Shown here in pieces: positions 1-55,190 of a DNA stretch of 55,190 nucleotides (position 1 is its first letter; the number at the start of each line of letters is the position of its first letter). The stretch is from Hyphomicrobiaceae bacterium. GTDB lineage: Bacteria > Pseudomonadota > Alphaproteobacteria > Rhizobiales > Aestuariivirgaceae. The position numbers and the translations under genes were made by a program. Below the pieces are notes generated by a model that worked only from the letters and a program-made list of their open reading frames with translations, was not told the origin of the DNA and ran no database searches. The stretch lies in contig OMIC01000027.1 in NCBI GenBank assembly GCA_900298995.1, positions 1 through 55,190 on the forward strand. Direction: 5' to 3'.

Positions 1-1869
1 CGATGAGCCCCCGCCGCCCGAGCCAGATATGCGCCCCGGCGCGGTTGATGCCGCTCCGGCGCTGGTTGCAAGGCCCTCACCGAGATTTTCGGCAAATCCG
101 CCATCCCCGCCCCAGCCATGACGGCCTGCATACCATGCCGGACCCGCCGCACCCGCAGCGGCAGCAGCCGCGAGAACGGCTGCAAATTTTGCGTTCCACG
201 CGTTCGCGCAATCCAGTGCCATCGCATAGGGCAGATAGCGTTCGAACAGCTCCGGAGTCTTCTCCGGCGGATGCAGCACATTGAGACGGTCTTCCTCGGC
301 GGTCGACAGATAGAGGCGGAAGCCCTCGATCTGGTCGAGGATCTGCCGGCCCTGCACCGTGGGCGCGCGCAGCAGGTGATAGAAGAGCACGTTCAGCAGG
401 CCCATCAGCACGGCGGCGCCTGCCAGCACATAGAGTGCCGGTGATTCATCGCCGTTGAGGAACATGGAGATCGGTACCGCGAGGCCGCCGCCGATGAAGG
501 GAATGAGAAACAACAATCCCGCCAGTGACGAGATCTTCCCCCACAGCTTGCGCGCCGTGAACAGGCCCCGGATCGCAGCCCATCCGATGGAGATGACGAT
601 ACCCCACCAGACTGCCATCCAGCCCAGGGCGACCAGCTCCGCACTGCCAGACTGATCCGCCAGCAGGAGGGCGCCGCCCAGCAGGAAGATCAGCGACAGC
701 GCCAGCCCCGCCGCAAACCACATGAGATTTCGCCGGAACAGGGTTTCTTCATATTCATCGGCCAGTGCTGTCTCGAGAGCATTGCGCGCCGCACGCACTG
801 CCACGTGGTTCGACTGCCTCAGTTCCGTATTGCCCGGCGGCAGCGCCAGGAACAGCGCACGCTCGGATGCCGTGAGTGTCGCTCCGGCCATACCCTCCGT
901 CTTGGTAATGGCAAAGCCGTCATCGTCGTCATCCGAAATTCTCAGCCAGCCCTTTACGGCCAGCCCCACCAGAGCAGCCGCAAAGCCCCTGTCGTCTGCT
1001 CCATATGTCCGGACGAAGCGCACCGCCGCCGGGCCCATGGCCTTGGGCGGCGAAAATATCGGAATGATCGTGCCCTTCGCGGGGTCACGGCCCACCCGGT
1101 TCCAGACCATGACAAAATAGAGGCCGACGGTCACGAGACCTAATCCCAGAACGAAGAACCCGGCATTGTCGGACATCCACCAGCCAAGCTCCTGGCTTGT
1201 CTCTGGAGCCGTGACGATGCCCTTCTGCCAGGCCACCGCCACAGTGAAACCCTCTCCGGGTGCCAGCGTGCGGGTGGTCACGGCCTCGAAGTTATTGCCG
1301 CGCGCGTCCAGGACGGCTGCATCCGTGCCGGTTGCGCCTGCGACCCCTGTATAGAAGGCCTGCCGGGAAATCTGCGCGCCTGTCGGAAGCTGGATGATGG
1401 CGCGTGCCTCGAGAATGGGCAGTGTCCAGCCATTGCCGGTCACGTTCCAGTAGAGTTCGTCGAAGTCCGTGAAGAAGCCGATCTGCCGCGTCGTCCTGTA
1501 GCTGATCCCGTAGCGATGCAGGCCGGGCTCGAGCAGCACGTTCTTCTCGCCGATACGGATGCGCGTGCCATTGCTGAGGTCCTCCAGCACATAGGGCTCG
1601 GCCCTGCCGTCGCGGCTGACACTCTCCACCGCGAAGCCGACCCGAACCCGTTGTCCCGTGCGATCCGTGTAGGTGGTCGGAAAGTCGCGCAAGATGCCGC
1701 GCTTGATCTTCCGGCCCTCAGCAGCCACCACAATCGTCTCGCGCACCAGCAGCGAGGCATCGGCATTGACCGTCACGTCGCTCACGAAAGAGGTGATGCG
1801 CTCTTCGGCCTGTGCCGGTGCGGCGATCGCCAGCAACAGGCCAATCGCGAATGCGAGAAGCCGGCGCAT
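1..1869 (-). CDS. DUF2207 family membrane protein, C-terminus cut by the window edge
   Basis: One open frame of 623 codons runs from an ATG at 1869 to the left edge without a stop, so only the extreme C-terminus is missing. A signal peptide (about residues 1-21, ending AQA) precedes an extracytoplasmic domain to about residue 230. A first membrane segment lies near 236-256 and four more lie roughly between 384 and 496. A soluble stretch follows, and the visible end is a Gly/Ser-rich tail. This layout, including the Gly-rich tail, is typical of DUF2207 proteins, which often sit next to LemA. The start is 1 base past the lemA stop, so the two are probably one operon. The function of the family is not established; a role at the cell envelope is inference. 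Confidence 0.85.
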   Translation of the reverse strand, partial: MRRLLAFAIGLLLAIAAPAQAEERITSFVSDVTVNADASLLVRETIVVAAEGRKIKRGILRDFPTTYTDRTGQRVRVGFAVESVSRDGRAEPYVLEDLSNGTRIRIGEKNVLLEPGLHRYGISYRTTRQIGFFTDFDELYWNVTGNGWTLPILEARAIIQLPTGAQISRQAFYTGVAGATGTDAAVLDARGNNFEAVTTRTLAPGEGFTVAVAWQKGIVTAPETSQELGWWMSDNAGFFVLGLGLVTVGLYFVMVWNRVGRDPAKGTIIPIFSPPKAMGPAAVRFVRTYGADDRGFAAALVGLAVKGWLRISDDDDDGFAITKTEGMAGATLTASERALFLALPPGNTELRQSNHVAVRAARNALETALADEYEETLFRRNLMWFAAGLALSLIFLLGGALLLADQSGSAELVALGWMAVWWGIVISIGWAAIRGLFTARKLWGKISSLAGLLFLIPFIGGGLAVPISMFLNGDESPALYVLAGAAVLMGLLNVLFYHLLRAPTVQGRQILDQIEGFRLYLSTAEEDRLNVLHPPEKTPELFERYLPYAMALDCANAWNAKFAAVLAAAAAAGAAGPAWYAGRHGWGGDGGFAENLGEGLATSAGAASTAPGRISGSGGGGSS

Positions 1870-1870
1870 C

Positions 1871-2431
1871 TCAGCGCGTCTTGAAGTCCACTTTCGGAAC
1901 CTCGCGGGCTGCCGCATCCCCGATCTCGAAGAACTCCGCCTTCTGGAACTTGAACTGCGTCGCCACGAGATTGCTGGGGAAGCTCTCGATCATGGTGTTC
2001 AGGTTGCGCACCGCCCCGTTGTAGTAGCGCCGCGACATCTGGATCTCGTCCTCGATGTGGGCGAGCTTGTCCTGCAGGTCGCGGAAATTGGCATCCGCCT
2101 TGAGCTCCGGATAGGCCTCGGCAATTGCAAAGAGGCGGCCCAGCGCCTGGCTCATGGCCTGGCCGATGGCGGACTGCTCCCCGACCGTTCCCCCGGCAAT
2201 GGACTTGGCCCGCAACTCCGCAATGTCGCGGAACAGCTTGTCCTCATGAGAGGCATAGCCCTTCACGGTTTCGATGAGGTTCGGAATGAGGTCGGCGCGG
2301 CGGCGCAGCTGCACGTCAATGCCGCTCCAGCCTTCAGCCACCAGGTTCTTGTTGCGGACGAGCGCGTTGTAGGCCCAGACGAGATAGGCCGCGATCGCAA
2401 TCACGAGGCCGAGAAGCGTGTAACCGATCAT
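1871..2431 (-). CDS. lemA: LemA family protein
   Basis: The 186-residue protein starts with one hydrophobic segment (about residues 2-20), followed by the charged helical LemA domain. It contains the characteristic stretch with R-RR-DLIPNLIETVKGYA at about residues 40-60, and a C-terminal alpha-helical region. I chose the ATG at 2431 because the N-terminal membrane segment then begins at residue 2, as in the family; the frame is also open 10 codons further upstream. LemA proteins are single-pass membrane proteins of unclear biochemical role. The DUF2207 gene follows immediately, and that pairing is common. Confidence 0.9.
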   Translation of the reverse strand: MIGYTLLGLVIAIAAYLVWAYNALVRNKNLVAEGWSGIDVQLRRRADLIPNLIETVKGYASHEDKLFRDIAELRAKSIAGGTVGEQSAIGQAMSQALGRLFAIAEAYPELKADANFRDLQDKLAHIEDEIQMSRRYYNGAVRNLNTMIESFPSNLVATQFKFQKAEFFEIGDAAAREVPKVDFKTR

Positions 2432-2488
2432 GCACCTGCCCTCCCTTGCCCAAACGGCCACGTTATATGGGGGCCCGTGGCAGGGAAT

Positions 2489-3316
2489 TCAAGTCCTGGT
2501 GGTCAGTGTGAAGGGGCGGTCATGACTCAGCGACGGAATGCGGCGTCGAGTTTCTGCTACCTTTGCCAGATCTATCTCTGACATCACAATCCCTGGTTCT
2601 TCGCCGCCATCGGCAAGCACCACGCCCCACGGATCGACGATCAGCGAGTGACCGTAGCATTCCGCCCCGCCGGCCAGCGTGCCGCACTGGCCGGGTGAGA
2701 TCACATAGGCCGCGTTCTCGATGGCCCTCGCCCGCTGCAGCACATGCCAGTGCGCCCTGCCGGTGACCCGGGTGAAGGCGGCGGGCGCGGCCAGCATTTC
2801 TGCGCCCGCCTGCGCATGGCTCCGGTAAAGATGCGGAAAGCGGATGTCATAGCAGATCGAGAGTCCCAGCAATCCACCGGCGCAGGGCGTGATCACAGCC
2901 GTGCTGCCTGGTGCGATGGTGGCCGATTCACGGTAGCTGCGGCCCTCGCCGAGGTCGATGTCGAAGAGATGGATCTTGTCATAGCGCGCGAGGATTGTGC
3001 CCTCGGGCGACAGCATAAAGCTGCGGTTGAAGATGCGGCCGTCGGGCGCCTTCACCCCGACCGATCCGATCAGCAGCCAGATGCGCAGGTCTTTCGCGAG
3101 GTCTTGGAACACCGGCAGGGCGGGATGGTCTGCCTCGGCATGGGCAACAGGAAACATCTTGCCGTCGCGCGTGTCGAGTCCCGCGCAGTATTCGGGCGTT
3201 GCCACGAAGCTGGCACCCCGGCTTGCCGCCTCGCGGATCATCGTGGCCAGCACGGCGAGGTCGTGACGGAGATCGGGCGTGGCGGTGGACTGGATGCAGG
3301 CAGCGGTGAAGCGCAT
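2489..3316 (-). CDS. Carbon-nitrogen hydrolase, Nit/omega-amidase type
   Basis: This 275-residue protein belongs to the nitrilase superfamily. The three catalytic residues are visible: Glu42 in TPEYC, Lys114 in YDKIHLFD and Cys155 in LSICYDIRFP. Length and motif spacing fit the Nit1/Nit2 branch (deaminated-glutathione amidase or omega-amidase), which hydrolyses amide bonds in small cytoplasmic metabolites. The DIRFP segment after the catalytic Cys is characteristic of that branch. It lies 57 bases upstream of lemA and 14 bases downstream of the LysR gene, all on the same strand. The physiological substrate cannot be told from sequence; it could also be a formamidase-like or carbamoyl hydrolase relative. 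Confidence 0.88.
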   Translation of the reverse strand: MRFTAACIQSTATPDLRHDLAVLATMIREAASRGASFVATPEYCAGLDTRDGKMFPVAHAEADHPALPVFQDLAKDLRIWLLIGSVGVKAPDGRIFNRSFMLSPEGTILARYDKIHLFDIDLGEGRSYRESATIAPGSTAVITPCAGGLLGLSICYDIRFPHLYRSHAQAGAEMLAAPAAFTRVTGRAHWHVLQRARAIENAAYVISPGQCGTLAGGAECYGHSLIVDPWGVVLADGGEEPGIVMSEIDLAKVAETRRRIPSLSHDRPFTLTTRT

Positions 3317-3330
3317 GGCGGTCTTCTAGC

Positions 3331-4197
3331 TCATGGCACGTCAAGCGTGAAGAAGGACTGGATGATGTTGAGCGAACTGCGCGCCGCAAGGCAGGTCATC
3401 CATTCCTCCATCTCGGTTGTCCAGTCGGGAATGGCCAGTACCGCCAGCCGCCCGTCGGGCGTGAGCTCGCCTTCCGACATGATGGCGAGGCCCAGTCCCT
3501 GGGCTGCCGCCTCGCGCGCCGCCTCGCGGCTTTCGATTTCAATCGTCGTTGAAAGGGCGAGGCTGCGCCGCGCCGCCTCGGTCAGCAGCAGGTGCCGTGT
3601 CATCGAGCCATCCTCGCGCAGGATCAGCGGCAGCTTCATCAACTCGGTAAAGCGGATGGTCTTCAGCCGCGCGAGCTGCGAGCTGCGCTGCACCACCGCC
3701 ACCAGCCGGTCGCTGCGGAGCTTGCGTGCGAGAAATCGGGCCTCCGCCGGGCGCTCTGCGGTGACGGCGATGTCGATGGAGAAGTCCTCCAGCCGCTTGA
3801 GGAGCTGTGCTGAATTGCCGGTAACCAGCCGCACCGCCAGCTTGGGGTGGCGCACGCGGAAACGCGCCAGTGCCGGAAGAATATGGACAGCCGCATCGGC
3901 GCCGATGGTGAGCTGGCCTTCCTCCAGCCTGCGGCCCCGTGCCAGAAGCTCGGCGGCCTGGGCCTCCGCCTCGAACTGGCGCTCGGCGATGGCAAACAGC
4001 TTGCGGCCCATCTCGGTGAGCGCCACCCCCGAGGCCGCGCGGGTGAACAGCTGCACGCCGTAGCCTTCCTCCAGCTTGCGCACATGGTCGGAGACGGCAG
4101 GCTGGGTGAGACCCAGCGCTCCGGCTGCGCGTGAGAAGCCGCCGTGGACGGCGACGGCATGAAAGGCCTTGAGCTGGGCGTGTCGCATATCGTTCAA
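3331..4197 (-). CDS. LysR-type regulator, probable regulator of phnWAY
   Basis: The 288-residue protein has the LysR winged helix-turn-helix at about residues 5-62, including LGLTQPAVSDHVRKLE. A LysR substrate-binding domain follows from about residue 90. It is transcribed divergently from phnW with only 82 bases between the starts. That region carries two inverted repeats that look like LysR binding sites. Divergent LysR genes usually control the adjacent operon and themselves, so an inducer from 2-aminoethylphosphonate breakdown is likely, by inference. An internal ATG four codons in is an alternative start. Confidence 0.9.
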   Translation of the reverse strand: MNDMRHAQLKAFHAVAVHGGFSRAAGALGLTQPAVSDHVRKLEEGYGVQLFTRAASGVALTEMGRKLFAIAERQFEAEAQAAELLARGRRLEEGQLTIGADAAVHILPALARFRVRHPKLAVRLVTGNSAQLLKRLEDFSIDIAVTAERPAEARFLARKLRSDRLVAVVQRSSQLARLKTIRFTELMKLPLILREDGSMTRHLLLTEAARRSLALSTTIEIESREAAREAAAQGLGLAIMSEGELTPDGRLAVLAIPDWTTEMEEWMTCLAARSSLNIIQSFFTLDVP

Positions 4198-4198
4198 A

Positions 4199-4215
4199 CT
4201 TATGGATTACATAAG
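4199..4215. promoter_or_regulatory. Inverted repeat, candidate LysR operator 1
   Basis: CTTATG and CATAAG form a perfect 6-bp dyad around a 5-base centre. It contains the T-N11-A core (TATGGATTACATA) typical of LysR sites. It begins 2 bases upstream of the LysR start, a position suited to autoregulation. Confidence 0.55.
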
Positions 4216-4225
4216 AACATACGAT

Positions 4226-4243
4226 TTGACTGATACAGGTCAA
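4226..4243. promoter_or_regulatory. Inverted repeat TTGAC-N8-GTCAA, candidate LysR operator 2
   Basis: This second dyad lies between the first repeat and phnW. Its left arm could also serve as a -35 element (TTGACT) for phnW. Together with the first dyad it resembles the recognition and activation sites of a LysR-controlled divergent promoter. Confidence 0.4.
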
Positions 4244-4279
4244 GCCGTCATTTTCCCGGCCAACGACGAGGATGCTCCC

Positions 4280-5440
4280 ATGGACAAACCGACCCAGCGC
4301 TTCAACGGCCCGCCCGGCCAGGAAGACATGCCCTATCTGCTGACCCCCGGCCCGCTCACCACTTCGCGTGGCGTGAAGGCCGCCATGCTGGCCGACTGGG
4401 GTTCGCGTGATGTCGAGTTCCGCCGCGTGGTGGCTGAGATCCGCAAGGGTCTCCTCGGTCTCGCCGGATGTGACGAATCCTACGAATGCGTCATCATGCA
4501 GGGCTCTGGCACCTTCGCCATCGAAGCCGCGCTCGGCGCCTTCTGCCCGAAGGATGATGCCAAGACGCTGGTCGTCGCCAATGGCGCCTATGGCGATCGT
4601 GCTGCCGCGATCCTCGCCCGCCTCGGCCGCCCCGTCAGCAAGATCGACAAGGGCGACAGCGCTGCCCCCTCGGCAGAGGATGTGGCCCAGGCGCTTGATG
4701 CCGATCCGGCCATCAGCCATGTCTGGATCATCCACTGCGAAACTACCTCGGGCATTGTAAACCCGATCACGGCGGTCGCGCGCGAAGTGAAGCGCCGCGG
4801 CAAGACCTACATGGTTGATGCCATGTCATCCTTCGGTGCGCTGCCGCTCGACATGGGCGATGGCATCGACGTCATGGTGTCCTCTTCCAACAAGTGCATC
4901 GAAGGCGTTCCTGGCTTTTCCTATGTGCTGGTCAAACGCGACATGCTGCTCGCCTCGAAGGGCATGAGCCACTCGGTCGTGCTCGATCTCTACGAACAAT
5001 GGAAAGGGCTCGAAGCCAATGGCCAGTTCCGCTTCACGCCGCCCACCCATGCGCTCGTCGCCTTCCATCAGGCCATGGCCGAACACGCCGAGGAAGGTGG
5101 CGTCGCGGCCCGCGGCCGGCGCTATGCCGGAAATGCGCGAATCCTGATCAAGGGCATGCGCGACATGGGCTTCACGACACTGCTCTCCGACAATGAGGCA
5201 GGCCCGATCATCCAGACATTCCTCACGCCCCGTGATCCCAATTTCGACTTCGAGCAGTTCTATGAGGACCTGCGCCGCCGGGGCTTCGCCATCTATCCCG
5301 GCAAGCTCACGAAGCGCCCGAGCTTCCGGATCGGCACCATCGGCAAGGTCGATGAGCGGGTGATGCAGGCCGTGCTCGCCGCCATTCGAGAGGTGCTGGC
5401 CGGCATGAAGGTCACCGATCTCCGTCCCCTGGAGGCGTGA
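4280..5440 (+). CDS. phnW: 2-aminoethylphosphonate--pyruvate transaminase
   Basis: The product (386 residues) is a class V aminotransferase. It moves the amino group of 2-aminoethylphosphonate to pyruvate, giving phosphonoacetaldehyde and alanine. The N-terminal LLTPGPLTTS motif and the PLP lysine, Lys205 in SSSNKCIEG, are as expected for PhnW. The ATG at 4280 has a purine-rich GACGAGGA 7 bases upstream. The frame is open from 4169, but that extension would run through the divergent promoter. phnA follows after 7 bases and phnY after that, giving a complete PhnW-PhnY-PhnA route. It is divergent from the LysR regulator. Confidence 0.95.
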   Translation: MDKPTQRFNGPPGQEDMPYLLTPGPLTTSRGVKAAMLADWGSRDVEFRRVVAEIRKGLLGLAGCDESYECVIMQGSGTFAIEAALGAFCPKDDAKTLVVANGAYGDRAAAILARLGRPVSKIDKGDSAAPSAEDVAQALDADPAISHVWIIHCETTSGIVNPITAVAREVKRRGKTYMVDAMSSFGALPLDMGDGIDVMVSSSNKCIEGVPGFSYVLVKRDMLLASKGMSHSVVLDLYEQWKGLEANGQFRFTPPTHALVAFHQAMAEHAEEGGVAARGRRYAGNARILIKGMRDMGFTTLLSDNEAGPIIQTFLTPRDPNFDFEQFYEDLRRRGFAIYPGKLTKRPSFRIGTIGKVDERVMQAVLAAIREVLAGMKVTDLRPLEA

Positions 5441-5447
5441 GACGCGC

Positions 5448-6686
5448 ATGAAGACCATCACCGTCAATGGCCGCAGCTACAACTGGCCGTCTGCTCCGCT
5501 CGTCGTCATCTGCTGCGATGGCAGCGAACCGGCCTATATGGAAGTCGCCATGCAGGCCGGCCTCATGCCGAACCTCCAGCGCATCATCGCCAGGGGCGAG
5601 AACCGCCGCGGGCACTCCGTCATCCCCAGCTTCACCAATCCCAACAACCTGTCCATCGTCACCGGACGCCCGCCCGTCGTGCATGGGATCTGCGGAAACT
5701 ATCTCATCGATCCGGCCACCGGCCAGGAAACCATGATGAACGATCCGAAATGGCTGCGCGCCCCAACCATCTTCGAGGCTTTCCAGAAAGCGGGCGCGCG
5801 CATTGCCATGGTCACCGCCAAGGACAAGCTGCGCCTGCTGCTCGGCAAGGGCCTCGTGTTTGACGGCACGGCAGTGGCCTTCTCCTCCGAGAAGGCCGAC
5901 AAGGTCACGCTCGCCGAGAATGGCATCGCCGATGCCTGCGCACTGGTCGGCATGGGGGTTCCGGATGTCTATTCGGCCGAGCTCTCGGAATTCGTCTTCG
6001 CAGCCGGCGTCAAGCTGCTCTCCGGTTTCCGACCAGACCTGATGTATCTCTCGACCACCGACTACGTGCAGCACAAATATGCACCCGGCTCAGATGGCGC
6101 CAATCGCTTCTATGCCATGATGGACCGCTATCTGGGGCAACTCGATGCGGCGGGCGCCATCATCGTCATCGTTGCCGACCACGGGATGAAGGACAAGCAT
6201 CTCGCCAGCGGCGAGCCTGATGTGCTCTATCTTCAGGATGTGCTCGACAAGGCCTTCGGGTCCGGCAAGACCAAGGTGATCCTGCCGATCACCGATCCCT
6301 ATGTCGTCCATCACGGTGCGCTTGGCAGCTTCGCCACCGTCTATGCCTATGGTCCTGAGGTCAGCGACGTGATGGCAGTGATCGCGCGTCAGGATGGCAT
6401 CGACGCCGTGCTCGACCGCAAGACGGGCTGCGCGCGTTATGAATTGCCGGAAGACCGCATGGGCGATGTCATCGTCGTTTCCGGTGGCCCTGCGGGCTCG
6501 AAGGTCATCGGCACCTCGCGCGAGAAGCATGATCTCTCGGGTCTCGACGAGCCGCTGCGCTCGCATGGCGGGCTGACCGAGCAGGAAATCCCCGTCATCG
6601 CCAACCGCAAGTTCAAGAACGCACCGGAAAGGCTTCGCAACTTCGATGCCTTCGCCCTTGGCTGCAATCACATCATGGAGAGCTGA
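5448..6686 (+). CDS. phnA: Phosphonoacetate hydrolase
   Basis: This 412-residue member of the alkaline phosphatase superfamily cleaves the C-P bond of phosphonoacetate to acetate and phosphate. The expected metal ligands and nucleophile can be placed: Asp24 (CCDGSEP), Thr63 (FTNPNN), Asp205 and His209 (TTDYVQHKY), Asp244-His245 (VADHGM) and His373 (RSHGG). This pattern separates PhnA from general phosphatases and nucleotide pyrophosphatases. The gene lies between phnW and phnY, with only a single base before the phnY start, so the three are translated from one mRNA. Confidence 0.95.
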
Positions 6687-6687
6687 C

Positions 6688-8148
6688 ATGAATGCCCCCC
6701 AGACCAAGCGTCCGGTGATCACCGAGTCCATGCGCATCGGTGGCCGCAAGGTCAGTGCCGATGGCGTGGTTCCGGTTCACTATCCCTACACCAACGAGAT
6801 CATCGGCACCGTTCCGGCGGGTCGCGCCGAACATGCGGCCGAGGCCTTCGCCATTGCCAAGGCCTACAAGCCGAAGCTCACGCGCTATGAGCGCCAGCAG
6901 ATCCTGTTCCGGACCGCCGAATTGATCCGCGACCGCAAGGACATGCTCTCCGACCTGATCACGCTCGAGCTTGGCCTGTCCAAGAAGGATTCGCTCTATG
7001 AGGTGGGTCGAGCCTATGACGTCTATTCGCTGGCTGGCCAGCTCTGCATTCTCGATGACGGTCAGATCTTCTCCTGTGATCTGACGCCCCAGGGAAAGCC
7101 GCGCAAGATCTTCACCAAGCGTGAACCGGTCGGCGTGATTTCTGCCATCACGCCCTTCAACCATCCGCTCAACATGGTCTCGCACAAGGTGGCTCCGGCG
7201 ATTGCCACCAACAACTGCGTGGTCTGCAAGCCGACCGAACTGACGCCGCTCACCTGCGTGGCGCTGGCCGACATTCTCTATGAGGCAGGCCTGCCGCCCG
7301 AGATGTTCCAGGTCGTGACCGGATGGCCGGACGACATCGGCAATGAGATGGTGACCAATGCCGATATTGACGTCATCACCTTCACGGGCGGTGTGCGCGT
7401 GGGCAAGATCATCGCCGCCAAGGCCGGGTACCGGCGTGCTGCTCTGGAACTCGGCGGCAATGACCCGCTGATCATTCTCGACGATCTCTCCGACAGCGAC
7501 CTCGACAAGGCGGCGGAACTCGCCGCCGCCGGAGCGACCCGAAATTCAGGCCAGCGCTGCACAGCCGTGAAGCGCATTCTCGTGCAGGAGCGGATTGCCG
7601 ACAAATTCGTGGAGAAGGTAGTTGCCAGGGCGAAGGCCATCAAGTTCGGCGACCCGATGGACCCCGCAACCGACCTCGGCACCGTGGTGCATGAGGAGGC
7701 AGCCCGCACCTTCGAGGCGCGCGTCCACAAGGCGGCAGAGCAGGGTGCGAAGGTGCTCTATGATCCGGGACGCAGGGGCGCGCTGCTTCCGCCCATCACG
7801 GTTGATTTCGTGCCGCACCAGTCGGAACTGGTCTTCGAGGAGACCTTCGGTCCCATCGTGCCCATCGTGCGGGTGCCCAATGACGATGCCGAGGTCATCC
7901 GCATTTCCAATTCGACGCCCTTCGGCCTGTCCTCGGGCGTCTGCACCAACAATCTCGGCCGCATCACGAAGTTCATCGAAGGCCTGAACGTCGGCACGGT
8001 CAACATCTGGGAAGTGCCCGGCTACCGCATCGAGATGTCGCCTTTCGGCGGAATCAAGGACTCCGGCAATGGCGTCAAGGAAGGCGTCATGGAAGCGATG
8101 AAGTTCTTCACCAATGTGAAGACCTGGTCGCTGCCCTGGCCGCAGTGA
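6688..8148 (+). CDS. phnY: Phosphonoacetaldehyde dehydrogenase
   Basis: A 486-residue NAD-dependent aldehyde dehydrogenase. Catalytic Cys291 lies in [11 protein letters not shown] and general-base Glu254 in LELGGND. In this context it should oxidise phosphonoacetaldehyde to phosphonoacetate, the substrate of the adjacent phnA product. The ATG at 6688 begins 1 base after the phnA stop; in-frame starts further upstream lie inside phnA. Without the context it would be called only aldehyde dehydrogenase; the phnW-phnA neighbourhood makes PhnY the best name. Confidence 0.93.
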
Positions 8149-8151
8149 CGC

Positions 8152-9495
8152 TCAGCCGAGCCTTTCGGCCCGCAGCACCTGGCGGATCGAGGCGGCCGTC
8201 TTGTCGACGATCTCGGTGAGTTCAGCATCGCTCGCATTGTAGGGCGGGGCGAGGATCACCACGTCGCCGTTGATGCCATCGACATTGCCGCCGACCGGAT
8301 AGCAGATGAGCCCATTCTCGAAGGCCTGCTGGCGCACCTTCATGAACAGCTTGCGTTCGCCGTCGAACGGCGCCTTGCTGTCGCGATCGGCCACCAGTTC
8401 GATGGCCTGGAAGTAGCCGCGGCCACGGATGTCGCCGACAGCGGCGATGTCGCGGGTGGCGTCCGCCAGCATGGCGCGGAACGGCTGCTCCATGGCGGCG
8501 ACGCGCTCGACCAGCCTCTCGCGCGCGACGATCTTCTGCACCGCGACGCCGGCAGCGCAGCAGGCCGTGTGGCCGGTGAAAGTATGTCCTGTCATCGGCG
8601 CGCCATGCCTGCCATGAATGGCGTCGGCCACCTTGTCGGTATAGATTGCGGCGCCAAGCGGCAGATAGCCGGCGGCAAGGCCCTTGGCCACCGACATGAT
8701 GTCGGGTTCGACGCCATCGCGTTCAAGCGCCCGCCAGCTGCCCGTGCGGCCTGCGCCGCACATCACCTCGTCGGAAATCATCAGGACGCCATGGCGGTCG
8801 CAGATCTCGCGCACCCGCTTCGCATAGCCAGGCGGCGCGGGAACGCAGCCACCGGCAGCGCCGACAACGGGTTCGAAGATGAAGGCACAGATCTTCTCCG
8901 GTCCGAGGCGCAGGATTTCAGCTTCAAGTTCCTGTGCGCAGGCCTCGCCTGCCGTCTCGGCTGTCGCGCCCGCCACCGGGCGATAGGCATTGGCAGGTGA
9001 CAGGCGCGAGACGTCGAGCAGGGAACCCTCGAAGGCGCGCTTGCGCTCGAGAAAGCCCGAGACGGAGAGCGCGCCCAGCGTGTTGCCATGCCAGGAGCGT
9101 TCGCGCGCGATGAAGCGGCGGCGGCTCATCTCGCCGCGCGCGGCGTGATATTGCAGGGCCAGTTTGAGGCAGGACTCCACCGCCTCGGAGCCGCCGGTGA
9201 CATAAACCATGTGGTTCAGCGTGCCGCCGCAGCGTTTGCGGATGATGTCGGTGAGCTCTTCCAGTGCATCCGAAGAGAAGTTGTAGCGGTAGCCATGGGC
9301 GATGCGGTCGAGCTGGTCCTTGATGGCATCATTCACCTCCGCGCTGGCGTGCCCGATGCAGTAGACGGCCGGCCCCCCCGAGCCGTCGATGTACTGCTTG
9401 CCGGTGGCGTCATAGACGTAGCTACCCCTGGCCCAGGCGACTTTCGGAAGATCGCCGGTGGAATGGATGTGCTTGGGAAGAGCCGCGGAGGACAT
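8152..9495 (-). CDS. Class III PLP-dependent aminotransferase-like protein
   Basis: A 447-residue fold-type I class III PLP enzyme with the PLP lysine at Lys271 in SVAKGLAAGYLP and the DEVMCGAGRTG block before it. It converges on phnY with 3 bases between the stops, and is divergent from the acetylpolyamine-amidohydrolase-like gene. Two roles fit. It may be an omega- or polyamine aminotransferase working with its divergent neighbour. It may instead be PbfA, the (R)-1-hydroxy-2-aminoethylphosphonate ammonia-lyase, a class III-like enzyme known from phnW/phnY/phnA clusters. The sequence alone does not separate these for me. Confidence 0.85.
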   Translation of the reverse strand: MSSAALPKHIHSTGDLPKVAWARGSYVYDATGKQYIDGSGGPAVYCIGHASAEVNDAIKDQLDRIAHGYRYNFSSDALEELTDIIRKRCGGTLNHMVYVTGGSEAVESCLKLALQYHAARGEMSRRRFIARERSWHGNTLGALSVSGFLERKRAFEGSLLDVSRLSPANAYRPVAGATAETAGEACAQELEAEILRLGPEKICAFIFEPVVGAAGGCVPAPPGYAKRVREICDRHGVLMISDEVMCGAGRTGSWRALERDGVEPDIMSVAKGLAAGYLPLGAAIYTDKVADAIHGRHGAPMTGHTFTGHTACCAAGVAVQKIVARERLVERVAAMEQPFRAMLADATRDIAAVGDIRGRGYFQAIELVADRDSKAPFDGERKLFMKVRQQAFENGLICYPVGGNVDGINGDVVILAPPYNASDAELTEIVDKTAASIRQVLRAERLG

Positions 9496-9568
9496 GAGGG
9501 TTGCGCCTTGCTTTGGAGGTGACGGACGGCCAAACTCTTACCACTCAACACAGAGGCTCGGCAAACCG

Positions 9569-10600
9569 GTGAAGACCGTCTTCGATGAGCTGCAAGCCAC
9601 CCATGCCCCCCGCGACTTCATCGTCTCGGGCAGGCCCCAGCCCATTCCCGAGACGCCCGAGCGGATCGGCATGCTGCTGGAGGGCGTGCGGCGGCTGGGC
9701 GGTCCGGTGATCGCCCCGCCACCCATCGGGGAGGAGACCCTCGCCCGCGTGCATGAGCCGCGTTATCTGCGCTTCCTTGCCACGCTGTGGGAGCGCTGGC
9801 AGCGTCTGCCCGATGCCGCCCCCGGTCCGGTACCCAATGTCTTCGCGCTGGGCCGGGCCAGCCTGCCGCCGCCCGGCTATCCCGACAGTGTCGTCGGCCA
9901 ATGTGGCTGGCATCTCGGCGATGGCTCCTGCCCGGTGACAGCGGAGACCTATCAGGCCGCGCGCGCCAGCGCCTCGACTGCAGCATGGGGCGCTCAACTC
10001 CTGCTTGATGGCGAACGGGTGGCCTATGCGCTCTGCCGCCCGCCGGGGCATCATGCCGCTGCCGACCTGGCAGCCGGCTTCTGCTATCTCAACAACGCCG
10101 CCATTGCGGCCGCATGTCTGACGGCTGGCGGACGCCGCACCGCCATCCTCGACATCGACGTCCACCACGGCAATGGCACGCAGGCCATCTTCTACGACCG
10201 CAGCGATGTGCTGACCGTCTCGATCCATGCCGACCCGCGCCGCTTCTACCCCTTCTTCTGGGGCTATGCCGAGGAACGGGGCCGGGGCCCCGGCGAAGGT
10301 TTCAACCTCAATCTTCCGCTCGCGCGTGGAACCGATCTCAGAGCCTATTGCGCCGCGCTCGATGTGGCGCTGGCGCGGCTTGCGGATTTTGCACCCGATG
10401 TCCTGGTGCTGGCGGCGGGCCTCGACATTGCAATCGATGATCCGTTCCGGGGCTTTGCCATCGCCACGCCGGACTTCACCGAGATCGGGCGGCGAATCGC
10501 GGGGCTCGGGCTTCCCTTGCTCATCGTCCAGGAGGGCGGCTATCCCTCGCCCAATCTGGGCGCCAATCTCGAGGCGCTGCTGCAGGGGCTGCTGTCATGA
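9569..10600 (+). CDS. Histone deacetylase family protein, acetylpolyamine amidohydrolase-like
   Basis: The product (343 residues from a GTG at 9569) is a zinc-dependent deacetylase. Visible hallmarks are RPPGHHA (charge-relay histidines), DIDVHHGNGTQ (Asp and His zinc ligands), AAGLDIAIDDPF (second Asp ligand) and a C-terminal EGGY with the transition-state tyrosine. The GTG is preferred because the product then begins KTVFDE, matching the start of acetylpolyamine amidohydrolases. The frame is open upstream to 9458, but that would overlap the divergent gene. Expected reaction: removal of acetyl from N-acetylated polyamines or related amides in the cytoplasm. It overlaps the following GNAT gene by 4 bases. 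Confidence 0.85.
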   Translation: MKTVFDELQATHAPRDFIVSGRPQPIPETPERIGMLLEGVRRLGGPVIAPPPIGEETLARVHEPRYLRFLATLWERWQRLPDAAPGPVPNVFALGRASLPPPGYPDSVVGQCGWHLGDGSCPVTAETYQAARASASTAAWGAQLLLDGERVAYALCRPPGHHAAADLAAGFCYLNNAAIAAACLTAGGRRTAILDIDVHHGNGTQAIFYDRSDVLTVSIHADPRRFYPFFWGYAEERGRGPGEGFNLNLPLARGTDLRAYCAALDVALARLADFAPDVLVLAAGLDIAIDDPFRGFAIATPDFTEIGRRIAGLGLPLLIVQEGGYPSPNLGANLEALLQGLLS

Positions 10601-11076
10601 CACTCACGCTCAGGCCGATGCGGGCGGCAGAGGCGGATGCCGTGGCGGACATGGTGCAGGGCCTAGCCGGGCACATCGGCCAGGGGGTGGTGGCGAAGCT
10701 CACGGGTCCCGGCCTGCGCGCGGCGGCGGACCTGATCGATGTGGTCGTGGCGGAGGAACATGGCCGGCTGATCGGCGCCTGCCTCGGGCTCATGACCTTT
10801 TCGACCTGGCGGGGCGCGCGCGGTCTCTACGTCGTCGACCTCTACGTCGAGCCCGCAGCGCGCGGCCGCAACATCGGCCAGCGCCTGCTGCGCTGCACGG
10901 CGCAACGCTTTGCGGCGCGCGGGGCCGAATTCATCAAGCTCGAGGTCGACGAATCCAACAGCGGCGCCCAGCGTTTCTATGCACGGCTCGGCTTCGCCAA
11001 GAAGACGCAAGACAGGCTCCACATTCTGGAGCAGGATGGGCTGACGGCATTGACTGCAAGTGGAGGAGAAACATGA
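10597..11076 (+). CDS. GNAT family N-acetyltransferase
   Basis: The 159-residue protein shows the GNAT fold, with motif A as VDLYVEPAARGRNIGQRLL (about residues 83-101) for acetyl-CoA binding and a C-terminal ARLGF segment. Start and stop codons overlap both neighbours (ATGA), so translation is coupled between the deacetylase and the dehydrogenase. An acetyltransferase beside a deacetylase suggests both handle the same acetylated amine, perhaps a polyamine; this is inference. Confidence 0.85.
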   Translation: MTLTLRPMRAAEADAVADMVQGLAGHIGQGVVAKLTGPGLRAAADLIDVVVAEEHGRLIGACLGLMTFSTWRGARGLYVVDLYVEPAARGRNIGQRLLRCTAQRFAARGAEFIKLEVDESNSGAQRFYARLGFAKKTQDRLHILEQDGLTALTASGGET

Positions 11077-11966
11077 CGATCAAGCGCGTAGGCCTCATCG
11101 GTGTCGGCCTCATGGGCCATGGCATCGGCAAGAACATTCTGGCGAAGGGCTATCAGCTCACCGTGATGGCGCACCGCAACAGGGCTCCGGCGGAGGATCT
11201 CATCGCCAGGGGCGCGCAGGAGCGCAACAATCCGCAGAGCCTCGCCCGTGACTGCGACATGGTGATCCTGTGCGTCACCGGCACGCCGCAGGTCGAGCAG
11301 ATCGTCTACGGCGAATACGGTCTGCTGGGCGCCATGCGCGAGGGCCTGATCATCGCCGACTGTTCGACCGCGGAACCGGACTCGACGGTGAAGATTGCCG
11401 CCGATGTCGCGGCCAAGGGCGGGCATTTCGTCGACACGCCCATGACCCGCACGCCCAAGGAGGCGGAGGCCGGCAAGCTCGGCCTGATGACCGGCGGTCC
11501 CGTCGATGTGATCGCCCGCATCCGGCCGGTGCTCGACTGCTTCGCCGACACCATCGTCCATGCCGGCGCGGTGGGATCGGCCCATCAGCTGAAGCTGATC
11601 AACAACTTCCTGTCGATCTGCCATGCGGCGGTTGCCGCCGAGGCGATCACCGTTGCCGCCAAGGCGGGTGTCGACATGAAGGCGATGCGCGACATCGTCA
11701 TGGCCGGAGGCGCAGCCTCCGTCATGTTCGGACGCCTCATCAACGTGCCGCTCGCCGATGACGACAGCCATGCCCAGTTCGCGATCCGCAATGCCCGCAA
11801 GGACCTGCGCTACTACACCAACATGACCGAGCGCCTGCCGGTGACGTCCTTCCTCGCGGAAACCGCACATCAGATCACGGTGATGGCTGACAACATGGGC
11901 TATGGTGAGCGCTTCATCCCGCGGCTCATCGACGTGCTGATGAGCGTCAACGGCGTGAAGAAGTGA
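11073..11966 (+). CDS. Beta-hydroxyacid dehydrogenase (3-hydroxyisobutyrate dehydrogenase family)
   Basis: A 297-residue NAD(P)-dependent oxidoreductase with an N-terminal Rossmann motif (GLIGVGLMGHGI) and the catalytic lysine in QLKLINNF. The family oxidises 3-hydroxy acids such as 3-hydroxyisobutyrate, tartronate semialdehyde or threonate. The substrate-binding segment here reads DTPMTRTPKEAEAG rather than the usual D-P-V-S-G-G form, so the substrate is probably not 3-hydroxyisobutyrate. GGAGGAG precedes the ATG by about 4 bases. It overlaps the GNAT stop by 4 bases and is followed after 1 base by an SDR. Confidence 0.88.
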   Translation: MTIKRVGLIGVGLMGHGIGKNILAKGYQLTVMAHRNRAPAEDLIARGAQERNNPQSLARDCDMVILCVTGTPQVEQIVYGEYGLLGAMREGLIIADCSTAEPDSTVKIAADVAAKGGHFVDTPMTRTPKEAEAGKLGLMTGGPVDVIARIRPVLDCFADTIVHAGAVGSAHQLKLINNFLSICHAAVAAEAITVAAKAGVDMKAMRDIVMAGGAASVMFGRLINVPLADDDSHAQFAIRNARKDLRYYTNMTERLPVTSFLAETAHQITVMADNMGYGERFIPRLIDVLMSVNGVKK

Positions 11967-11967
11967 G

Positions 11968-12717
11968 ATGAGCGGCCTGTTCTCGCTGGATGGCCGCGTG
12001 GCTCTCGTGACCGGGGCCTCGCGCGGGCTTGGCCTCGCCATGGCGCGGGCGCTGGTGCAGCACGGCGCGCGCGTCGTCGTCAACGCCCGTGATCCTGTGA
12101 CGCTGGCTATGGCGGCCAGTGAAATCGGCGCCGAGCCCATGGCCTTCGACGTGACCGATGCCGGTGCCACGCGCGCGGCACTCGAGGACATCGCCGCGCG
12201 GCACGGCCGGCTCGACATTCTGGTCAACAATGCGGGCGTGCAGCACCGGCGGCCGCTGACCGAATGGCAGGACGAGGATTTCGACCGCGTCATCGCCATC
12301 AACCTCACATCCTGTTTCCGCCTGTCGCGTGATGCCGCGCGCCTGATGCTGCCCAACGGCCACGGCCGCATCATCAATACCGGCTCCGTGGCGGCCATTC
12401 TCGGACGGCCGACCATTCATGCCTATGTGGCCGCCAAGGCGGGCCTGCATGGCCTGACGCGGTCCATGGCGGCCGAACTCGGGCGCAGCGGCATCACCGT
12501 CAATGCGCTGGCGCCTGGCTATTTCGCGACCGAACTCAACACCGCCCTTCTGAACGACAAGGCCTTCACCGCCTGGGTCGAGGCGCGCACGCCCGCAGGC
12601 CGCTGGGCAAAACCCGAGGAACTGGGCGGCGCGGTGGTGTTTCTGGCCTCCGACGCGGCTGCCTATGTCAACGGACATGTGCTGGCGGTTGACGGCGGGC
12701 TCTCGGTGTCGCTGTAG
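11968..12717 (+). CDS. SDR family oxidoreductase, gluconate 5-dehydrogenase-like
   Basis: A 249-residue classical short-chain dehydrogenase with TGASRGLG (cofactor loop), NNAG, and the YVAAK catalytic motif. Overall it looks most like the gluconate 5-dehydrogenase / 3-ketoacyl reductase group. It is the last gene of the deacetylase-GNAT-dehydrogenase-SDR operon. It ends in TAG, which shows that TAG is a normal terminator in this genome. It converges on the threonine-dehydratase-like gene with 2 bases between stops. The exact substrate is unknown. Confidence 0.85.
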   Translation: MSGLFSLDGRVALVTGASRGLGLAMARALVQHGARVVVNARDPVTLAMAASEIGAEPMAFDVTDAGATRAALEDIAARHGRLDILVNNAGVQHRRPLTEWQDEDFDRVIAINLTSCFRLSRDAARLMLPNGHGRIINTGSVAAILGRPTIHAYVAAKAGLHGLTRSMAAELGRSGITVNALAPGYFATELNTALLNDKAFTAWVEARTPAGRWAKPEELGGAVVFLASDAAAYVNGHVLAVDGGLSVSL

Positions 12718-12719
12718 CC

Positions 12720-13685
12720 TCAGGGCGGTGGTGTCTTGCCCGCGAGCACGGCCGCGAATTTCACCATGTCGATGTTGCCGCCGGAGAGAATGACGCCAAC
12801 GCGCTTGCCGCGCATCGCATCACGCTCCTTCATCAGGGCCGCGAGCGGAGCCGCGCCAGCGCCCTCGGCAATGGTGTGGCAGCAGCGGAAATAGATCCGC
12901 ACGGCCTCCGCGATCTCATCCTCGTCAACCGTCACGATGCGGTCGGCGCCACGACGGATGTGGTCAAAAGCCTCGGGGTTCACCACCCGCACCGCCATGC
13001 CGTCGGCGAAACTGGTGGCGGCGTTGGTCGATACCGGCTCTCCCGCCGCAAATGACAGGGCCACGGCATTGGCGCCGCTGGCCACGACCCCCACCACCTT
13101 GGTGCGAAGCCCCAGCATGTCGCGCGCCACAATGGTGCCGACAATGCCCGAGCCCATGCCGATCGGCACATAGACTTCGTCAAGCTCGCCCGCGGCGCGA
13201 AACAGTTCATGGGCATAGGTCGAGACGCCCATGACCAGTTCCTTGCCGAAAGAGGCGATGAAATCGAGGCCGCGCGCCGCGGCGATCTCCATGGCCGTCT
13301 CGCGCGCCGCGTCGAAGTCATGCCCGGTCTCGATCAGCTCCGCGCCCAGCGCGCGCATGGCGGCGTTCTTTTCGGGCGAATTACCGACCGGGCAGACGAT
13401 GGTGGACCTGATGCCGACGCGTGCTGCCGCGAAGGGAATGGACTGACCATGATTGCCGCGCGTGGCGGTGATGACGCCGTTGGTCTCGCCGCGCTCCTTG
13501 CGCAGCTTCATGTGAACAAGGCCGCCCCTGACCTTGAAGGCGCCGGTCGGCGTGTGGTTCTCGTGCTTCACCCAGACTTCGCAGCCCGCTTCCTCCCGGA
13601 GCAGGGGCCAGGCATATTGCGGCGTCGGCGGCATGGCCGCATAGACGATGCGGCTGGCGGTTTCGAGCTCATCTGCGGTGTACAT
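12720..13685 (-). CDS. Threonine dehydratase-like PLP enzyme
   Basis: A 321-residue fold-type II PLP enzyme. The PLP lysine is Lys51 in PTGAFKVRGG, and glycine-rich phosphate-binding loops are present (IGMGSGIVG, ILSGGN). It has no C-terminal ACT-like domain, so it matches the short catabolic threonine/serine dehydratases and relatives such as the hydroxyectoine-utilisation dehydratase EutB. No eutC or doe genes lie nearby, so ectoine use is not supported. It is monocistronic and divergent from fabD. Confidence 0.87.
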   Translation of the reverse strand: MYTADELETASRIVYAAMPPTPQYAWPLLREEAGCEVWVKHENHTPTGAFKVRGGLVHMKLRKERGETNGVITATRGNHGQSIPFAAARVGIRSTIVCPVGNSPEKNAAMRALGAELIETGHDFDAARETAMEIAAARGLDFIASFGKELVMGVSTYAHELFRAAGELDEVYVPIGMGSGIVGTIVARDMLGLRTKVVGVVASGANAVALSFAAGEPVSTNAATSFADGMAVRVVNPEAFDHIRRGADRIVTVDEDEIAEAVRIYFRCCHTIAEGAGAAPLAALMKERDAMRGKRVGVILSGGNIDMVKFAAVLAGKTPPP

Positions 13686-13788
13686 GCGGCTGATTTAAGT
13701 CTCATCCCGCCGCCGCGGTCAATCTTGACACCCGCAGCGGCACATGTTTCGTGCGCCGGAGACAGAAGAATCAGGCGGAGAACTGCGC

Positions 13789-14736
13789 ATGACAACGGCC
13801 TTCATGTTTCCGGGCCAGGGCAGCCAGGCGGTGGGCATGGGCAAGAGCCTTGCCGAGGCCTTCGCGCCGGCGCGCGCCGTGTTCGAGGAGGTGGATGCGG
13901 CTCTTGGCCAGAACCTCTCGCGCCTGATGTGGGAGGGCCCCGAGGCCGATCTCACGCTCACCGAAAATGCCCAGCCCGCGCTGATGGCCGTCTCCATGGC
14001 GGTCATGCGGGTGCTCGCGGCCGAACATGGCATCACCACCGCCAATGCGGCGGCCTTCGTGGCGGGGCATTCACTCGGCGAATATTCGGCGCTGGCCGCG
14101 GCCGGAACCTTCTCGCTTGGCGATGCGGCGCGGCTCCTGAAGATCCGCGGCAGGGCCATGCAGAGCGCAACGCCGGTCGGCACCGGCGCCATGGCGGCCC
14201 TTCTGGGACTTGATTTCGCGACCGCCGCCGAGGCGGCGGCGGAGGCCGCGCAGGGCGATGTTTGCCAGGCGGCCAATGACAACAGCGATGGCCAGGTGGT
14301 GGTTTCGGGAAGCAAGGCGGCGGTCGAGCGCTGCGCCGAGATCGCCAAGGCGAAGGGCGCCAAGCGTGCCATCATGCTGCCGGTGTCGGCCCCCTTCCAC
14401 TGCGCGCTCATGCAACCGGCTGCCGATGCCATGGCGCAGGCGCTTGCCAGCGTGACGATGTCCGCCCCGGTGGTGCCCGTCGTTGCCAATGTCGGCGCGG
14501 CACCGCTGACCGATCCTGCAGCCATCCGGCAGAGCCTCGTGGCCCAGGTCACAGGCACGGTGCGCTGGCGCGAATGCGTGGCCTACATGGCGGGGCACGG
14601 CGTCACCCGCTTCTTCGAGATCGGCGCGGGCAAGGTGCTGACCGGTCTGCCCAAGAAGAACGCGCCGGAGGCAACCGCCGTCGCCATCGGCACGGCCGAA
14701 GACATCGCCGCCGCAGCGGCCCAGATCAGGGGATAA
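13789..14736 (+). CDS. fabD: Malonyl-CoA-ACP transacylase
   Basis: The 315-residue protein transfers malonyl from CoA to acyl carrier protein. It has the N-terminal FPGQGSQ oxyanion loop, nucleophile Ser95 in GHSLGEY, and the catalytic histidine in SAPFHCALM. The ATG at 13789 is chosen because the product then begins MTTAFMFPGQG as in the family; the frame is open 15 codons further upstream. fabG follows after 4 bases. This is the first gene of the fab cluster. Confidence 0.97.
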   Translation: MTTAFMFPGQGSQAVGMGKSLAEAFAPARAVFEEVDAALGQNLSRLMWEGPEADLTLTENAQPALMAVSMAVMRVLAAEHGITTANAAAFVAGHSLGEYSALAAAGTFSLGDAARLLKIRGRAMQSATPVGTGAMAALLGLDFATAAEAAAEAAQGDVCQAANDNSDGQVVVSGSKAAVERCAEIAKAKGAKRAIMLPVSAPFHCALMQPAADAMAQALASVTMSAPVVPVVANVGAAPLTDPAAIRQSLVAQVTGTVRWRECVAYMAGHGVTRFFEIGAGKVLTGLPKKNAPEATAVAIGTAEDIAAAAAQIRG

Positions 14737-14740
14737 CAGC

Positions 14741-15481
14741 ATGTTCGATCTCACCGGCAAGACCGCCCTCGTCACCGGCGCCACGGGGGGCATCGGCGCG
14801 GCCATCGCACGCACGCTGCACAAGGCGGGCGCGGTGGTGGCCCTCTCGGGCACGCGCGCCAGCGTGCTGGAAGACCTGAAGGTGGAGCTCGGCGGCGAGC
14901 GGGTGCATGTCCTGCCCTGCAACCTGTCGGATTCAGCGGCGGTCGAGAAGCTGGTGCCGGAGGCCGAGGCCGCCATGGGCGGGCTCGACATTCTCGTCAA
15001 CAATGCCGGCATCACGCGCGACGGGCTCGCCATGCGCATGAAGGACGAGGACTGGAACGCCGTGCTCGATGTCAATCTCACGGCCTCTTTCCGGCTGGGG
15101 CGCGCCGCCATGCGCGGCATGATGAAGAAGCGCTGGGGCCGGATCATCAACATCACTTCGGTGGTCGGCGTCACCGGCAATCCCGGTCAGGCCAATTACG
15201 TCGCCTCGAAGGCTGGCGTCATCGGTCTGACGAAATCCCTCGCGCAGGAACTCGCCTCCCGCAATGTGACCGTCAACGCCGTGGCGCCTGGCTTCATCGC
15301 CACGCCGATGACCGATGTGCTGAACGACAAGCAGAAGGAGGCGATCCTCGCACGCGTGCCGGCAGGACGGCTGGGGTCGGGCGAGGACGTGGCGGCTGCC
15401 GTGCTCTATCTCGCATCGGACGAGGGCGGTTACGTCACCGGCCAGACCCTGCATGTCAACGGCGGCATGGCCATGATCTGA
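14741..15481 (+). CDS. fabG: 3-oxoacyl-ACP reductase
   Basis: This 246-residue SDR carries TGATGGIG for NADPH binding, NNAGITRDGL, and the YVASK catalytic pair, all standard for FabG. It reduces 3-oxoacyl-ACP in fatty acid elongation. It sits 4 bases after fabD. Unlike the usual order it is not followed directly by acpP: a DUF4893 gene on the opposite strand lies between them. Confidence 0.96.
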   Translation: MFDLTGKTALVTGATGGIGAAIARTLHKAGAVVALSGTRASVLEDLKVELGGERVHVLPCNLSDSAAVEKLVPEAEAAMGGLDILVNNAGITRDGLAMRMKDEDWNAVLDVNLTASFRLGRAAMRGMMKKRWGRIINITSVVGVTGNPGQANYVASKAGVIGLTKSLAQELASRNVTVNAVAPGFIATPMTDVLNDKQKEAILARVPAGRLGSGEDVAAAVLYLASDEGGYVTGQTLHVNGGMAMI

Positions 15482-15484
15482 GCC

Positions 15485-16063
15485 TCAGCGCGCGAGTTCC
15501 AGGATGTCGAACTTCGACTCGTAGTGCGGGGCTGGAAACAGCAGCAGCAGGCGGTCGGGACCGCGCCGCTCGACATAGGCCACCTGGTCTTCCTGCGGGT
15601 CCGCGCCATAGGCGCGCGGCGCATCACTGGCCACATGGCCGGCGCCGACATAGGTCAGCCGGGTCGCGGACAGGGTATAGAAGCGGCCCTGGGTGCGCTG
15701 GGAACCGGTGAGCTTTTCCAGCATCCAGCCCGCGCCGTCATCCCGGATGCGGCATTTGAACCAGCCATAGATGGTCAGCGGTAGGCCGCCGCCCAGCTTG
15801 AGGGTGCGGCAGCGCCACGGGCCGGTGGGATCATAGCCCTCGCCAAGCGGCAGGGGCTGGCCTGCCAGCACGGTCTCGAGGACGCTGCGGTCGGCGATGC
15901 TGCCGCCCGCCCTCGCCTCTCCGAGGGCTTCGGCCAGGCTGGCGTCAAACCGGGCCAGCCGGTCCCTGTCCGCCGGTGTCAGGCGGTGGTCAAGCTCGCC
16001 GTCAGCGTGTGCGAGCGTGGCGCCTGCAAGGAAAAAGATCAATGCTGTCAATAGAAAGCGCAT
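15485..16063 (-). CDS. DUF4893 domain-containing secreted protein
   Basis: A 192-residue protein with a signal peptide (about residues 1-20, ending AHA) and no other membrane segment, so probably periplasmic. The sequence, including GPWRCRTLKLGG and YGWFKCRIRDDG with two cysteines, matches DUF4893 as I recall the family. The function is unknown. It sits antisense between fabG and acpP, converging on fabG with 3 bases between stops and divergent from acpP. This placement splits a cluster that is usually on one strand. Confidence 0.75.
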   Translation of the reverse strand: MRFLLTALIFFLAGATLAHADGELDHRLTPADRDRLARFDASLAEALGEARAGGSIADRSVLETVLAGQPLPLGEGYDPTGPWRCRTLKLGGGLPLTIYGWFKCRIRDDGAGWMLEKLTGSQRTQGRFYTLSATRLTYVGAGHVASDAPRAYGADPQEDQVAYVERRGPDRLLLLFPAPHYESKFDILELAR

Positions 16064-16226
16064 GTCCAGAGCCTGCCAAACCTGCCCCTCCCGCGCAAGT
16101 CCTGCCCATTGCCCCTTTTGACCTGCCTCGGTTTTGTGCTAGGGAGACCGGCGGCATATGGGGGGTTGCGGGGTATTCCTGCCGCCCGGCCGAAGAGTTT
16201 CGGAAACAATCAAGGACCAGAAGACA

Positions 16227-16463
16227 ATGAGTGACGTGGCTGAGCGGGTGAAGAAGATCGTCGTCGAGCATCTCGGCGTTGACGCCGACAAGGTGAAGGC
16301 GGAGGCGAGCTTCATCGACGACCTCGGTGCAGACAGCCTCGACACCGTCGAGCTGGTCATGGCGTTCGAGGAAGAGTTCGGGATCGAGATCCCGGACGAC
16401 GCGGCCGAGTCCATCCAGACGGTCGGCGACGCCGTCAAGTTCATCGAAAAGAGCTCGGCGTAA
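16227..16463 (+). CDS. acpP: Acyl carrier protein
   Basis: The product is 78 residues and acidic, with Ser37 in [10 protein letters not shown] as the site of 4'-phosphopantetheine attachment. The ATG at 16227 gives the standard start [15 protein letters not shown] lies about 9 bases upstream. The 163-base gap before it, shared with the divergent DUF4893 gene, should hold the acpP promoter, but I could not assign -35/-10 boxes with confidence. Confidence 0.98.
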
Positions 16464-16477
16464 GCCATCGCGGTCGG

Positions 16478-16495
16478 CTGGTCTCGCGAGGCCAG
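16478..16495 (+). terminator. Hairpin after acpP
   Basis: CTGGTC and GGCCAG can pair (6 bp with one G-U) around TCGCGA, 15 bases after the acpP stop, followed by TCTATTT. It is a weak terminator or attenuator candidate that could give acpP more transcript than fabF. Confidence 0.35.
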
Positions 16496-16517
16496 TCTAT
16501 TTGAAGTCTGGCGCGGA

Positions 16518-16551
16518 GGCAGGGGAGCACACATCCTGCCGCCGCGTTTTT
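16518..16551 (+). terminator. Second hairpin with T-run before fabF
   Basis: GGCAGG and CCTGCC flank an 11-base loop, then GCCGCG and five T. It ends about 20 bases before the fabF ATG. This may be a leaky intrinsic terminator between acpP and fabF. Confidence 0.35.
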
Positions 16552-16570
16552 CATGTGGAAAGGGCACTCC

Positions 16571-17836
16571 ATGCGCCGTGTCGTCATCACCGGACTGGGA
16601 TTGGTCACACCGCTCGCCTCGGGTGTGGAAGAGAGCTGGAGCCGTCTTCTCAAGGGCCAGTCGGGTGCGGGCCGCATCACCCGCTTCGACGCCTCCGACC
16701 TGCCGTGCCAGATCGCCTGCGAGGTCAGGCGCGGCGACGGAAGTGATGGCACCTTCAATCCCGAGCAGTACATGGACGCCAAGGAGATCCGTCGCTTCGA
16801 CGACTTCATCGTCTATGCCGTGGCGGCCGCCAAGCAGGCGATGACCGATTCGGGCATCGAATTGCAGACCGAGGATCAGAAGTACCGCGCCGGCGTGTTG
16901 ATCGGATCGGGAATCGGCGGGCTCAGCAACATCGCGGACACGACCATGCTGATGCATGAGAAGGGCCCGCGCCGCATCAGCCCGTTCTTCATTCCGGGCT
17001 CGCTCATCAATCTCGCGTCGGGCCTCGTCTCCATCGAGCACGGCCTCAAGGGCCCCAATCATGCGGTAGTCACCGCCTGCTCCACCGGTTCGCACGCCAT
17101 CGGCGATGCTGCGCGGCTCATCGCGATGGATGATGCCGACATCATGGTGGCGGGAGGCGCGGAATCCTCCATCTGCCGCATCGGCATCGCGGGCTTCATC
17201 GCGTGCAAGGCGCTGGCCACCAAGTTCAACGATACGCCCGAAAAGGCCTCGCGGCCCTATGACAAGGACCGTGACGGCTTCGTCATGGGCGAGGGCGCCG
17301 GGATCATGGTGCTCGAGGAATATGAGCACGCCAGGGCGCGCGGCGCCAGGATCTACGCCGAAGTCGTGGGCTATGGCATGTCGGGCGACGCCTATCACGT
17401 GACCGCGCCATCCTCGGATGGCGACGGCGCGTTCCGCTGCATGACGGCGGCGCTGAAGCGCGCCGGACTTCAGGCCCATGAGATCGACTATGTGAATGCG
17501 CATGGCACCTCGACGCCGCTCGGCGACGAGATTGAACTGCGTGCCGTGGAGCGTCTGATGGGCAACCGCACGGCAGACCTCACCATGTCCTCGACGAAGT
17601 CCTCCATCGGCCATCTGCTGGGTGCGGCGGGCGCGGTCGAGGCGGTCTTCTCGGTGCTCGCCATCCGCGACAATGTCGCCCCGCCCACGATCAATCTCGA
17701 CAATCCCTCTGTCGAGACCGCCGTCGATCTCGTGCCGCATGTTGCGAAGCGCAAGGAGATCAACACAGTTCTGTCCAATTCCTTTGGTTTTGGTGGCACC
17801 AACGCATCGTTGATCATGCGCCGCTGCGCGGCCTGA
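16571..17836 (+). CDS. fabF: Beta-ketoacyl-ACP synthase II
   Basis: The 421-residue condensing enzyme carries the catalytic triad Cys170 (TACSTGSHAIG), His311 (NAHGTSTPLGD) and His348 (SIGHLLGAAG). These residues and the length are standard for FabF, which elongates acyl-ACP with malonyl-ACP. The ATG at 16571 gives the usual MRRVVITGLG start; the frame is open 6 codons further upstream. mltG follows 23 bases later. Confidence 0.97.
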   Translation: MRRVVITGLGLVTPLASGVEESWSRLLKGQSGAGRITRFDASDLPCQIACEVRRGDGSDGTFNPEQYMDAKEIRRFDDFIVYAVAAAKQAMTDSGIELQTEDQKYRAGVLIGSGIGGLSNIADTTMLMHEKGPRRISPFFIPGSLINLASGLVSIEHGLKGPNHAVVTACSTGSHAIGDAARLIAMDDADIMVAGGAESSICRIGIAGFIACKALATKFNDTPEKASRPYDKDRDGFVMGEGAGIMVLEEYEHARARGARIYAEVVGYGMSGDAYHVTAPSSDGDGAFRCMTAALKRAGLQAHEIDYVNAHGTSTPLGDEIELRAVERLMGNRTADLTMSSTKSSIGHLLGAAGAVEAVFSVLAIRDNVAPPTINLDNPSVETAVDLVPHVAKRKEINTVLSNSFGFGGTNASLIMRRCAA

Positions 17837-17859
17837 AGGCGTGAGGAAGAAGAACCGGA

Positions 17860-19113
17860 TTGAGCAAACCGCCGCCATCCGTCCGGGTGCCGGGCCCGCG
17901 GCTTTCGAAGCGGCGGGCGCCTGCGCTGGTGCGCGTGCTGGTCTGGACGGCGCTGATCTTCGCCGTCGCCGGGCTTGCCGCAGGCATCACGGCAATCTAC
18001 GCGCAGCATGAATATGGAGCGCCCGGCCCGCTGGCCGCCGAGAAGGTGTTCACCGTCGAGCCGGGCCTGTCCGCCGCCGCGATCGGCGATGTGCTGGCTT
18101 CGAATGGCATCATCTCCCATGGCCCGCTGTTCGCGGTCATGGCGCAGCTCGCCGGGCAGCGCAGCCGCCTGAAGGCGGGGGAATACGCCTTCCCCGCCGC
18201 CATCTCGATGCGTGACGTGATGGCACTGCTCGCCAGCGGCAAGGTGGTGACCTACAAGATCTCGATTCCCGAGGGCTTCACCAGCGAGATGGCGGTGGCC
18301 CGCGTCAATTCCAACGAGGTGCTGACCGGTCCGCCCGCCGCCGTGCCGCCCGAGGGCTCGATCCTGCCCGACACCTATGTGTTCCGGCGCGGCATGACGC
18401 GGCAGAAACTCGTGCAGGACATGCAGACGGCCCAGCGCGAGCTGCTCGATGAGCTGTGGGCGCAGCGCAAGCCCGTGCCGGTGATCGCAAGCAAGGAGCA
18501 GGCCGTCACGCTCGCCTCGATCGTGGAGAAGGAAACCGCCGTGGCGGAAGAACGCCCGCTGATCGCGGCGGTGTTCATCAACCGGCTCGAAAAGGGCATG
18601 CGGCTGCAGTCCGACCCGACCATCATCTATGGCATCGCGGGCGGCAAGGGCCGCCTCGACCGGCCGCTCAGCAAGGCCGACATCGCCACCACGACGCCCT
18701 ACAATACCTATCGCATCAATGGCCTGCCGCCCGGGCCCATCGCCAATCCGGGCCGCGCCGCGCTCGAGGCGGTGCTCAACCCGCAAGACACGCCGCATCT
18801 CTATTTCGTGGCGGATGGGTCGGGCGGCCATGCCTTTGCCTCCACCCTCGAAGAGCACAACCGCAATGTCCGGACCTGGCGGCAGCTGGCAGGAAACGCC
18901 GCCGCCGCAGCTGCGGCTGACGCTGCCGCAGACGCCCCGCCGGATGCGCCCGCGGCCGATGCCGGGGATGCCCCGCTGGCCGATGTCGCGCCCGAGCCTG
19001 CCGCGACGGCAGCAGCCGCGCAGGCCCCCAAACCGGTCAGGCTGAAGCCTGGCAGCGTGATCACGGTCGAGGGCCGGGCCACGGCGATCCCCCGGTTGCG
19101 CCCGGCTCGCTGA
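17860..19113 (+). CDS. mltG: Endolytic peptidoglycan transglycosylase MltG
   Basis: The 417-residue protein has one N-terminal membrane anchor (about residues 26-48) and a YceG-like periplasmic domain. The catalytic glutamate is Glu223 in ASIVEKETA. The start is a TTG at 17860 with GAGGAAGAAG just upstream. MltG cuts nascent glycan strands and sets their length. The C-terminal 70 or so residues form a low-complexity Ala/Pro/Asp tail ending in a basic segment, probably disordered and not part of the catalytic domain. Confidence 0.93.
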   Translation: MSKPPPSVRVPGPRLSKRRAPALVRVLVWTALIFAVAGLAAGITAIYAQHEYGAPGPLAAEKVFTVEPGLSAAAIGDVLASNGIISHGPLFAVMAQLAGQRSRLKAGEYAFPAAISMRDVMALLASGKVVTYKISIPEGFTSEMAVARVNSNEVLTGPPAAVPPEGSILPDTYVFRRGMTRQKLVQDMQTAQRELLDELWAQRKPVPVIASKEQAVTLASIVEKETAVAEERPLIAAVFINRLEKGMRLQSDPTIIYGIAGGKGRLDRPLSKADIATTTPYNTYRINGLPPGPIANPGRAALEAVLNPQDTPHLYFVADGSGGHAFASTLEEHNRNVRTWRQLAGNAAAAAAADAAADAPPDAPAADAGDAPLADVAPEPAATAAAAQAPKPVRLKPGSVITVEGRATAIPRLRPAR

Positions 19114-19176
19114 GCGGTTCCCAGCGGCGCCGAAACGTTCTAATTCTCCGGTGATTCCTTTTTCCCGGGAGACCCG

Positions 19177-20064
19177 ATGCCGATCTCCAGCATGACCGGA
19201 TTTGCCCGCGCCGCGGGCGAGCGCGACGGACTGTTCTGGCACTGGGAAATCAAGAGCGTGAATGGCAAGGCGCTCGATCTCCGCCTGCGCCTGCCGCCGG
19301 GCTTCGAGGCGCTGGAAACGCCGGTGCGGGCAGCGCTCGCCGCCGCCTTCAGGCGCGGCAATCTCCAGGCCAATCTCGTGGTGAGCGGCGGCCTGCCGCG
19401 CGAGACGCTGCGCCTCAACCACGACATTCTCGATGGTCTGGTGGCAGCCGGCGAGGCACTGCGCGGGCGTATCGGCGGTGAGCCCCTGCGTGCCGATGTG
19501 CTGCTGTCGATCCGCGGCGTGGTGGATGTCGCACCACAGCCCGAAGACGAGGCCGAGCGCGAGCGGCGCGATGGTGCGCTGCTCACAAGCTTCAATGCCG
19601 CGCTGGCCGATCTGGGCGCCGCGCGCCGCGCCGAGGGCGAGCGTCTTCAGGCCGTGGTGGAGGCCCATGTCACGCGCATCGCCGAACTGGCTGCGGCGGC
19701 ACGACACAATCCGGCCCGCAACCCCGAGGCCATACGCACGCGGCTGTCCGAGCAGATCGCCCGCATTGTCGAGACCGGTGCGGGCCTTGATCCTGACCGC
19801 CTGCATCAGGAGGCGGTCATCGCCGCGACACGGGCCGATATCCAGGAGGAGCTCGACCGGCTCGACTCGCATGTCGAGGCGGCGCGCGCCCTGCTGGCCG
19901 CACCGGATGCCGTTGGCCGCAAGTTCGATTTCCTCGCCCAGGAGTTCAACCGCGAGGCCAACACGCTGTGCGCCAAGGCCGCCGACCGTTCGCTCACCGC
20001 GATCGGCCTCGAACTCAAGACCGTCATCGACCAGCTCCGCGAGCAGGTCCAGAACATCGAGTGA
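19177..20064 (+). CDS. yicC: YicC family RNase-associated protein
   Basis: A 295-residue protein with the YicC N-terminal signature (ISSMTGFARA) and the C-terminal helical region with RKFDFLAQEFNREANTLCAKA, matching YicC/YloC. Members have been described as endoribonucleases or RNase adaptors. Its place between mltG and gmk is the usual one in alphaproteobacteria, with gmk 10 bases downstream. Confidence 0.93.
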   Translation: MPISSMTGFARAAGERDGLFWHWEIKSVNGKALDLRLRLPPGFEALETPVRAALAAAFRRGNLQANLVVSGGLPRETLRLNHDILDGLVAAGEALRGRIGGEPLRADVLLSIRGVVDVAPQPEDEAERERRDGALLTSFNAALADLGAARRAEGERLQAVVEAHVTRIAELAAAARHNPARNPEAIRTRLSEQIARIVETGAGLDPDRLHQEAVIAATRADIQEELDRLDSHVEAARALLAAPDAVGRKFDFLAQEFNREANTLCAKAADRSLTAIGLELKTVIDQLREQVQNIE

Positions 20065-20074
20065 AAGCATCGCC

Positions 20075-20707
20075 ATGACAGATATCGCCCGCCGCGGCCT
20101 CCTGCTTGTCATGTCCTCGCCCTCCGGCGCGGGCAAGACCACGCTGTCGCGCCGCCTGCTCGCAGCCGATCCCAGCATTGCCATGTCGGTATCCGTCACC
20201 ACCCGCGCACCGCGGCCCGGCGAGGTCAATGGCCGGGACTATCATTTCATCACCCAGGAGGACTTCGCGCGGCTCCGGGACCGCGGCGACCTGCTGGAAT
20301 ATGCCGAAGTCTTCGGAAATTTCTACGGCACGCCAAAACGCCCGGTCATGGAGGCGCTGCAGGCCGGGCGCGACGTGCTCTTCGACATCGACTGGCAGGG
20401 CACCCAGCAGCTTGCCCAGGCGATGGAGGAGGATCTCGTGCGCATCTTCATCCTGCCGCCCTCGGCGGAAGAACTGCGCGAGCGCCTCATCGGCCGGGCC
20501 CAGGATTCTGCCTCCACCGTCGCCCGGCGCATGGCCAAGGCGGCCGACGAGATCAGCCACTGGCCGGAATATGACTATGTGATCGTCAACGACGACATCG
20601 ACGCGTCGGATGCCGAGATCACGGCCATCCTGCGCGCCGAGCGCCTGCGGCGGCGGCGGCGCGTGGGGCTGACGCAATTCGTCCGTGAACTGACAAAAAA
20701 TCTCTGA
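20075..20707 (+). CDS. gmk: Guanylate kinase
   Basis: A 210-residue guanylate kinase that phosphorylates GMP to GDP. The P-loop SSPSGAGKTT lies at residues 14-23. The GMP-binding region carries SVTTRAPRPGEVNGRDYHF. The frame is open far upstream, but the ATG at 20075 gives the family start and a 10-base gap to yicC. It converges on rsmA with 4 bases between the stops and no room for separate terminators. Confidence 0.96.
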   Translation: MTDIARRGLLLVMSSPSGAGKTTLSRRLLAADPSIAMSVSVTTRAPRPGEVNGRDYHFITQEDFARLRDRGDLLEYAEVFGNFYGTPKRPVMEALQAGRDVLFDIDWQGTQQLAQAMEEDLVRIFILPPSAEELRERLIGRAQDSASTVARRMAKAADEISHWPEYDYVIVNDDIDASDAEITAILRAERLRRRRRVGLTQFVRELTKNL

Positions 20708-20711
20708 TCCA

Positions 20712-21548
20712 TCAGGCAAGCCGTGCCGCGAGCCGCGCAAAGGCGGACACGGGAAGCTGCTCGGCCCGGAGCGTGGGGTCGATGCCAAGTTCGGAAAGCA
20801 GTGGCTCGGGCGTGTCGATCAGGCTCTTCAGGCTGGTGCGCAGCATCTTGCGGCGCTGGCCGAAGGCGGCCGCCGTCACCTGTGAAAGGCGCGCTACGGA
20901 GCAGCTCGGTTGCGGCGCGGCGATGGGCAGGAGTTCCACGATGCTCGAGGTGACCTTGGGTGGCGGCGTGAAGGCCGAGCGGTTGACGTCAAAAAGCTTC
21001 TTCACTGCGCAGCGGTACTGGCAGAGGACAGAGAGGCGCCCGTAATCCTTTCCTCCGGGACGGGCCACGATGCGTTCAGCGACTTCCTTCTGGAACATCA
21101 GCGTGAGGCTTTCGAAGAACGGCGGCCAGCGCTCACCCTCGAGCCACCCCGTAAGCAGCGGAGTTGCGATGTTGTAGGGCAGATTGGCGATGATCCTGAC
21201 CCTTTGTCCCGCCGCGAGTGTTGCGTAATCAGCCGCCAGCGCATCGCCGGCCACGATGGTGAGCCGTCCGGGAAAGGCGGCGGCAATCTCCGCAAGCGCA
21301 CCAAGTGCGCGGTCATCGCGTTCGATCGCGATGACATGCCGGGCGCCTTCCAGCAGCAGGGCGCGCGTCAGTCCGCCTGGGCCTGGGCCGACCTCGATCA
21401 CCGTCACCGCGTCGAGCGGGCCCGCTGCCCGCGCAATGCGCCGCGTGAGATTCATGTCGAAGAGAAAGTTCTGGCCCAGCGCCTTGCGCGCCTCCAGCCC
21501 GTGCCGTGCAATCACCTCGCGCAGGGGCGGCAGCGGATCATCGCTCAC
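20712..21548 (-). CDS. rsmA: 16S rRNA dimethyladenosine transferase
   Basis: The 278-residue SAM-dependent methyltransferase carries [20 protein letters not shown] (motif I) and [11 protein letters not shown] (motif IV, catalytic). RsmA/KsgA dimethylates two adjacent adenines near the 3' end of 16S rRNA. Its start overlaps the pdxA stop by 4 bases, so it is the last gene of lptD-surA-pdxA-rsmA. Because it follows the damaged pdxA, the premature stop there could reduce its expression by polarity. Confidence 0.97.
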
Positions 21549-22573
21549 CTCTGGGCTCCGGCCATTCGGGCGGCCAGGCGGATGGCGGCGATGAGGCTCT
21601 GCGGATTGGCGGCGCCGCTGCCTGCAATCGCAAGCGCCGTGCCGTGGTCGGGCGACGTGCGGATGAAGGGCAGTCCCAGGCTGACATTGACGCCGCCGTG
21701 GAAGTCGAGCGTCTTGACAGGGATCAGCGCCTGATCGTGATACATGCAGAGGATGACGTCATAGCGCGCCCGCGCCTCCGTGTGAAAGGCCGTGTCGGCG
21801 GACAATGGCCCCAGCACGCTGAAACCCTCCCGGCGCAGCGTTTCGAGTGCGGGTCCGATGATCTCGATCTCCTCCCGCCCCATGGCGCCGTTCTCACCCG
21901 CATGCGGATTGAGACCGGTGAAGGCAAGGCGCGGCGCGGCAATTCCGAAGAAGCGCGTGAGATCGCGCGCCGCCACGCGAGCCTGCGCGATGATGGCGGC
22001 GCCGGAGAGTTTGGCAGGCACATCCTTGAGGGGGATGTGAACCGTCACCGGAATGGCGCGCAGATCCTGCGCCACCAGCATCATCACTTCCTGAACGGCA
22101 TGGCCATGGCGGGCGGAAAGATGCGCCAGAAAATCCGTATGTCCCTGGTGCCGGAAGGCGGCACTGTAGAGCGCTTCCTTCTGGATCGGATTGGTCACCA
22201 TGCCGGTGCCCGCACCCGACAGGACAAGCCCCGCGGCCTCCTCGATGGCGGCAATCACCTGCGGAGCTGTTTCAGTTGCAATCACACCGGCGCGCGGATG
22301 GACGGCAAGCGGACGGTGGAGCACGGGCAACGCCTGCGCGAAGACGGCCTGCGCGTCGGATGGCGCCGTGATCACGCGCACCGGCAGGTTCGGGTTGCGC
22401 GCCTACCAGTAACCGGCGTCGCCCAGAAGGGCAAAGCAGCAAGATGGTTCATGGCGCAGCGCGGCCCATGCGCCTGCCGTGATCTCGGGAGCGATGCCCG
22501 CGGGTTCGCCGCTGGTCAGGAGAAGGGGCGCGCGCAGGCTGCCGCCGCTATTGCGGGGCGAATCTGGGGTCAC
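21545..22573 (-). pseudogene. pdxA: 4-hydroxythreonine-4-phosphate dehydrogenase, interrupted by an in-frame TAG
   Basis: Read through, the frame is 343 codons, the normal length for PdxA (4-phosphohydroxy-L-threonine oxidation in vitamin B6 synthesis). The N-terminal piece has TSGEPAGIAPEI and ends GDAGYW at a TAG (22403-22405). The same frame resumes at once with ARNPNLPVRVI. It carries the family's metal-site histidines (GHTDFLA, YHDQAL) and GLNPHAGENG. No frameshift is needed. The likely start is the GTG at 22573, overlapping the end of surA by 26 bases. Either the gene carries a nonsense mutation (CAG to TAG would do), or the base is a sequencing error. The downstream piece could start at a GTG at 22381 but would lack the phosphate-binding loop. 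Confidence 0.85.
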
Positions 22574-23552
22574 GGTATTCGACATAGACCTTGTCACGCG
22601 CCAGCTCGAGATATTGTTCCTCGATCTTGTCATAGCGTTCGTTGGTGACCATGCGCTCCACCTGGTCGCGGGTCGGCATCTTGAAATCGGGTTTGGGCGG
22701 CGTGATGGTACGCACTCCGCACAGTGCAATGAGCTGAACGCCATTCTTGCCACGCATCGGACCGACCGCTCCGCCCACGCCCACCTTGTCGAAGGCGGCG
22801 CGCAGCTCCTTTGGCATCTTGCCGGCATCGACATCGAATTTCTTGCCGGCCTTGACGTCGAATATGCCCTCGGAGGCAGCCTTGAGCGAGCCGCAACCCT
22901 TGAATCGCCGGGCCACCTGGCTGGCCTCGATGGCGCGTGACTGCATCAGCATCGGGTCTTCGCCGTCGACGGGAAGCTGAATTTCCATCAGCGAGAAGAC
23001 CGTCACGGGCTTCATGCGCGGGTCATTCATGATCTTGGCCGTCTCGGAACCGACTTCCCGCTTGATCTCGGCAATCTTGGCATCGACCTCGGCGTCCGTG
23101 ACCTTCACGTCCTCCCTGTACTTCGCCGAAATCAGCCTGCTGAAGCCGATCGAAGCCTGAAGATAGAGCCGGAAGCTCGCCTCGCTGATGCCCCTGGCCT
23201 TGAGCTTTGCCATCAACTCGTCGCGGCTGATCTTCATGCCCTTGGCGATGCGATTGATGCGATCAGAGATGTCGGAGTCGGACGGCAGCATGCCGAGCCT
23301 GGTCGACTCGAAGATCTTCACCTGGTCGTCGATCATGGCGCGCAGCGCCTGCTCCTTGGTCATGCCCTTCGCCGGAAGATCACCAAGTATCTCCAGCAGG
23401 ATCACACGCTGGGAGAGGTCGAGCTCGGTGATCGGCTGGTCATTGACCACGGCGACGATACCCTCGATCTCGGCCAGCGCGGGACCCGGTGGTTGCGCGA
23501 GGACAGCAGTGGCGAGAAGGACGGAGGCAAGCAGAAGACCGCGCCGGATCAT
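22548..23552 (-). CDS. surA: SurA-like periplasmic peptidyl-prolyl isomerase
   Basis: The 334-residue protein has a signal peptide (about residues 1-25) and a SurA N-terminal chaperone region beginning GIVAVVNDQPIT. A single weakly conserved parvulin-like domain occupies about residues 170-280. SurA escorts outer-membrane proteins, including LptD. The ATG at 23552 overlaps the lptD stop in an ATGA, showing translational coupling with its client. It ends in TAG at 22548-22550. The frame is open 46 codons further upstream, but inside lptD. Confidence 0.9.
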   Translation of the reverse strand: MIRRGLLLASVLLATAVLAQPPGPALAEIEGIVAVVNDQPITELDLSQRVILLEILGDLPAKGMTKEQALRAMIDDQVKIFESTRLGMLPSDSDISDRINRIAKGMKISRDELMAKLKARGISEASFRLYLQASIGFSRLISAKYREDVKVTDAEVDAKIAEIKREVGSETAKIMNDPRMKPVTVFSLMEIQLPVDGEDPMLMQSRAIEASQVARRFKGCGSLKAASEGIFDVKAGKKFDVDAGKMPKELRAAFDKVGVGGAVGPMRGKNGVQLIALCGVRTITPPKPDFKMPTRDQVERMVTNERYDKIEEQYLELARDKVYVEYRDPRFAPQ

Positions 23553-25819
23553 GGCAGCTGGAACCCACCTGCAATCACACCGATGGTACGCAGTTCGACG
23601 CTCAGATCGATGCGATATTCGGTACCATCGCCGTTCGGTCCGAATTCGTCGGTATGCGACATCGAGTAGACCAGATCGGCCTTCATGCAATCACAGTCGA
23701 ATGTCACGCCGATCCTCTCATCCATGCGCTCATTGTTCTTGAGGTCGTAGCGCAGCCCGCCGAACACGCTCCAGGCGCTGGAGAAGCTGTAGCGGCCATC
23801 CGCCCAGACCTGCTGCTCATCGTCGGGCCGCCCATAATTGGCGGCCGCAGCAATGTCGGCATAGTTGAATGACCCGGAAAACTGGCCGAAATTGAGGCCA
23901 AGCATGCCTTCCTGGACGTTGATGCGGGAGAGATCCTCCTCCATGCGCGCCTGATAGGCGACGGTCACGTTGGGGTTGACCTGCAGCGCGAGGCCCGCCA
24001 CCAGATCGGAGGCCGTGCCGTTGAGGCCGGAGCCCGCAAGAAAGCTGTTCTCTCCGGCAATATGAAAGCTCTCGCCGAAACTGGCGCGCAGGAAGCCGCC
24101 GCCTTCGCCCATCAGCGTGTAGATGAAACCGGTATTGGCCCGGAGACCACCCTCCCAGCGGTCATAGCCCGTGAAGCGGTCGCTGAGGAACAGATTGGTG
24201 GTGTCGAAGTTGAGAGTGATGGCATCCTCATTGGCGGTGTCGCCAAGGCTGGGCTCGGAGGGCGTGCCGATCATCTGCGCCACGGGGGTCAGAACACTCT
24301 GCAGCGCACCATGCGAGGCGACGAAGGGCATGCGCACGTCGAGACCTGCCGTCGGCGAGAGATAGAACTCGCTGTTCTGGTCACTTTCTGCGCCCGGCAC
24401 GTCCTCGGCATAGAAGGCATCGGAGCGGATCTGGGCAAATGGTGTCACCAGGAGGCCCGCGGGCGAGATCATCTGCCGCTTCCAGTCGGCATAGGCCATG
24501 ACATGCGTCTGCTGCGTGCCGAGATCGACACCCTGCCAGGACTCGTCGATCGCATCCTTGCGCTCCAGCGCATAGGCGTTGAAGCCAAAGGAGAGTTCGC
24601 CGCCCATCACCGGCCGGTCAAGGACGTAGTCGCCCACCACAAAGGGCGTGGCAACCGGCATGTCGCCCTGGTTCTCGCCATCGACGAGGCTCTGCCAGCC
24701 GATGATCTGCGCCTTGGTGTAGTTGCGGCCAGAAAGACCTGTGGCCTGAACATAGCTCGCCAGCATGGTGCGGGTATCGAAGCCGTAGTCGGACAGGAAG
24801 TCGTTGTCACTCACCGCCGTGGCGTCCCAGCCCCATGTCCAGTGATCATTGATGCGGAAATCACCCTCGGTCTTGGCCGCGCCACGCCATGGACTGGCAT
24901 CGCCATTGTCCCGGCTGACATTGGCCTCATGGATGCCATAGCCCTGGACGCTGTAGGTGCCGGATGCGAGGCGGTGGCGGAATTCGAGATCGGCCAGGGG
25001 TCCGCGCTCGGTGGTCCACAGCGGCGAGCAGGTCAGGTCCATGTTGGGCCGCATGGCCCAGAAATAGGGTGTCGCAACGCCAAATCCGAAATCGCCGGAT
25101 TTGTAGGAGGGGATGAGGAAGCCGGTGCGGCGCGTTACGGTCGGGTCGGGGTAGGCGAAATACGGCGTCCAGGCCACCGGCAGCTTGCCGAATTTCAGCG
25201 TCGCGTCGCGGTAGTAGATGGTCTTGCTCTTGCTGTCGTGCTTGGCCTCGCGTGCCGCGATCTGCCACAGCGGCGTTCCGTCTTCCGAGGCGCACTCCTT
25301 GCAGGCGGTGTAGCTGGCATGCTCGTAGATGGTGATGCCGTTCTCGTAGCGCCTGGCATATTGCGCTGTGATGGTCACATTGTTTGTGAGAAGTGCGCGC
25401 ACATGGTTGGCGAAGCCCTCGCGGAACGTGTCCCTCAGCTCGGCACTGTCAGCCTCGAGGACATTGCCGTTGGGCTCCTTCAGCACGATCGAGCCATTGG
25501 CGTTGAAGGTGCCCGTGTCCATGTCATAGACGACCTTGCTGGCCGTCAGCACATAGGGACCATAGGTCAGCCGCACAGTGCCGGTGGCGACCGCCACCTT
25601 GCTCTTGCCGTCATAGGTGAGCCGCTCGGCGATGACGTCAACGCGCGTGCCCTTCGGCACGGGTTCATCGGCGGGCGCCACGAAGCTTGGCTGGTCATCG
25701 ATACCGGCCCGCACCGGCGTGGCGCCCAGCGCCAGGCCAGCGGCAAGCAGCATCACGGGAAGGCACGCCTGCCACCCCGCCACCCGCCGTCCGCGCTGGC
25801 TCGTCCCGCCGTTTTGCAC
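23549..25819 (-). CDS. lptD: LPS-assembly protein LptD
   Basis: The 756-residue outer-membrane protein has a signal peptide (about residues 15-40), an N-terminal OstA/LptA-like domain (about 55-165) and a long C-terminal beta-barrel. It inserts lipopolysaccharide into the outer leaflet. Cysteines near residue 170 (CKECASEDG) may take part in the disulfides needed for maturation. It is the first gene of lptD-surA-pdxA-rsmA. In many alphaproteobacteria lptF and lptG lie between pepA and lptD; here only about 170 bases separate lptD from pepA. Confidence 0.94.
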
Positions 25820-25991
25820 CAGGTCCCGGTTTTCTTGCTACCTCTGCAAAGCTTACCGGCTTTCGGCGGGGGCGGGAAGCCCCGGCGTCGCCCGCGGCAT
25901 GGTAAAAAAGCCCTTTCCTGCCCGTCATTTCGGAGATTTCCCGGCGCGCGGAAACAGGCTAAGTGATTTCAACAGTCAATCGGGATTGCCC

Positions 25992-27470
25992 ATGAACATC
26001 AGCTTCACCCCGCCCAAACTGCCGCGCAGCGGCGTTGCCATCCTCCTGATCCCGGAAGGTGCCCGCCTCACGGGCATCGCCGCCGAGGCCGACCGGCGTA
26101 CGGGTGGACATGTCGGCCGCGCCATGACGGCGGCAGGTTTTACCGGGCGCCGTGACACCACGCTGGACATCGTAGCCCCCGGCGGCGGTCTGTCCCGAAT
26201 CATCCTGTTCGGGCTCGGAGCGCCCACCGCGCTGCGGCCGCTCGATCTCGAAATGCTGGGCGGGGCGGTGGCCGGTGTCCTGCAGGCGGTGAAGGCGGAG
26301 GCGGCAACCCTGGCCGCCGATGTGGCGCTTGCTTCGCTGTCGCCAGCGGAGGCGGCCGCGCTCATCGCCTCGGGCGTGCGGCTCCGGGTCTATGGCTTCA
26401 CCCGCTACAAGTCGAAGAAGCCTGACGCCCGGCCGCTGCGGGAGGTCAATCTCCTCACCGCCGATGCCAGCGGCGCGCGGCGGCGCTTCGCGGCGCTCGA
26501 AGCCGTTGCGGAGGGCGTCCATCTCGCCCGGGATCTCGTCAACGAGCCGCCCAACATCCTTCACCCCGTCGCCTTTGCCGCGCGCCTGAAGCCGCTGGTC
26601 AAGCTGGGGCTCAAGCTCACCATCCTGACGCCTGCCCAGATGAAGCGGCTCGGCATGAATGCGCTGCTGGGCGTCGCCCAGGGCTCCGCCCATGAAGCGC
26701 GTCTGGCCATTCTGGAGTGGCGCGGCGGCAAGGCCGGAGAGGCTCCGCTTGCCTTCATCGGCAAGGGTGTGACCTTCGACACCGGCGGCATCTCGATCAA
26801 GCCGGCGCAGGGCATGGAAGACATGAAGGGTGACATGGGCGGCGCGGCCTGCGTGGCCGGGCTGATGATGGCGCTGGCCAAGCGCAAGGCCCGGGTCAAC
26901 GCGATCGGCGCCATCGGCCTGGTCGAGAACATGCCGGACGGAAACGCCCAGCGCCCTGGCGATGTCGTCACCTCCATGTCGGGCCAGACCATCGCCGTTC
27001 TCAACACCGATGCCGAGGGCCGGCTCGTGCTGGCCGATGTGCTGTGGTATGTGCAGCAGCGCTTCAAGCCGCGCTTCATGATCGATCTCGCTACGCTCAC
27101 CGGCGCCATTCTGGTGGCGCTCGGCAAGGAGCATGCCGGCCTGTTTTCCAACAGTGACGAGCTTGCCCAGCGACTTGGCGAAGCGGGCTATGCCACGGGC
27201 GAGAAGGTCTGGCGCATGCCGCTCGCACCCGAATATGACAAGATCATCGACCATGATGTGGCCGACGTGAAGAACACCGGCGGACGCTACGCCGGGTCGA
27301 TCACAGCGGCGCAGTTCCTGCAGCGCTTTGTCAACAATGTGCCATGGGCGCATCTCGACGTGGCGGGAACCGCGATGGACGCCCCGCGCAGCTCGATCAA
27401 TCAGAGCTGGGGCTCCGGCTGGGGCGTACGCCTTCTCGACCGGCTGGTGGCGCAGTACTACGAGCGCTGA
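25992..27470 (+). CDS. pepA: Leucyl aminopeptidase, M17 family
   Basis: A 492-residue cytosolic aminopeptidase with two metal ions. The C-terminal catalytic domain shows [16 protein letters not shown] (metal-binding Lys and Asp), the GDMGGAA stretch and the M17 signature [12 protein letters not shown]. The N-terminal 170 residues form the regulatory domain. The ATG at 25992 ([11 protein letters not shown]) is chosen although the frame is open much further upstream, because that extension would overlap lptD. It converges on the LacI gene with 6 bases between stops. Confidence 0.96.
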
Positions 27471-27476
27471 TTCCGC

Positions 27477-28493
27477 TCAGGCCGCAACAGCCGCCCTGAG
27501 CGGCGCGCATGTCGCGCGCTCGCGCAGTTCCACCGGCAGAACCGTGTCGGATTCGGCACCCGGCTGACCGCGGATGAGCCCGATCAGGAGGTTCGCTGCG
27601 GTTGCGCCGATGTCGGCCCGCGGCACGTGAACCGTGGTGAGCGGCGGATAGGCGCGTTGACCGTCCTGGGTGTCATTGGCCCCGATCAGCGAAATGTCCT
27701 CCGGCACGCGCAAACCCTGCTCGCGGCACACATTCATGGCAGCGCATGCGAGGGCATCGTCGGCGCAGAACACCGCTGTCGGCCGCTGTGGCAGGGACAG
27801 AAGCCGCCGCATGGCCTGGAGGCCACCCTCCCAGCCGCCATCGCCTGACACCATGAGGTGCTCCTCGACCGGCAGGCCGGAACGGCCCATCGCCGCCACG
27901 AAGCCGTTGCGCCGTTCCAGCGCGTGCGGCGCTGCGGCGCTGCCGGCGATATGCGCGATGCGGTGATGTCCTAGGCTCGAGAGATGGCGCACGGCCAGAT
28001 CCGCAACCTCACCGTCATCGACCCGCACCACAGGCACGGGTGGCGCGTAGATGCGGTCGAGGACCTGCACCGTGGGAAGATCGGGCCGTGGCCCCGTGAA
28101 GCGGTTGACACCGCTGCCGCCATCCATCACCAGCATGCCGTCCACACGGCCGTTGGAGAGGAGGTCGGCATAGCTCTGGCGATGCTTCTCGCTCTTCGCG
28201 GTGAAGCCCACCAGAACCGTATAGCCGAGGTCGAGTGCCGCATCCTCGATGCCGTGCAGCAGGGCAGGGTAGAAGCCGTTGTCGATTTCAGGCGTCAGCA
28301 CCAGGAGGGTGTCGGTCCGCTGGATGCGCAGCGAGCGCGCCACGAGATTGATCTTGTAACCGCAGGAGTTGGCGGCTTCGCGCACCGCGCGCCGCGTGCC
28401 GTCTGCAACGAGGTCCGGATTGCTGAGGGCGCGGGATGCGGTCGCCACCGACACGCTTGCCAGCCGTGCCACATCCGAAAGCGTAGGTCTCAT
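27477..28493 (-). CDS. LacI family transcriptional regulator
   Basis: This 338-residue regulator has the LacI helix-turn-helix at residues 4-28 (TLSDVARLASVSVATASRAL) and a periplasmic-binding-protein-like effector domain. The ATG at 28493 is chosen because it puts the HTH at the N-terminus. No sugar genes are adjacent, so its targets are unknown; either sugar ABC system in this window is possible but unproven. The AT-rich stretch just upstream (about 28500-28600) is a likely promoter region. Confidence 0.92.
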   Translation of the reverse strand: MRPTLSDVARLASVSVATASRALSNPDLVADGTRRAVREAANSCGYKINLVARSLRIQRTDTLLVLTPEIDNGFYPALLHGIEDAALDLGYTVLVGFTAKSEKHRQSYADLLSNGRVDGMLVMDGGSGVNRFTGPRPDLPTVQVLDRIYAPPVPVVRVDDGEVADLAVRHLSSLGHHRIAHIAGSAAAPHALERRNGFVAAMGRSGLPVEEHLMVSGDGGWEGGLQAMRRLLSLPQRPTAVFCADDALACAAMNVCREQGLRVPEDISLIGANDTQDGQRAYPPLTTVHVPRADIGATAANLLIGLIRGQPGAESDTVLPVELRERATCAPLRAAVAA

Positions 28494-28673
28494 GAGGGCC
28501 TCCCCGAAATGGTTTGCAATAATCTTTTTAATACACAACCAAAGCGATTGAAATGGGGTAGCTGACAAAAGGCTGACTGGTTCTATAGAAACTGATAATC
28601 TGGATCCATGTTGCCTAGCTGCGCATCAGGCTTCTCGCTGCACGGGCTTGCGTGAAACTGCCCAAGGCACTGA

Positions 28674-28691
28674 GTTGAATAGCTATTCAAC
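28674..28691. promoter_or_regulatory. Perfect 18-bp palindrome between lacI and yacG
   Basis: GTTGAATAGCTATTCAAC is identical to its reverse complement, with no loop. That points to a dimeric DNA-binding protein rather than an RNA hairpin. It lies 181 bases upstream of the LacI start and 41 bases beyond the yacG stop, in a 239-base gap that holds no gene. Confidence 0.5.
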
Positions 28692-28732
28692 CAACGATGA
28701 TGAAACATCCGGCGCTGAACGTCGCACCGGCT

Positions 28733-28927
28733 TCAGCTGTCCGGGTCATCGCCGCGGTTGAAGTCCTGCGAGTCCTCACTCACAGGAATTGCATAGTGAC
28801 CCGTCAGCCAGCGGTTGAGGTCCACCTGCGCGCAGCGCGATGAGCAGAAGGGGTGCGCTTTCTGCTGCGAGGGCTTGCCACAGATCGGGCAGGGGCGCTT
28901 CGGCCGGAGCCGTACCGGCTCGCTCAT
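28733..28927 (-). CDS. yacG: DNA gyrase inhibitor YacG
   Basis: A 64-residue zinc-finger protein with the C-x2-C...C-x3-C signature (PCPICGKP and FCSSRCAQVDL), followed by the W-L-x-G-x-Y segment. YacG binds GyrB and blocks its DNA binding. It begins 1 base after the maf stop, completing the infA-maf-yacG order common in alphaproteobacteria. Confidence 0.93.
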   Translation of the reverse strand: MSEPVRLRPKRPCPICGKPSQQKAHPFCSSRCAQVDLNRWLTGHYAIPVSEDSQDFNRGDDPDS

Positions 28928-28928
28928 G

Positions 28929-29552
28929 TCACACGCCGCTGGGGGGCGCGGTCATCCAGCTGTGGAACACAGGGTAGCCCGCCCCTTCGAGAAGTTGCAC
29001 GGTCTCATGGAGCGGCAGACCCATGACACCCGAATAGGATCCCGTGATCAGCCGCACAAAGGCCTCGGCCCGGCCCTGTATCGCATAGCCCCCGGCCTTG
29101 CCGCGCCACTCGCCGCAGGCCATGTAGCTGTCCACGTCCTCGCGCGACAGACGCTTGAAGCGCACCTTGGTTTCGACACAGCGGCTCGAAACGCGGTTGC
29201 CCGGCGAAATCAGGCACAGGCTGGAATAGACATAATGTGACCGCCCGGACAGCAGCGACAGGCAGTCGCGCGCCTCATCCTCAGTCATGGCCTTGGGGAG
29301 AATTCTGCGGCCAAGCCCCACCACCGTATCGGCGGCGAGAATGAACGCGTTGGGCCCCAGCGCCCGCACCAGCGGCATCTCGCGTGCCCGCTCGGCCTTG
29401 GCGCGCGCCAGTCGCACGGACAGCGCGCGCGGCGTTTCGCGTTTCCTCGGAATCTCGTCGACATCGGGCGGATTGAGCAGGTCAGGCGCCAGGCCGACGC
29501 GCTCGAGAAGTTGCAGCCGGCGCGGCGAGGCGCTGGCCAGCACGAGTTTCAC
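28929..29552 (-). CDS. maf: Maf family nucleotide pyrophosphatase
   Basis: The product (207 residues from a GTG at 29552) begins KLVLASASPRRLQLLERVG, the Maf signature. Further motifs are ILAADTVV and the SGVMGLPL segment. Maf proteins hydrolyse non-canonical or modified nucleoside triphosphates such as dTTP/UTP analogues. The frame is open to 29615, but that start would overlap infA by about 40 bases; the GTG gives the family's usual N-terminus. No strong ribosome binding site is visible, so the start is less certain than the identity. Confidence 0.9.
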   Translation of the reverse strand: MKLVLASASPRRLQLLERVGLAPDLLNPPDVDEIPRKRETPRALSVRLARAKAERAREMPLVRALGPNAFILAADTVVGLGRRILPKAMTEDEARDCLSLLSGRSHYVYSSLCLISPGNRVSSRCVETKVRFKRLSREDVDSYMACGEWRGKAGGYAIQGRAEAFVRLITGSYSGVMGLPLHETVQLLEGAGYPVFHSWMTAPPSGV

Positions 29553-29574
29553 GGACGCGGGCGCGCCCGGAATG

Positions 29575-29793
29575 TTACTTGAAGCGATAATTGATGCGGC
29601 CCTTTGTGAGGTCATAGGGCGTCATCTCGACCATCACGCGGTCTCCGGCCAGCACGCGGATGCGGTTCTTGCGCATCTTGCCTGCGGTGTGAGCGATGAT
29701 TTCGTGATTGTTGTCGAGCTTCACGCGGAAAGTCGCGTTGGGCAGAAGTTCAGTCACGGTACCTTCGAATTCGAGCAATTCTTCCTTGGCCAT
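29575..29793 (-). CDS. infA: Translation initiation factor IF-1
   Basis: A 72-residue S1-like OB-fold protein, full length and highly conserved ([11 protein letters not shown]; ending [11 protein letters not shown]). IF-1 occupies the ribosomal A site during initiation. maf follows 22 bases downstream on the same strand. Confidence 0.98.
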
Positions 29794-29874
29794 GTGGCTC
29801 CTTGGGTCGGGGGGAGGTACTAGAAAACGCGCCGGAAAATGGACCTGTTCAGCTGCAAAATCAAGCCTGAGTGC

Positions 29875-30822
29875 TCAAATGACACCGCCATCCATGAGAT
29901 AGAGCAGAATGGCGGCGCTGATCGCTGCCAGTGCCGTTCCCAGCGTGATCGCGCCCGAGACGGCCGCCACCGCCTCCTCGTTGCGCTGTGCGAAGACAAA
30001 GGCGTTGGCCCCGGTCGGCATGGCGGCGAAAAGAACCGCGACCTGCGCCCACAGCGGCGGGATCGACACCACATAATGCACCAGCCCGAACACCAGAACC
30101 GGCATCAGCATCATCTTGAGGGCGATGATCGTGAACATGCCGCTCCATGACCCCCGCAGTGAATAGCCCGCGAGTGAAACGCCCAGTGCGAACAGCGCGG
30201 TTGGCACCGAGGCGTCGGCCAGCATGTCGAGCATGGTTCCCGCGACGGGATGCAGCCCCAGCCCGGTCAGACGCCAGATGGTGCCGGCCAGCAGACCCAG
30301 AACGATGGCGTTGGTCGCGAGATTGCGGAACAGGTCCTTCGCCGTGCGCGAAACCGAAAATGATCCGCCGCCCTCGAACAAGGCGCGGTGCAGCATGGCG
30401 GTGAACCACAGGATCGGCGCGTGAATGGACAGGATCATGCCCAGCGGGATCGCCACCTGCTGTCCGAAATGCGACAGCGCCAGCGGTGTGCCGAGCAGTG
30501 CCAGATTGCCGAAGCCCGAGGCCATGGAGGCCGCCGCGCCGCCCGAGACATCAAGCGAGGGCACGAGGCGCGAGGCCAGCGCCGCCGCCACCCAGGTGAT
30601 CGCCAGCCCGCCAAAGAAGGCGATCCACAATTCCCAGGGCGCGCCTTGCTGTGGACCCATGGTCGCCACCGTCTTGAACAGCAGGGCGGGAATGGCGACG
30701 TTGAACACGAAGAGCGTGATGCCGCGGCCAGCCGCAGCGTCGAAGATCCTGGCCCGCGTGAAGCCATAACCCAGCATGATCATGCCGAAGACCGGCAGAA
30801 CAGTGGTGAGGATGGGCTCCAC
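29875..30822 (-). CDS. AEC family transporter
   Basis: A 315-residue membrane protein with about ten hydrophobic segments in the two-bundle pattern of auxin efflux carrier (AEC) proteins. The C-terminal half has the FAMPTGANAFVFA-like motif. Bacterial AEC proteins export or import small carboxylates such as malate or malonate, but the substrate cannot be predicted here. It lies between infA and leuD on the same strand, with 20 bases to the leuD stop. Confidence 0.87.
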   Translation of the reverse strand: MEPILTTVLPVFGMIMLGYGFTRARIFDAAAGRGITLFVFNVAIPALLFKTVATMGPQQGAPWELWIAFFGGLAITWVAAALASRLVPSLDVSGGAAASMASGFGNLALLGTPLALSHFGQQVAIPLGMILSIHAPILWFTAMLHRALFEGGGSFSVSRTAKDLFRNLATNAIVLGLLAGTIWRLTGLGLHPVAGTMLDMLADASVPTALFALGVSLAGYSLRGSWSGMFTIIALKMMLMPVLVFGLVHYVVSIPPLWAQVAVLFAAMPTGANAFVFAQRNEEAVAAVSGAITLGTALAAISAAILLYLMDGGVI

Positions 30823-30842
30823 GACGGGCTAGCGCGCAGGCC

Positions 30843-31448
30843 TCACAGCCAGGGTTGCGCGCTTTTCTGCTTCTTCTCGAAGGCGTCGATGGACGCAGCC
30901 TTCTCGAGCGTCAGGCCGATGTCATCAAGGCCGTTCAGCAGGCAGTGCTTGCGGAATGGGTCGATCTCGAAGGCGATGACGCCGCCGTCAGGTCCGCGGA
31001 TCTCCTGCTTTGGCAGGTCGATGGTGAGGGTCGCGTTGGCGCCGCGCTCGGCGTCGTCCATCAGCTTCCGGAGGTTCTCGGGCGAGACCTTGATCGGCAG
31101 GATGCCGTTCTTGAAGCAGTTGTTGTAGAAGATGTCGGCGAAGCTCGTCGAAATCACGCAGCGGATGCCGAAGTCGAGCAGCGCCCAGGGCGCATGTTCG
31201 CGCGAGGAGCCGCATCCGAAATTGTCGCCCGCTACCAGGATTTCCGCCTTGCGGTAAGAGGGCTTGTTCAGCACGAAGCCGTCGATCTCCTTGCCGTCCT
31301 GCGTGTAGCGCATCTCGAAGAACAGCGACTTGCCAAGCCCGGTGCGCTTGATCGTCTTCAGAAACTGCTTCGGAATGATCATGTCGGTATCGATGTTGAC
31401 GATGTTGAGCGGGGCGGCAACACCGGTGAGCGTCTCGAATTTCTGCAT
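30843..31448 (-). CDS. leuD: 3-isopropylmalate dehydratase small subunit
   Basis: The 201-residue subunit pairs with LeuC to isomerise 2-isopropylmalate to 3-isopropylmalate in leucine synthesis. The swivel-domain motif [17 protein letters not shown] is present. leuC lies about 1.7 kb upstream on the same strand, separated by argC, a metallopeptidase and a small membrane protein. leuB is not in the window. Confidence 0.97.
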
Positions 31449-31460
31449 GGGCGTGTGTCC

Positions 31461-32417
31461 TCAGGCGGCTTCGGGGAGATCGGTGCTGAGGCTTTCCTCG
31501 GCGCCGATCATGATGTTCAGATTTTGCACGGCTGCGCCGGACGCGCCCTTGCCGAGATTGTCGTAGATTGCCATCAGCAGGATCTGGCCGATGGCGTCAT
31601 TGGCGAAGACATGCAGGCGCATGCGGTTGCTGTTGTTGAGCAGCTCGGGGTTGATGCCGGGCGCACGCTCGATTGCCTCGAAGGGCGCCACCGCGATGAA
31701 GGCTTCGCGCTCATAGGTTTCAGCCAGGCAGGCATGAATTGCCGCGCCAGTGACCGGCCTTGCCAACTGCCGGGAGAACAGCGGCACGCAGCCCATCATG
31801 CCCTGCGCATAGTTTCCCACGGCAGGCTGGAACAGCGGCGGCGCCGAAAGCCGCGCATAGGACTGCATCTCGGGCAGATGCTTGTGCGCGAAGGTGAGGC
31901 CATAGGGATGATAGGGCGGCGCGGTTCGCCCCTTCGCCTCATAGTCCTCGATCATCTTCTTGCCGCCGCCCGAATAGCCCGACACGGCGTTGTAGCTCAC
32001 AGGGCAATCCGGCGGCAGGATCCCGCGTTCGATCAGCGGCCGGATCAGGGCGATCAGCCCCTGCGGATAGCAGCCGGGGTTGGCGACGCGCGTGGCGCGG
32101 CCGATCTCGGCGCGCTGCGCAGCGGATATTTCCGGCATGCCATAGGCCCAGCCCGGCGCGGTGCGAAAGGCGGTCGAGGCGTCGAGCACCCGGGTTTTCG
32201 AGCCGGGCGCGATCATCGCGACGGCCTCTTTCGCGGCATCGTCAGGCAGGCAGAGAATGGCGACATCGACAGAATTGAGCATCGCGCGGCGCGCCTCGGG
32301 ATCCTTGCGGTGCGCAGGATCGATCGTGACGAGCGTGAGATCCGACCGGTGTTTCAGCCGGTCACGGATCTGAAGGCCGGTGGTTCCGGCCTCACCATCG
32401 ATGAAGATGCGGGTCAT
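31461..32417 (-). CDS. argC: N-acetyl-gamma-glutamyl-phosphate reductase, short type
   Basis: This 318-residue NADPH-dependent reductase of arginine synthesis has an N-terminal Rossmann segment (FIDGEAGTTGLQI) and catalytic Cys116 in NPGCYPQG. The length and the DGEAGTTG start place it in the shorter ArgC type found in many alphaproteobacteria. It ends 12 bases before leuD and may be cotranscribed with it. Confidence 0.95.
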   Translation of the reverse strand: MTRIFIDGEAGTTGLQIRDRLKHRSDLTLVTIDPAHRKDPEARRAMLNSVDVAILCLPDDAAKEAVAMIAPGSKTRVLDASTAFRTAPGWAYGMPEISAAQRAEIGRATRVANPGCYPQGLIALIRPLIERGILPPDCPVSYNAVSGYSGGGKKMIEDYEAKGRTAPPYHPYGLTFAHKHLPEMQSYARLSAPPLFQPAVGNYAQGMMGCVPLFSRQLARPVTGAAIHACLAETYEREAFIAVAPFEAIERAPGINPELLNNSNRMRLHVFANDAIGQILLMAIYDNLGKGASGAAVQNLNIMIGAEESLSTDLPEAA

Positions 32418-32480
32418 GGGCCGCTCCTATAGGCCCTAGGCCCTGCGGCTGCAACACCAGCCGCCCCGTGCCGCCGGCGC

Positions 32481-32900
32481 TCAGCCCGCCCGGTCCTCGA
32501 TGCCATACATGTCGTCGTCGGAGAGGCCGAAGTGGTGGCCGATCTCATGCACCAGCACATGGGTCACCACGGCCCCGAGGCTGTCCTCATGCTCGGCCCA
32601 GTAGTCGAGAATGGCGCGGCGGTAGAGAAACACCATGTTGGGCAGCCGGCCGGTTTCGGGCGTGGCGCCGTCCTGCGCAAGGCCTACGCCCTGGAACAGG
32701 CCCAGCAGGTCGAAGGGCCCGGCATCCATCTCGCGCAACACATCCTCGGCGGGAAACTCGGTCACCTTGATGACGACATGGCCGCAGAGGGCGCGGAAAT
32801 CCTCCGGCAGGCCTTCGAAGGCCAGTGCCGCAAGGTCTTCGATGTCGGTCAGGGAAGGGGCGGCGAGCCCGGACAGCCGGTGCTCCGCCACGGCAGCCAC
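32481..32900 (-). CDS. Small zincin-like metallopeptidase
   Basis: A 139-residue protein with the zinc motif His118-Glu119-x-x-His122 in VHEIGHHFGLSDDD, and the conserved NMVFLYRRAIL segment before it. This matches the small bacterial metallopeptidase family with an HExxHxxGxxD motif (PF06262-like). The start is a GTG at 32900. No signal peptide is visible, so it is probably cytoplasmic. Substrates are unknown. Confidence 0.85.
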   Translation of the reverse strand: MAAVAEHRLSGLAAPSLTDIEDLAALAFEGLPEDFRALCGHVVIKVTEFPAEDVLREMDAGPFDLLGLFQGVGLAQDGATPETGRLPNMVFLYRRAILDYWAEHEDSLGAVVTHVLVHEIGHHFGLSDDDMYGIEDRAG

Positions 32901-32901
32901 C

Positions 32902-33087
32902 TCAGTCGCAGGCGGCGGTGCAGCTCTCGGGCACTCCGGTCATGGCCTGTACGGTTGCAAAACCCGCCATGCCGCCGGTTGCCAGCGTCAGCAGCACGAG
33001 AGCCATGAAAATGCGGCGCAGAAACTTTGCGTCCGCCTGAACAGATGTACCCACTTCAAACCCCACAGAATGACGGCCAAACCCCAT
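32902..33087 (-). CDS. Small single-pass membrane protein, unknown function
   Basis: The predicted product is 61 residues, with one hydrophobic segment at about residues 26-48 and a short C-terminal tail with two cysteines (PESCTAAC). Its stop lies 1 base before the metallopeptidase start, suggesting coupling. The ATG at 33087 is a guess; the frame is open to 33147. I do not recognise the family. Confidence 0.5.
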   Translation of the reverse strand: MGFGRHSVGFEVGTSVQADAKFLRRIFMALVLLTLATGGMAGFATVQAMTGVPESCTAACD

Positions 33088-33177
33088 GGCCGGAGAATGA
33101 GCATAAAGCCGCGCCGGTGACATAAGCCTTAACGAATGTTTCAGCAACCGTTAACGGCCTGTCCCGCGACGGAACAC

Positions 33178-34587
33178 TCAGCCCGCCTTGCGCACGTCCA
33201 CGAAGCGTCCGGCAAGGGCTGCCGCCGCCGCCATCTCGGGCGACAGCAGATGCGTGCGGCCCTTGTAGCCCTGGCGGCCCTCGAAATTGCGGTTGGATGT
33301 CGAGGCGCAGCGCTGGCCGGGCTTCAGCTGGTCGGGGTTCATGCCGAGGCACATGGAGCAGCCCGGCTCACGCCATTCGAAGCCCGCGGCCTTGAAGATC
33401 CTGTCGAGGCCCTCGGCCTCGGCCTGCTGTTTCACCAGCCCCGAACCCGGCACGATCATCGCATACGCGAGGCGGCTCGAGATCTTCTTGCCGTCGACGA
33501 CCTTCGCGACGTTGCGCAGGTCCTCGATGCGGCCATTGGTGCAGGACCCGATCCACACAACGTCGAGTTCGACATCGGTCATGCGGGTGCCGGGCTTGAG
33601 GCCCATGTATTCCAGAGCCCGCCACTTCGACTGGCGCTTGCCCTCATCGGCGATGTCATCGGGATTGGGCACGACGCCTTCGATGGCGACGACGTCCTCG
33701 GGGCTGGTGCCCCACGAGACGATGGGCGGCAGGTTCGCGGCATCAAGCCTGATCACGCGGTCGAACGCGGCACCCTCATCCGTGACGAGCGTGTCCCAGT
33801 AGCGCCGCGCCGCATCCCAGGCCGCCCCCGACGGCGCCATGGGCTTGCCCTTGAGATAGTCATAGGCCTTGGCGTCGGGCGCGATCATGCCGGCACGCGC
33901 ACCGCCCTCGATGGTCATGTTGCACACCGTCATGCGGCCTTCCATCGAAAGGTCGCGGATCGCCTCACCGGCAAATTCGATCACCGAGCCGGTGCCGCCT
34001 GCCGTGCCGATCTGGCCGATGATGGCGAGGATGATGTCCTTTGCCGTCGAATGGCGCGGCAGCTTGCCATCGACCTGCACCAGCATGTTCTTCGCCTTCT
34101 TCTGGATCAGCGTCTGGGTGGCGAGCACATGTTCCACCTCCGACGTGCCGATACCATGGGCGAGCGCGCCGAAGGCGCCGTGGGTCGAGGTATGGCTGTC
34201 GCCGCAGACGATGGTGGTGCCGGGCAGCGTGAAGCCCTGCTCCGGGCCGACGACGTGCACGATGCCCTGGCGCTTGTCGAGTTCGTTGAAATACCGGATG
34301 CCGAATTCGGCCGCGTTCTTCGCCAGGGTTTCGACCTGGATCCGGCTTTCTTCCTCGGCGATGCCGTGCGAGCGGTCGGTGGTGGGCACGTTGTGGTCGA
34401 CGACGGCCAGCGTGCGCTCCGGGTGGCGGACCTTGCGGCCGGTCATGCGCAGGCCCTCGAAGGCCTGCGGGCTGGTCACCTCATGCACCAGATGGCGGTC
34501 GATGTAGAGCAGACAGGTGCCGTCCTCAGCCTCATGGGCAAGGTGGTCGTCCCAGATCTTGTCATAGAGCGTGCGCGGCTTGGCCAT
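33178..34587 (-). CDS. leuC: 3-isopropylmalate dehydratase large subunit
   Basis: A 469-residue aconitase-family protein. The 4Fe-4S cluster cysteines are in WIGSCTNGR and CSMCLGMN, and the N-terminus is the standard [15 protein letters not shown]. The ATG at 34587 is preferred over one three codons upstream. It is 78 bases downstream of the sugar-operon SDR, a gap with only a weak hairpin, so partial read-through from that operon is possible. Confidence 0.97.
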
Positions 34588-34665
34588 CGGGATCATCGCC
34601 TTCGGATGTCATGGATTTTCGGGGCGTATTTAGCGCCTTGGGGCTTGAAGTCAAATGCCGGGGTC

Positions 34666-35436
34666 TCAGCCGGGCGCGAGGCGGAAATCCGCCCCCTCCG
34701 GCAGGGTCTGGCCGCCATCCACCACGATCGTCGTGCCGGTGATGTAGGAGGCATCCTCCGAAGCGAGGAACAGGGCGCAATTGGCGATGTCGCGGGGCGT
34801 GCCGAGACGGCCCAGCGGAACTGCCTGCTCCATCGATCTTATGAACTCCACCGAGCGGTGCAGCTTCATGCCAGACGTCAGGATGTTGCCGGGTTCAATG
34901 CCATTGACGGTGATGCCATAGCCCGAGAACTCGAGCGCCGCCGCCCGGATGAAGCCGTTGATGCCCGCCTTGCTGGCTGAATAATGGCCATGTCCCGGAC
35001 TCGTGACGCGGGGCCCGGTGATCGATGACGTGAAGATCATGCGCCCCGCGCGTTTCGCCTTCATGTGCGGCAGGGCGGCGCGCGCGGCAAGGAACGTGCC
35101 CTTGAGGTTTACGGCCAGAACCTTGTCCCACTCCTCGGGGCTGATGTTCTCGATGAGCGTCCAGGGATAGATGCCGGCATTCTGCACCAGGATGTCGAGG
35201 CCGCCGAAACCGTCAATCGCCGTCGTCACCGCCCGCCCGGCATGATCGGCGCGCGCGATGTCGGTCTCGACGAACAGGCCCTTGAGGCGGGCTGCGGTGG
35301 TACGCCCGGCGTCCACTTCGGTGTCGGCAATCACCACCCGCGCGCCCTCGTCCACGAAGCGCTCGGCGATGGCCTCGCCGATGCCGCGCGCCGCGCCGAT
35401 CACCAGCGCAACCTGCCCCTCGAGTCGTCTGGTCAT
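34666..35436 (-). CDS. SDR family oxidoreductase of the sugar operon
   Basis: A 256-residue short-chain dehydrogenase with GAARGIGEAIA (cofactor loop), NAGIYPW, and the catalytic serine and YSASK region. Its start overlaps the ABC permease stop by 4 bases, so it is the last gene of the PhyH-SelA-ABC operon. It probably oxidises the imported sugar or polyol, or an intermediate. The substrate is not identifiable. Confidence 0.88.
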   Translation of the reverse strand: MTRRLEGQVALVIGAARGIGEAIAERFVDEGARVVIADTEVDAGRTTAARLKGLFVETDIARADHAGRAVTTAIDGFGGLDILVQNAGIYPWTLIENISPEEWDKVLAVNLKGTFLAARAALPHMKAKRAGRMIFTSSITGPRVTSPGHGHYSASKAGINGFIRAAALEFSGYGITVNGIEPGNILTSGMKLHRSVEFIRSMEQAVPLGRLGTPRDIANCALFLASEDASYITGTTIVVDGGQTLPEGADFRLAPG

Positions 35437-36431
35437 GCGAACCTCTGCCGGATCTGCAGTTTGAGAGTGTCGAGAAGTACCGCCGCCAGCACCAGAAGCC
35501 CAAGGATCACCTGGGTGTAGTGGGCGGGCAGTCCCATCAGATTGATGGCGGTATGAATGGAGGAGAGCAGCAGCACGCCGGCATAGACGCCGGGCAGCTT
35601 GCCCACGCCGCCCTTGAGCGACACGCCGCCGATGACCACGGCGGCAAAGGCGTTGAACAACATGCCGGTACCGAGATTCGCGGTTGCGCCGCTGGTGCGG
35701 ATGGCGAGCAGCCAGCCGGCCAGCCCGGCGATGGCGCCAGCCAGAATGAAAGAGATGAACATCAGGCGGTCAACCTTGATGCCGGCCCGGAAGGCCGCGA
35801 CGGCATTGCCGCCGATCAGCGTGATGTGGCGGCCGAAGGGCGTGCGGCCCATGATGAAGGAAAACACCGCGAAGCAGAGGATGGCGATCCAGGCGATGAG
35901 GGGCACATAGAGAAGTTGCTCGATGCCGATGACGCGCAACGAGGGCGAGAGATCCTGCGCTGAACGTCCGCCGGAAATCGCCACCACGAGGCCGCGCACC
36001 CAGATGTAGGATGCGAGCGTCACGATGAAGGCGTTCATCTTCAGCCTGATGGTGAAGAAGCCATTGAGGAAGCCGATGACCGCGCCGACCGCGAGCGCCA
36101 TCAGCAGCGAGACCGGCACCACCAGCCATTCCGGCGTGAGTGTGATGCCCAGTCCGATGCCGCGCGCGCAGAACAGGATGCCGGTGATCATGGCGGCGAG
36201 CGCCGCAGTTGATTCAACCGAAAGATCCATGTGGCCGGCGATGATGACGATGGCCAGTCCGATGGCCATGACGCCCACGAAGGTCGACTGTTCGATGATG
36301 TTGGCGAAGATGCCGATCTGAAAGAAATTCGGCACGAACAGCGAGAAGGCAAGCAAAACCGTCGCCAGCATGAACCAGACGAGGTGGTCGAGAACGAATT
36401 CGGCGATGGCCCGCTGCCGGGGAGATGTCAT
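35433..36431 (-). CDS. Sugar ABC transporter permease
   Basis: A 332-residue integral membrane protein of the ribose/xylose/fructose (RbsC/FrcC) permease type, with about nine or ten hydrophobic segments and the signature near HMDLSVESTAALAAM. The ATG at 36431 is chosen because the next one upstream (36452) abuts a strong hairpin and would leave no room for a ribosome binding site. It serves with the solute-binding protein upstream and the interrupted ATPase. Confidence 0.9.
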   Translation of the reverse strand: MTSPRQRAIAEFVLDHLVWFMLATVLLAFSLFVPNFFQIGIFANIIEQSTFVGVMAIGLAIVIIAGHMDLSVESTAALAAMITGILFCARGIGLGITLTPEWLVVPVSLLMALAVGAVIGFLNGFFTIRLKMNAFIVTLASYIWVRGLVVAISGGRSAQDLSPSLRVIGIEQLLYVPLIAWIAILCFAVFSFIMGRTPFGRHITLIGGNAVAAFRAGIKVDRLMFISFILAGAIAGLAGWLLAIRTSGATANLGTGMLFNAFAAVVIGGVSLKGGVGKLPGVYAGVLLLSSIHTAINLMGLPAHYTQVILGLLVLAAVLLDTLKLQIRQRFA

Positions 36432-36454
36432 GCGCAGTGTCCGGTGGTTCATTG

Positions 36455-36486
36455 GCCGTCATTCCGGCACAGGCCGGAATGACGGC
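36455..36486 (-). repeat. Perfect 14-bp stem-loop between binding protein and permease
   Basis: GCCGTCATTCCGGC pairs perfectly with GCCGGAATGACGGC around a 4-base loop. It sits between the stop of the binding-protein gene and the permease start. Such hairpins often stabilise the upstream binding-protein mRNA and lower permease output. The GTCATTCCGG core also resembles dispersed palindromic repeats of proteobacteria. Confidence 0.8.
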
Positions 36487-36500
36487 TGTCGTCGTGTCGG

Positions 36501-37544
36501 TTACTGGACCGGGGTGATCTTGTCGGCGGGCGCCTTCAGGTTGCCCCAGAAGCGGGCCTCGTCGACATTGTCCTTGGTGATCGCCGCGCCGGGGATCTTG
36601 ATGTTCGGACCCCAGGGCTCGATGGTGAGAACCGAATCAAGTCCGAGCACCTTGTAGGTTCCGGGCTTGATCTCCTGCTTGTTCACCACCTTGTCGGCGA
36701 ACATGGCAAGTGCCGCCGCCTGGGCATAGAGCGGTTGCTCCACTTCCACGTTCAGCCAGCCCTTGCGGATGAGATCGAGGCCGACGGGCGCACCGTTGGA
36801 CGAGATCAGCATCACGTCGCCCGGCTTCTTGCCCTTGGCTTCGAGTGCGGCCACCGCGGCAACGGAGAGATGCGCGGCATGCAGGAAGATCAGGTCGATG
36901 TCGGGGTTTGCCACCAACTGGTCGGAGACGATGGTTCCGGCGTTGGATGCCTCCCACTGCATGGCGGGCAGCGTGATGATCTGGACGTCCGGGAACTCCT
37001 TCATGCGCTCCTCGAAACCCTTCTGGATGTCGAGGGTGTAGGGGTCAGCCGGGTCGCCGAGCACCTGCAGGATCTTGCCCTTCACGCCACCCTTCTTTTC
37101 GGTCAGCAGGCGCTGGATTTCACCCGCCGCCACGTGACCGATCTCGACCGTGCCGGCGACTGAGGTCAGGTCGCTGGGCGTCGAGGTGATCTGGCGGTCG
37201 AAGATCATCACGGGAATGCCCGCCGCGCGTGCCTTCTCGATCGAGGGTGCGAGCGCGTTGAAGTCCACAGCCGCAAGGATGATGGCAGCGGGCTTCTGCA
37301 GGATCGTGTCGTTCATCTGGCTCTGCTGCAGGTCGGTCTTGTTGTCGGCGTTGAGGGTCACCACCTCGTAGCCGACATCACCCATGAACTTGGTGATCGA
37401 GGACACCGACTCGGTCTGGAATTCATCCAGCAGGGTCGGGACCATATAGTAGATCTTGCCCTTTGAGTCCGCGAAGGCGGGGGCAACCGCAGTCATCGCC
37501 GCAATGGCAATCGATGCAGTCAGTAGTCGGCGCAGCCGGTTCAT
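36501..37544 (-). CDS. Sugar ABC transporter substrate-binding protein
   Basis: A 347-residue periplasmic binding protein with a signal peptide (about residues 1-25, ending AFA) and a type I periplasmic-binding fold like RbsB. Segments such as [10 protein letters not shown] and [11 protein letters not shown] show the fold. The ligand is probably a monosaccharide or polyol. It stands between the interrupted ATPase and the permease. Confidence 0.9.
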
Positions 37545-37571
37545 GTTCGTCTCCTCTGTTGCTTGCCTTGG

Positions 37572-38363
37572 TCAGTGTATCGGGCCGTTCGGCCTCGTTT
37601 CTTGGGCTCGGCCGCTGACGGCTTCGCCGGTGATCATGCCCACGACCTCGTCGGGGCTGGTCAGTCCTGCCTGCACATCGCCGGCCACGCGGCCCTGCCG
37701 GATGACGACGATGCGGTCGGCCACCTGGAAGGCCTGGCTCATGATGTGTGTGATGACAACGACGCCGATCCCCTGGGCGGCGATGCGCTTGATGAGGGCG
37801 AGTCCGCGCCGGGTCTGCTCGACGCCGAGCGCCGCAAACGGCTCGTCGAGAAGCACCAGCTTTCCGCCCCAGTGGGCGAAGCGATTCAGTTCAATGGCCT
37901 GGCGCTGGCCGCCGGAGAGATACTCGACATTGGTGCGCAGCGACGGGATGCGGGTTCCGGCGTTGCCGAGCGCTTCGGCGACCACCTTCTCCATCTCGCG
38001 TTCCTGCAGCACCGGAATGAGGCCCAGCCATTTCTTCACGATCTCGCGACCCATGAAGAAGTTGCCGACGACATCGACGTTGGTGCAGAGCGAGAGGTCC
38101 TGATAGACGGTTTCGATGCCATGGGCCTTGGCATCGGAGGGTGAGGCGAACAGGCGTTCCTTGCCATCGAACACCATGCGGCCGCCAGAGGGTTTGAGCC
38201 CGCCGGAGATGATCTACACCAGCGTGGACTTGCCCGCGCCATTGTCGCCGAGAAGGGCGACCACCTCGCCCTTGCCCAGCGTGAAGCTGACGCCCCTCAG
38301 CGCTTCGATGGCGCCGAAATTCATGCGGATGTCGTCAAGCTCGAGAAGCGGCGCAAAGCTCAT
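37572..38363 (-). pseudogene. Sugar ABC transporter ATPase, interrupted by an in-frame TAG
   Basis: The frame from ATG 38363 is 264 codons and single-domain (FrcA-like). Codon 50, just after the Walker A motif GDNGAGKSTLV, is TAG (38214-38216), then the frame continues IISGGLKPSGG. The intact FrcA-type paralogue at 53296 has Lys at this position (GKSTLIKAI), so the change looks like AAG to TAG. Downstream, LSGGQ, LVLLDEP and VVITHIM are all intact and no frameshift is seen. If real, the ATPase cannot be made whole and the transporter is dead unless another ATPase substitutes. A sequencing error is the main alternative. Confidence 0.88.
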
Positions 38364-38494
38364 GGCGTCCACCTGCGGGGGACACGGGTCCGGCTGGCCG
38401 GCGGCGGGATGTTCGTCGGGAACGCCATGCTGCATGCTTCCACATCTGTGCGGGGCAGTATCATGCATGGAATCCGGTGCAAATCAAATGGCTC

Positions 38495-39685
38495 TCACGA
38501 TTCAACCAGGGCGCGGCGTATGGCGTCGCCGACGGTCCGGGCCTCGCCCGGCCTGAGGCACATGGGATTGACCGTCACAAGGCCCTGGTCGCGCCCGGCG
38601 GGGTCGAGCACGATGGCCGGATCGCCGGTCTGCAGCCTCAGGCACAGGTCGCGGGCGCTGAGGCGTGCGGGATCCGGCTGGATCACCACGCAGGGCACGG
38701 CGGCGATGTCATCGCCGCCGGTGAGCGTCACGGACAATCCCTGCAGCGCCGCCGCCACCGTCTCGCAATCCGCCAGCCAGCGCGCGTGCCGCGCGGCGTC
38801 TCCCTCGGCGATGAACAGGCGCAGTGCCGTGAGCAGTCCGGCGATCTCTTCCTTGCCTGCCTTGCAGCTCCGCCCGATGCCATGCTGCGGTGCGCCCTTG
38901 AGGCGGCGCTTGTCGATGAGTGTTGCAGGGGGGTCCCACATGTCCCAGAAGACGTCGAGATCGAGGTGCTGGAGCGCAGCGGCCATGACCAGATCCCGCC
39001 TGCCCGCAAGAATGCCGCTGGCCTGCGGCCCGCCGATGGCCTTTCCGCCGGAAAAGGCCACCAGATCCGCGCCCTCGGCGATGAACCGCCGGAGATTGCC
39101 CTGGGGCGGCAGCTGGGCGGCGGCATCCACGATCACCGGGACGCCTCTTGCATGGGCTGCCCGCGCCACCTCGTTCAGCGGCGGCCTTGCCTGCTGATCG
39201 GCGACATAGAAGACGGCCGCCGTGCGCTCGGTGATCGCATCCTCGATCTCCCAGGCTTCGGCATCGCGCACACCGGCGCCTGCATAGCGGTCAGGCAATC
39301 CGACCTCGACGATGGCGAGCCCGGTGGCACGGATCGCGTGGTCATAGAAATTGCGCTGGCTGCGAACCATCACGCACTCATTCTTCATCCCCGACGTGTC
39401 GGGAAGCCGGGCCATCCGCCCCGGATCGAGGCCGGTGATGCAAGCCGCAGCACCGATCAGCAGGCAGGCGGACGCGCCCGAGGCGACATAGCCGGCCTCG
39501 GCGCCTGTCGCCTCGGCGATAATGCGCGAGGCCGCGGCCTGAAGGTCGGCGATGTCGACACAGGCCTGCGAGGCCTCGGTCATGGCGGTTGCCACCTCGG
39601 GCCGCATGATGCCGCCCGAGAGCCGCGTGGCCGGGCCCTTGGCATTGATGAGCGTGCGCACACCCAGTTCGCGATAGACAGTCAC
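38495..39685 (-). CDS. SelA-like / DgaE-like PLP-dependent enzyme
   Basis: A 396-residue fold-type I PLP enzyme related to selenocysteine synthase SelA, with the putative PLP lysine Lys215 in VAFSGGKAIGGPQ. Relatives include D-glucosaminate-6-phosphate ammonia-lyase (DgaE). It is too short, and in the wrong context, for true SelA. It lies in an operon with a sugar ABC transporter and an SDR, so an ammonia-lyase or racemase step on an amino sugar or amino acid is plausible, by inference. Confidence 0.8.
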   Translation of the reverse strand: MTVYRELGVRTLINAKGPATRLSGGIMRPEVATAMTEASQACVDIADLQAAASRIIAEATGAEAGYVASGASACLLIGAAACITGLDPGRMARLPDTSGMKNECVMVRSQRNFYDHAIRATGLAIVEVGLPDRYAGAGVRDAEAWEIEDAITERTAAVFYVADQQARPPLNEVARAAHARGVPVIVDAAAQLPPQGNLRRFIAEGADLVAFSGGKAIGGPQASGILAGRRDLVMAAALQHLDLDVFWDMWDPPATLIDKRRLKGAPQHGIGRSCKAGKEEIAGLLTALRLFIAEGDAARHARWLADCETVAAALQGLSVTLTGGDDIAAVPCVVIQPDPARLSARDLCLRLQTGDPAIVLDPAGRDQGLVTVNPMCLRPGEARTVGDAIRRALVES

Positions 39686-39739
39686 GGCAGAGCCTTCCTT
39701 TCTCGTCTCGTCTGACTGTAGCCTGTCTCGAGGGCCGCG

Positions 39740-40531
39740 TCAGGGCCGATCAAGCCACTCCCGGTGATCGGCAAACTCGGGGCGGAAATAGGCGATGATC
39801 CGGCCCTCGGGCGGGGCGGTCGCGGCCTCGCCCCAGGGCGCCACGCCATGCAGCAGGTGGCGGTGCAGCAGCACCGCCTCGCCGGGTGCCGTCGGAAGGG
39901 CCACCCGCCGGCAGGTGTCGAAGGCCCTGCGCCGTGCGGCCTGATAGGCCTCTGTCACGTCGATCTCGGGCCAGCTTGCCGGGGGATGGCCCCCCAGAAC
40001 CGTACGGAACATGTCCTGCATGATGCGGTGCGAGCCTTCCCATGCAACCAGCGGCGATGCCGTGTCGGACTGCGCCGTCAGCGCGAGGCCCAGCACATAG
40101 GCATGTGGCTCCCTCAGGAAGCGCCGCTTCTCCGGCCCTTCGGCCAGCAGCCCATCGACATGGGCTGCGTCGCGGTTCAGGCGGAAGCGAAAGGCTGCCT
40201 CACTCTCCTCGGGCGAGGGCTGCGGATAGCCCGGATAGCAGACCGAGACCTGCGCCCGGTGCAGGGGCAGGCGGAAGCCGAGATCATCCCGGATCCCCTC
40301 CAGGGCCGCGCCCGCCAGCGGGGGTCCCCCCTCCAGACGTCCGTCGCGATCATTGGGAAGGGCATCAACACCCACGAACCAGGTGCCCCCGCACCGCAGC
40401 CAGTGCGCCCGTGCGGGATCCCGCGCGGCGGCGCTGGCATGGGGCAGGGCGTGGCGGGTCCAGGCCAGGCTGGCGGCATCCGCGCCCACACGAACAAACC
40501 CATCCTTCTGAAATTGCTCGGATAAGTTCAT
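39740..40531 (-). CDS. Phytanoyl-CoA dioxygenase (PhyH)-like Fe(II)/2-oxoglutarate oxygenase
   Basis: The 263-residue protein has the 2-His-1-carboxylate iron triad: His124 and Asp126 in DAAHVDGLL, and His228 in LLHGVAPW. An arginine for 2-oxoglutarate follows at about 244-250. This fits the PhyH superfamily, which hydroxylates small molecules. The ATG at 40531 is preferred to a TTG at 40549. It is the first gene of the minus-strand operon, suggesting that hydroxylation starts or modifies the pathway. The substrate is unknown. Confidence 0.75.
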   Translation of the reverse strand: MNLSEQFQKDGFVRVGADAASLAWTRHALPHASAAARDPARAHWLRCGGTWFVGVDALPNDRDGRLEGGPPLAGAALEGIRDDLGFRLPLHRAQVSVCYPGYPQPSPEESEAAFRFRLNRDAAHVDGLLAEGPEKRRFLREPHAYVLGLALTAQSDTASPLVAWEGSHRIMQDMFRTVLGGHPPASWPEIDVTEAYQAARRRAFDTCRRVALPTAPGEAVLLHRHLLHGVAPWGEAATAPPEGRIIAYFRPEFADHREWLDRP

Positions 40532-40673
40532 TTTCTCAGACAGACTCAATCAATGATTGCATGGTTGGCGCAGAATTGCGGCGGATCAAGCAGCATTCCT
40601 GCCCTCTGCCGCCCATATTTCCAACACCGGAGGCTGCCATAGGGGTGGCCAGTCAGACAACAGGGGCTTGTTC

Positions 40674-41048
40674 ATGAAGATGATCATCGGACGTTTTTTC
40701 CTGGCACTTCTGGTCGCCGCCGTGGTGCCCGTGGCCACAGCCGGGGCGGGAACCCTCGGCAAGACCGAGATCGCGGGCCTGTTCCCGGGTCAGTTCGAGG
40801 CCAAGGTCAAGGGCTATCGCGTATTCTTTTCCGGAGCCCGCAACGGCAGCCTGTCCGGCGAGGCCTATGGCCAGTCGGATGAGGGCCGCTGGTTCATGCG
40901 TGGCACGGCGCTCTGCGTGGTGTGGAACAAATGGACGGACGGCGAGGCGCGCTGCGGCCGGATCAGCCAGCAGGGTGGCTGGTATGTTGCGGTGAACAGC
41001 GAGGGCGAGATGCTGAAGTTCCGTCGTACCGATCTTGCCCAGAAATGA
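40674..41048 (+). CDS. Small secreted protein, unknown function
   Basis: The product is 124 residues with a signal peptide (about residues 1-25) and a compact domain. Two cysteines lie near residues 82 and 96 (CVVW; ARCGRIS). The sequence is rich in Gly, Trp and charged residues and ends KFRRTDLAQK. I do not recognise it with confidence. It is divergent from the PhyH operon and followed by a weak hairpin (CCGGGC/GCCCGG, 41074-41093) before the lipase gene. Confidence 0.6.
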   Translation: MKMIIGRFFLALLVAAVVPVATAGAGTLGKTEIAGLFPGQFEAKVKGYRVFFSGARNGSLSGEAYGQSDEGRWFMRGTALCVVWNKWTDGEARCGRISQQGGWYVAVNSEGEMLKFRRTDLAQK

Positions 41049-41110
41049 TGCATGCCGGTTGACGGCTTCGTGTCCGGGCGTCTAGGTGCCCGGGGAGCGG
41101 AGCGCTTTGC

Positions 41111-42055
41111 ATGGCTGATCAGAACGGACATCGGATGGCAGGTGGTGTGGCGAGGTGCCTGGCCGCGCTCGCCTGTGTGATGCTGTTGTCAGCCTGTGCC
41201 GGAATTCCGCGGCAGGAGGAACTGAGCCTCGGCTCGGACATCGTTTCCCAGAAGGTCGATTTCGCGGCGCTCGAGGTCAATGCCCACCGGGCCGCCGCCG
41301 CCTATCAGCCGCCGGCCAAGATTCGTGCCGCCTATCCCGGCACCGTGCGGGTGGCGACGCCGGGCAAGGAGGATGTGCAGTATTTCATCGACCGCGATGA
41401 CAAGGCCAAGGTGCAATACATCGTGGTGCGGGGCAGCACGGATGAGAAGAACATCATCGAGGGCTTCGAGGCTGGCCTTCGCAAGGACGGCAAGATCCCC
41501 GTTCCGCTGCACATGGGTTTCGACCGCGCAGCACAAGCCATCTGGCTGGATGCCAGGCCCTATCTCAAGACCGACTATCGTACCTATCTCGTCGGCCACT
41601 CGCTGGGAGGCGCGGTCGCGGCCATTCTCGGCATCTATGCCACGGAGAATGGCTATCAGGTGGCCTCCATCGTCACCTATGGCCAGCCGCGCTTCACCAC
41701 CGCCGCCGGCGCCAAGCAGCTGACCTTCCTGCCCCTGCTGCGGGTGGTCGACGGCAATGATCTTGTCCCCATGCTGCCGCCAGGCGCGGTGCGGCCCTAT
41801 GCCCATGTCGGTCCGGAGGTGATCCTCCTCGACGGACCCGACTATGTCTATCTCGACAGCCATGATTCCACGCGCCTGAGCGTCGGGGAGTTCTGGCGCG
41901 ACCTCGATTTTGCTGATCTCAAGGATCACAAGATCGCCGAGTATGAGGCCCGCATCGCCGAGAAGCTCGATGGCGCTCGGCAGGTGGCCTACAACAAGCG
42001 CGAGGGCTATCTGCCGCAGCAGAAGCAGGCGGCCGCCCCGTCCAAGCAGCCCTGA
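41111..42055 (+). CDS. Lipoprotein with class 3 lipase fold
   Basis: The 314-residue protein has a lipobox LSAC with lipidated Cys29, so it is membrane-anchored and exported. The lipase elbow is GHSLGG with nucleophile Ser164. Candidate catalytic Asp residues are 214 and 217 in VDGNDLVP, and histidines follow. This matches alpha/beta-hydrolase class 3 lipases. An internal ATG at codon 9 is an alternative start. The C-terminal 40 residues are Gln/Lys/Pro-rich and probably flexible. Confidence 0.85.
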   Translation: MADQNGHRMAGGVARCLAALACVMLLSACAGIPRQEELSLGSDIVSQKVDFAALEVNAHRAAAAYQPPAKIRAAYPGTVRVATPGKEDVQYFIDRDDKAKVQYIVVRGSTDEKNIIEGFEAGLRKDGKIPVPLHMGFDRAAQAIWLDARPYLKTDYRTYLVGHSLGGAVAAILGIYATENGYQVASIVTYGQPRFTTAAGAKQLTFLPLLRVVDGNDLVPMLPPGAVRPYAHVGPEVILLDGPDYVYLDSHDSTRLSVGEFWRDLDFADLKDHKIAEYEARIAEKLDGARQVAYNKREGYLPQQKQAAAPSKQP

Positions 42056-42086
42056 CGGCCGCCCCCTTTCCGCCACGGGCGTTAAC

Positions 42087-42102
42087 TTAACTTTTCGTTT
42101 AC
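42087..42102. promoter_or_regulatory. CtrA-like half-site pair, near-consensus (site 1)
   Basis: TTAA-N7-TTTAC differs at one base from the alphaproteobacterial CtrA consensus TTAA-N7-TTAAC. It lies in the 113-base gap upstream of the transglutaminase-like peptidase. Confidence 0.35.
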
Positions 42103-42131
42103 GATTGCGGCCGCCCCGCCGCCTTGGCATG

Positions 42132-42147
42132 TTTACCCCATATTAAC
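42132..42147. promoter_or_regulatory. CtrA-like half-site pair, near-consensus (site 2)
   Basis: TTTA-N7-TTAAC again differs at one base from TTAA-N7-TTAAC, with correct spacing. It is 45 bases from site 1 and ends 21 bases before the ATG at 42169. Confidence 0.4.
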
Positions 42148-42168
42148 GATAAGCGTTTGGGGCGTGCG

Positions 42169-42795
42169 ATGTTGCGGATGGGGAAGGGTGTAGCTCTGAT
42201 GCTGGGGTGCCTGATGGCGCTCCTGGCCGGGGTTCCGGGGGCCACAGCGGCCTCCAAGGCCGCTACCTTCGCCCATGAATATGACGACACCCTGCCACCC
42301 ATCGGTTTCGTGGATTACTGCCAGCGCAACCCCGACAGCTGCCTGCCCGCCCATGGCAAGCAGCGCCGCGTGTCCATGACGGACGAGAAATGGCTTCTGG
42401 TGCGCATGGTCAATGCCTTCGTCAATGGCGCCATCGCGCCCGTCACCGACGAGACCCTCTACGGCACCGCCGAATACTGGACACTTCCCACCGATGCGGG
42501 CGACTGCGAGGACGTGGTGCTGCTCAAGAAGAAGATCCTTGAGTCCAAGGGCGTCCCGGCCGAGGCGCTGCGCATCACCGTGGTGCTTGACGAGCATGGC
42601 GAAGGCCATGCCGTGCTGTCGCTCGTCACCAGCCGCGGCGATTTCATCCTCGACAACCGCCGCAACGAGATCCGTGACTGGCAGGCCACCGGCTACACGC
42701 TGCTCAAGCGTCAGTCCGCCCAGGACCCGCGCAAGTGGGTGTCGCTCGAACCCGCGCGCGACGGTCAGGCCATTGGCGGCACGGCCAGCAAGTAA
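42169..42795 (+). CDS. Bacterial transglutaminase-like cysteine peptidase
   Basis: A 208-residue exported protein with a signal peptide (about residues 1-27) and the BTLCP catalytic triad: Cys113 in GDCEDVV, His147 in EGHAVL and Asp162 in DFILDN. The family includes LapG, the periplasmic protease that releases biofilm adhesins. No lapD or adhesin gene is in the window, so the LapG role is only possible. The ATG at 42169 lies just downstream of two CtrA-like motifs. Confidence 0.87.
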   Translation: MLRMGKGVALMLGCLMALLAGVPGATAASKAATFAHEYDDTLPPIGFVDYCQRNPDSCLPAHGKQRRVSMTDEKWLLVRMVNAFVNGAIAPVTDETLYGTAEYWTLPTDAGDCEDVVLLKKKILESKGVPAEALRITVVLDEHGEGHAVLSLVTSRGDFILDNRRNEIRDWQATGYTLLKRQSAQDPRKWVSLEPARDGQAIGGTASK

Positions 42796-42810
42796 CCGGG
42801 GGCTGCTGCC

Positions 42811-43038
42811 ATGCTGACATTTCCATTCCGCCTGGCTTCGCTGATCTTCATTGCGCTGTTCTGCTACAGCCGCCTGGTGCGCCGCATCGTAGCGGCCGTC
42901 GCAGTTTCGACGCTGCTCGTGGCCGCCCAGCACGGCGAGGGGATCCAGGCCTTCGCCGCGCAGTCCGGGCATGGCGCGGTGTTCAAGGCTCTCGCCGCGT
43001 TCGCGAATGGCTGCACGCCTACAGCGTCAGCTTGCTGA
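42811..43038 (+). CDS. Possible small membrane protein
   Basis: A 75-codon frame 15 bases after the peptidase gene. The product would have a hydrophobic N-terminal half with short helices around residues 6-42. It overlaps the end of the convergent LysR gene by 20 bases. It may be spurious; only its position after a GGGGG stretch and its hydrophobic N-terminus support it. Confidence 0.3.
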   Translation: MLTFPFRLASLIFIALFCYSRLVRRIVAAVAVSTLLVAAQHGEGIQAFAAQSGHGAVFKALAAFANGCTPTASAC

Positions 43039-43861
43039 GCACGAAATCCTCAAGTGAATTGATCGCCGGGTCGTCGCCCCGGTGTTTGAGCAGAGAGACA
43101 TGGATGTGCCCGAGGCCTGGCACATCACCCGCCGGAACCGCCGTCAGCGAGGCAGGGATCATGGGGCGGGGCAGGACGGTCAGTCCGAGGCCGGCGCGCA
43201 CGGCCGCCAGGGTTCCCGCATGGCTCGGGCTGGTGAGCGTCTGGCGCCACGGCCGTCCGGCATGCTCCAGAGCCGCCAGGGCCGCCGCGCGGTAGACGCA
43301 GGGTTCCGGCGCCAGAACCAGCGGCAGGGCCCCTCCGGCCTTCGCCAGGCTCGCATCGCCCACCCAGGCAAGGGGCTCGCTGAAGACTTCGGTTCCGTTT
43401 GGAAAGTCCTCCGGCCGGTTCATCTTCACCAGCACGAGATCGAAGTCGCGCGCCCGGAACCGGCGGTAGAGGTTGAGCGTCAGGTCGCATTCGATCGAGA
43501 GCAGGATGCGCGGGTGGCTGCGGGTGAACTCGGCCAGCACGTCCGACAGATAGACGGCGGCAAAGTCCTCTGGCAGGCCGAAGCGCACTTCGCCTTCCAG
43601 TTCCGGCTCGCGAAAACGATCCAGCGCCTCGGCCTGGAGGGCATGGATGCGCCGCGCATAGGACAGGAAGACCTGACCCTCGCCGGTCAGCGCCAACTGC
43701 TTGGCCCGGGTGAACAGTGGCTTGCCCAGATGCGCCTCGAGCTTGGCGATCTGCTGGCTGACCGCCGACTGGCTGCGCCCCACCCGTGCGGCCGCCCGGG
43801 TGAAGGACAGGCTGTCGGCGACCTCGAGAAAGCAGCGCAGGGTGAGTGTATCCAGAGGCAT
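43019..43861 (-). CDS. LysR-type regulator divergent from the SbtA-like permease
   Basis: A 280-residue LysR protein with an N-terminal HTH (RVGRSQSAVSQQIAKLE, about residues 27-43) and a LysR effector domain. It is divergent from the permease operon, with 85 bases between the starts and an inverted repeat in the gap, so it probably controls that operon. By analogy with CbbR/CmpR or CysB a carbon- or sulfur-related effector is possible, but nothing in the sequence decides it. Confidence 0.9.
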   Translation of the reverse strand: MPLDTLTLRCFLEVADSLSFTRAAARVGRSQSAVSQQIAKLEAHLGKPLFTRAKQLALTGEGQVFLSYARRIHALQAEALDRFREPELEGEVRFGLPEDFAAVYLSDVLAEFTRSHPRILLSIECDLTLNLYRRFRARDFDLVLVKMNRPEDFPNGTEVFSEPLAWVGDASLAKAGGALPLVLAPEPCVYRAAALAALEHAGRPWRQTLTSPSHAGTLAAVRAGLGLTVLPRPMIPASLTAVPAGDVPGLGHIHVSLLKHRGDDPAINSLEDFVLSKLTL

Positions 43862-43878
43862 TCGATTTCCTGATTTGA

Positions 43879-43908
43879 AGAATTGAAATAATGCGTTTTT
43901 CTAATTCT
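43879..43908. promoter_or_regulatory. Inverted repeat AGAATT-N18-AATTCT, candidate LysR site
   Basis: Perfect 6-bp arms in the divergent gap. A second dyad, ATTTC-N15-GAAAT (43865-43889), overlaps it. The region is AT-rich compared with its surroundings, as expected for a divergent promoter with a LysR operator. Confidence 0.4.
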
Positions 43909-43946
43909 GGCAATCACTCTATCAGCCCCGCCAAAAGGGGGCCTCC

Positions 43947-44933
43947 ATGGAACTTTTCCAGCTTTTCCTGCAGAATCTGCTGTCACCTGCCATCCTGTTC
44001 TTTGCGCTGGGCATCGCGGCGGGCCTGCTCAAATCCGATCTCGACGTTCCCGAGAGCATCAGCCGCTACCTCTCGATCTATCTGATGATGTCGATCGGCT
44101 TCAAAGGCGGGGCGGCACTGGCTGGTACCGAGGGCGGCATTCTGGCGACCCTGCCACTGCTCATGGCCGGGGCTGCCATGAGTTTCCTGATCCCCTTCCT
44201 GGCCTTCTGGCTGTTGCGCCGCACCACGACACTCGACCCGCCCACCCAGGCCGCAGTGGCTGGCCATTACGGCTCGGGCTCGATCGTCACCTTCGTCACG
44301 GCGGTCAGTTTCCTGCAGCAGGCAGCCATCGGCTATGACGGCTACATCGTCGCGGTGCTGGCACTGATGGAAGCGCCCGCCATCCTCTCCGCCCTCTACA
44401 TCGCCCATCGTGCCGCGCCCGAAACCATTGCCGCCGGCAAGCAGGCCAGCCGCAAGCTGAGCCGCGAGATCTTCACCAATGGCGCCATCCTGCTGCTGTT
44501 TGGCAGCTTCATCATCGGCTTTGCCTCCGGCGCGCCGGGCCTCGCCAAGCTTGAAGGTTTCCTGGTCACACCCTTCCAGGGCATTCTCGCGCTGTTCCTG
44601 CTCGACATGGGTCTGCTGGTCGCGCGGCAATTCCATCACATGAAGGACTTCACCCTGCCGCTCGCCGCCTTCGGCCTCTACATGCCGCTCCTCGGCGCCA
44701 CTGCCGGCCTCGGTGTTGCAGCTGCACTCGATACGGGGGTCGGCACGGGCGCGTTGTTCATGGTGCTGTGCGCCAGCGCCTCCTACATCGCCGTTCCTGC
44801 CGCCATGCGGCTTGCCCTGCCGCAGGCACGACCGGCGATCTATCTGCCACTGTCGCTGGCCATCACCTTTCCCTTCAACATCGTGGCGGGCATTCCGCTC
44901 TATGTGCTGGCCGCGGAGCACGTGCTTGGCTGA
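43947..44933 (+). CDS. SbtA-like sodium-dependent bicarbonate transport family permease
   Basis: A 328-residue membrane protein with about ten hydrophobic segments in two inverted halves. The conserved stretch GHYGSGSIVTFVTA in the first half is typical of the SbtA (DUF897) family. Cyanobacterial SbtA imports bicarbonate with sodium and is regulated by the PII-like SbtB. No sbtB is nearby. Here it is followed by DUF6671 and cysD in overlapping order, which suggests another anion, possibly sulfate, by inference. Confidence 0.87.
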   Translation: MELFQLFLQNLLSPAILFFALGIAAGLLKSDLDVPESISRYLSIYLMMSIGFKGGAALAGTEGGILATLPLLMAGAAMSFLIPFLAFWLLRRTTTLDPPTQAAVAGHYGSGSIVTFVTAVSFLQQAAIGYDGYIVAVLALMEAPAILSALYIAHRAAPETIAAGKQASRKLSREIFTNGAILLLFGSFIIGFASGAPGLAKLEGFLVTPFQGILALFLLDMGLLVARQFHHMKDFTLPLAAFGLYMPLLGATAGLGVAAALDTGVGTGALFMVLCASASYIAVPAAMRLALPQARPAIYLPLSLAITFPFNIVAGIPLYVLAAEHVLG

Positions 44934-45750
44934 GACCTACCATGCCTGCACCGCCGTCCTCGCCACGCGGCACGGCAAGCAAGCGGTCATCGGGCCGCCG
45001 CTGTCGGCACATGCAGGCCTTCGCCTGGTGGTTCCTGAAGACCTCGACACCGACAGCCTCGGCACCTTCACCGGCGAGGTGCCGCGCGTCGCTCCGATGC
45101 GCGACACGGCACGCCGCAAGGCCCTGATGGGAATGGCAGCCGCTGGCCTGCCGCTGGGTGTTGCCAGCGAAGGAAGCTTCGGACCGCATCCGTCGATCCC
45201 CTTCCTTGCCGCCGCGCATGAACTGCTCATCTTCATCGATGCCGTGCGCGGCCTTGAGATCGTCGAGGAGCGCCTCTCGCCGGAGACCAACTTCGCCGCC
45301 ATCGACCTTGCGCCCGACGCCGACGTGGACGGCTTCCTGGCGCAGGCCGGCTTTCCCGACCACGCCCTGATCCTGCGGTCGGACGCAGGCCTGGTCAAAG
45401 CCATCACCAGTCGCACCATGCTCGATGCGGCCCTGCGCATGGCGCGGGGTCCTGCCCGGCTCGAGACCGACATGCGCGCCCACCTCAACCCCACGAGACG
45501 CGGTGAAATCGGAAAGCTGGCCGAGAAACTCGCCCGGCGGCTGGCAACCCCGTGCCCAGCCTGCGCGGCGCCGGGCTTTGGCGCCGTGCGCGCCGAACGC
45601 GGGCTGCCCTGTTCAGATTGTGGAGCAGCCACACAATTCATCAGTTTACTGATCAATGGCTGTTCCCTTTGCGGACACGAAGTGTCGCTTCCCCGTCCGG
45701 ACGGTCAGTTTTTCGCAACCCCCGCCCAATGCCCGGAGTGCAACCCATGA
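44926..45750 (+). CDS. DUF6671-like zinc-ribbon protein
   Basis: The product is 274 residues from a TTG at 44926, overlapping the permease stop by 8 bases. The N-terminal 200 residues form an alpha/beta domain with [14 protein letters not shown] near the start and [10 protein letters not shown] in the middle. The C-terminal 60 residues hold CPAC, CSDC, CSLCGHE and CPEC, so probably two zinc ribbons. I recall this as DUF6671, of unknown function. Tight coupling to the permease and cysD suggests a regulator or partner of one of them. Confidence 0.7.
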
Positions 45751-46646
45751 CACTGTCTCATCTCGACCGCCTCGAAGCCGAAGCGATCCACATCATCCGG
45801 GAAACCGCGGCACAGTTCCGCAAACCGGTTCTGCTCTACTCGATCGGCAAGGACTCAACCACGCTGCTGCATCTCTGCGCCAAGGCCTTCTTTCCGGGAA
45901 AGCCGCCATTTCCTCTGCTCCATATCGACTCAACCTGGGAGTTCCGCGCGGCGCTCAGCTTCCGCGACTGGGTGGTGAGGCATTATGGTGTCGAGCTGGT
46001 CGTGTATCGCAACGAGGATGGTGTCCGGCGCAATATCAATCCCTTCGACCACGGCTCCAGCCTCTACACCGAGATCATGCGCACGGTGCCGCTGAAGCAG
46101 GCAATCACCGAACTGGGCTTTGACGCCGCCATGGGCGGGGCGCGGCGCGATGAAGAAAAATCGCGCGCCAAGGAACGCATCTTCTCGGTGCGCGACGCCA
46201 GCCACGGATGGAATCCGAAAAGCCAGCGTCCGGAACTCTGGGACAACTACAATGGGCGGCTGGCGCCCGGCCAGACGATGCGTGTCTTCCCGATCTCCAA
46301 CTGGACCGAGCTTGATGTCTGGCTCTACATCCTCCGCGAGGAGATCCCGCTTCCGCCGGTCTATTTCGCTGCGGAGCGTCCCGTGGTGCGCCGTGACGGC
46401 CAGATCATTCTGGTCGATGACGCGCGCATGCGGCTCGAGCCCGGCGAGACCCCCGAAAGGCTCGCGGTGCGCTTTCGCACCTGTGGCTGCTATCCGCTCA
46501 CCGGCGGCATGGTCTCGGCGGCGCAGACCGTGCGGGAGGTCGTCCTCGAAACCATTCAGGCCGCTGGTTCCGAGCGACAGGGCCGGGTGATCGACAAGGA
46601 TGGCGCCTCCGCCATGGAGGACAAGAAACGCCAGGGGTATTTCTGA
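45747..46646 (+). CDS. cysD: Sulfate adenylyltransferase subunit 2
   Basis: A 299-residue PP-loop enzyme that forms adenosine 5'-phosphosulfate from ATP and sulfate. The PP-loop SIGKDSTT is at residues 32-39, and further family motifs are HIDSTWEFR and CGCYPLTGG. The C-terminal [11 protein letters not shown] and KKRQGYF match canonical CysD, including the part near the CysN contact. The ATG overlaps the DUF6671 stop by 4 bases. CysN, the GTPase partner, is normally encoded next to cysD but is absent here; a DUF2946 gene follows. Confidence 0.93.
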
Positions 46647-46715
46647 TTTCCCATAGCCGGTGCTGCGACGTCGGGCATCCTCGACAAGGGCGGCGTGGTC
46701 TGGTTTAAAGCGGTC

Positions 46716-47117
46716 ATGCACTGGGGCTGGCTCACACGGCTGATGAGCGGCCGTCGCGGGATCGCGGCGGCTTTGGCGCTTTCCCTTTTGCTGCCCGCGC
46801 TCATCGGCCTCCTGCCGCAGCCTGCGCTCTCGGCCAGCGCGGCTCTCGACCGCGACATCGCGCTGTCGCAGTGCAATCCATCGGGCGCGTCAAAAGAACA
46901 GGGAGCGCCACAGCACGAGGCCGGACATGACCACTGCATCCTCTGCGGCACCTCCTGCCCCGGTGGCAGTCCGACCCTCAGCTCCGGCGGAGTGGCCTTC
47001 ACGGCCGCGCCCGAGCCTTCTGCCGTTCACCTGTCCCTGACGGCCGAAGCCCTGCCACGGCCGCATCTTGCACTCCGTGACGCAAGTCCGCCCCGCGGCC
47101 CGCCCACCTTTTCCTGA
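46716..47117 (+). CDS. DUF2946-like small exported protein
   Basis: The 133-residue protein has a hydrophobic N-terminal segment (about residues 16-40) and a His/Cys cluster, HDHCILCGTSC (Cys74, Cys77, Cys81), that resembles the C-x2-C metal site of DUF2946 proteins. DUF2946 genes often accompany copper genes, and a PCu(A)C chaperone follows here. The ATG at 46716 is preferred; the frame is open 7 codons further upstream. A copper-handling role is inference. Confidence 0.65.
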   Translation: MHWGWLTRLMSGRRGIAAALALSLLLPALIGLLPQPALSASAALDRDIALSQCNPSGASKEQGAPQHEAGHDHCILCGTSCPGGSPTLSSGGVAFTAAPEPSAVHLSLTAEALPRPHLALRDASPPRGPPTFS

Positions 47118-47198
47118 TCCGGACGATCCTCGCGGCATGTGCTGCCGCTTCCCCTGGCCTCACAAGGCCGCATGTCCCATTCGCGAAAGCTTCCCATC

Positions 47199-47678
47199 AT
47201 GAAACGTCTCAAGGCACTCGCCGTTGCCTCAACACTCACCCTGGCCGTCTTGTCCGGACTGGCTGATGCCAATGCCCATGACATCAGGATCGGCACGCTT
47301 GTCATTCATCACCCCTGGGCAAGACAGTCGCCCATGGGCGCCGATGTCGCTGCAGGCTTCATGACCATCACCAACACCGGCGCGACGGATGACCGGCTCG
47401 TGCGGGCCACCTCCGACATCTGCGCCAGGGTTCAGATCCACACCATGAAGATGGAGGGCGACGTCATGAAGATGGACGAATTGCCCGACGGCCTCGTCAT
47501 ACCGGCCGGCGCTACGGTGGAACTGAAGCCGAGGTCACTCCACATCATGTTCATGGGGCTCAAGTCCCCGGTCAGTGAGGGCGAAAGCTTCGACGGCACG
47601 CTCACCTTCGAAAAGGCGGGCACCGTCTCAGTGGATTATGAGGTCAGGGCACCCAACGCCGGGATGAACATGAACTGA
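47199..47678 (+). CDS. Copper chaperone PCu(A)C
   Basis: A 159-residue periplasmic protein with a signal peptide (about residues 1-26, ending ANA). The copper site is of the H-x10-M ... H-x-M type: His81, Met92, His115 and Met117. PCu(A)C delivers Cu(I) toward the CuA site of cytochrome oxidase. The ATG at 47199 gives a proper signal peptide; the frame is open 20 codons upstream. A hairpin follows the stop. Confidence 0.92.
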   Translation: MKRLKALAVASTLTLAVLSGLADANAHDIRIGTLVIHHPWARQSPMGADVAAGFMTITNTGATDDRLVRATSDICARVQIHTMKMEGDVMKMDELPDGLVIPAGATVELKPRSLHIMFMGLKSPVSEGESFDGTLTFEKAGTVSVDYEVRAPNAGMNMN

Positions 47679-47687
47679 CAGGCTGTG

Positions 47688-47702
47688 GCGGGTGAAACCC
47701 GC
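47688..47702 (+). terminator. Hairpin after PCu(A)C gene
   Basis: GCGGGT and ACCCGC pair perfectly around GAA, 9 bases after the stop. Four T follow about 11 bases later (CGCTTTT). A probable terminator. Confidence 0.45.
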
Positions 47703-47733
47703 GACTGCCACGCTTTTCAAATGCCCGGGACGA

Positions 47734-47856
47734 ATGTTGCTCGCGAATGTGTGCCCATTGTCTGGAGCTGCAGGCCGGTTCTCGGGCACCCTGGCCCATG
47801 GGGAAGCCGCCGTTCTGCGCGAGGCCAAGCTCAGGCGCCTGCTCGGCCTGCCATGA
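47734..47856 (+). other. 40-codon open frame in the leader region, coding status unclear
   Basis: The frame starts at an ATG and ends at a TGA (47854-47856). Its second half reads GTLAHGEAAVLREAKLRRLLGLP, which looks like a real helical protein end. It may be a leader peptide, a remnant of a lost gene, or chance. It occupies part of the 309-base gap before the aldolase gene. Confidence 0.25.
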
Positions 47857-47879
47857 GCGGCACAGGCCGGAGGCATGCT

Positions 47880-47947
47880 GCCTGTCTCTGCCGGAACCGG
47901 TTGCCTCCCCTGCGTTCCGGGAGTAGGCCAGAGGCAGGCCGCCTGCC
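47880..47947 (+). promoter_or_regulatory. Structured leader with two mutually exclusive hairpins
   Basis: An 11-bp outer stem (47880-47890 with 47929-47939, one G-U) extends directly into a 7-bp inner stem (CCGGAAC 47891-47897 with GTTCCGG 47914-47920), leaving an 8-base bulge on one side. The right outer arm overlaps GGCAGGC (47933-47939), which can instead pair perfectly with GCCTGCC (47941-47947). An additional 6-bp stem (GGCCTG/CAGGCC, 47845-47868) lies just upstream. The aldolase ATG is 40 bases further on. Confidence 0.45.
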
Positions 47948-47987
47948 CGGCCCGTCCGTGCAACCCTTGAGGAAGTGATCCGCCGCC

Positions 47988-49010
47988 ATGTTCAGACTCG
48001 ACGAAAAGCTCGCCCGCATCCGGGCCGGAAAGTACACCCGCGCCGACTTCATCATCGCCGACGCCAAGGACGGCGACATGGGCCCGAGCATGACCTCGAC
48101 AGGCCCGAAGCGCGCCAAGGACGGCAGTTTCACCCGCTATCATACCCGTCCGGAATTCCTCCAGAACATCCGCGCCATCATCGATCAGGGCATCGTCGAC
48201 ATCATGCTCGTCTCGGCCTCCAATCTCGAGGTGCTGCACGAGCAGGGCGCGTTCCGCAACAGCGTGGTCAAGCCCGCCATCCGGGCCAATGACACGACGG
48301 ACATCTGGGTGGTGCGCGGGGCAGGCTATTCCAAGCAGCCCTCACGGCCCTTCCGCTCGGCGAATCTCGCCCGCGTCCTGCACGGCGGGCTCGATGCCAA
48401 CCCCAAGGCTGCCGTCACCGGCACGGACCTCGGCCTCTATTCCATCACCTTCAACAACGACCTCGAGCGCGACTATGCCTCGCTGGAAGCCTTTTCCGCC
48501 TTCCGCGAGGATGCGGCGCGCAACGGCTTCAAGTATTTCCTCGAGGTGTTCAACCCGAATGTCGCAACCGGCATCGATCCCGAGCAGCTGCCCTTCTATG
48601 TCAATGACTGCATGATGCGCTGTCTCGCGGGCGTGACCAAGGCCGACCGGCCGCAATTCCTCAAGATCCCCTTCAATGGCGCGAAGGCGCTGGACGAACT
48701 CGCCTCCTATGATCCGAGCGTCATCGTCGGTATTCTGGGCGGCGGCGCGGGCACCACGCGGGACTGCTTCGAACTCATCAACCAAGGCGAGAAATACGGT
48801 GCGCGCGTGGCCCTTTTCGGCCGCAAGATCAATCTCGCCGAGGATCCCCTGGCGATGGTTTCCTTCATGCGCGAGGTGGCCGGTGGCAACATCGCGCCTG
48901 CCGAGGCGGTCAAGGCCTATCACGCCAGCCTCGCCAAGAGCGGCATCAAGCCACTGCGCGATCTCGCTGCCGACAATGAGATCACCGAGAAGGTTCTGAA
49001 GGGGGCCTGA
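47988..49010 (+). CDS. Class I aldolase-like protein (DeoC/LacD/FbaB fold, inferred)
   Basis: The 340-residue protein looks like a TIM-barrel aldolase. A strand ends in FLKIPFNG, where Lys226 would be the Schiff-base lysine. A later GRKINLAEDPLAMV segment resembles the phosphate-binding end of class I fructose-bisphosphate or tagatose-bisphosphate aldolases. GAGGAAG precedes the ATG. The next gene, 1 base away, is a PfkB kinase; kinase plus aldolase is the classic arrangement for cleaving a phosphorylated sugar. The exact substrate is unknown and the aldolase call is tentative. Confidence 0.65.
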   Translation: MFRLDEKLARIRAGKYTRADFIIADAKDGDMGPSMTSTGPKRAKDGSFTRYHTRPEFLQNIRAIIDQGIVDIMLVSASNLEVLHEQGAFRNSVVKPAIRANDTTDIWVVRGAGYSKQPSRPFRSANLARVLHGGLDANPKAAVTGTDLGLYSITFNNDLERDYASLEAFSAFREDAARNGFKYFLEVFNPNVATGIDPEQLPFYVNDCMMRCLAGVTKADRPQFLKIPFNGAKALDELASYDPSVIVGILGGGAGTTRDCFELINQGEKYGARVALFGRKINLAEDPLAMVSFMREVAGGNIAPAEAVKAYHASLAKSGIKPLRDLAADNEITEKVLKGA

Positions 49011-49011
49011 C

Positions 49012-50031
49012 ATGGCGGAGACCGTCCGGCGGGGATTTGTTACCGGCGGAACCTGGTGCGTGGACGCCAACAAGGTCGTCAGCCACTGGCCGAAGGAGGA
49101 CGGCCTCGCCGAATATCTCGGAGAGGAAAAGGCGAATGGCGGATCGGGCAGCAATTTCGCGCTCGACATGCGCCAGCTCGACCCGGGAATGCCGCTCGAG
49201 ACCATAGCCCTCATCGGCGATGACGAGGATGGCCGCTTCCTCATGGAGGTGGCCGACAAGGCTGGGATCGACCGCAGCCGCATGCAGGTCACGCAGGAGG
49301 CGCGCACGCACTATACCGACGCCTTCATCTCGGCCGAGAGCCACCGCCGCACGCACATCTATTTCCGCGGCACCTCGGCGCTTCTGTCGCCCGATCACTT
49401 CGACTTCAGCACGGTGCGGGCGCGCATCCTGCATCTCGGCCTTCCTGGCGTGCACAGAATCATGGACGAGCCGTGGGGCGGCGACTCCAATGGCTGGGTG
49501 AGCGTGCTGCGCAAGGCACGGGCTGCGGGGCTCGAAACCAACATGGAGCTGGCCAGCGTCGGCGCCGAGGCGATCCGGCGCATTGTCTCGCCCTGCCTGC
49601 CGCATCTCGACACGCTGGTTGTCAACGACGTCGAGATCGGAGCGCTGGCCGGCGTCGTGGCCTCGCAGGACGGCGTCACGGACATTGCGGTTGCCGAACG
49701 CGCCGCCCGCGCCGTGCTCGACCAGGGTGTGAAGCATGTCGTCGTGGTGCATTCGCCCTCGATCGCGATTGCCGTCATGCATGGCAAGCCGACCGTGCTC
49801 AAGGGCTCGACGAAGATCCCGGCCGATCAGATCGCCAGCGCTAATGGTGCAGGGGATGCCTTCGCCGCCGGCATGATGTTCGCCTGGCACGAAGGCTGGG
49901 ACGTCGAGCGCTGCCTGGCGCTTGCGCATGCCAGCGCGGCGTGTTCACTTCGCGGTCTCGCCACCACCGGCTCGATCGAGCCCTGGCAGGCGTGTCTCAG
50001 GCTGGCCGACGGCTGGGGCTGGCGCAACTGA
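49012..50031 (+). CDS. PfkB family carbohydrate kinase
   Basis: A 339-residue ribokinase-like kinase with the C-terminal signature ANGAGDAFAAG (catalytic Asp282) and an N-terminal GGSGSNFALDM segment for sugar binding. PfkB kinases phosphorylate ribose, fructose, tagatose, inositol derivatives and nucleosides. It starts 1 base after the aldolase stop. The aldolase partner downstream in the pathway suggests it makes a phosphorylated ketose or deoxy-sugar. Confidence 0.9.
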   Translation: MAETVRRGFVTGGTWCVDANKVVSHWPKEDGLAEYLGEEKANGGSGSNFALDMRQLDPGMPLETIALIGDDEDGRFLMEVADKAGIDRSRMQVTQEARTHYTDAFISAESHRRTHIYFRGTSALLSPDHFDFSTVRARILHLGLPGVHRIMDEPWGGDSNGWVSVLRKARAAGLETNMELASVGAEAIRRIVSPCLPHLDTLVVNDVEIGALAGVVASQDGVTDIAVAERAARAVLDQGVKHVVVVHSPSIAIAVMHGKPTVLKGSTKIPADQIASANGAGDAFAAGMMFAWHEGWDVERCLALAHASAACSLRGLATTGSIEPWQACLRLADGWGWRN

Positions 50032-50072
50032 GAGACAATGGGTTTTCGCCGCAACGCGTGGAGGGGATGAAA

Positions 50073-50921
50073 ATGGCGCATAATTTCCTGAGCCGGCTGA
50101 CGGGGTCCTTCGCCATGCCGGCGGCTGAAAATCCCACCGTCGCCATGGTCGAGGCGGCCTACCGTCACCATGGGCTCGACATTCGCTATATCAATTGCGA
50201 AGTGCCGCCCGAGCGTCTGGGCGACGCTGTGAAGGGCGCGCGTGCCATGGGCTGGATCGGCTTCAACTGCTCGATCCCGCACAAGGTGGCGGTCATCAAG
50301 CATCTCGACGGGCTGGGCGAGTCCGCCGCCGTCATGGGAGCCGTGAACTGTGCCGTGCGGCGTGGCGATCAGTTCATCGGCGAGAATACTGACGGCAAGG
50401 GCTTCCTGCAGTCCCTGCGCACGCTGACCGATCCCAGGGACAAGATGGTGGTCATGTTCGGGGCGGGCGGCGCGGCCCGGGCCATCGGCGTGGAACTGGC
50501 CTTCGCGGGCGCAAAACGCATCATCATCGTCAACCGCAGCGCTGAACGTGGCCAGGCGCTTGTGGATCTCCTGAACAGCAAGACCACCGCGCGGGCCGAA
50601 CTCGTCACTGGAACGACCTCGTACCGGGTTCCCAAGGATGCACAAATTTTGGTCAATGCCACCTCGATCGGCCTCTATCCGGATGTGGAAGGACGCATCA
50701 ATCTGGATGTGGCGAGCCTCCATCCCGGCCTGATTGTGGCCGATGTCATCACCAATCCTCCGCGTTCGCCGCTGATCCGCGATGCCGAGGCGCGCGGCTG
50801 CCGGACGCTGGACGGGCTCGGCATGGTTGTCAATCAGGGCGTGATCGGCATCAAATATTGGACAGGCATTGATGTCGACGCCGGCGTGATGCGCCGCACA
50901 CTGGAAGACCTGTTCGCCTGA
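50073..50921 (+). CDS. AroE/shikimate dehydrogenase-like oxidoreductase with altered substrate site
   Basis: The product is 282 residues from an ATG at 50073 (GAGGGG 7 bases upstream). Catalytic Lys71 (IPHKVAV) and Asp107 (ENTDGKGF) of the shikimate dehydrogenase family are present. The NADP motif GAGGAARAI is at 130-138. The shikimate-binding S-x-S motif near the N-terminus is missing: the aligned stretch reads AAENPTVAM (residues 17-25), with Ala and Asn where both serines should be. It is therefore unlikely to act on shikimate. Its position between a kinase and an ABC importer suggests a carbohydrate or cyclitol dehydrogenase. Confidence 0.85.
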   Translation: MAHNFLSRLTGSFAMPAAENPTVAMVEAAYRHHGLDIRYINCEVPPERLGDAVKGARAMGWIGFNCSIPHKVAVIKHLDGLGESAAVMGAVNCAVRRGDQFIGENTDGKGFLQSLRTLTDPRDKMVVMFGAGGAARAIGVELAFAGAKRIIIVNRSAERGQALVDLLNSKTTARAELVTGTTSYRVPKDAQILVNATSIGLYPDVEGRINLDVASLHPGLIVADVITNPPRSPLIRDAEARGCRTLDGLGMVVNQGVIGIKYWTGIDVDAGVMRRTLEDLFA

Positions 50922-50937
50922 GCGCTCAACTGACGTG

Positions 50938-50968
50938 TTGACACGGCCGGGTTTTTGATGCGCAATCA
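50938..50968 (+). promoter_or_regulatory. Possible promoter for the frc-type transporter genes
   Basis: A TTGACA box at 50938-50943 is followed by a weak -10-like CAATCA at 50963-50968. It lies in the 148-base gap between the AroE-like gene and the binding-protein gene, consistent with a separate, stronger start for the transporter. Confidence 0.3.
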
Positions 50969-51069
50969 TTGCTCGTGCCATGGAGGCGTGAGCCCCCGTG
51001 GTCCGGATTAGAAAACAGACTATGCAATCTGCTCCGTTTCCGGAGCACAGTTCCGATGGGAGGATCCTC

Positions 51070-52095
51070 GTGAAGACACTGTTCAAAGCCGCTCTGCTCA
51101 GCGCCGCCGCCATGGCGGTGTTCGCCGCAGCTCCGTCCCAGGCCGCCGGCGTCGGCGCCTGCCTGATCACCAAGACAGAGACCAACCCCTTCTTCGTGAA
51201 GATGCGCGAAGGCGCCTCCGCCAAGGCCGCGGAACTCGGCATCGACCTCAAGGCCTATGCCGGCAAGGACGACGGCGACAATGAAGGCCAGGTCGCGGCC
51301 ATCGAAACCTGCATCGCCGATGGCGCAAAGGGTATCCTGATCACGCCATCCGACACCAAGGCCATCGTGCCCTCGATCAAGAAGGCCCGCGACGCTGGCA
51401 TTCTGGTGATTGCGCTCGACACGCCGCTCGAGCCCATCGACGCCGCCGACATGACCATGGCCACCGACAACTTCCAGGCTGGCTTCCTGATCGGCGCCTA
51501 TGCCAAGGCCAAGCTCGGCGATGCTGCCAAGGACGCCAAGATCGGCTTCCTCGACATCAACTCCAAGCAGGTCACCGTGGACGTGCTGCGCGACCAGGGC
51601 TTCATGAAGGGCTTCGGCATCGACGTGAAGGACCCCAACGTGATCGGCGACGAGGATGATCCGCGCATCGTCGGCCATGACTACACCAACGGCAATCCGG
51701 AAGGCGGCCGCAAGGCCATGGAGAACCTTCTCCAGATCAATCCGGACATCAACGTGATCCACACCATCAACGAGCCCGCCGCCGCCGGCGCCTACGAGGC
51801 GCTCAAGGCCGTGGGCAAGGAAGGCCAGGTGCTGATCATGTCGGTAGACGGCGGCTGCCCGGGCGTCAAGGACGTCGCGGCCGGCATCATCGGCGGCACT
51901 TCGCAGCAGTATCCGCTGCTGATGGCATCGATGGGCGTCGAGGCGATCAAGAAGTTCGCTGAAACTGGTGAGAAGCCGAAGGCCACCGAAGGTAAGGCCT
52001 TCTTCGACACCGGCGTGCAGCTGATCACTGACAATCCGGTTGAGGGCGTGCCCTCGATCGACACCAAGAAGGGCCTCGAGCTCTGCTGGGGCTAA
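51070..52095 (+). CDS. frcB: Sugar ABC transporter substrate-binding protein, FrcB type
   Basis: A 341-residue periplasmic binding protein with a signal peptide (about residues 1-25). The start is a GTG at 51070 with GGGAGGA about 6 bases upstream; the frame is open further upstream. The sequence ([29 protein letters not shown]) is of the FrcB type that binds fructose, mannose or ribose in rhizobia. frcC and frcA homologues follow. The aldolase and kinase upstream suggest the ligand may be a less common sugar, so the symbol is by homology only. Confidence 0.85.
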
Positions 52096-52234
52096 GCTTC
52101 ATCGCCTTGCGATGAATGAACGCTGACGAGTGCAGGAGGGCGGCCGATCTCGGTCGCCCTCACCCAAAACAAGAAGAAGCGGTGGTGGCAGGTTGGCCTG
52201 CCGCACATCCGCGGTTGCAGCGGGGAGGAACGGG

Positions 52235-53296
52235 ATGATGGCGCAGACGCAGGAATTCGAGAAAAGCCTGGACCAGAGCGATGCGGCCGTTGTCCATTTT
52301 CGTGACGGGGACTCGGCGCTCCGCCGCTTCCAGCAGTTCCTCCACGCCAGTCCGGCGGCGGTTCCGCTCATCGTGCTCATGCTGTCGGTGGCGATCTTCG
52401 GCATTCTCGTCGGCGGCAAGTTCTTCAACGCCTATTCGCTGACGCTCATCATCCAGCAGATCACCATCGTCGGCATCGTGGGCGCCGCACAGGCGCTCAT
52501 CATCCTGACGGCGGGCATCGATCTTTCGGTGGGCGCGATCATGGTTCTCTCCGCGGTGGTGATGGGGCAATTCACCTTCCGCTACGGGATCCCGGTTCCC
52601 ATCTCCATTCTCTGCGGCCTTGCATGCGGCACGCTGTGCGGCTTCATCAACGGCTGGCTGGTTGCGGCCATGCGCCTCCCGCCCTTCATCGTCACGCTGG
52701 GCACCTGGCAGGTCTTCAACTCGATCAAGTACATCTATTCGCGCAACGAGACGATCCGCGGCCAGGACATCGAGGCCGATGCGCCGCTGCTGCAGCTCTT
52801 CGGCGCGCAGATCAATCTTGGCGGCGCGGTCGTGACCCTCGGCGTGGCCTTCATGTTCGCGCTCGTGATCGTGCTCTGGTATGTTCTGAACTATACGGCC
52901 TGGGGCCGGAGGCTCTACGCCGTCGGTGATGATCCCGATGCAGCGGAGCTCTCCGGTGTTCCCGTGAAGCGCATGCTGATCACGGTCTACACGCTTGCAG
53001 GCCTCATCTGTGGCATGGCCGGCTGGGTGCTGATCGGCCGCATCGGCTCGGTCTCGCCGACATCGGGCGAATTTGCGAACATCGAATCGATCACCGCCGT
53101 GGTGATCGGCGGCATGTCGCTGTTCGGGGGCCGCGGATCCATTCTCGGCATGATCTTCGGCGCGCTGATCGTCGGCGTCTTCTCGCTGGGCTTGCGGCTC
53201 TATGGCGCTGATGGACAGTGGACCTGGCTCCTCATCGGCGTGCTGATCATCGGCGCCGTGACGGTCGATCAATGGATCAGAAAGGTTGCAGGCTGA
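52235..53296 (+). CDS. frcC: Sugar ABC transporter permease, FrcC type
   Basis: The 353-residue membrane protein has a 50-residue cytoplasmic N-terminal extension and about ten hydrophobic segments. The permease signature TAGIDLSVGAIMVLSA is as in RbsC/FrcC. Start ATG 52235 has GGGGAGGA just upstream; a second ATG one codon later is equally possible. The stop overlaps the next start in TGATG, so translation is coupled. Confidence 0.9.
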   Translation: MMAQTQEFEKSLDQSDAAVVHFRDGDSALRRFQQFLHASPAAVPLIVLMLSVAIFGILVGGKFFNAYSLTLIIQQITIVGIVGAAQALIILTAGIDLSVGAIMVLSAVVMGQFTFRYGIPVPISILCGLACGTLCGFINGWLVAAMRLPPFIVTLGTWQVFNSIKYIYSRNETIRGQDIEADAPLLQLFGAQINLGGAVVTLGVAFMFALVIVLWYVLNYTAWGRRLYAVGDDPDAAELSGVPVKRMLITVYTLAGLICGMAGWVLIGRIGSVSPTSGEFANIESITAVVIGGMSLFGGRGSILGMIFGALIVGVFSLGLRLYGADGQWTWLLIGVLIIGAVTVDQWIRKVAG

Positions 53297-54078
53297 TGTC
53301 GCAGACACCCATTCTCACCGCGCGCGGACTGGTCAAGCGCTATGGCCGTGTGACGGCCCTCGACCGGGCGGATTTCGACCTCTATCCCAACGAGGTGCTG
53401 GGCGTGATCGGCGACAACGGCGCCGGCAAATCGACGCTCATCAAGGCCATCTGCGGCGCGGTTGTGCCTGATGAAGGCGAGATCCGGCTCGAGGGCAGGG
53501 TGCTGCAGTTCAAGTCGCCGATGGATGCACGGCTGGCCGGCATCGAGACGGTCTATCAGAATCTCGCCCTGTCGCCCGCGCTGTCGATTTCGGACAACAT
53601 GTTCCTGGGGCGTGAAGTGCGCAAGCCCGGGGTCATGGGCTCCGTCTTCCGCATGCTCGACCGCAAGGCAATGGAGAAGCATGCGCGCGAGAAGCTCTCG
53701 GAGCTCGGTCTCATGACCATCCAGAACATCGGCCAGGCCGTCGAAACCCTGTCGGGCGGCCAGCGCCAGGGTGTCGCCGTGGCCCGCGCGGCGGCCTTCG
53801 GCACCAAGGTGCTGATCATGGATGAGCCCACCGCGGCGCTGGGCGTCAAGGAATCGCGCCGGGTTCTGGAACTGATCCTCGATGTGAAGCGGCGTGGCCT
53901 GCCCATCGTGCTCATTTCGCACAACATGCCGCATGTCTTCGAGGTGGCCGACCGCATCCACATTCATCGGCTTGGCACAAGGCTCTGCACCATCAATCCC
54001 AGGGACTTCACCATGTCCGACGCGGTGGCCTTCATGACCGGCGCCAAGACCCCTCCCGCGGAACTGCTGGCGGCGTGA
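53296..54078 (+). CDS. frcA: Sugar ABC transporter ATPase, FrcA type
   Basis: A 260-residue single-domain ABC ATPase with Walker A (GDNGAGKSTLIK), the LSGGQRQGVAVA signature, Walker B (VLIMDEPTAALG) and the switch histidine (VLISHNM). It energises import with the FrcB and FrcC homologues. It provides the reference for the interrupted paralogue at 37572-38363: here the codon after GKSTLI is AAG (Lys), where the paralogue has TAG. Confidence 0.92.
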   Translation: MSQTPILTARGLVKRYGRVTALDRADFDLYPNEVLGVIGDNGAGKSTLIKAICGAVVPDEGEIRLEGRVLQFKSPMDARLAGIETVYQNLALSPALSISDNMFLGREVRKPGVMGSVFRMLDRKAMEKHAREKLSELGLMTIQNIGQAVETLSGGQRQGVAVARAAAFGTKVLIMDEPTAALGVKESRRVLELILDVKRRGLPIVLISHNMPHVFEVADRIHIHRLGTRLCTINPRDFTMSDAVAFMTGAKTPPAELLAA

Positions 54079-54110
54079 TCCGACTGCGGGCTGTTCAGGA
54101 GACCTGATCC

Positions 54111-54743
54111 ATGACGCTCACTCCCTCGCATCACGATGTGCTGGTCATCGTCGACATGCAGAATGATTTCTGCAAGGGCGGCGCGCTGCCCACGGCGGAT
54201 GGTCATGAGATCGTGCCAGTGATCAATGCCGTGGCCGGGAAGTTCACAAATGTCATCCTGACCCAGGACTGGCACCCGCGCGGCCATGCCTCTTTCGCCT
54301 CCGCACATTCGGGAAAGAACCCTCTCGACACGGTTGACATGCCCTATGGCACGCAGACGCTCTGGCCCGATCACGTGGTTCAGGGCACATGGGGCGCGGA
54401 GTTCCACCCCGACCTCGACGTCCCGCATGCCCAGCTTGTCATCCGCAAGGGCTACAACAAGGATGTCGACAGCTATTCCGCCTTCTGCATGGTCGATGGC
54501 ATCACCCGGACGGGGCTCGCGGGATATCTCCGTGAGCGCGGGATCGAGCGCGTGTTCGTGTGCGGCTGTGCCATTGACTATTGCGTGGGCGGCCTTGCCC
54601 TGGATGCGCGCAAGGCGGGCTTCGAGACCTTCATCATCTCGGATGCCTCAGCATCGATCTTTCCCGATGGCTCTGCCCTCAAGGCCTGGGCTGACACGCA
54701 GGCCGCCGGTTGCAGGAAGATCAGCAGCGCCGACATCGTGTGA
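54111..54743 (+). CDS. pncA: Nicotinamidase, PncA type
   Basis: This 210-residue isochorismatase-superfamily hydrolase has catalytic triad Asp15 (VDMQNDF), Lys113 (IRKGYN) and Cys158 (IDYCVGG). The metal site is Asp53, His55 and His59 (QDWHPRGH), which is specific to nicotinamidases. It converts nicotinamide to nicotinate for NAD salvage. It follows frcA by 32 bases and is probably in the same transcript. Its link to sugar use is unclear, but NAD supply for the AroE-like dehydrogenase is one idea. Confidence 0.92.
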   Translation: MTLTPSHHDVLVIVDMQNDFCKGGALPTADGHEIVPVINAVAGKFTNVILTQDWHPRGHASFASAHSGKNPLDTVDMPYGTQTLWPDHVVQGTWGAEFHPDLDVPHAQLVIRKGYNKDVDSYSAFCMVDGITRTGLAGYLRERGIERVFVCGCAIDYCVGGLALDARKAGFETFIISDASASIFPDGSALKAWADTQAAGCRKISSADIV

Positions 54744-54775
54744 GCGGCACGAGGGTTGCGGGCGGCGCGGAACCT

Positions 54776-54810
54776 GGTGGGGCTCGATATCTTGTGGTCG
54801 AGGACCCACC
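54776..54810 (+). terminator. Bipartite hairpin after pncA
   Basis: GGTGGG (54776-54781) pairs with CCCACC (54805-54810), and CTCGA with TCGAG inside it. It is 32 bases after the pncA stop. There is no T-run, so it may be a weak terminator or mRNA-stabilising structure. Confidence 0.4.
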
Positions 54811-54835
54811 GGAATGGTCCGTCCCATGCAGAAAA

Positions 54836-54872
54836 TGGTGCCCAGGGCCGGAATCGAACCAGCGACACGCAG
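54836..54872 (-). other. tRNA 3'-end fragment, candidate attachment site
   Basis: On the minus strand this reads as a T-arm (GCTGG TTCGATT CCGGC), the 3' acceptor strand CCTGGGC, then ACCA. It closely resembles the end of alphaproteobacterial tRNA-Phe as I remember it, with a compensated base pair in the T-stem. No matching 5' acceptor (GCCCAGG), D-arm or anticodon arm is found at higher coordinates, so it is not a whole tRNA. Such fragments are left when an integrative element inserts into a tRNA 3' end. The intact copy would be expected to the right, beyond the window. Confidence 0.65.
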
Positions 54873-55061
54873 GTGGCCAGAGAAACCGTGACGGCATCCG
54901 TACGACTGCACTGGAGCGTTCCCCCGACTCGACGGAGTGTCACCAGACTGCCTCGGACACCGTCATGATGCCCTGTTCTGGAAGGACTTTCGACGCCCAA
55001 GAAGCAGCGCAGAAAGGCTGCATGCTGCAGAGAACCAGCCCATGGAGCCCAGATGGTCGAG

Positions 55062-55190
55062 TGTTAACCTGTAGATATGTACGATCTTGCGAGACATCCC
55101 GTTTCATAGCCCTATTGGGCCGGGAGGACGTCTTCAATGACCCAGAAAGATCGCGAGATCCAGCGCAGGTTGAGGATCTTAAGGCATGCC
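55062..55190 (+). mobile_element. Left end of an IS481-like insertion sequence, cut by the window edge
   Basis: The stretch contains a possible terminal TGTTAACCTGTAGATA (55062 onward) and the first 18 codons of a transposase. The exact terminal inverted repeat cannot be confirmed without the other end. The rest of the 393-base gap before it (54744-55136) holds only the hairpin and the tRNA fragment. Confidence 0.45.
55137..55190 (+). CDS. IS481-like transposase, N-terminal fragment
   Basis: From the ATG at 55137 the frame reads MTQKDREIQRRLRILRHA and continues off the window. I recognise this as the usual N-terminus of a group of IS481-family helix-turn-helix/DDE transposases. CGGGAGGA lies about 8 bases upstream. 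Only 18 codons are visible, so the family call rests on a short match. Confidence 0.6.
   Translation, partial: MTQKDREIQRRLRILRHA

Follow-up and report, generated by a model that had tools for sequence, protein, structure and literature searches.

A candidate operon for 5-keto-D-fructose or D-fructose use in an alphaproteobacterium, with a predicted class I aldolase of a family that Pfam and NCBIfam lack

The diketone 5-ketofructose occurs naturally in honey and wine and is a sweetener candidate; it is the product of fructose dehydrogenase, and a shikimate-dehydrogenase relative from Tatumella reduces it to D-fructose and was inactive on the other compounds tested (PMC7954740). The same paper records no 5-ketofructose activity for a superfamily member from C. 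pasteurianum with 48% similarity to the Tatumella enzyme, and resemblance alone is, therefore, no proof of such activity. In the literature entries searched and the sections of PMC7954740 consulted, no operon unites a 5-ketofructose reductase with genes for an ABC-type importer, a sugar kinase and an aldolase. In S. meliloti, fructose is imported by FrcBCA and Frk makes fructose-6-phosphate, with the gap between frcB and frcC described as the mark of separate promoters (PMC10433430).

The window, a 55,190-nucleotide stretch of contig OMIC01000027.1 from a Hyphomicrobiaceae bacterium, includes a run of seven + strand genes (47988..54743), all open at the coordinates listed in a preliminary description, with spacings of 1, 41, 148, 139, -1 and 32 bases exactly as listed there. 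The proteins encoded by six of the seven match Pfam families above cut-off, the exception being the aldolase-like protein. Pfam identifies a CUT2-type importer, with a binding protein (FrcB-like, 51070..52095, PF13407 (Peripla_BP_4), 153.6 bits) that falls below every NCBIfam cut-off listed, a permease (FrcC-like, 52235..53296, PF02653 (BPD_transp_2), 142.3 bits) and a single-domain ATPase (FrcA-like, 53296..54078, PF00005 (ABC_tran), 109.1 bits), the frcA start sharing the last base of frcC. The CUT2 importer and its frcB-frcC gap resemble S. meliloti frcBCAK, a likeness of arrangement rather than of measured identity, but the window operon has no regulator or frcK and has instead aldolase, PfkB kinase and reductase genes upstream. 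Such surroundings, with importer, kinase and aldolase genes, also set this reductase, designated KFR, apart from the 5-ketofructose reductases in the literature searched.

KFR (50073..50921; Pfam Shikimate_dh_N/Shikimate_DH/SDH_C) had been described as AroE-like. Its best match in the PDB is 7COK, a 5-keto-D-fructose reductase (E 3.2e-98; runner-up 4.9e-49), with 56% identity over 279 residues. Sixty loci with a long match gave 35 distinct stop-free sequences for alignment and tree construction, the cell's other aroE, on C37, being left out, and in the resulting tree, which carries no support values, one branch separates 30 rows, including 7COK and KFR, from 6 others. The Ser-x-Ser of AroE binds the carboxylate of shikimate. 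At this site KFR and 7COK have NPT, as do all 30 rows of the 7COK group and none of the 6 other AroE-family rows; S-[KR]-S is present in 5 of these 6 and in the C37 aroE (WPISHSRS). KFR and 7COK therefore have the tree group and the replaced Ser-x-Ser in common, and with the Tatumella enzyme KFR is compared at the level of the superfamily. Assignment of KFR as a 5-ketofructose reductase, and not a shikimate dehydrogenase, is thus well supported at the sequence level, and would correct the label of a gene that automatic models call aroE.

The first gene (47988..49010) encodes a member of an aldolase family, designated ALD, that is absent from Pfam and NCBIfam, with no family matched at E 10 and E 0.001, respectively. 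The AF2 model (pLDDT 91.9) is a (beta/alpha)8 barrel with K226 on strand 6, D25 on strand 1, G251 and G252 at strand 7 and G278 at strand 8, positions taken from strand ends rather than from superposed coordinates, and all five residues are invariant in 58 of 58 ALD relatives. The equivalent positions in LsrF are described as participating in catalysis and phosphate binding (PMC2728841). The best structural matches are the class I aldolases ADH synthase (M. jannaschii), LsrF and archaeal FBP aldolase, similar to ALD in fold at just 13-15% identity; the scores of ADH synthase and LsrF are 0.8 Z apart and so tied. A sequence search of the PDB found no credible solved relative of ALD, and with the family profile LsrF comes up at no better than E 0.07. 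The name 'aldolase-like' in the preliminary description is upheld by the predicted structure. Class I chemistry, with Lys226 as the putative Schiff-base residue, is well supported by the model, and the substrate would be a ketose-1-phosphate. This provides a function class for a conserved family; one scan returned 333 related stretches and, among 40 plasmid matches listed, all 22 annotated rows read 'hypothetical protein'. Among the literature entries listed for altritol- and tagatose-1-phosphate and for rhizobial fructose-1-phosphate aldolase, none deals with the family.

The PfkB-family protein encoded by the adjacent gene (49012..50031; PF00294, 97.9 bits, cut-off 25.8) has an NGAGD motif that is invariant in 31 of 31 sequences and, by structure comparison, a ribokinase-like fold, but scores far below the cut-off of all 16 NCBIfam models listed, including those for fructokinase, IolC, ribokinase and tagatose kinase. 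Structures of ribokinase, IolC-type kinase, KDG kinase, sulfofructose kinase and fructokinase score within a few Z units of each other, so that structure is uninformative as to substrate, and the absence of ketohexokinase among the 50 structural matches listed excludes nothing. A myo-inositol route was considered and rejected, the kinase scoring 68.9 against a cut-off of 300 for the IolC model. The protein is a sugar kinase that probably acts on a ketose, with C1 as the proposed site of phosphorylation. Kinase and ALD genes are linked. In the neighborhoods of the best 80 (most similar) of the 333 ALD relatives, a PfkB gene lies within 300 bp of ALD at 58 loci and an ADP-PFK/GK-family kinase gene within 2.5 kb at a further 13, including one fragment (L082). 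The remaining nine, which count as misses, are L016, L027, L051 (its contig ends inside a PfkB gene), L059, L061, L065, L068, L076 and L081. A 106-locus count contains several loci per contig and only its 80-locus part is, therefore, quoted. An apparent kinase-aldolase fusion in L082 was dismissed, as the kinase match lies 91 residues upstream of the true aldolase start, in a disrupted stretch. The described pairs YihV-YihT (sulfofructose kinase and aldolase) and Cgl0158 (an IolC-type kinase) with Cgl0159, presumably adjacent in C. glutamicum, belong to sequence families unlike those of the window pair.

Conservation of the aldolase-PfkB-reductase trio, a check put forward in the preliminary description, gave a divided answer, with contiguity rare but the reductase and ALD strongly associated by genome. 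The three genes are contiguous at just 2 of the 80 loci: L003 keeps their order, and six of the seven genes altogether, whereas in L029 the reductase gene is divergent. KFR and ALD are adjacent in 1 of 15 genomes of the order, and in 2 of 12 other genomes, that have both. However, among 297 genomes of the order, 36 of which have ALD, 15 of the 16 with KFR also carry ALD (Fisher 1.3e-14 by genome and 2e-5 by genus; these numbers lack phylogenetic independence, since just 7 genera account for the 16 genomes with KFR), as do 2 of 4 plasmid records with KFR. Of the 63 loci intended for one set in the comparison of KFR and ALD neighbors, 50 were used, from 49 genomes. KFR-like genes adjoin frcBCA in L003 and L156, the latter with a ROK gene, and in L154 the neighbors of a KFR-like gene are frcB, a fructokinase-like gene and one for a ROK regulator, arrangements that recall S. 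meliloti frcBCAK. At five other loci, the KFR-like gene follows a GMC dehydrogenase gene, and the single such dehydrogenase that was compared proved to be a relative of glucose dehydrogenase and of fructose dehydrogenase, the latter a producer of 5-ketofructose. For many KFR genes, no sugar gene of the tested set lies nearby.

The preliminary description was right to see sugar catabolism in a kinase, an aldolase and a CUT2 importer; the route that it could not name can now be given a 5-ketofructose reductase, a sugar kinase and an unnamed aldolase family as its parts. From the computed gene content, the grouping of KFR with 7COK, the ALD fold and residues, the kinase-ALD linkage and the KFR-ALD co-occurrence, we infer substrates, a C1 position, cleavage products and a joining of the steps into one route. 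FrcBCA would import 5-ketofructose or fructose, KFR would reduce 5-ketofructose with NADPH to D-fructose, the kinase would phosphorylate the ketose at C1 and ALD, through a Schiff base on Lys226, would cleave the ketose-1-phosphate to dihydroxyacetone phosphate and glyceraldehyde. That the operon serves 5-keto-D-fructose or D-fructose utilization we judge an even chance, and the operon is put forward as a set of genes by which bacteria may use 5-ketofructose. In liver, fructokinase makes 5-ketofructose-1-phosphate, which inhibits the cleavage of fructose-1-phosphate by liver aldolase (PMC9253636); without KFR ahead of it, a ketose 1-kinase would form this inhibitor, which may be why the route needs the reductase. 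More tentatively, the kinase (PfkB or ADP-PFK-family) and unnamed class I aldolase might constitute a widespread alphaproteobacterial module, a ketose-1-phosphate route from free sugar imported by ABC transporters, resembling that of liver ketohexokinase and aldolase B. 5-Ketofructose would enter it via KFR, the reductase being tied to the route since unreduced 5-ketofructose-1-phosphate would block the aldolase.

A different assignment, possible but some way short of probable, is that the kinase-ALD pair serves another ketose, such as L-sorbose, tagatose, psicose or a deoxy-ketose, that the importer accepts several ketoses and fructose made by KFR leaves via an ordinary fructokinase. Consistent with this, the S. 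meliloti fructose route uses Frk (PMC10433430) and the genome that contains the window has a fructokinase-like gene (C39) with 57% identity to that of L154, together with two PF01116 aldolase genes and one PF00365 phosphofructokinase gene, so that a fructose-1-phosphate route is not obligatory. ALD is also without KFR in 21 of the 36 ALD genomes, partly beside SDR and zinc-dependent dehydrogenase genes and with varied transporters, and its ketose may, therefore, not be fructose. Independence of the two is, however, hard to reconcile with ALD in 15 of 16 KFR genomes, and D-mannose-isomerase-like genes (below the model cut-off), the products of which would feed fructose, occur in the neighborhoods of certain ALD genes and certain KFR genes. 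The 21 ALD genomes that have no KFR also argue against direct phosphorylation of 5-ketofructose by PfkB, with cleavage by ALD to DHAP and hydroxypyruvaldehyde and KFR in overflow or detoxification, as does the tie between ADH synthase and LsrF (0.8 Z apart, identity 14%), and we consider this scheme improbable.

Detoxification of 5-ketofructose by KFR, sharing an operon with sugar genes by chance, would fit the reported lowering of cell viability by 5-ketofructose (PMC9253636) and the many KFR genes remote from the tested sugar genes. It is made very unlikely by the co-occurrence with ALD and by four loci, including the window, at which KFR is paired with frcBCA or with a fructokinase-like gene, regulator and frcB. 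The catalytic Lys and Asp of AroE lie in PHK and NTDG, and KFR retains both motifs (NCSIPHK, ENTDG) and narrowly passes TIGR00507 (201.9, cut-off 200.2), as would a duplicate shikimate or quinate dehydrogenase in a cyclitol or quinate operon. KFR fails NF001319, however, the best-scoring AroE model (212.9, cut-off 252), has NPT for Ser-x-Ser as in 7COK, and matches 7COK far ahead of all other PDB entries. As the preliminary description required, it is also not the only shikimate-dehydrogenase-type gene of the cell, the C37 aroE being in a typical block together with maf, coaE and secB and a gene for an exonuclease. A shikimate or quinate function is thus most improbable, and 5-ketofructose reduction is retained as the assignment of KFR.

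The seventh gene (54111..54743) encodes an isochorismatase-fold, nicotinamidase-like hydrolase (PF00857 (Isochorismatase), 98.7 bits; NF008623, 161.4 bits, cut-off 174). It had been counted as an operon member but has no match at any of the 80 ALD loci, L003 included, and was dropped from the route, to which it is probably an unrelated bystander. A consensus scan found no promoter-like sites (1.1 expected) and three terminator-like sites (3.9 expected), counts that, compared with those expected, are uninformative as to transcripts. No RNA family in the window reached its gathering score, and near the window end there are only weak, chance-level matches. In the 139-base frcB-frcC gap, RNA folding of 52090-52240 gives two hairpins on the + strand (52098-52116 and 52136-52161), with a fold better than those of 200 out of 200 shuffles (z -3.1), and these hairpins possibly set the level of frcC and frcA.

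Inspection of the open reading frames confirmed the coordinates, forward orientation and spacing of all seven genes of the operon (47988..54743) as given in the preliminary description, and six of the seven are also recognized by Pfam. The exception is the aldolase-like first gene (47988-49010), for which neither Pfam nor NCBIfam yields a hit at an E value of 0.001; Pfam gives none at an E value of 10 either. The intervals ahead of frcB (148 bases) and frcC (139 bases), two of the importer genes (51070-54078), resemble the arrangement in S. meliloti, in which, according to passages of PMC10433430, frcB is transcribed from a different promoter than frcCAK. The folded frcB-frcC gap contains two hairpins (z -3.1), and a consensus scan found no promoter.

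The AroE-like gene (50073-50921) most likely encodes a 5-ketofructose reductase, as judged from sequence comparison. When all PDB sequences were searched, the best match was 7COK (E 3.2e-98; 56% identity over 279 residues), named 5-ketofructose reductase in the PDB listing, followed by the shikimate dehydrogenase entry 1NVT (E 4.9e-49). In an alignment and tree of the window protein, 7COK and 34 further distinct AroE-family sequences, a single branch, given without support values, separates 30 sequences, including the window protein and 7COK, from 6 others. All 30 have an NPT motif at the position where five of the six others have S-[KR]-S. A Ser-x-Ser motif binds the carboxylate of shikimate. 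The window protein retains PHK and NTDG, the motifs with the catalytic lysine and aspartate. The window reductase scores 201.9 bits with the AroE model TIGR00507, barely above the cut-off of 200.2, and three annotated plasmid relatives (L097-L099), all grouping with the 5-ketofructose reductase, are labelled aroE; automatic annotation can thus name the reductase aroE, likely a recurrent misannotation in this group. The preliminary description would have been contradicted if this were the only shikimate dehydrogenase of the cell, an objection that does not apply as the genome (2.99 Mb, 58 contigs, of which the window is C27) has another aroE on contig C37, with a Shikimate_dh_N match and the N-terminal sequence WPISHSRS. 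Its neighbors match Kinase-PPPase, Maf, CoaE, an RNase_T exonuclease and SecB, the usual surroundings of aroE in Alphaproteobacteria.

As described in parts of PMC7954740, 5-ketofructose is made by fructose dehydrogenase in Gluconobacter, and a reductase of Tatumella morbirosei related to shikimate dehydrogenases converts it to D-fructose with NADPH, leaving all other compounds tested unreduced; a putative shikimate dehydrogenase from Clostridium pasteurianum, 48% similar to the Tatumella enzyme, was inactive.

The closest relative (L003) has the identical order aldolase-PfkB-reductase-FrcB-FrcC-FrcA, with 80-91% identity, and in L029 the reductase gene is divergent from aldolase-PfkB. Elsewhere, the reductase gene lies directly 3′ of frcBCA with a ROK gene divergent upstream (L156), or adjoins a fructokinase-like PfkB gene followed by a ROK gene and frcB (L154). 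Among NCBIfam models, this PfkB protein scores highest with fructokinase (143 bits, under the cut-off of 450); in the PDB it matches, among others, fructokinase 7CF8 (E 7.5e-43) and 4WJM, which has no specific name (E 1.3e-112). A GMC oxidoreductase gene precedes the reductase gene on Agrobacterium, Gemmobacter, Thioclava and Rhizobium gallicum plasmids and in L118; the Gemmobacter copy (L098) best matches glucose dehydrogenase (1.1e-37) and the fructose dehydrogenase large subunit (1.9e-30) in the PDB. Conversion of sorbose to 5-ketofructose is mentioned in a portion of PMC9171043, and the GMC-reductase pair is possibly a unit that oxidizes L-sorbose at C5 and then reduces the product to D-fructose. 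An AraC-type gene is divergent beside this pair in L097, L098, L099, L100 and L118. Genes resembling D-mannose isomerase (NF051846, under the cut-off) are near reductase genes in L099 and L161 and, in loci of Pleomorphomonas, no more than ~7 kb from the aldolase gene, and L155 has such a match at the locus edge. Together, the FrcBCA, fructokinase-like, GMC and mannose-isomerase-like contexts are indicative of D-fructose and 5-keto sugars. For many further reductase genes, no member of the tested set of sugar genes is nearby.

The reductase is nearly nested within the genomes that have the aldolase. Among 297 genomes of the order, including that of the window, with the reductase counted at E <= 1e-50, 16 have the reductase, 36 the aldolase and 15 both (Fisher's exact test, 1.3e-14 by genome; 2.0e-5 by genus, with 7, 17 and 6, respectively, of 122 genera). 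The sole reductase genome without the aldolase, G692, is also the one whose reductase diverges most (50%), and 21 of the 36 aldolase genomes lack the reductase; a genome of the same genus as the window (G859) also carries the aldolase. A set of 49 genomes picked for the aldolase includes 12 that carry the reductase (61-88% identity). None of 336 other genomes sampled from the class reaches E 1e-50 for the reductase, the best being 36-38% identical, a figure that understates the background as the reductase is present in 15 of the 296 other order genomes. Two of four plasmid records with a reductase-group gene, NZ_CP039924 and NZ_CP092346, also carry the aldolase. Among genomes with both genes, 1 of the 15 from the order and 2 of the 12 aldolase-picked ones have the two adjacent. 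All these figures are inflated by relatedness among the genomes.

A PfkB homologue is located within 300 bp of the aldolase gene in 58 of the best 80 of 333 aldolase loci. In 13 more of the 80, a homologue of the ADP-PFK/GK family (PF04587; assignment checked on L075) is present within 2.5 kb, as a fragment in L082, an apparent kinase replacement where PfkB is missing. Loci with this homologue instead of PfkB include L052, L057, L060, L063, L067, L069, L073, L075 and L090. By these distances, nine of the 80 have neither kinase, in one of which the contig stops inside a PfkB gene. FGGY kinases replace PfkB in two plasmid clusters. The aldolase is annotated in 22 of the 40 plasmid rows listed (47 records), in all 22 as 'hypothetical protein'. 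One locus (L018), from a record titled Mycobacterium sp. KBS0706, encodes an aldolase 76% identical to that of the window in a layout like that of Inquilinus loci; this assembly is probably mislabelled or contaminated.

The simplest fitting route would begin with sugar import, followed by reduction of 5-ketofructose to D-fructose, phosphorylation of the ketose at C1 and aldolase cleavage to DHAP and glyceraldehyde. As excerpted in PMC9253636, citing Englard 1972, liver fructokinase phosphorylates 5-ketofructose to the 1-phosphate, and this product potently and competitively inhibits liver aldolase in cleaving fructose-1-phosphate. It is proposed that a cell equipped with a ketose 1-kinase and an aldolase would then have to reduce 5-ketofructose beforehand, and such inhibition may account for the nesting of the reductase in aldolase genomes. 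Counting against this route, the genome also has a fructokinase-like gene on contig C39 (57% identity to that of L154), two PF01116 aldolase genes, one PF00365 phosphofructokinase gene and ten PfkB proteins, and S. meliloti uses fructose through Frk and fructose-6-phosphate, as stated in sections of PMC10433430. Structure comparison revealed that the fold of the PfkB kinase (49012-50031) is uninformative on substrate. Other aldolase neighbors include SDR and zinc-dependent dehydrogenases, none above the cut-off of any model shown, and with such contexts several ketoses would fit.

The enzyme types involved (5-ketofructose reductase, PfkB kinase and class I aldolase) are already known, the window aldolase family is absent from Pfam and NCBIfam as searched, and no description of a 5-ketofructose operon was found in the open-access papers searched, including the portions covered of PMC9171043, PMC11848910 and PMC9253636. 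Just upstream of the operon is a gene for a PCu(A)C copper chaperone (47139-47678), with no functional link seen. Pfam also identifies the binding protein (36501-37544) and permease (35433-36452) of a further CUT2-type importer on the reverse strand, with a putative ATPase ORF (34666-35436, reverse strand) assigned by its position behind these two. Family matches identify a gene of the Na+-dependent bicarbonate transporter superfamily (Sbt_1, 43947-44933) and one encoding the sulfate adenylyltransferase CysD (45744-46646).
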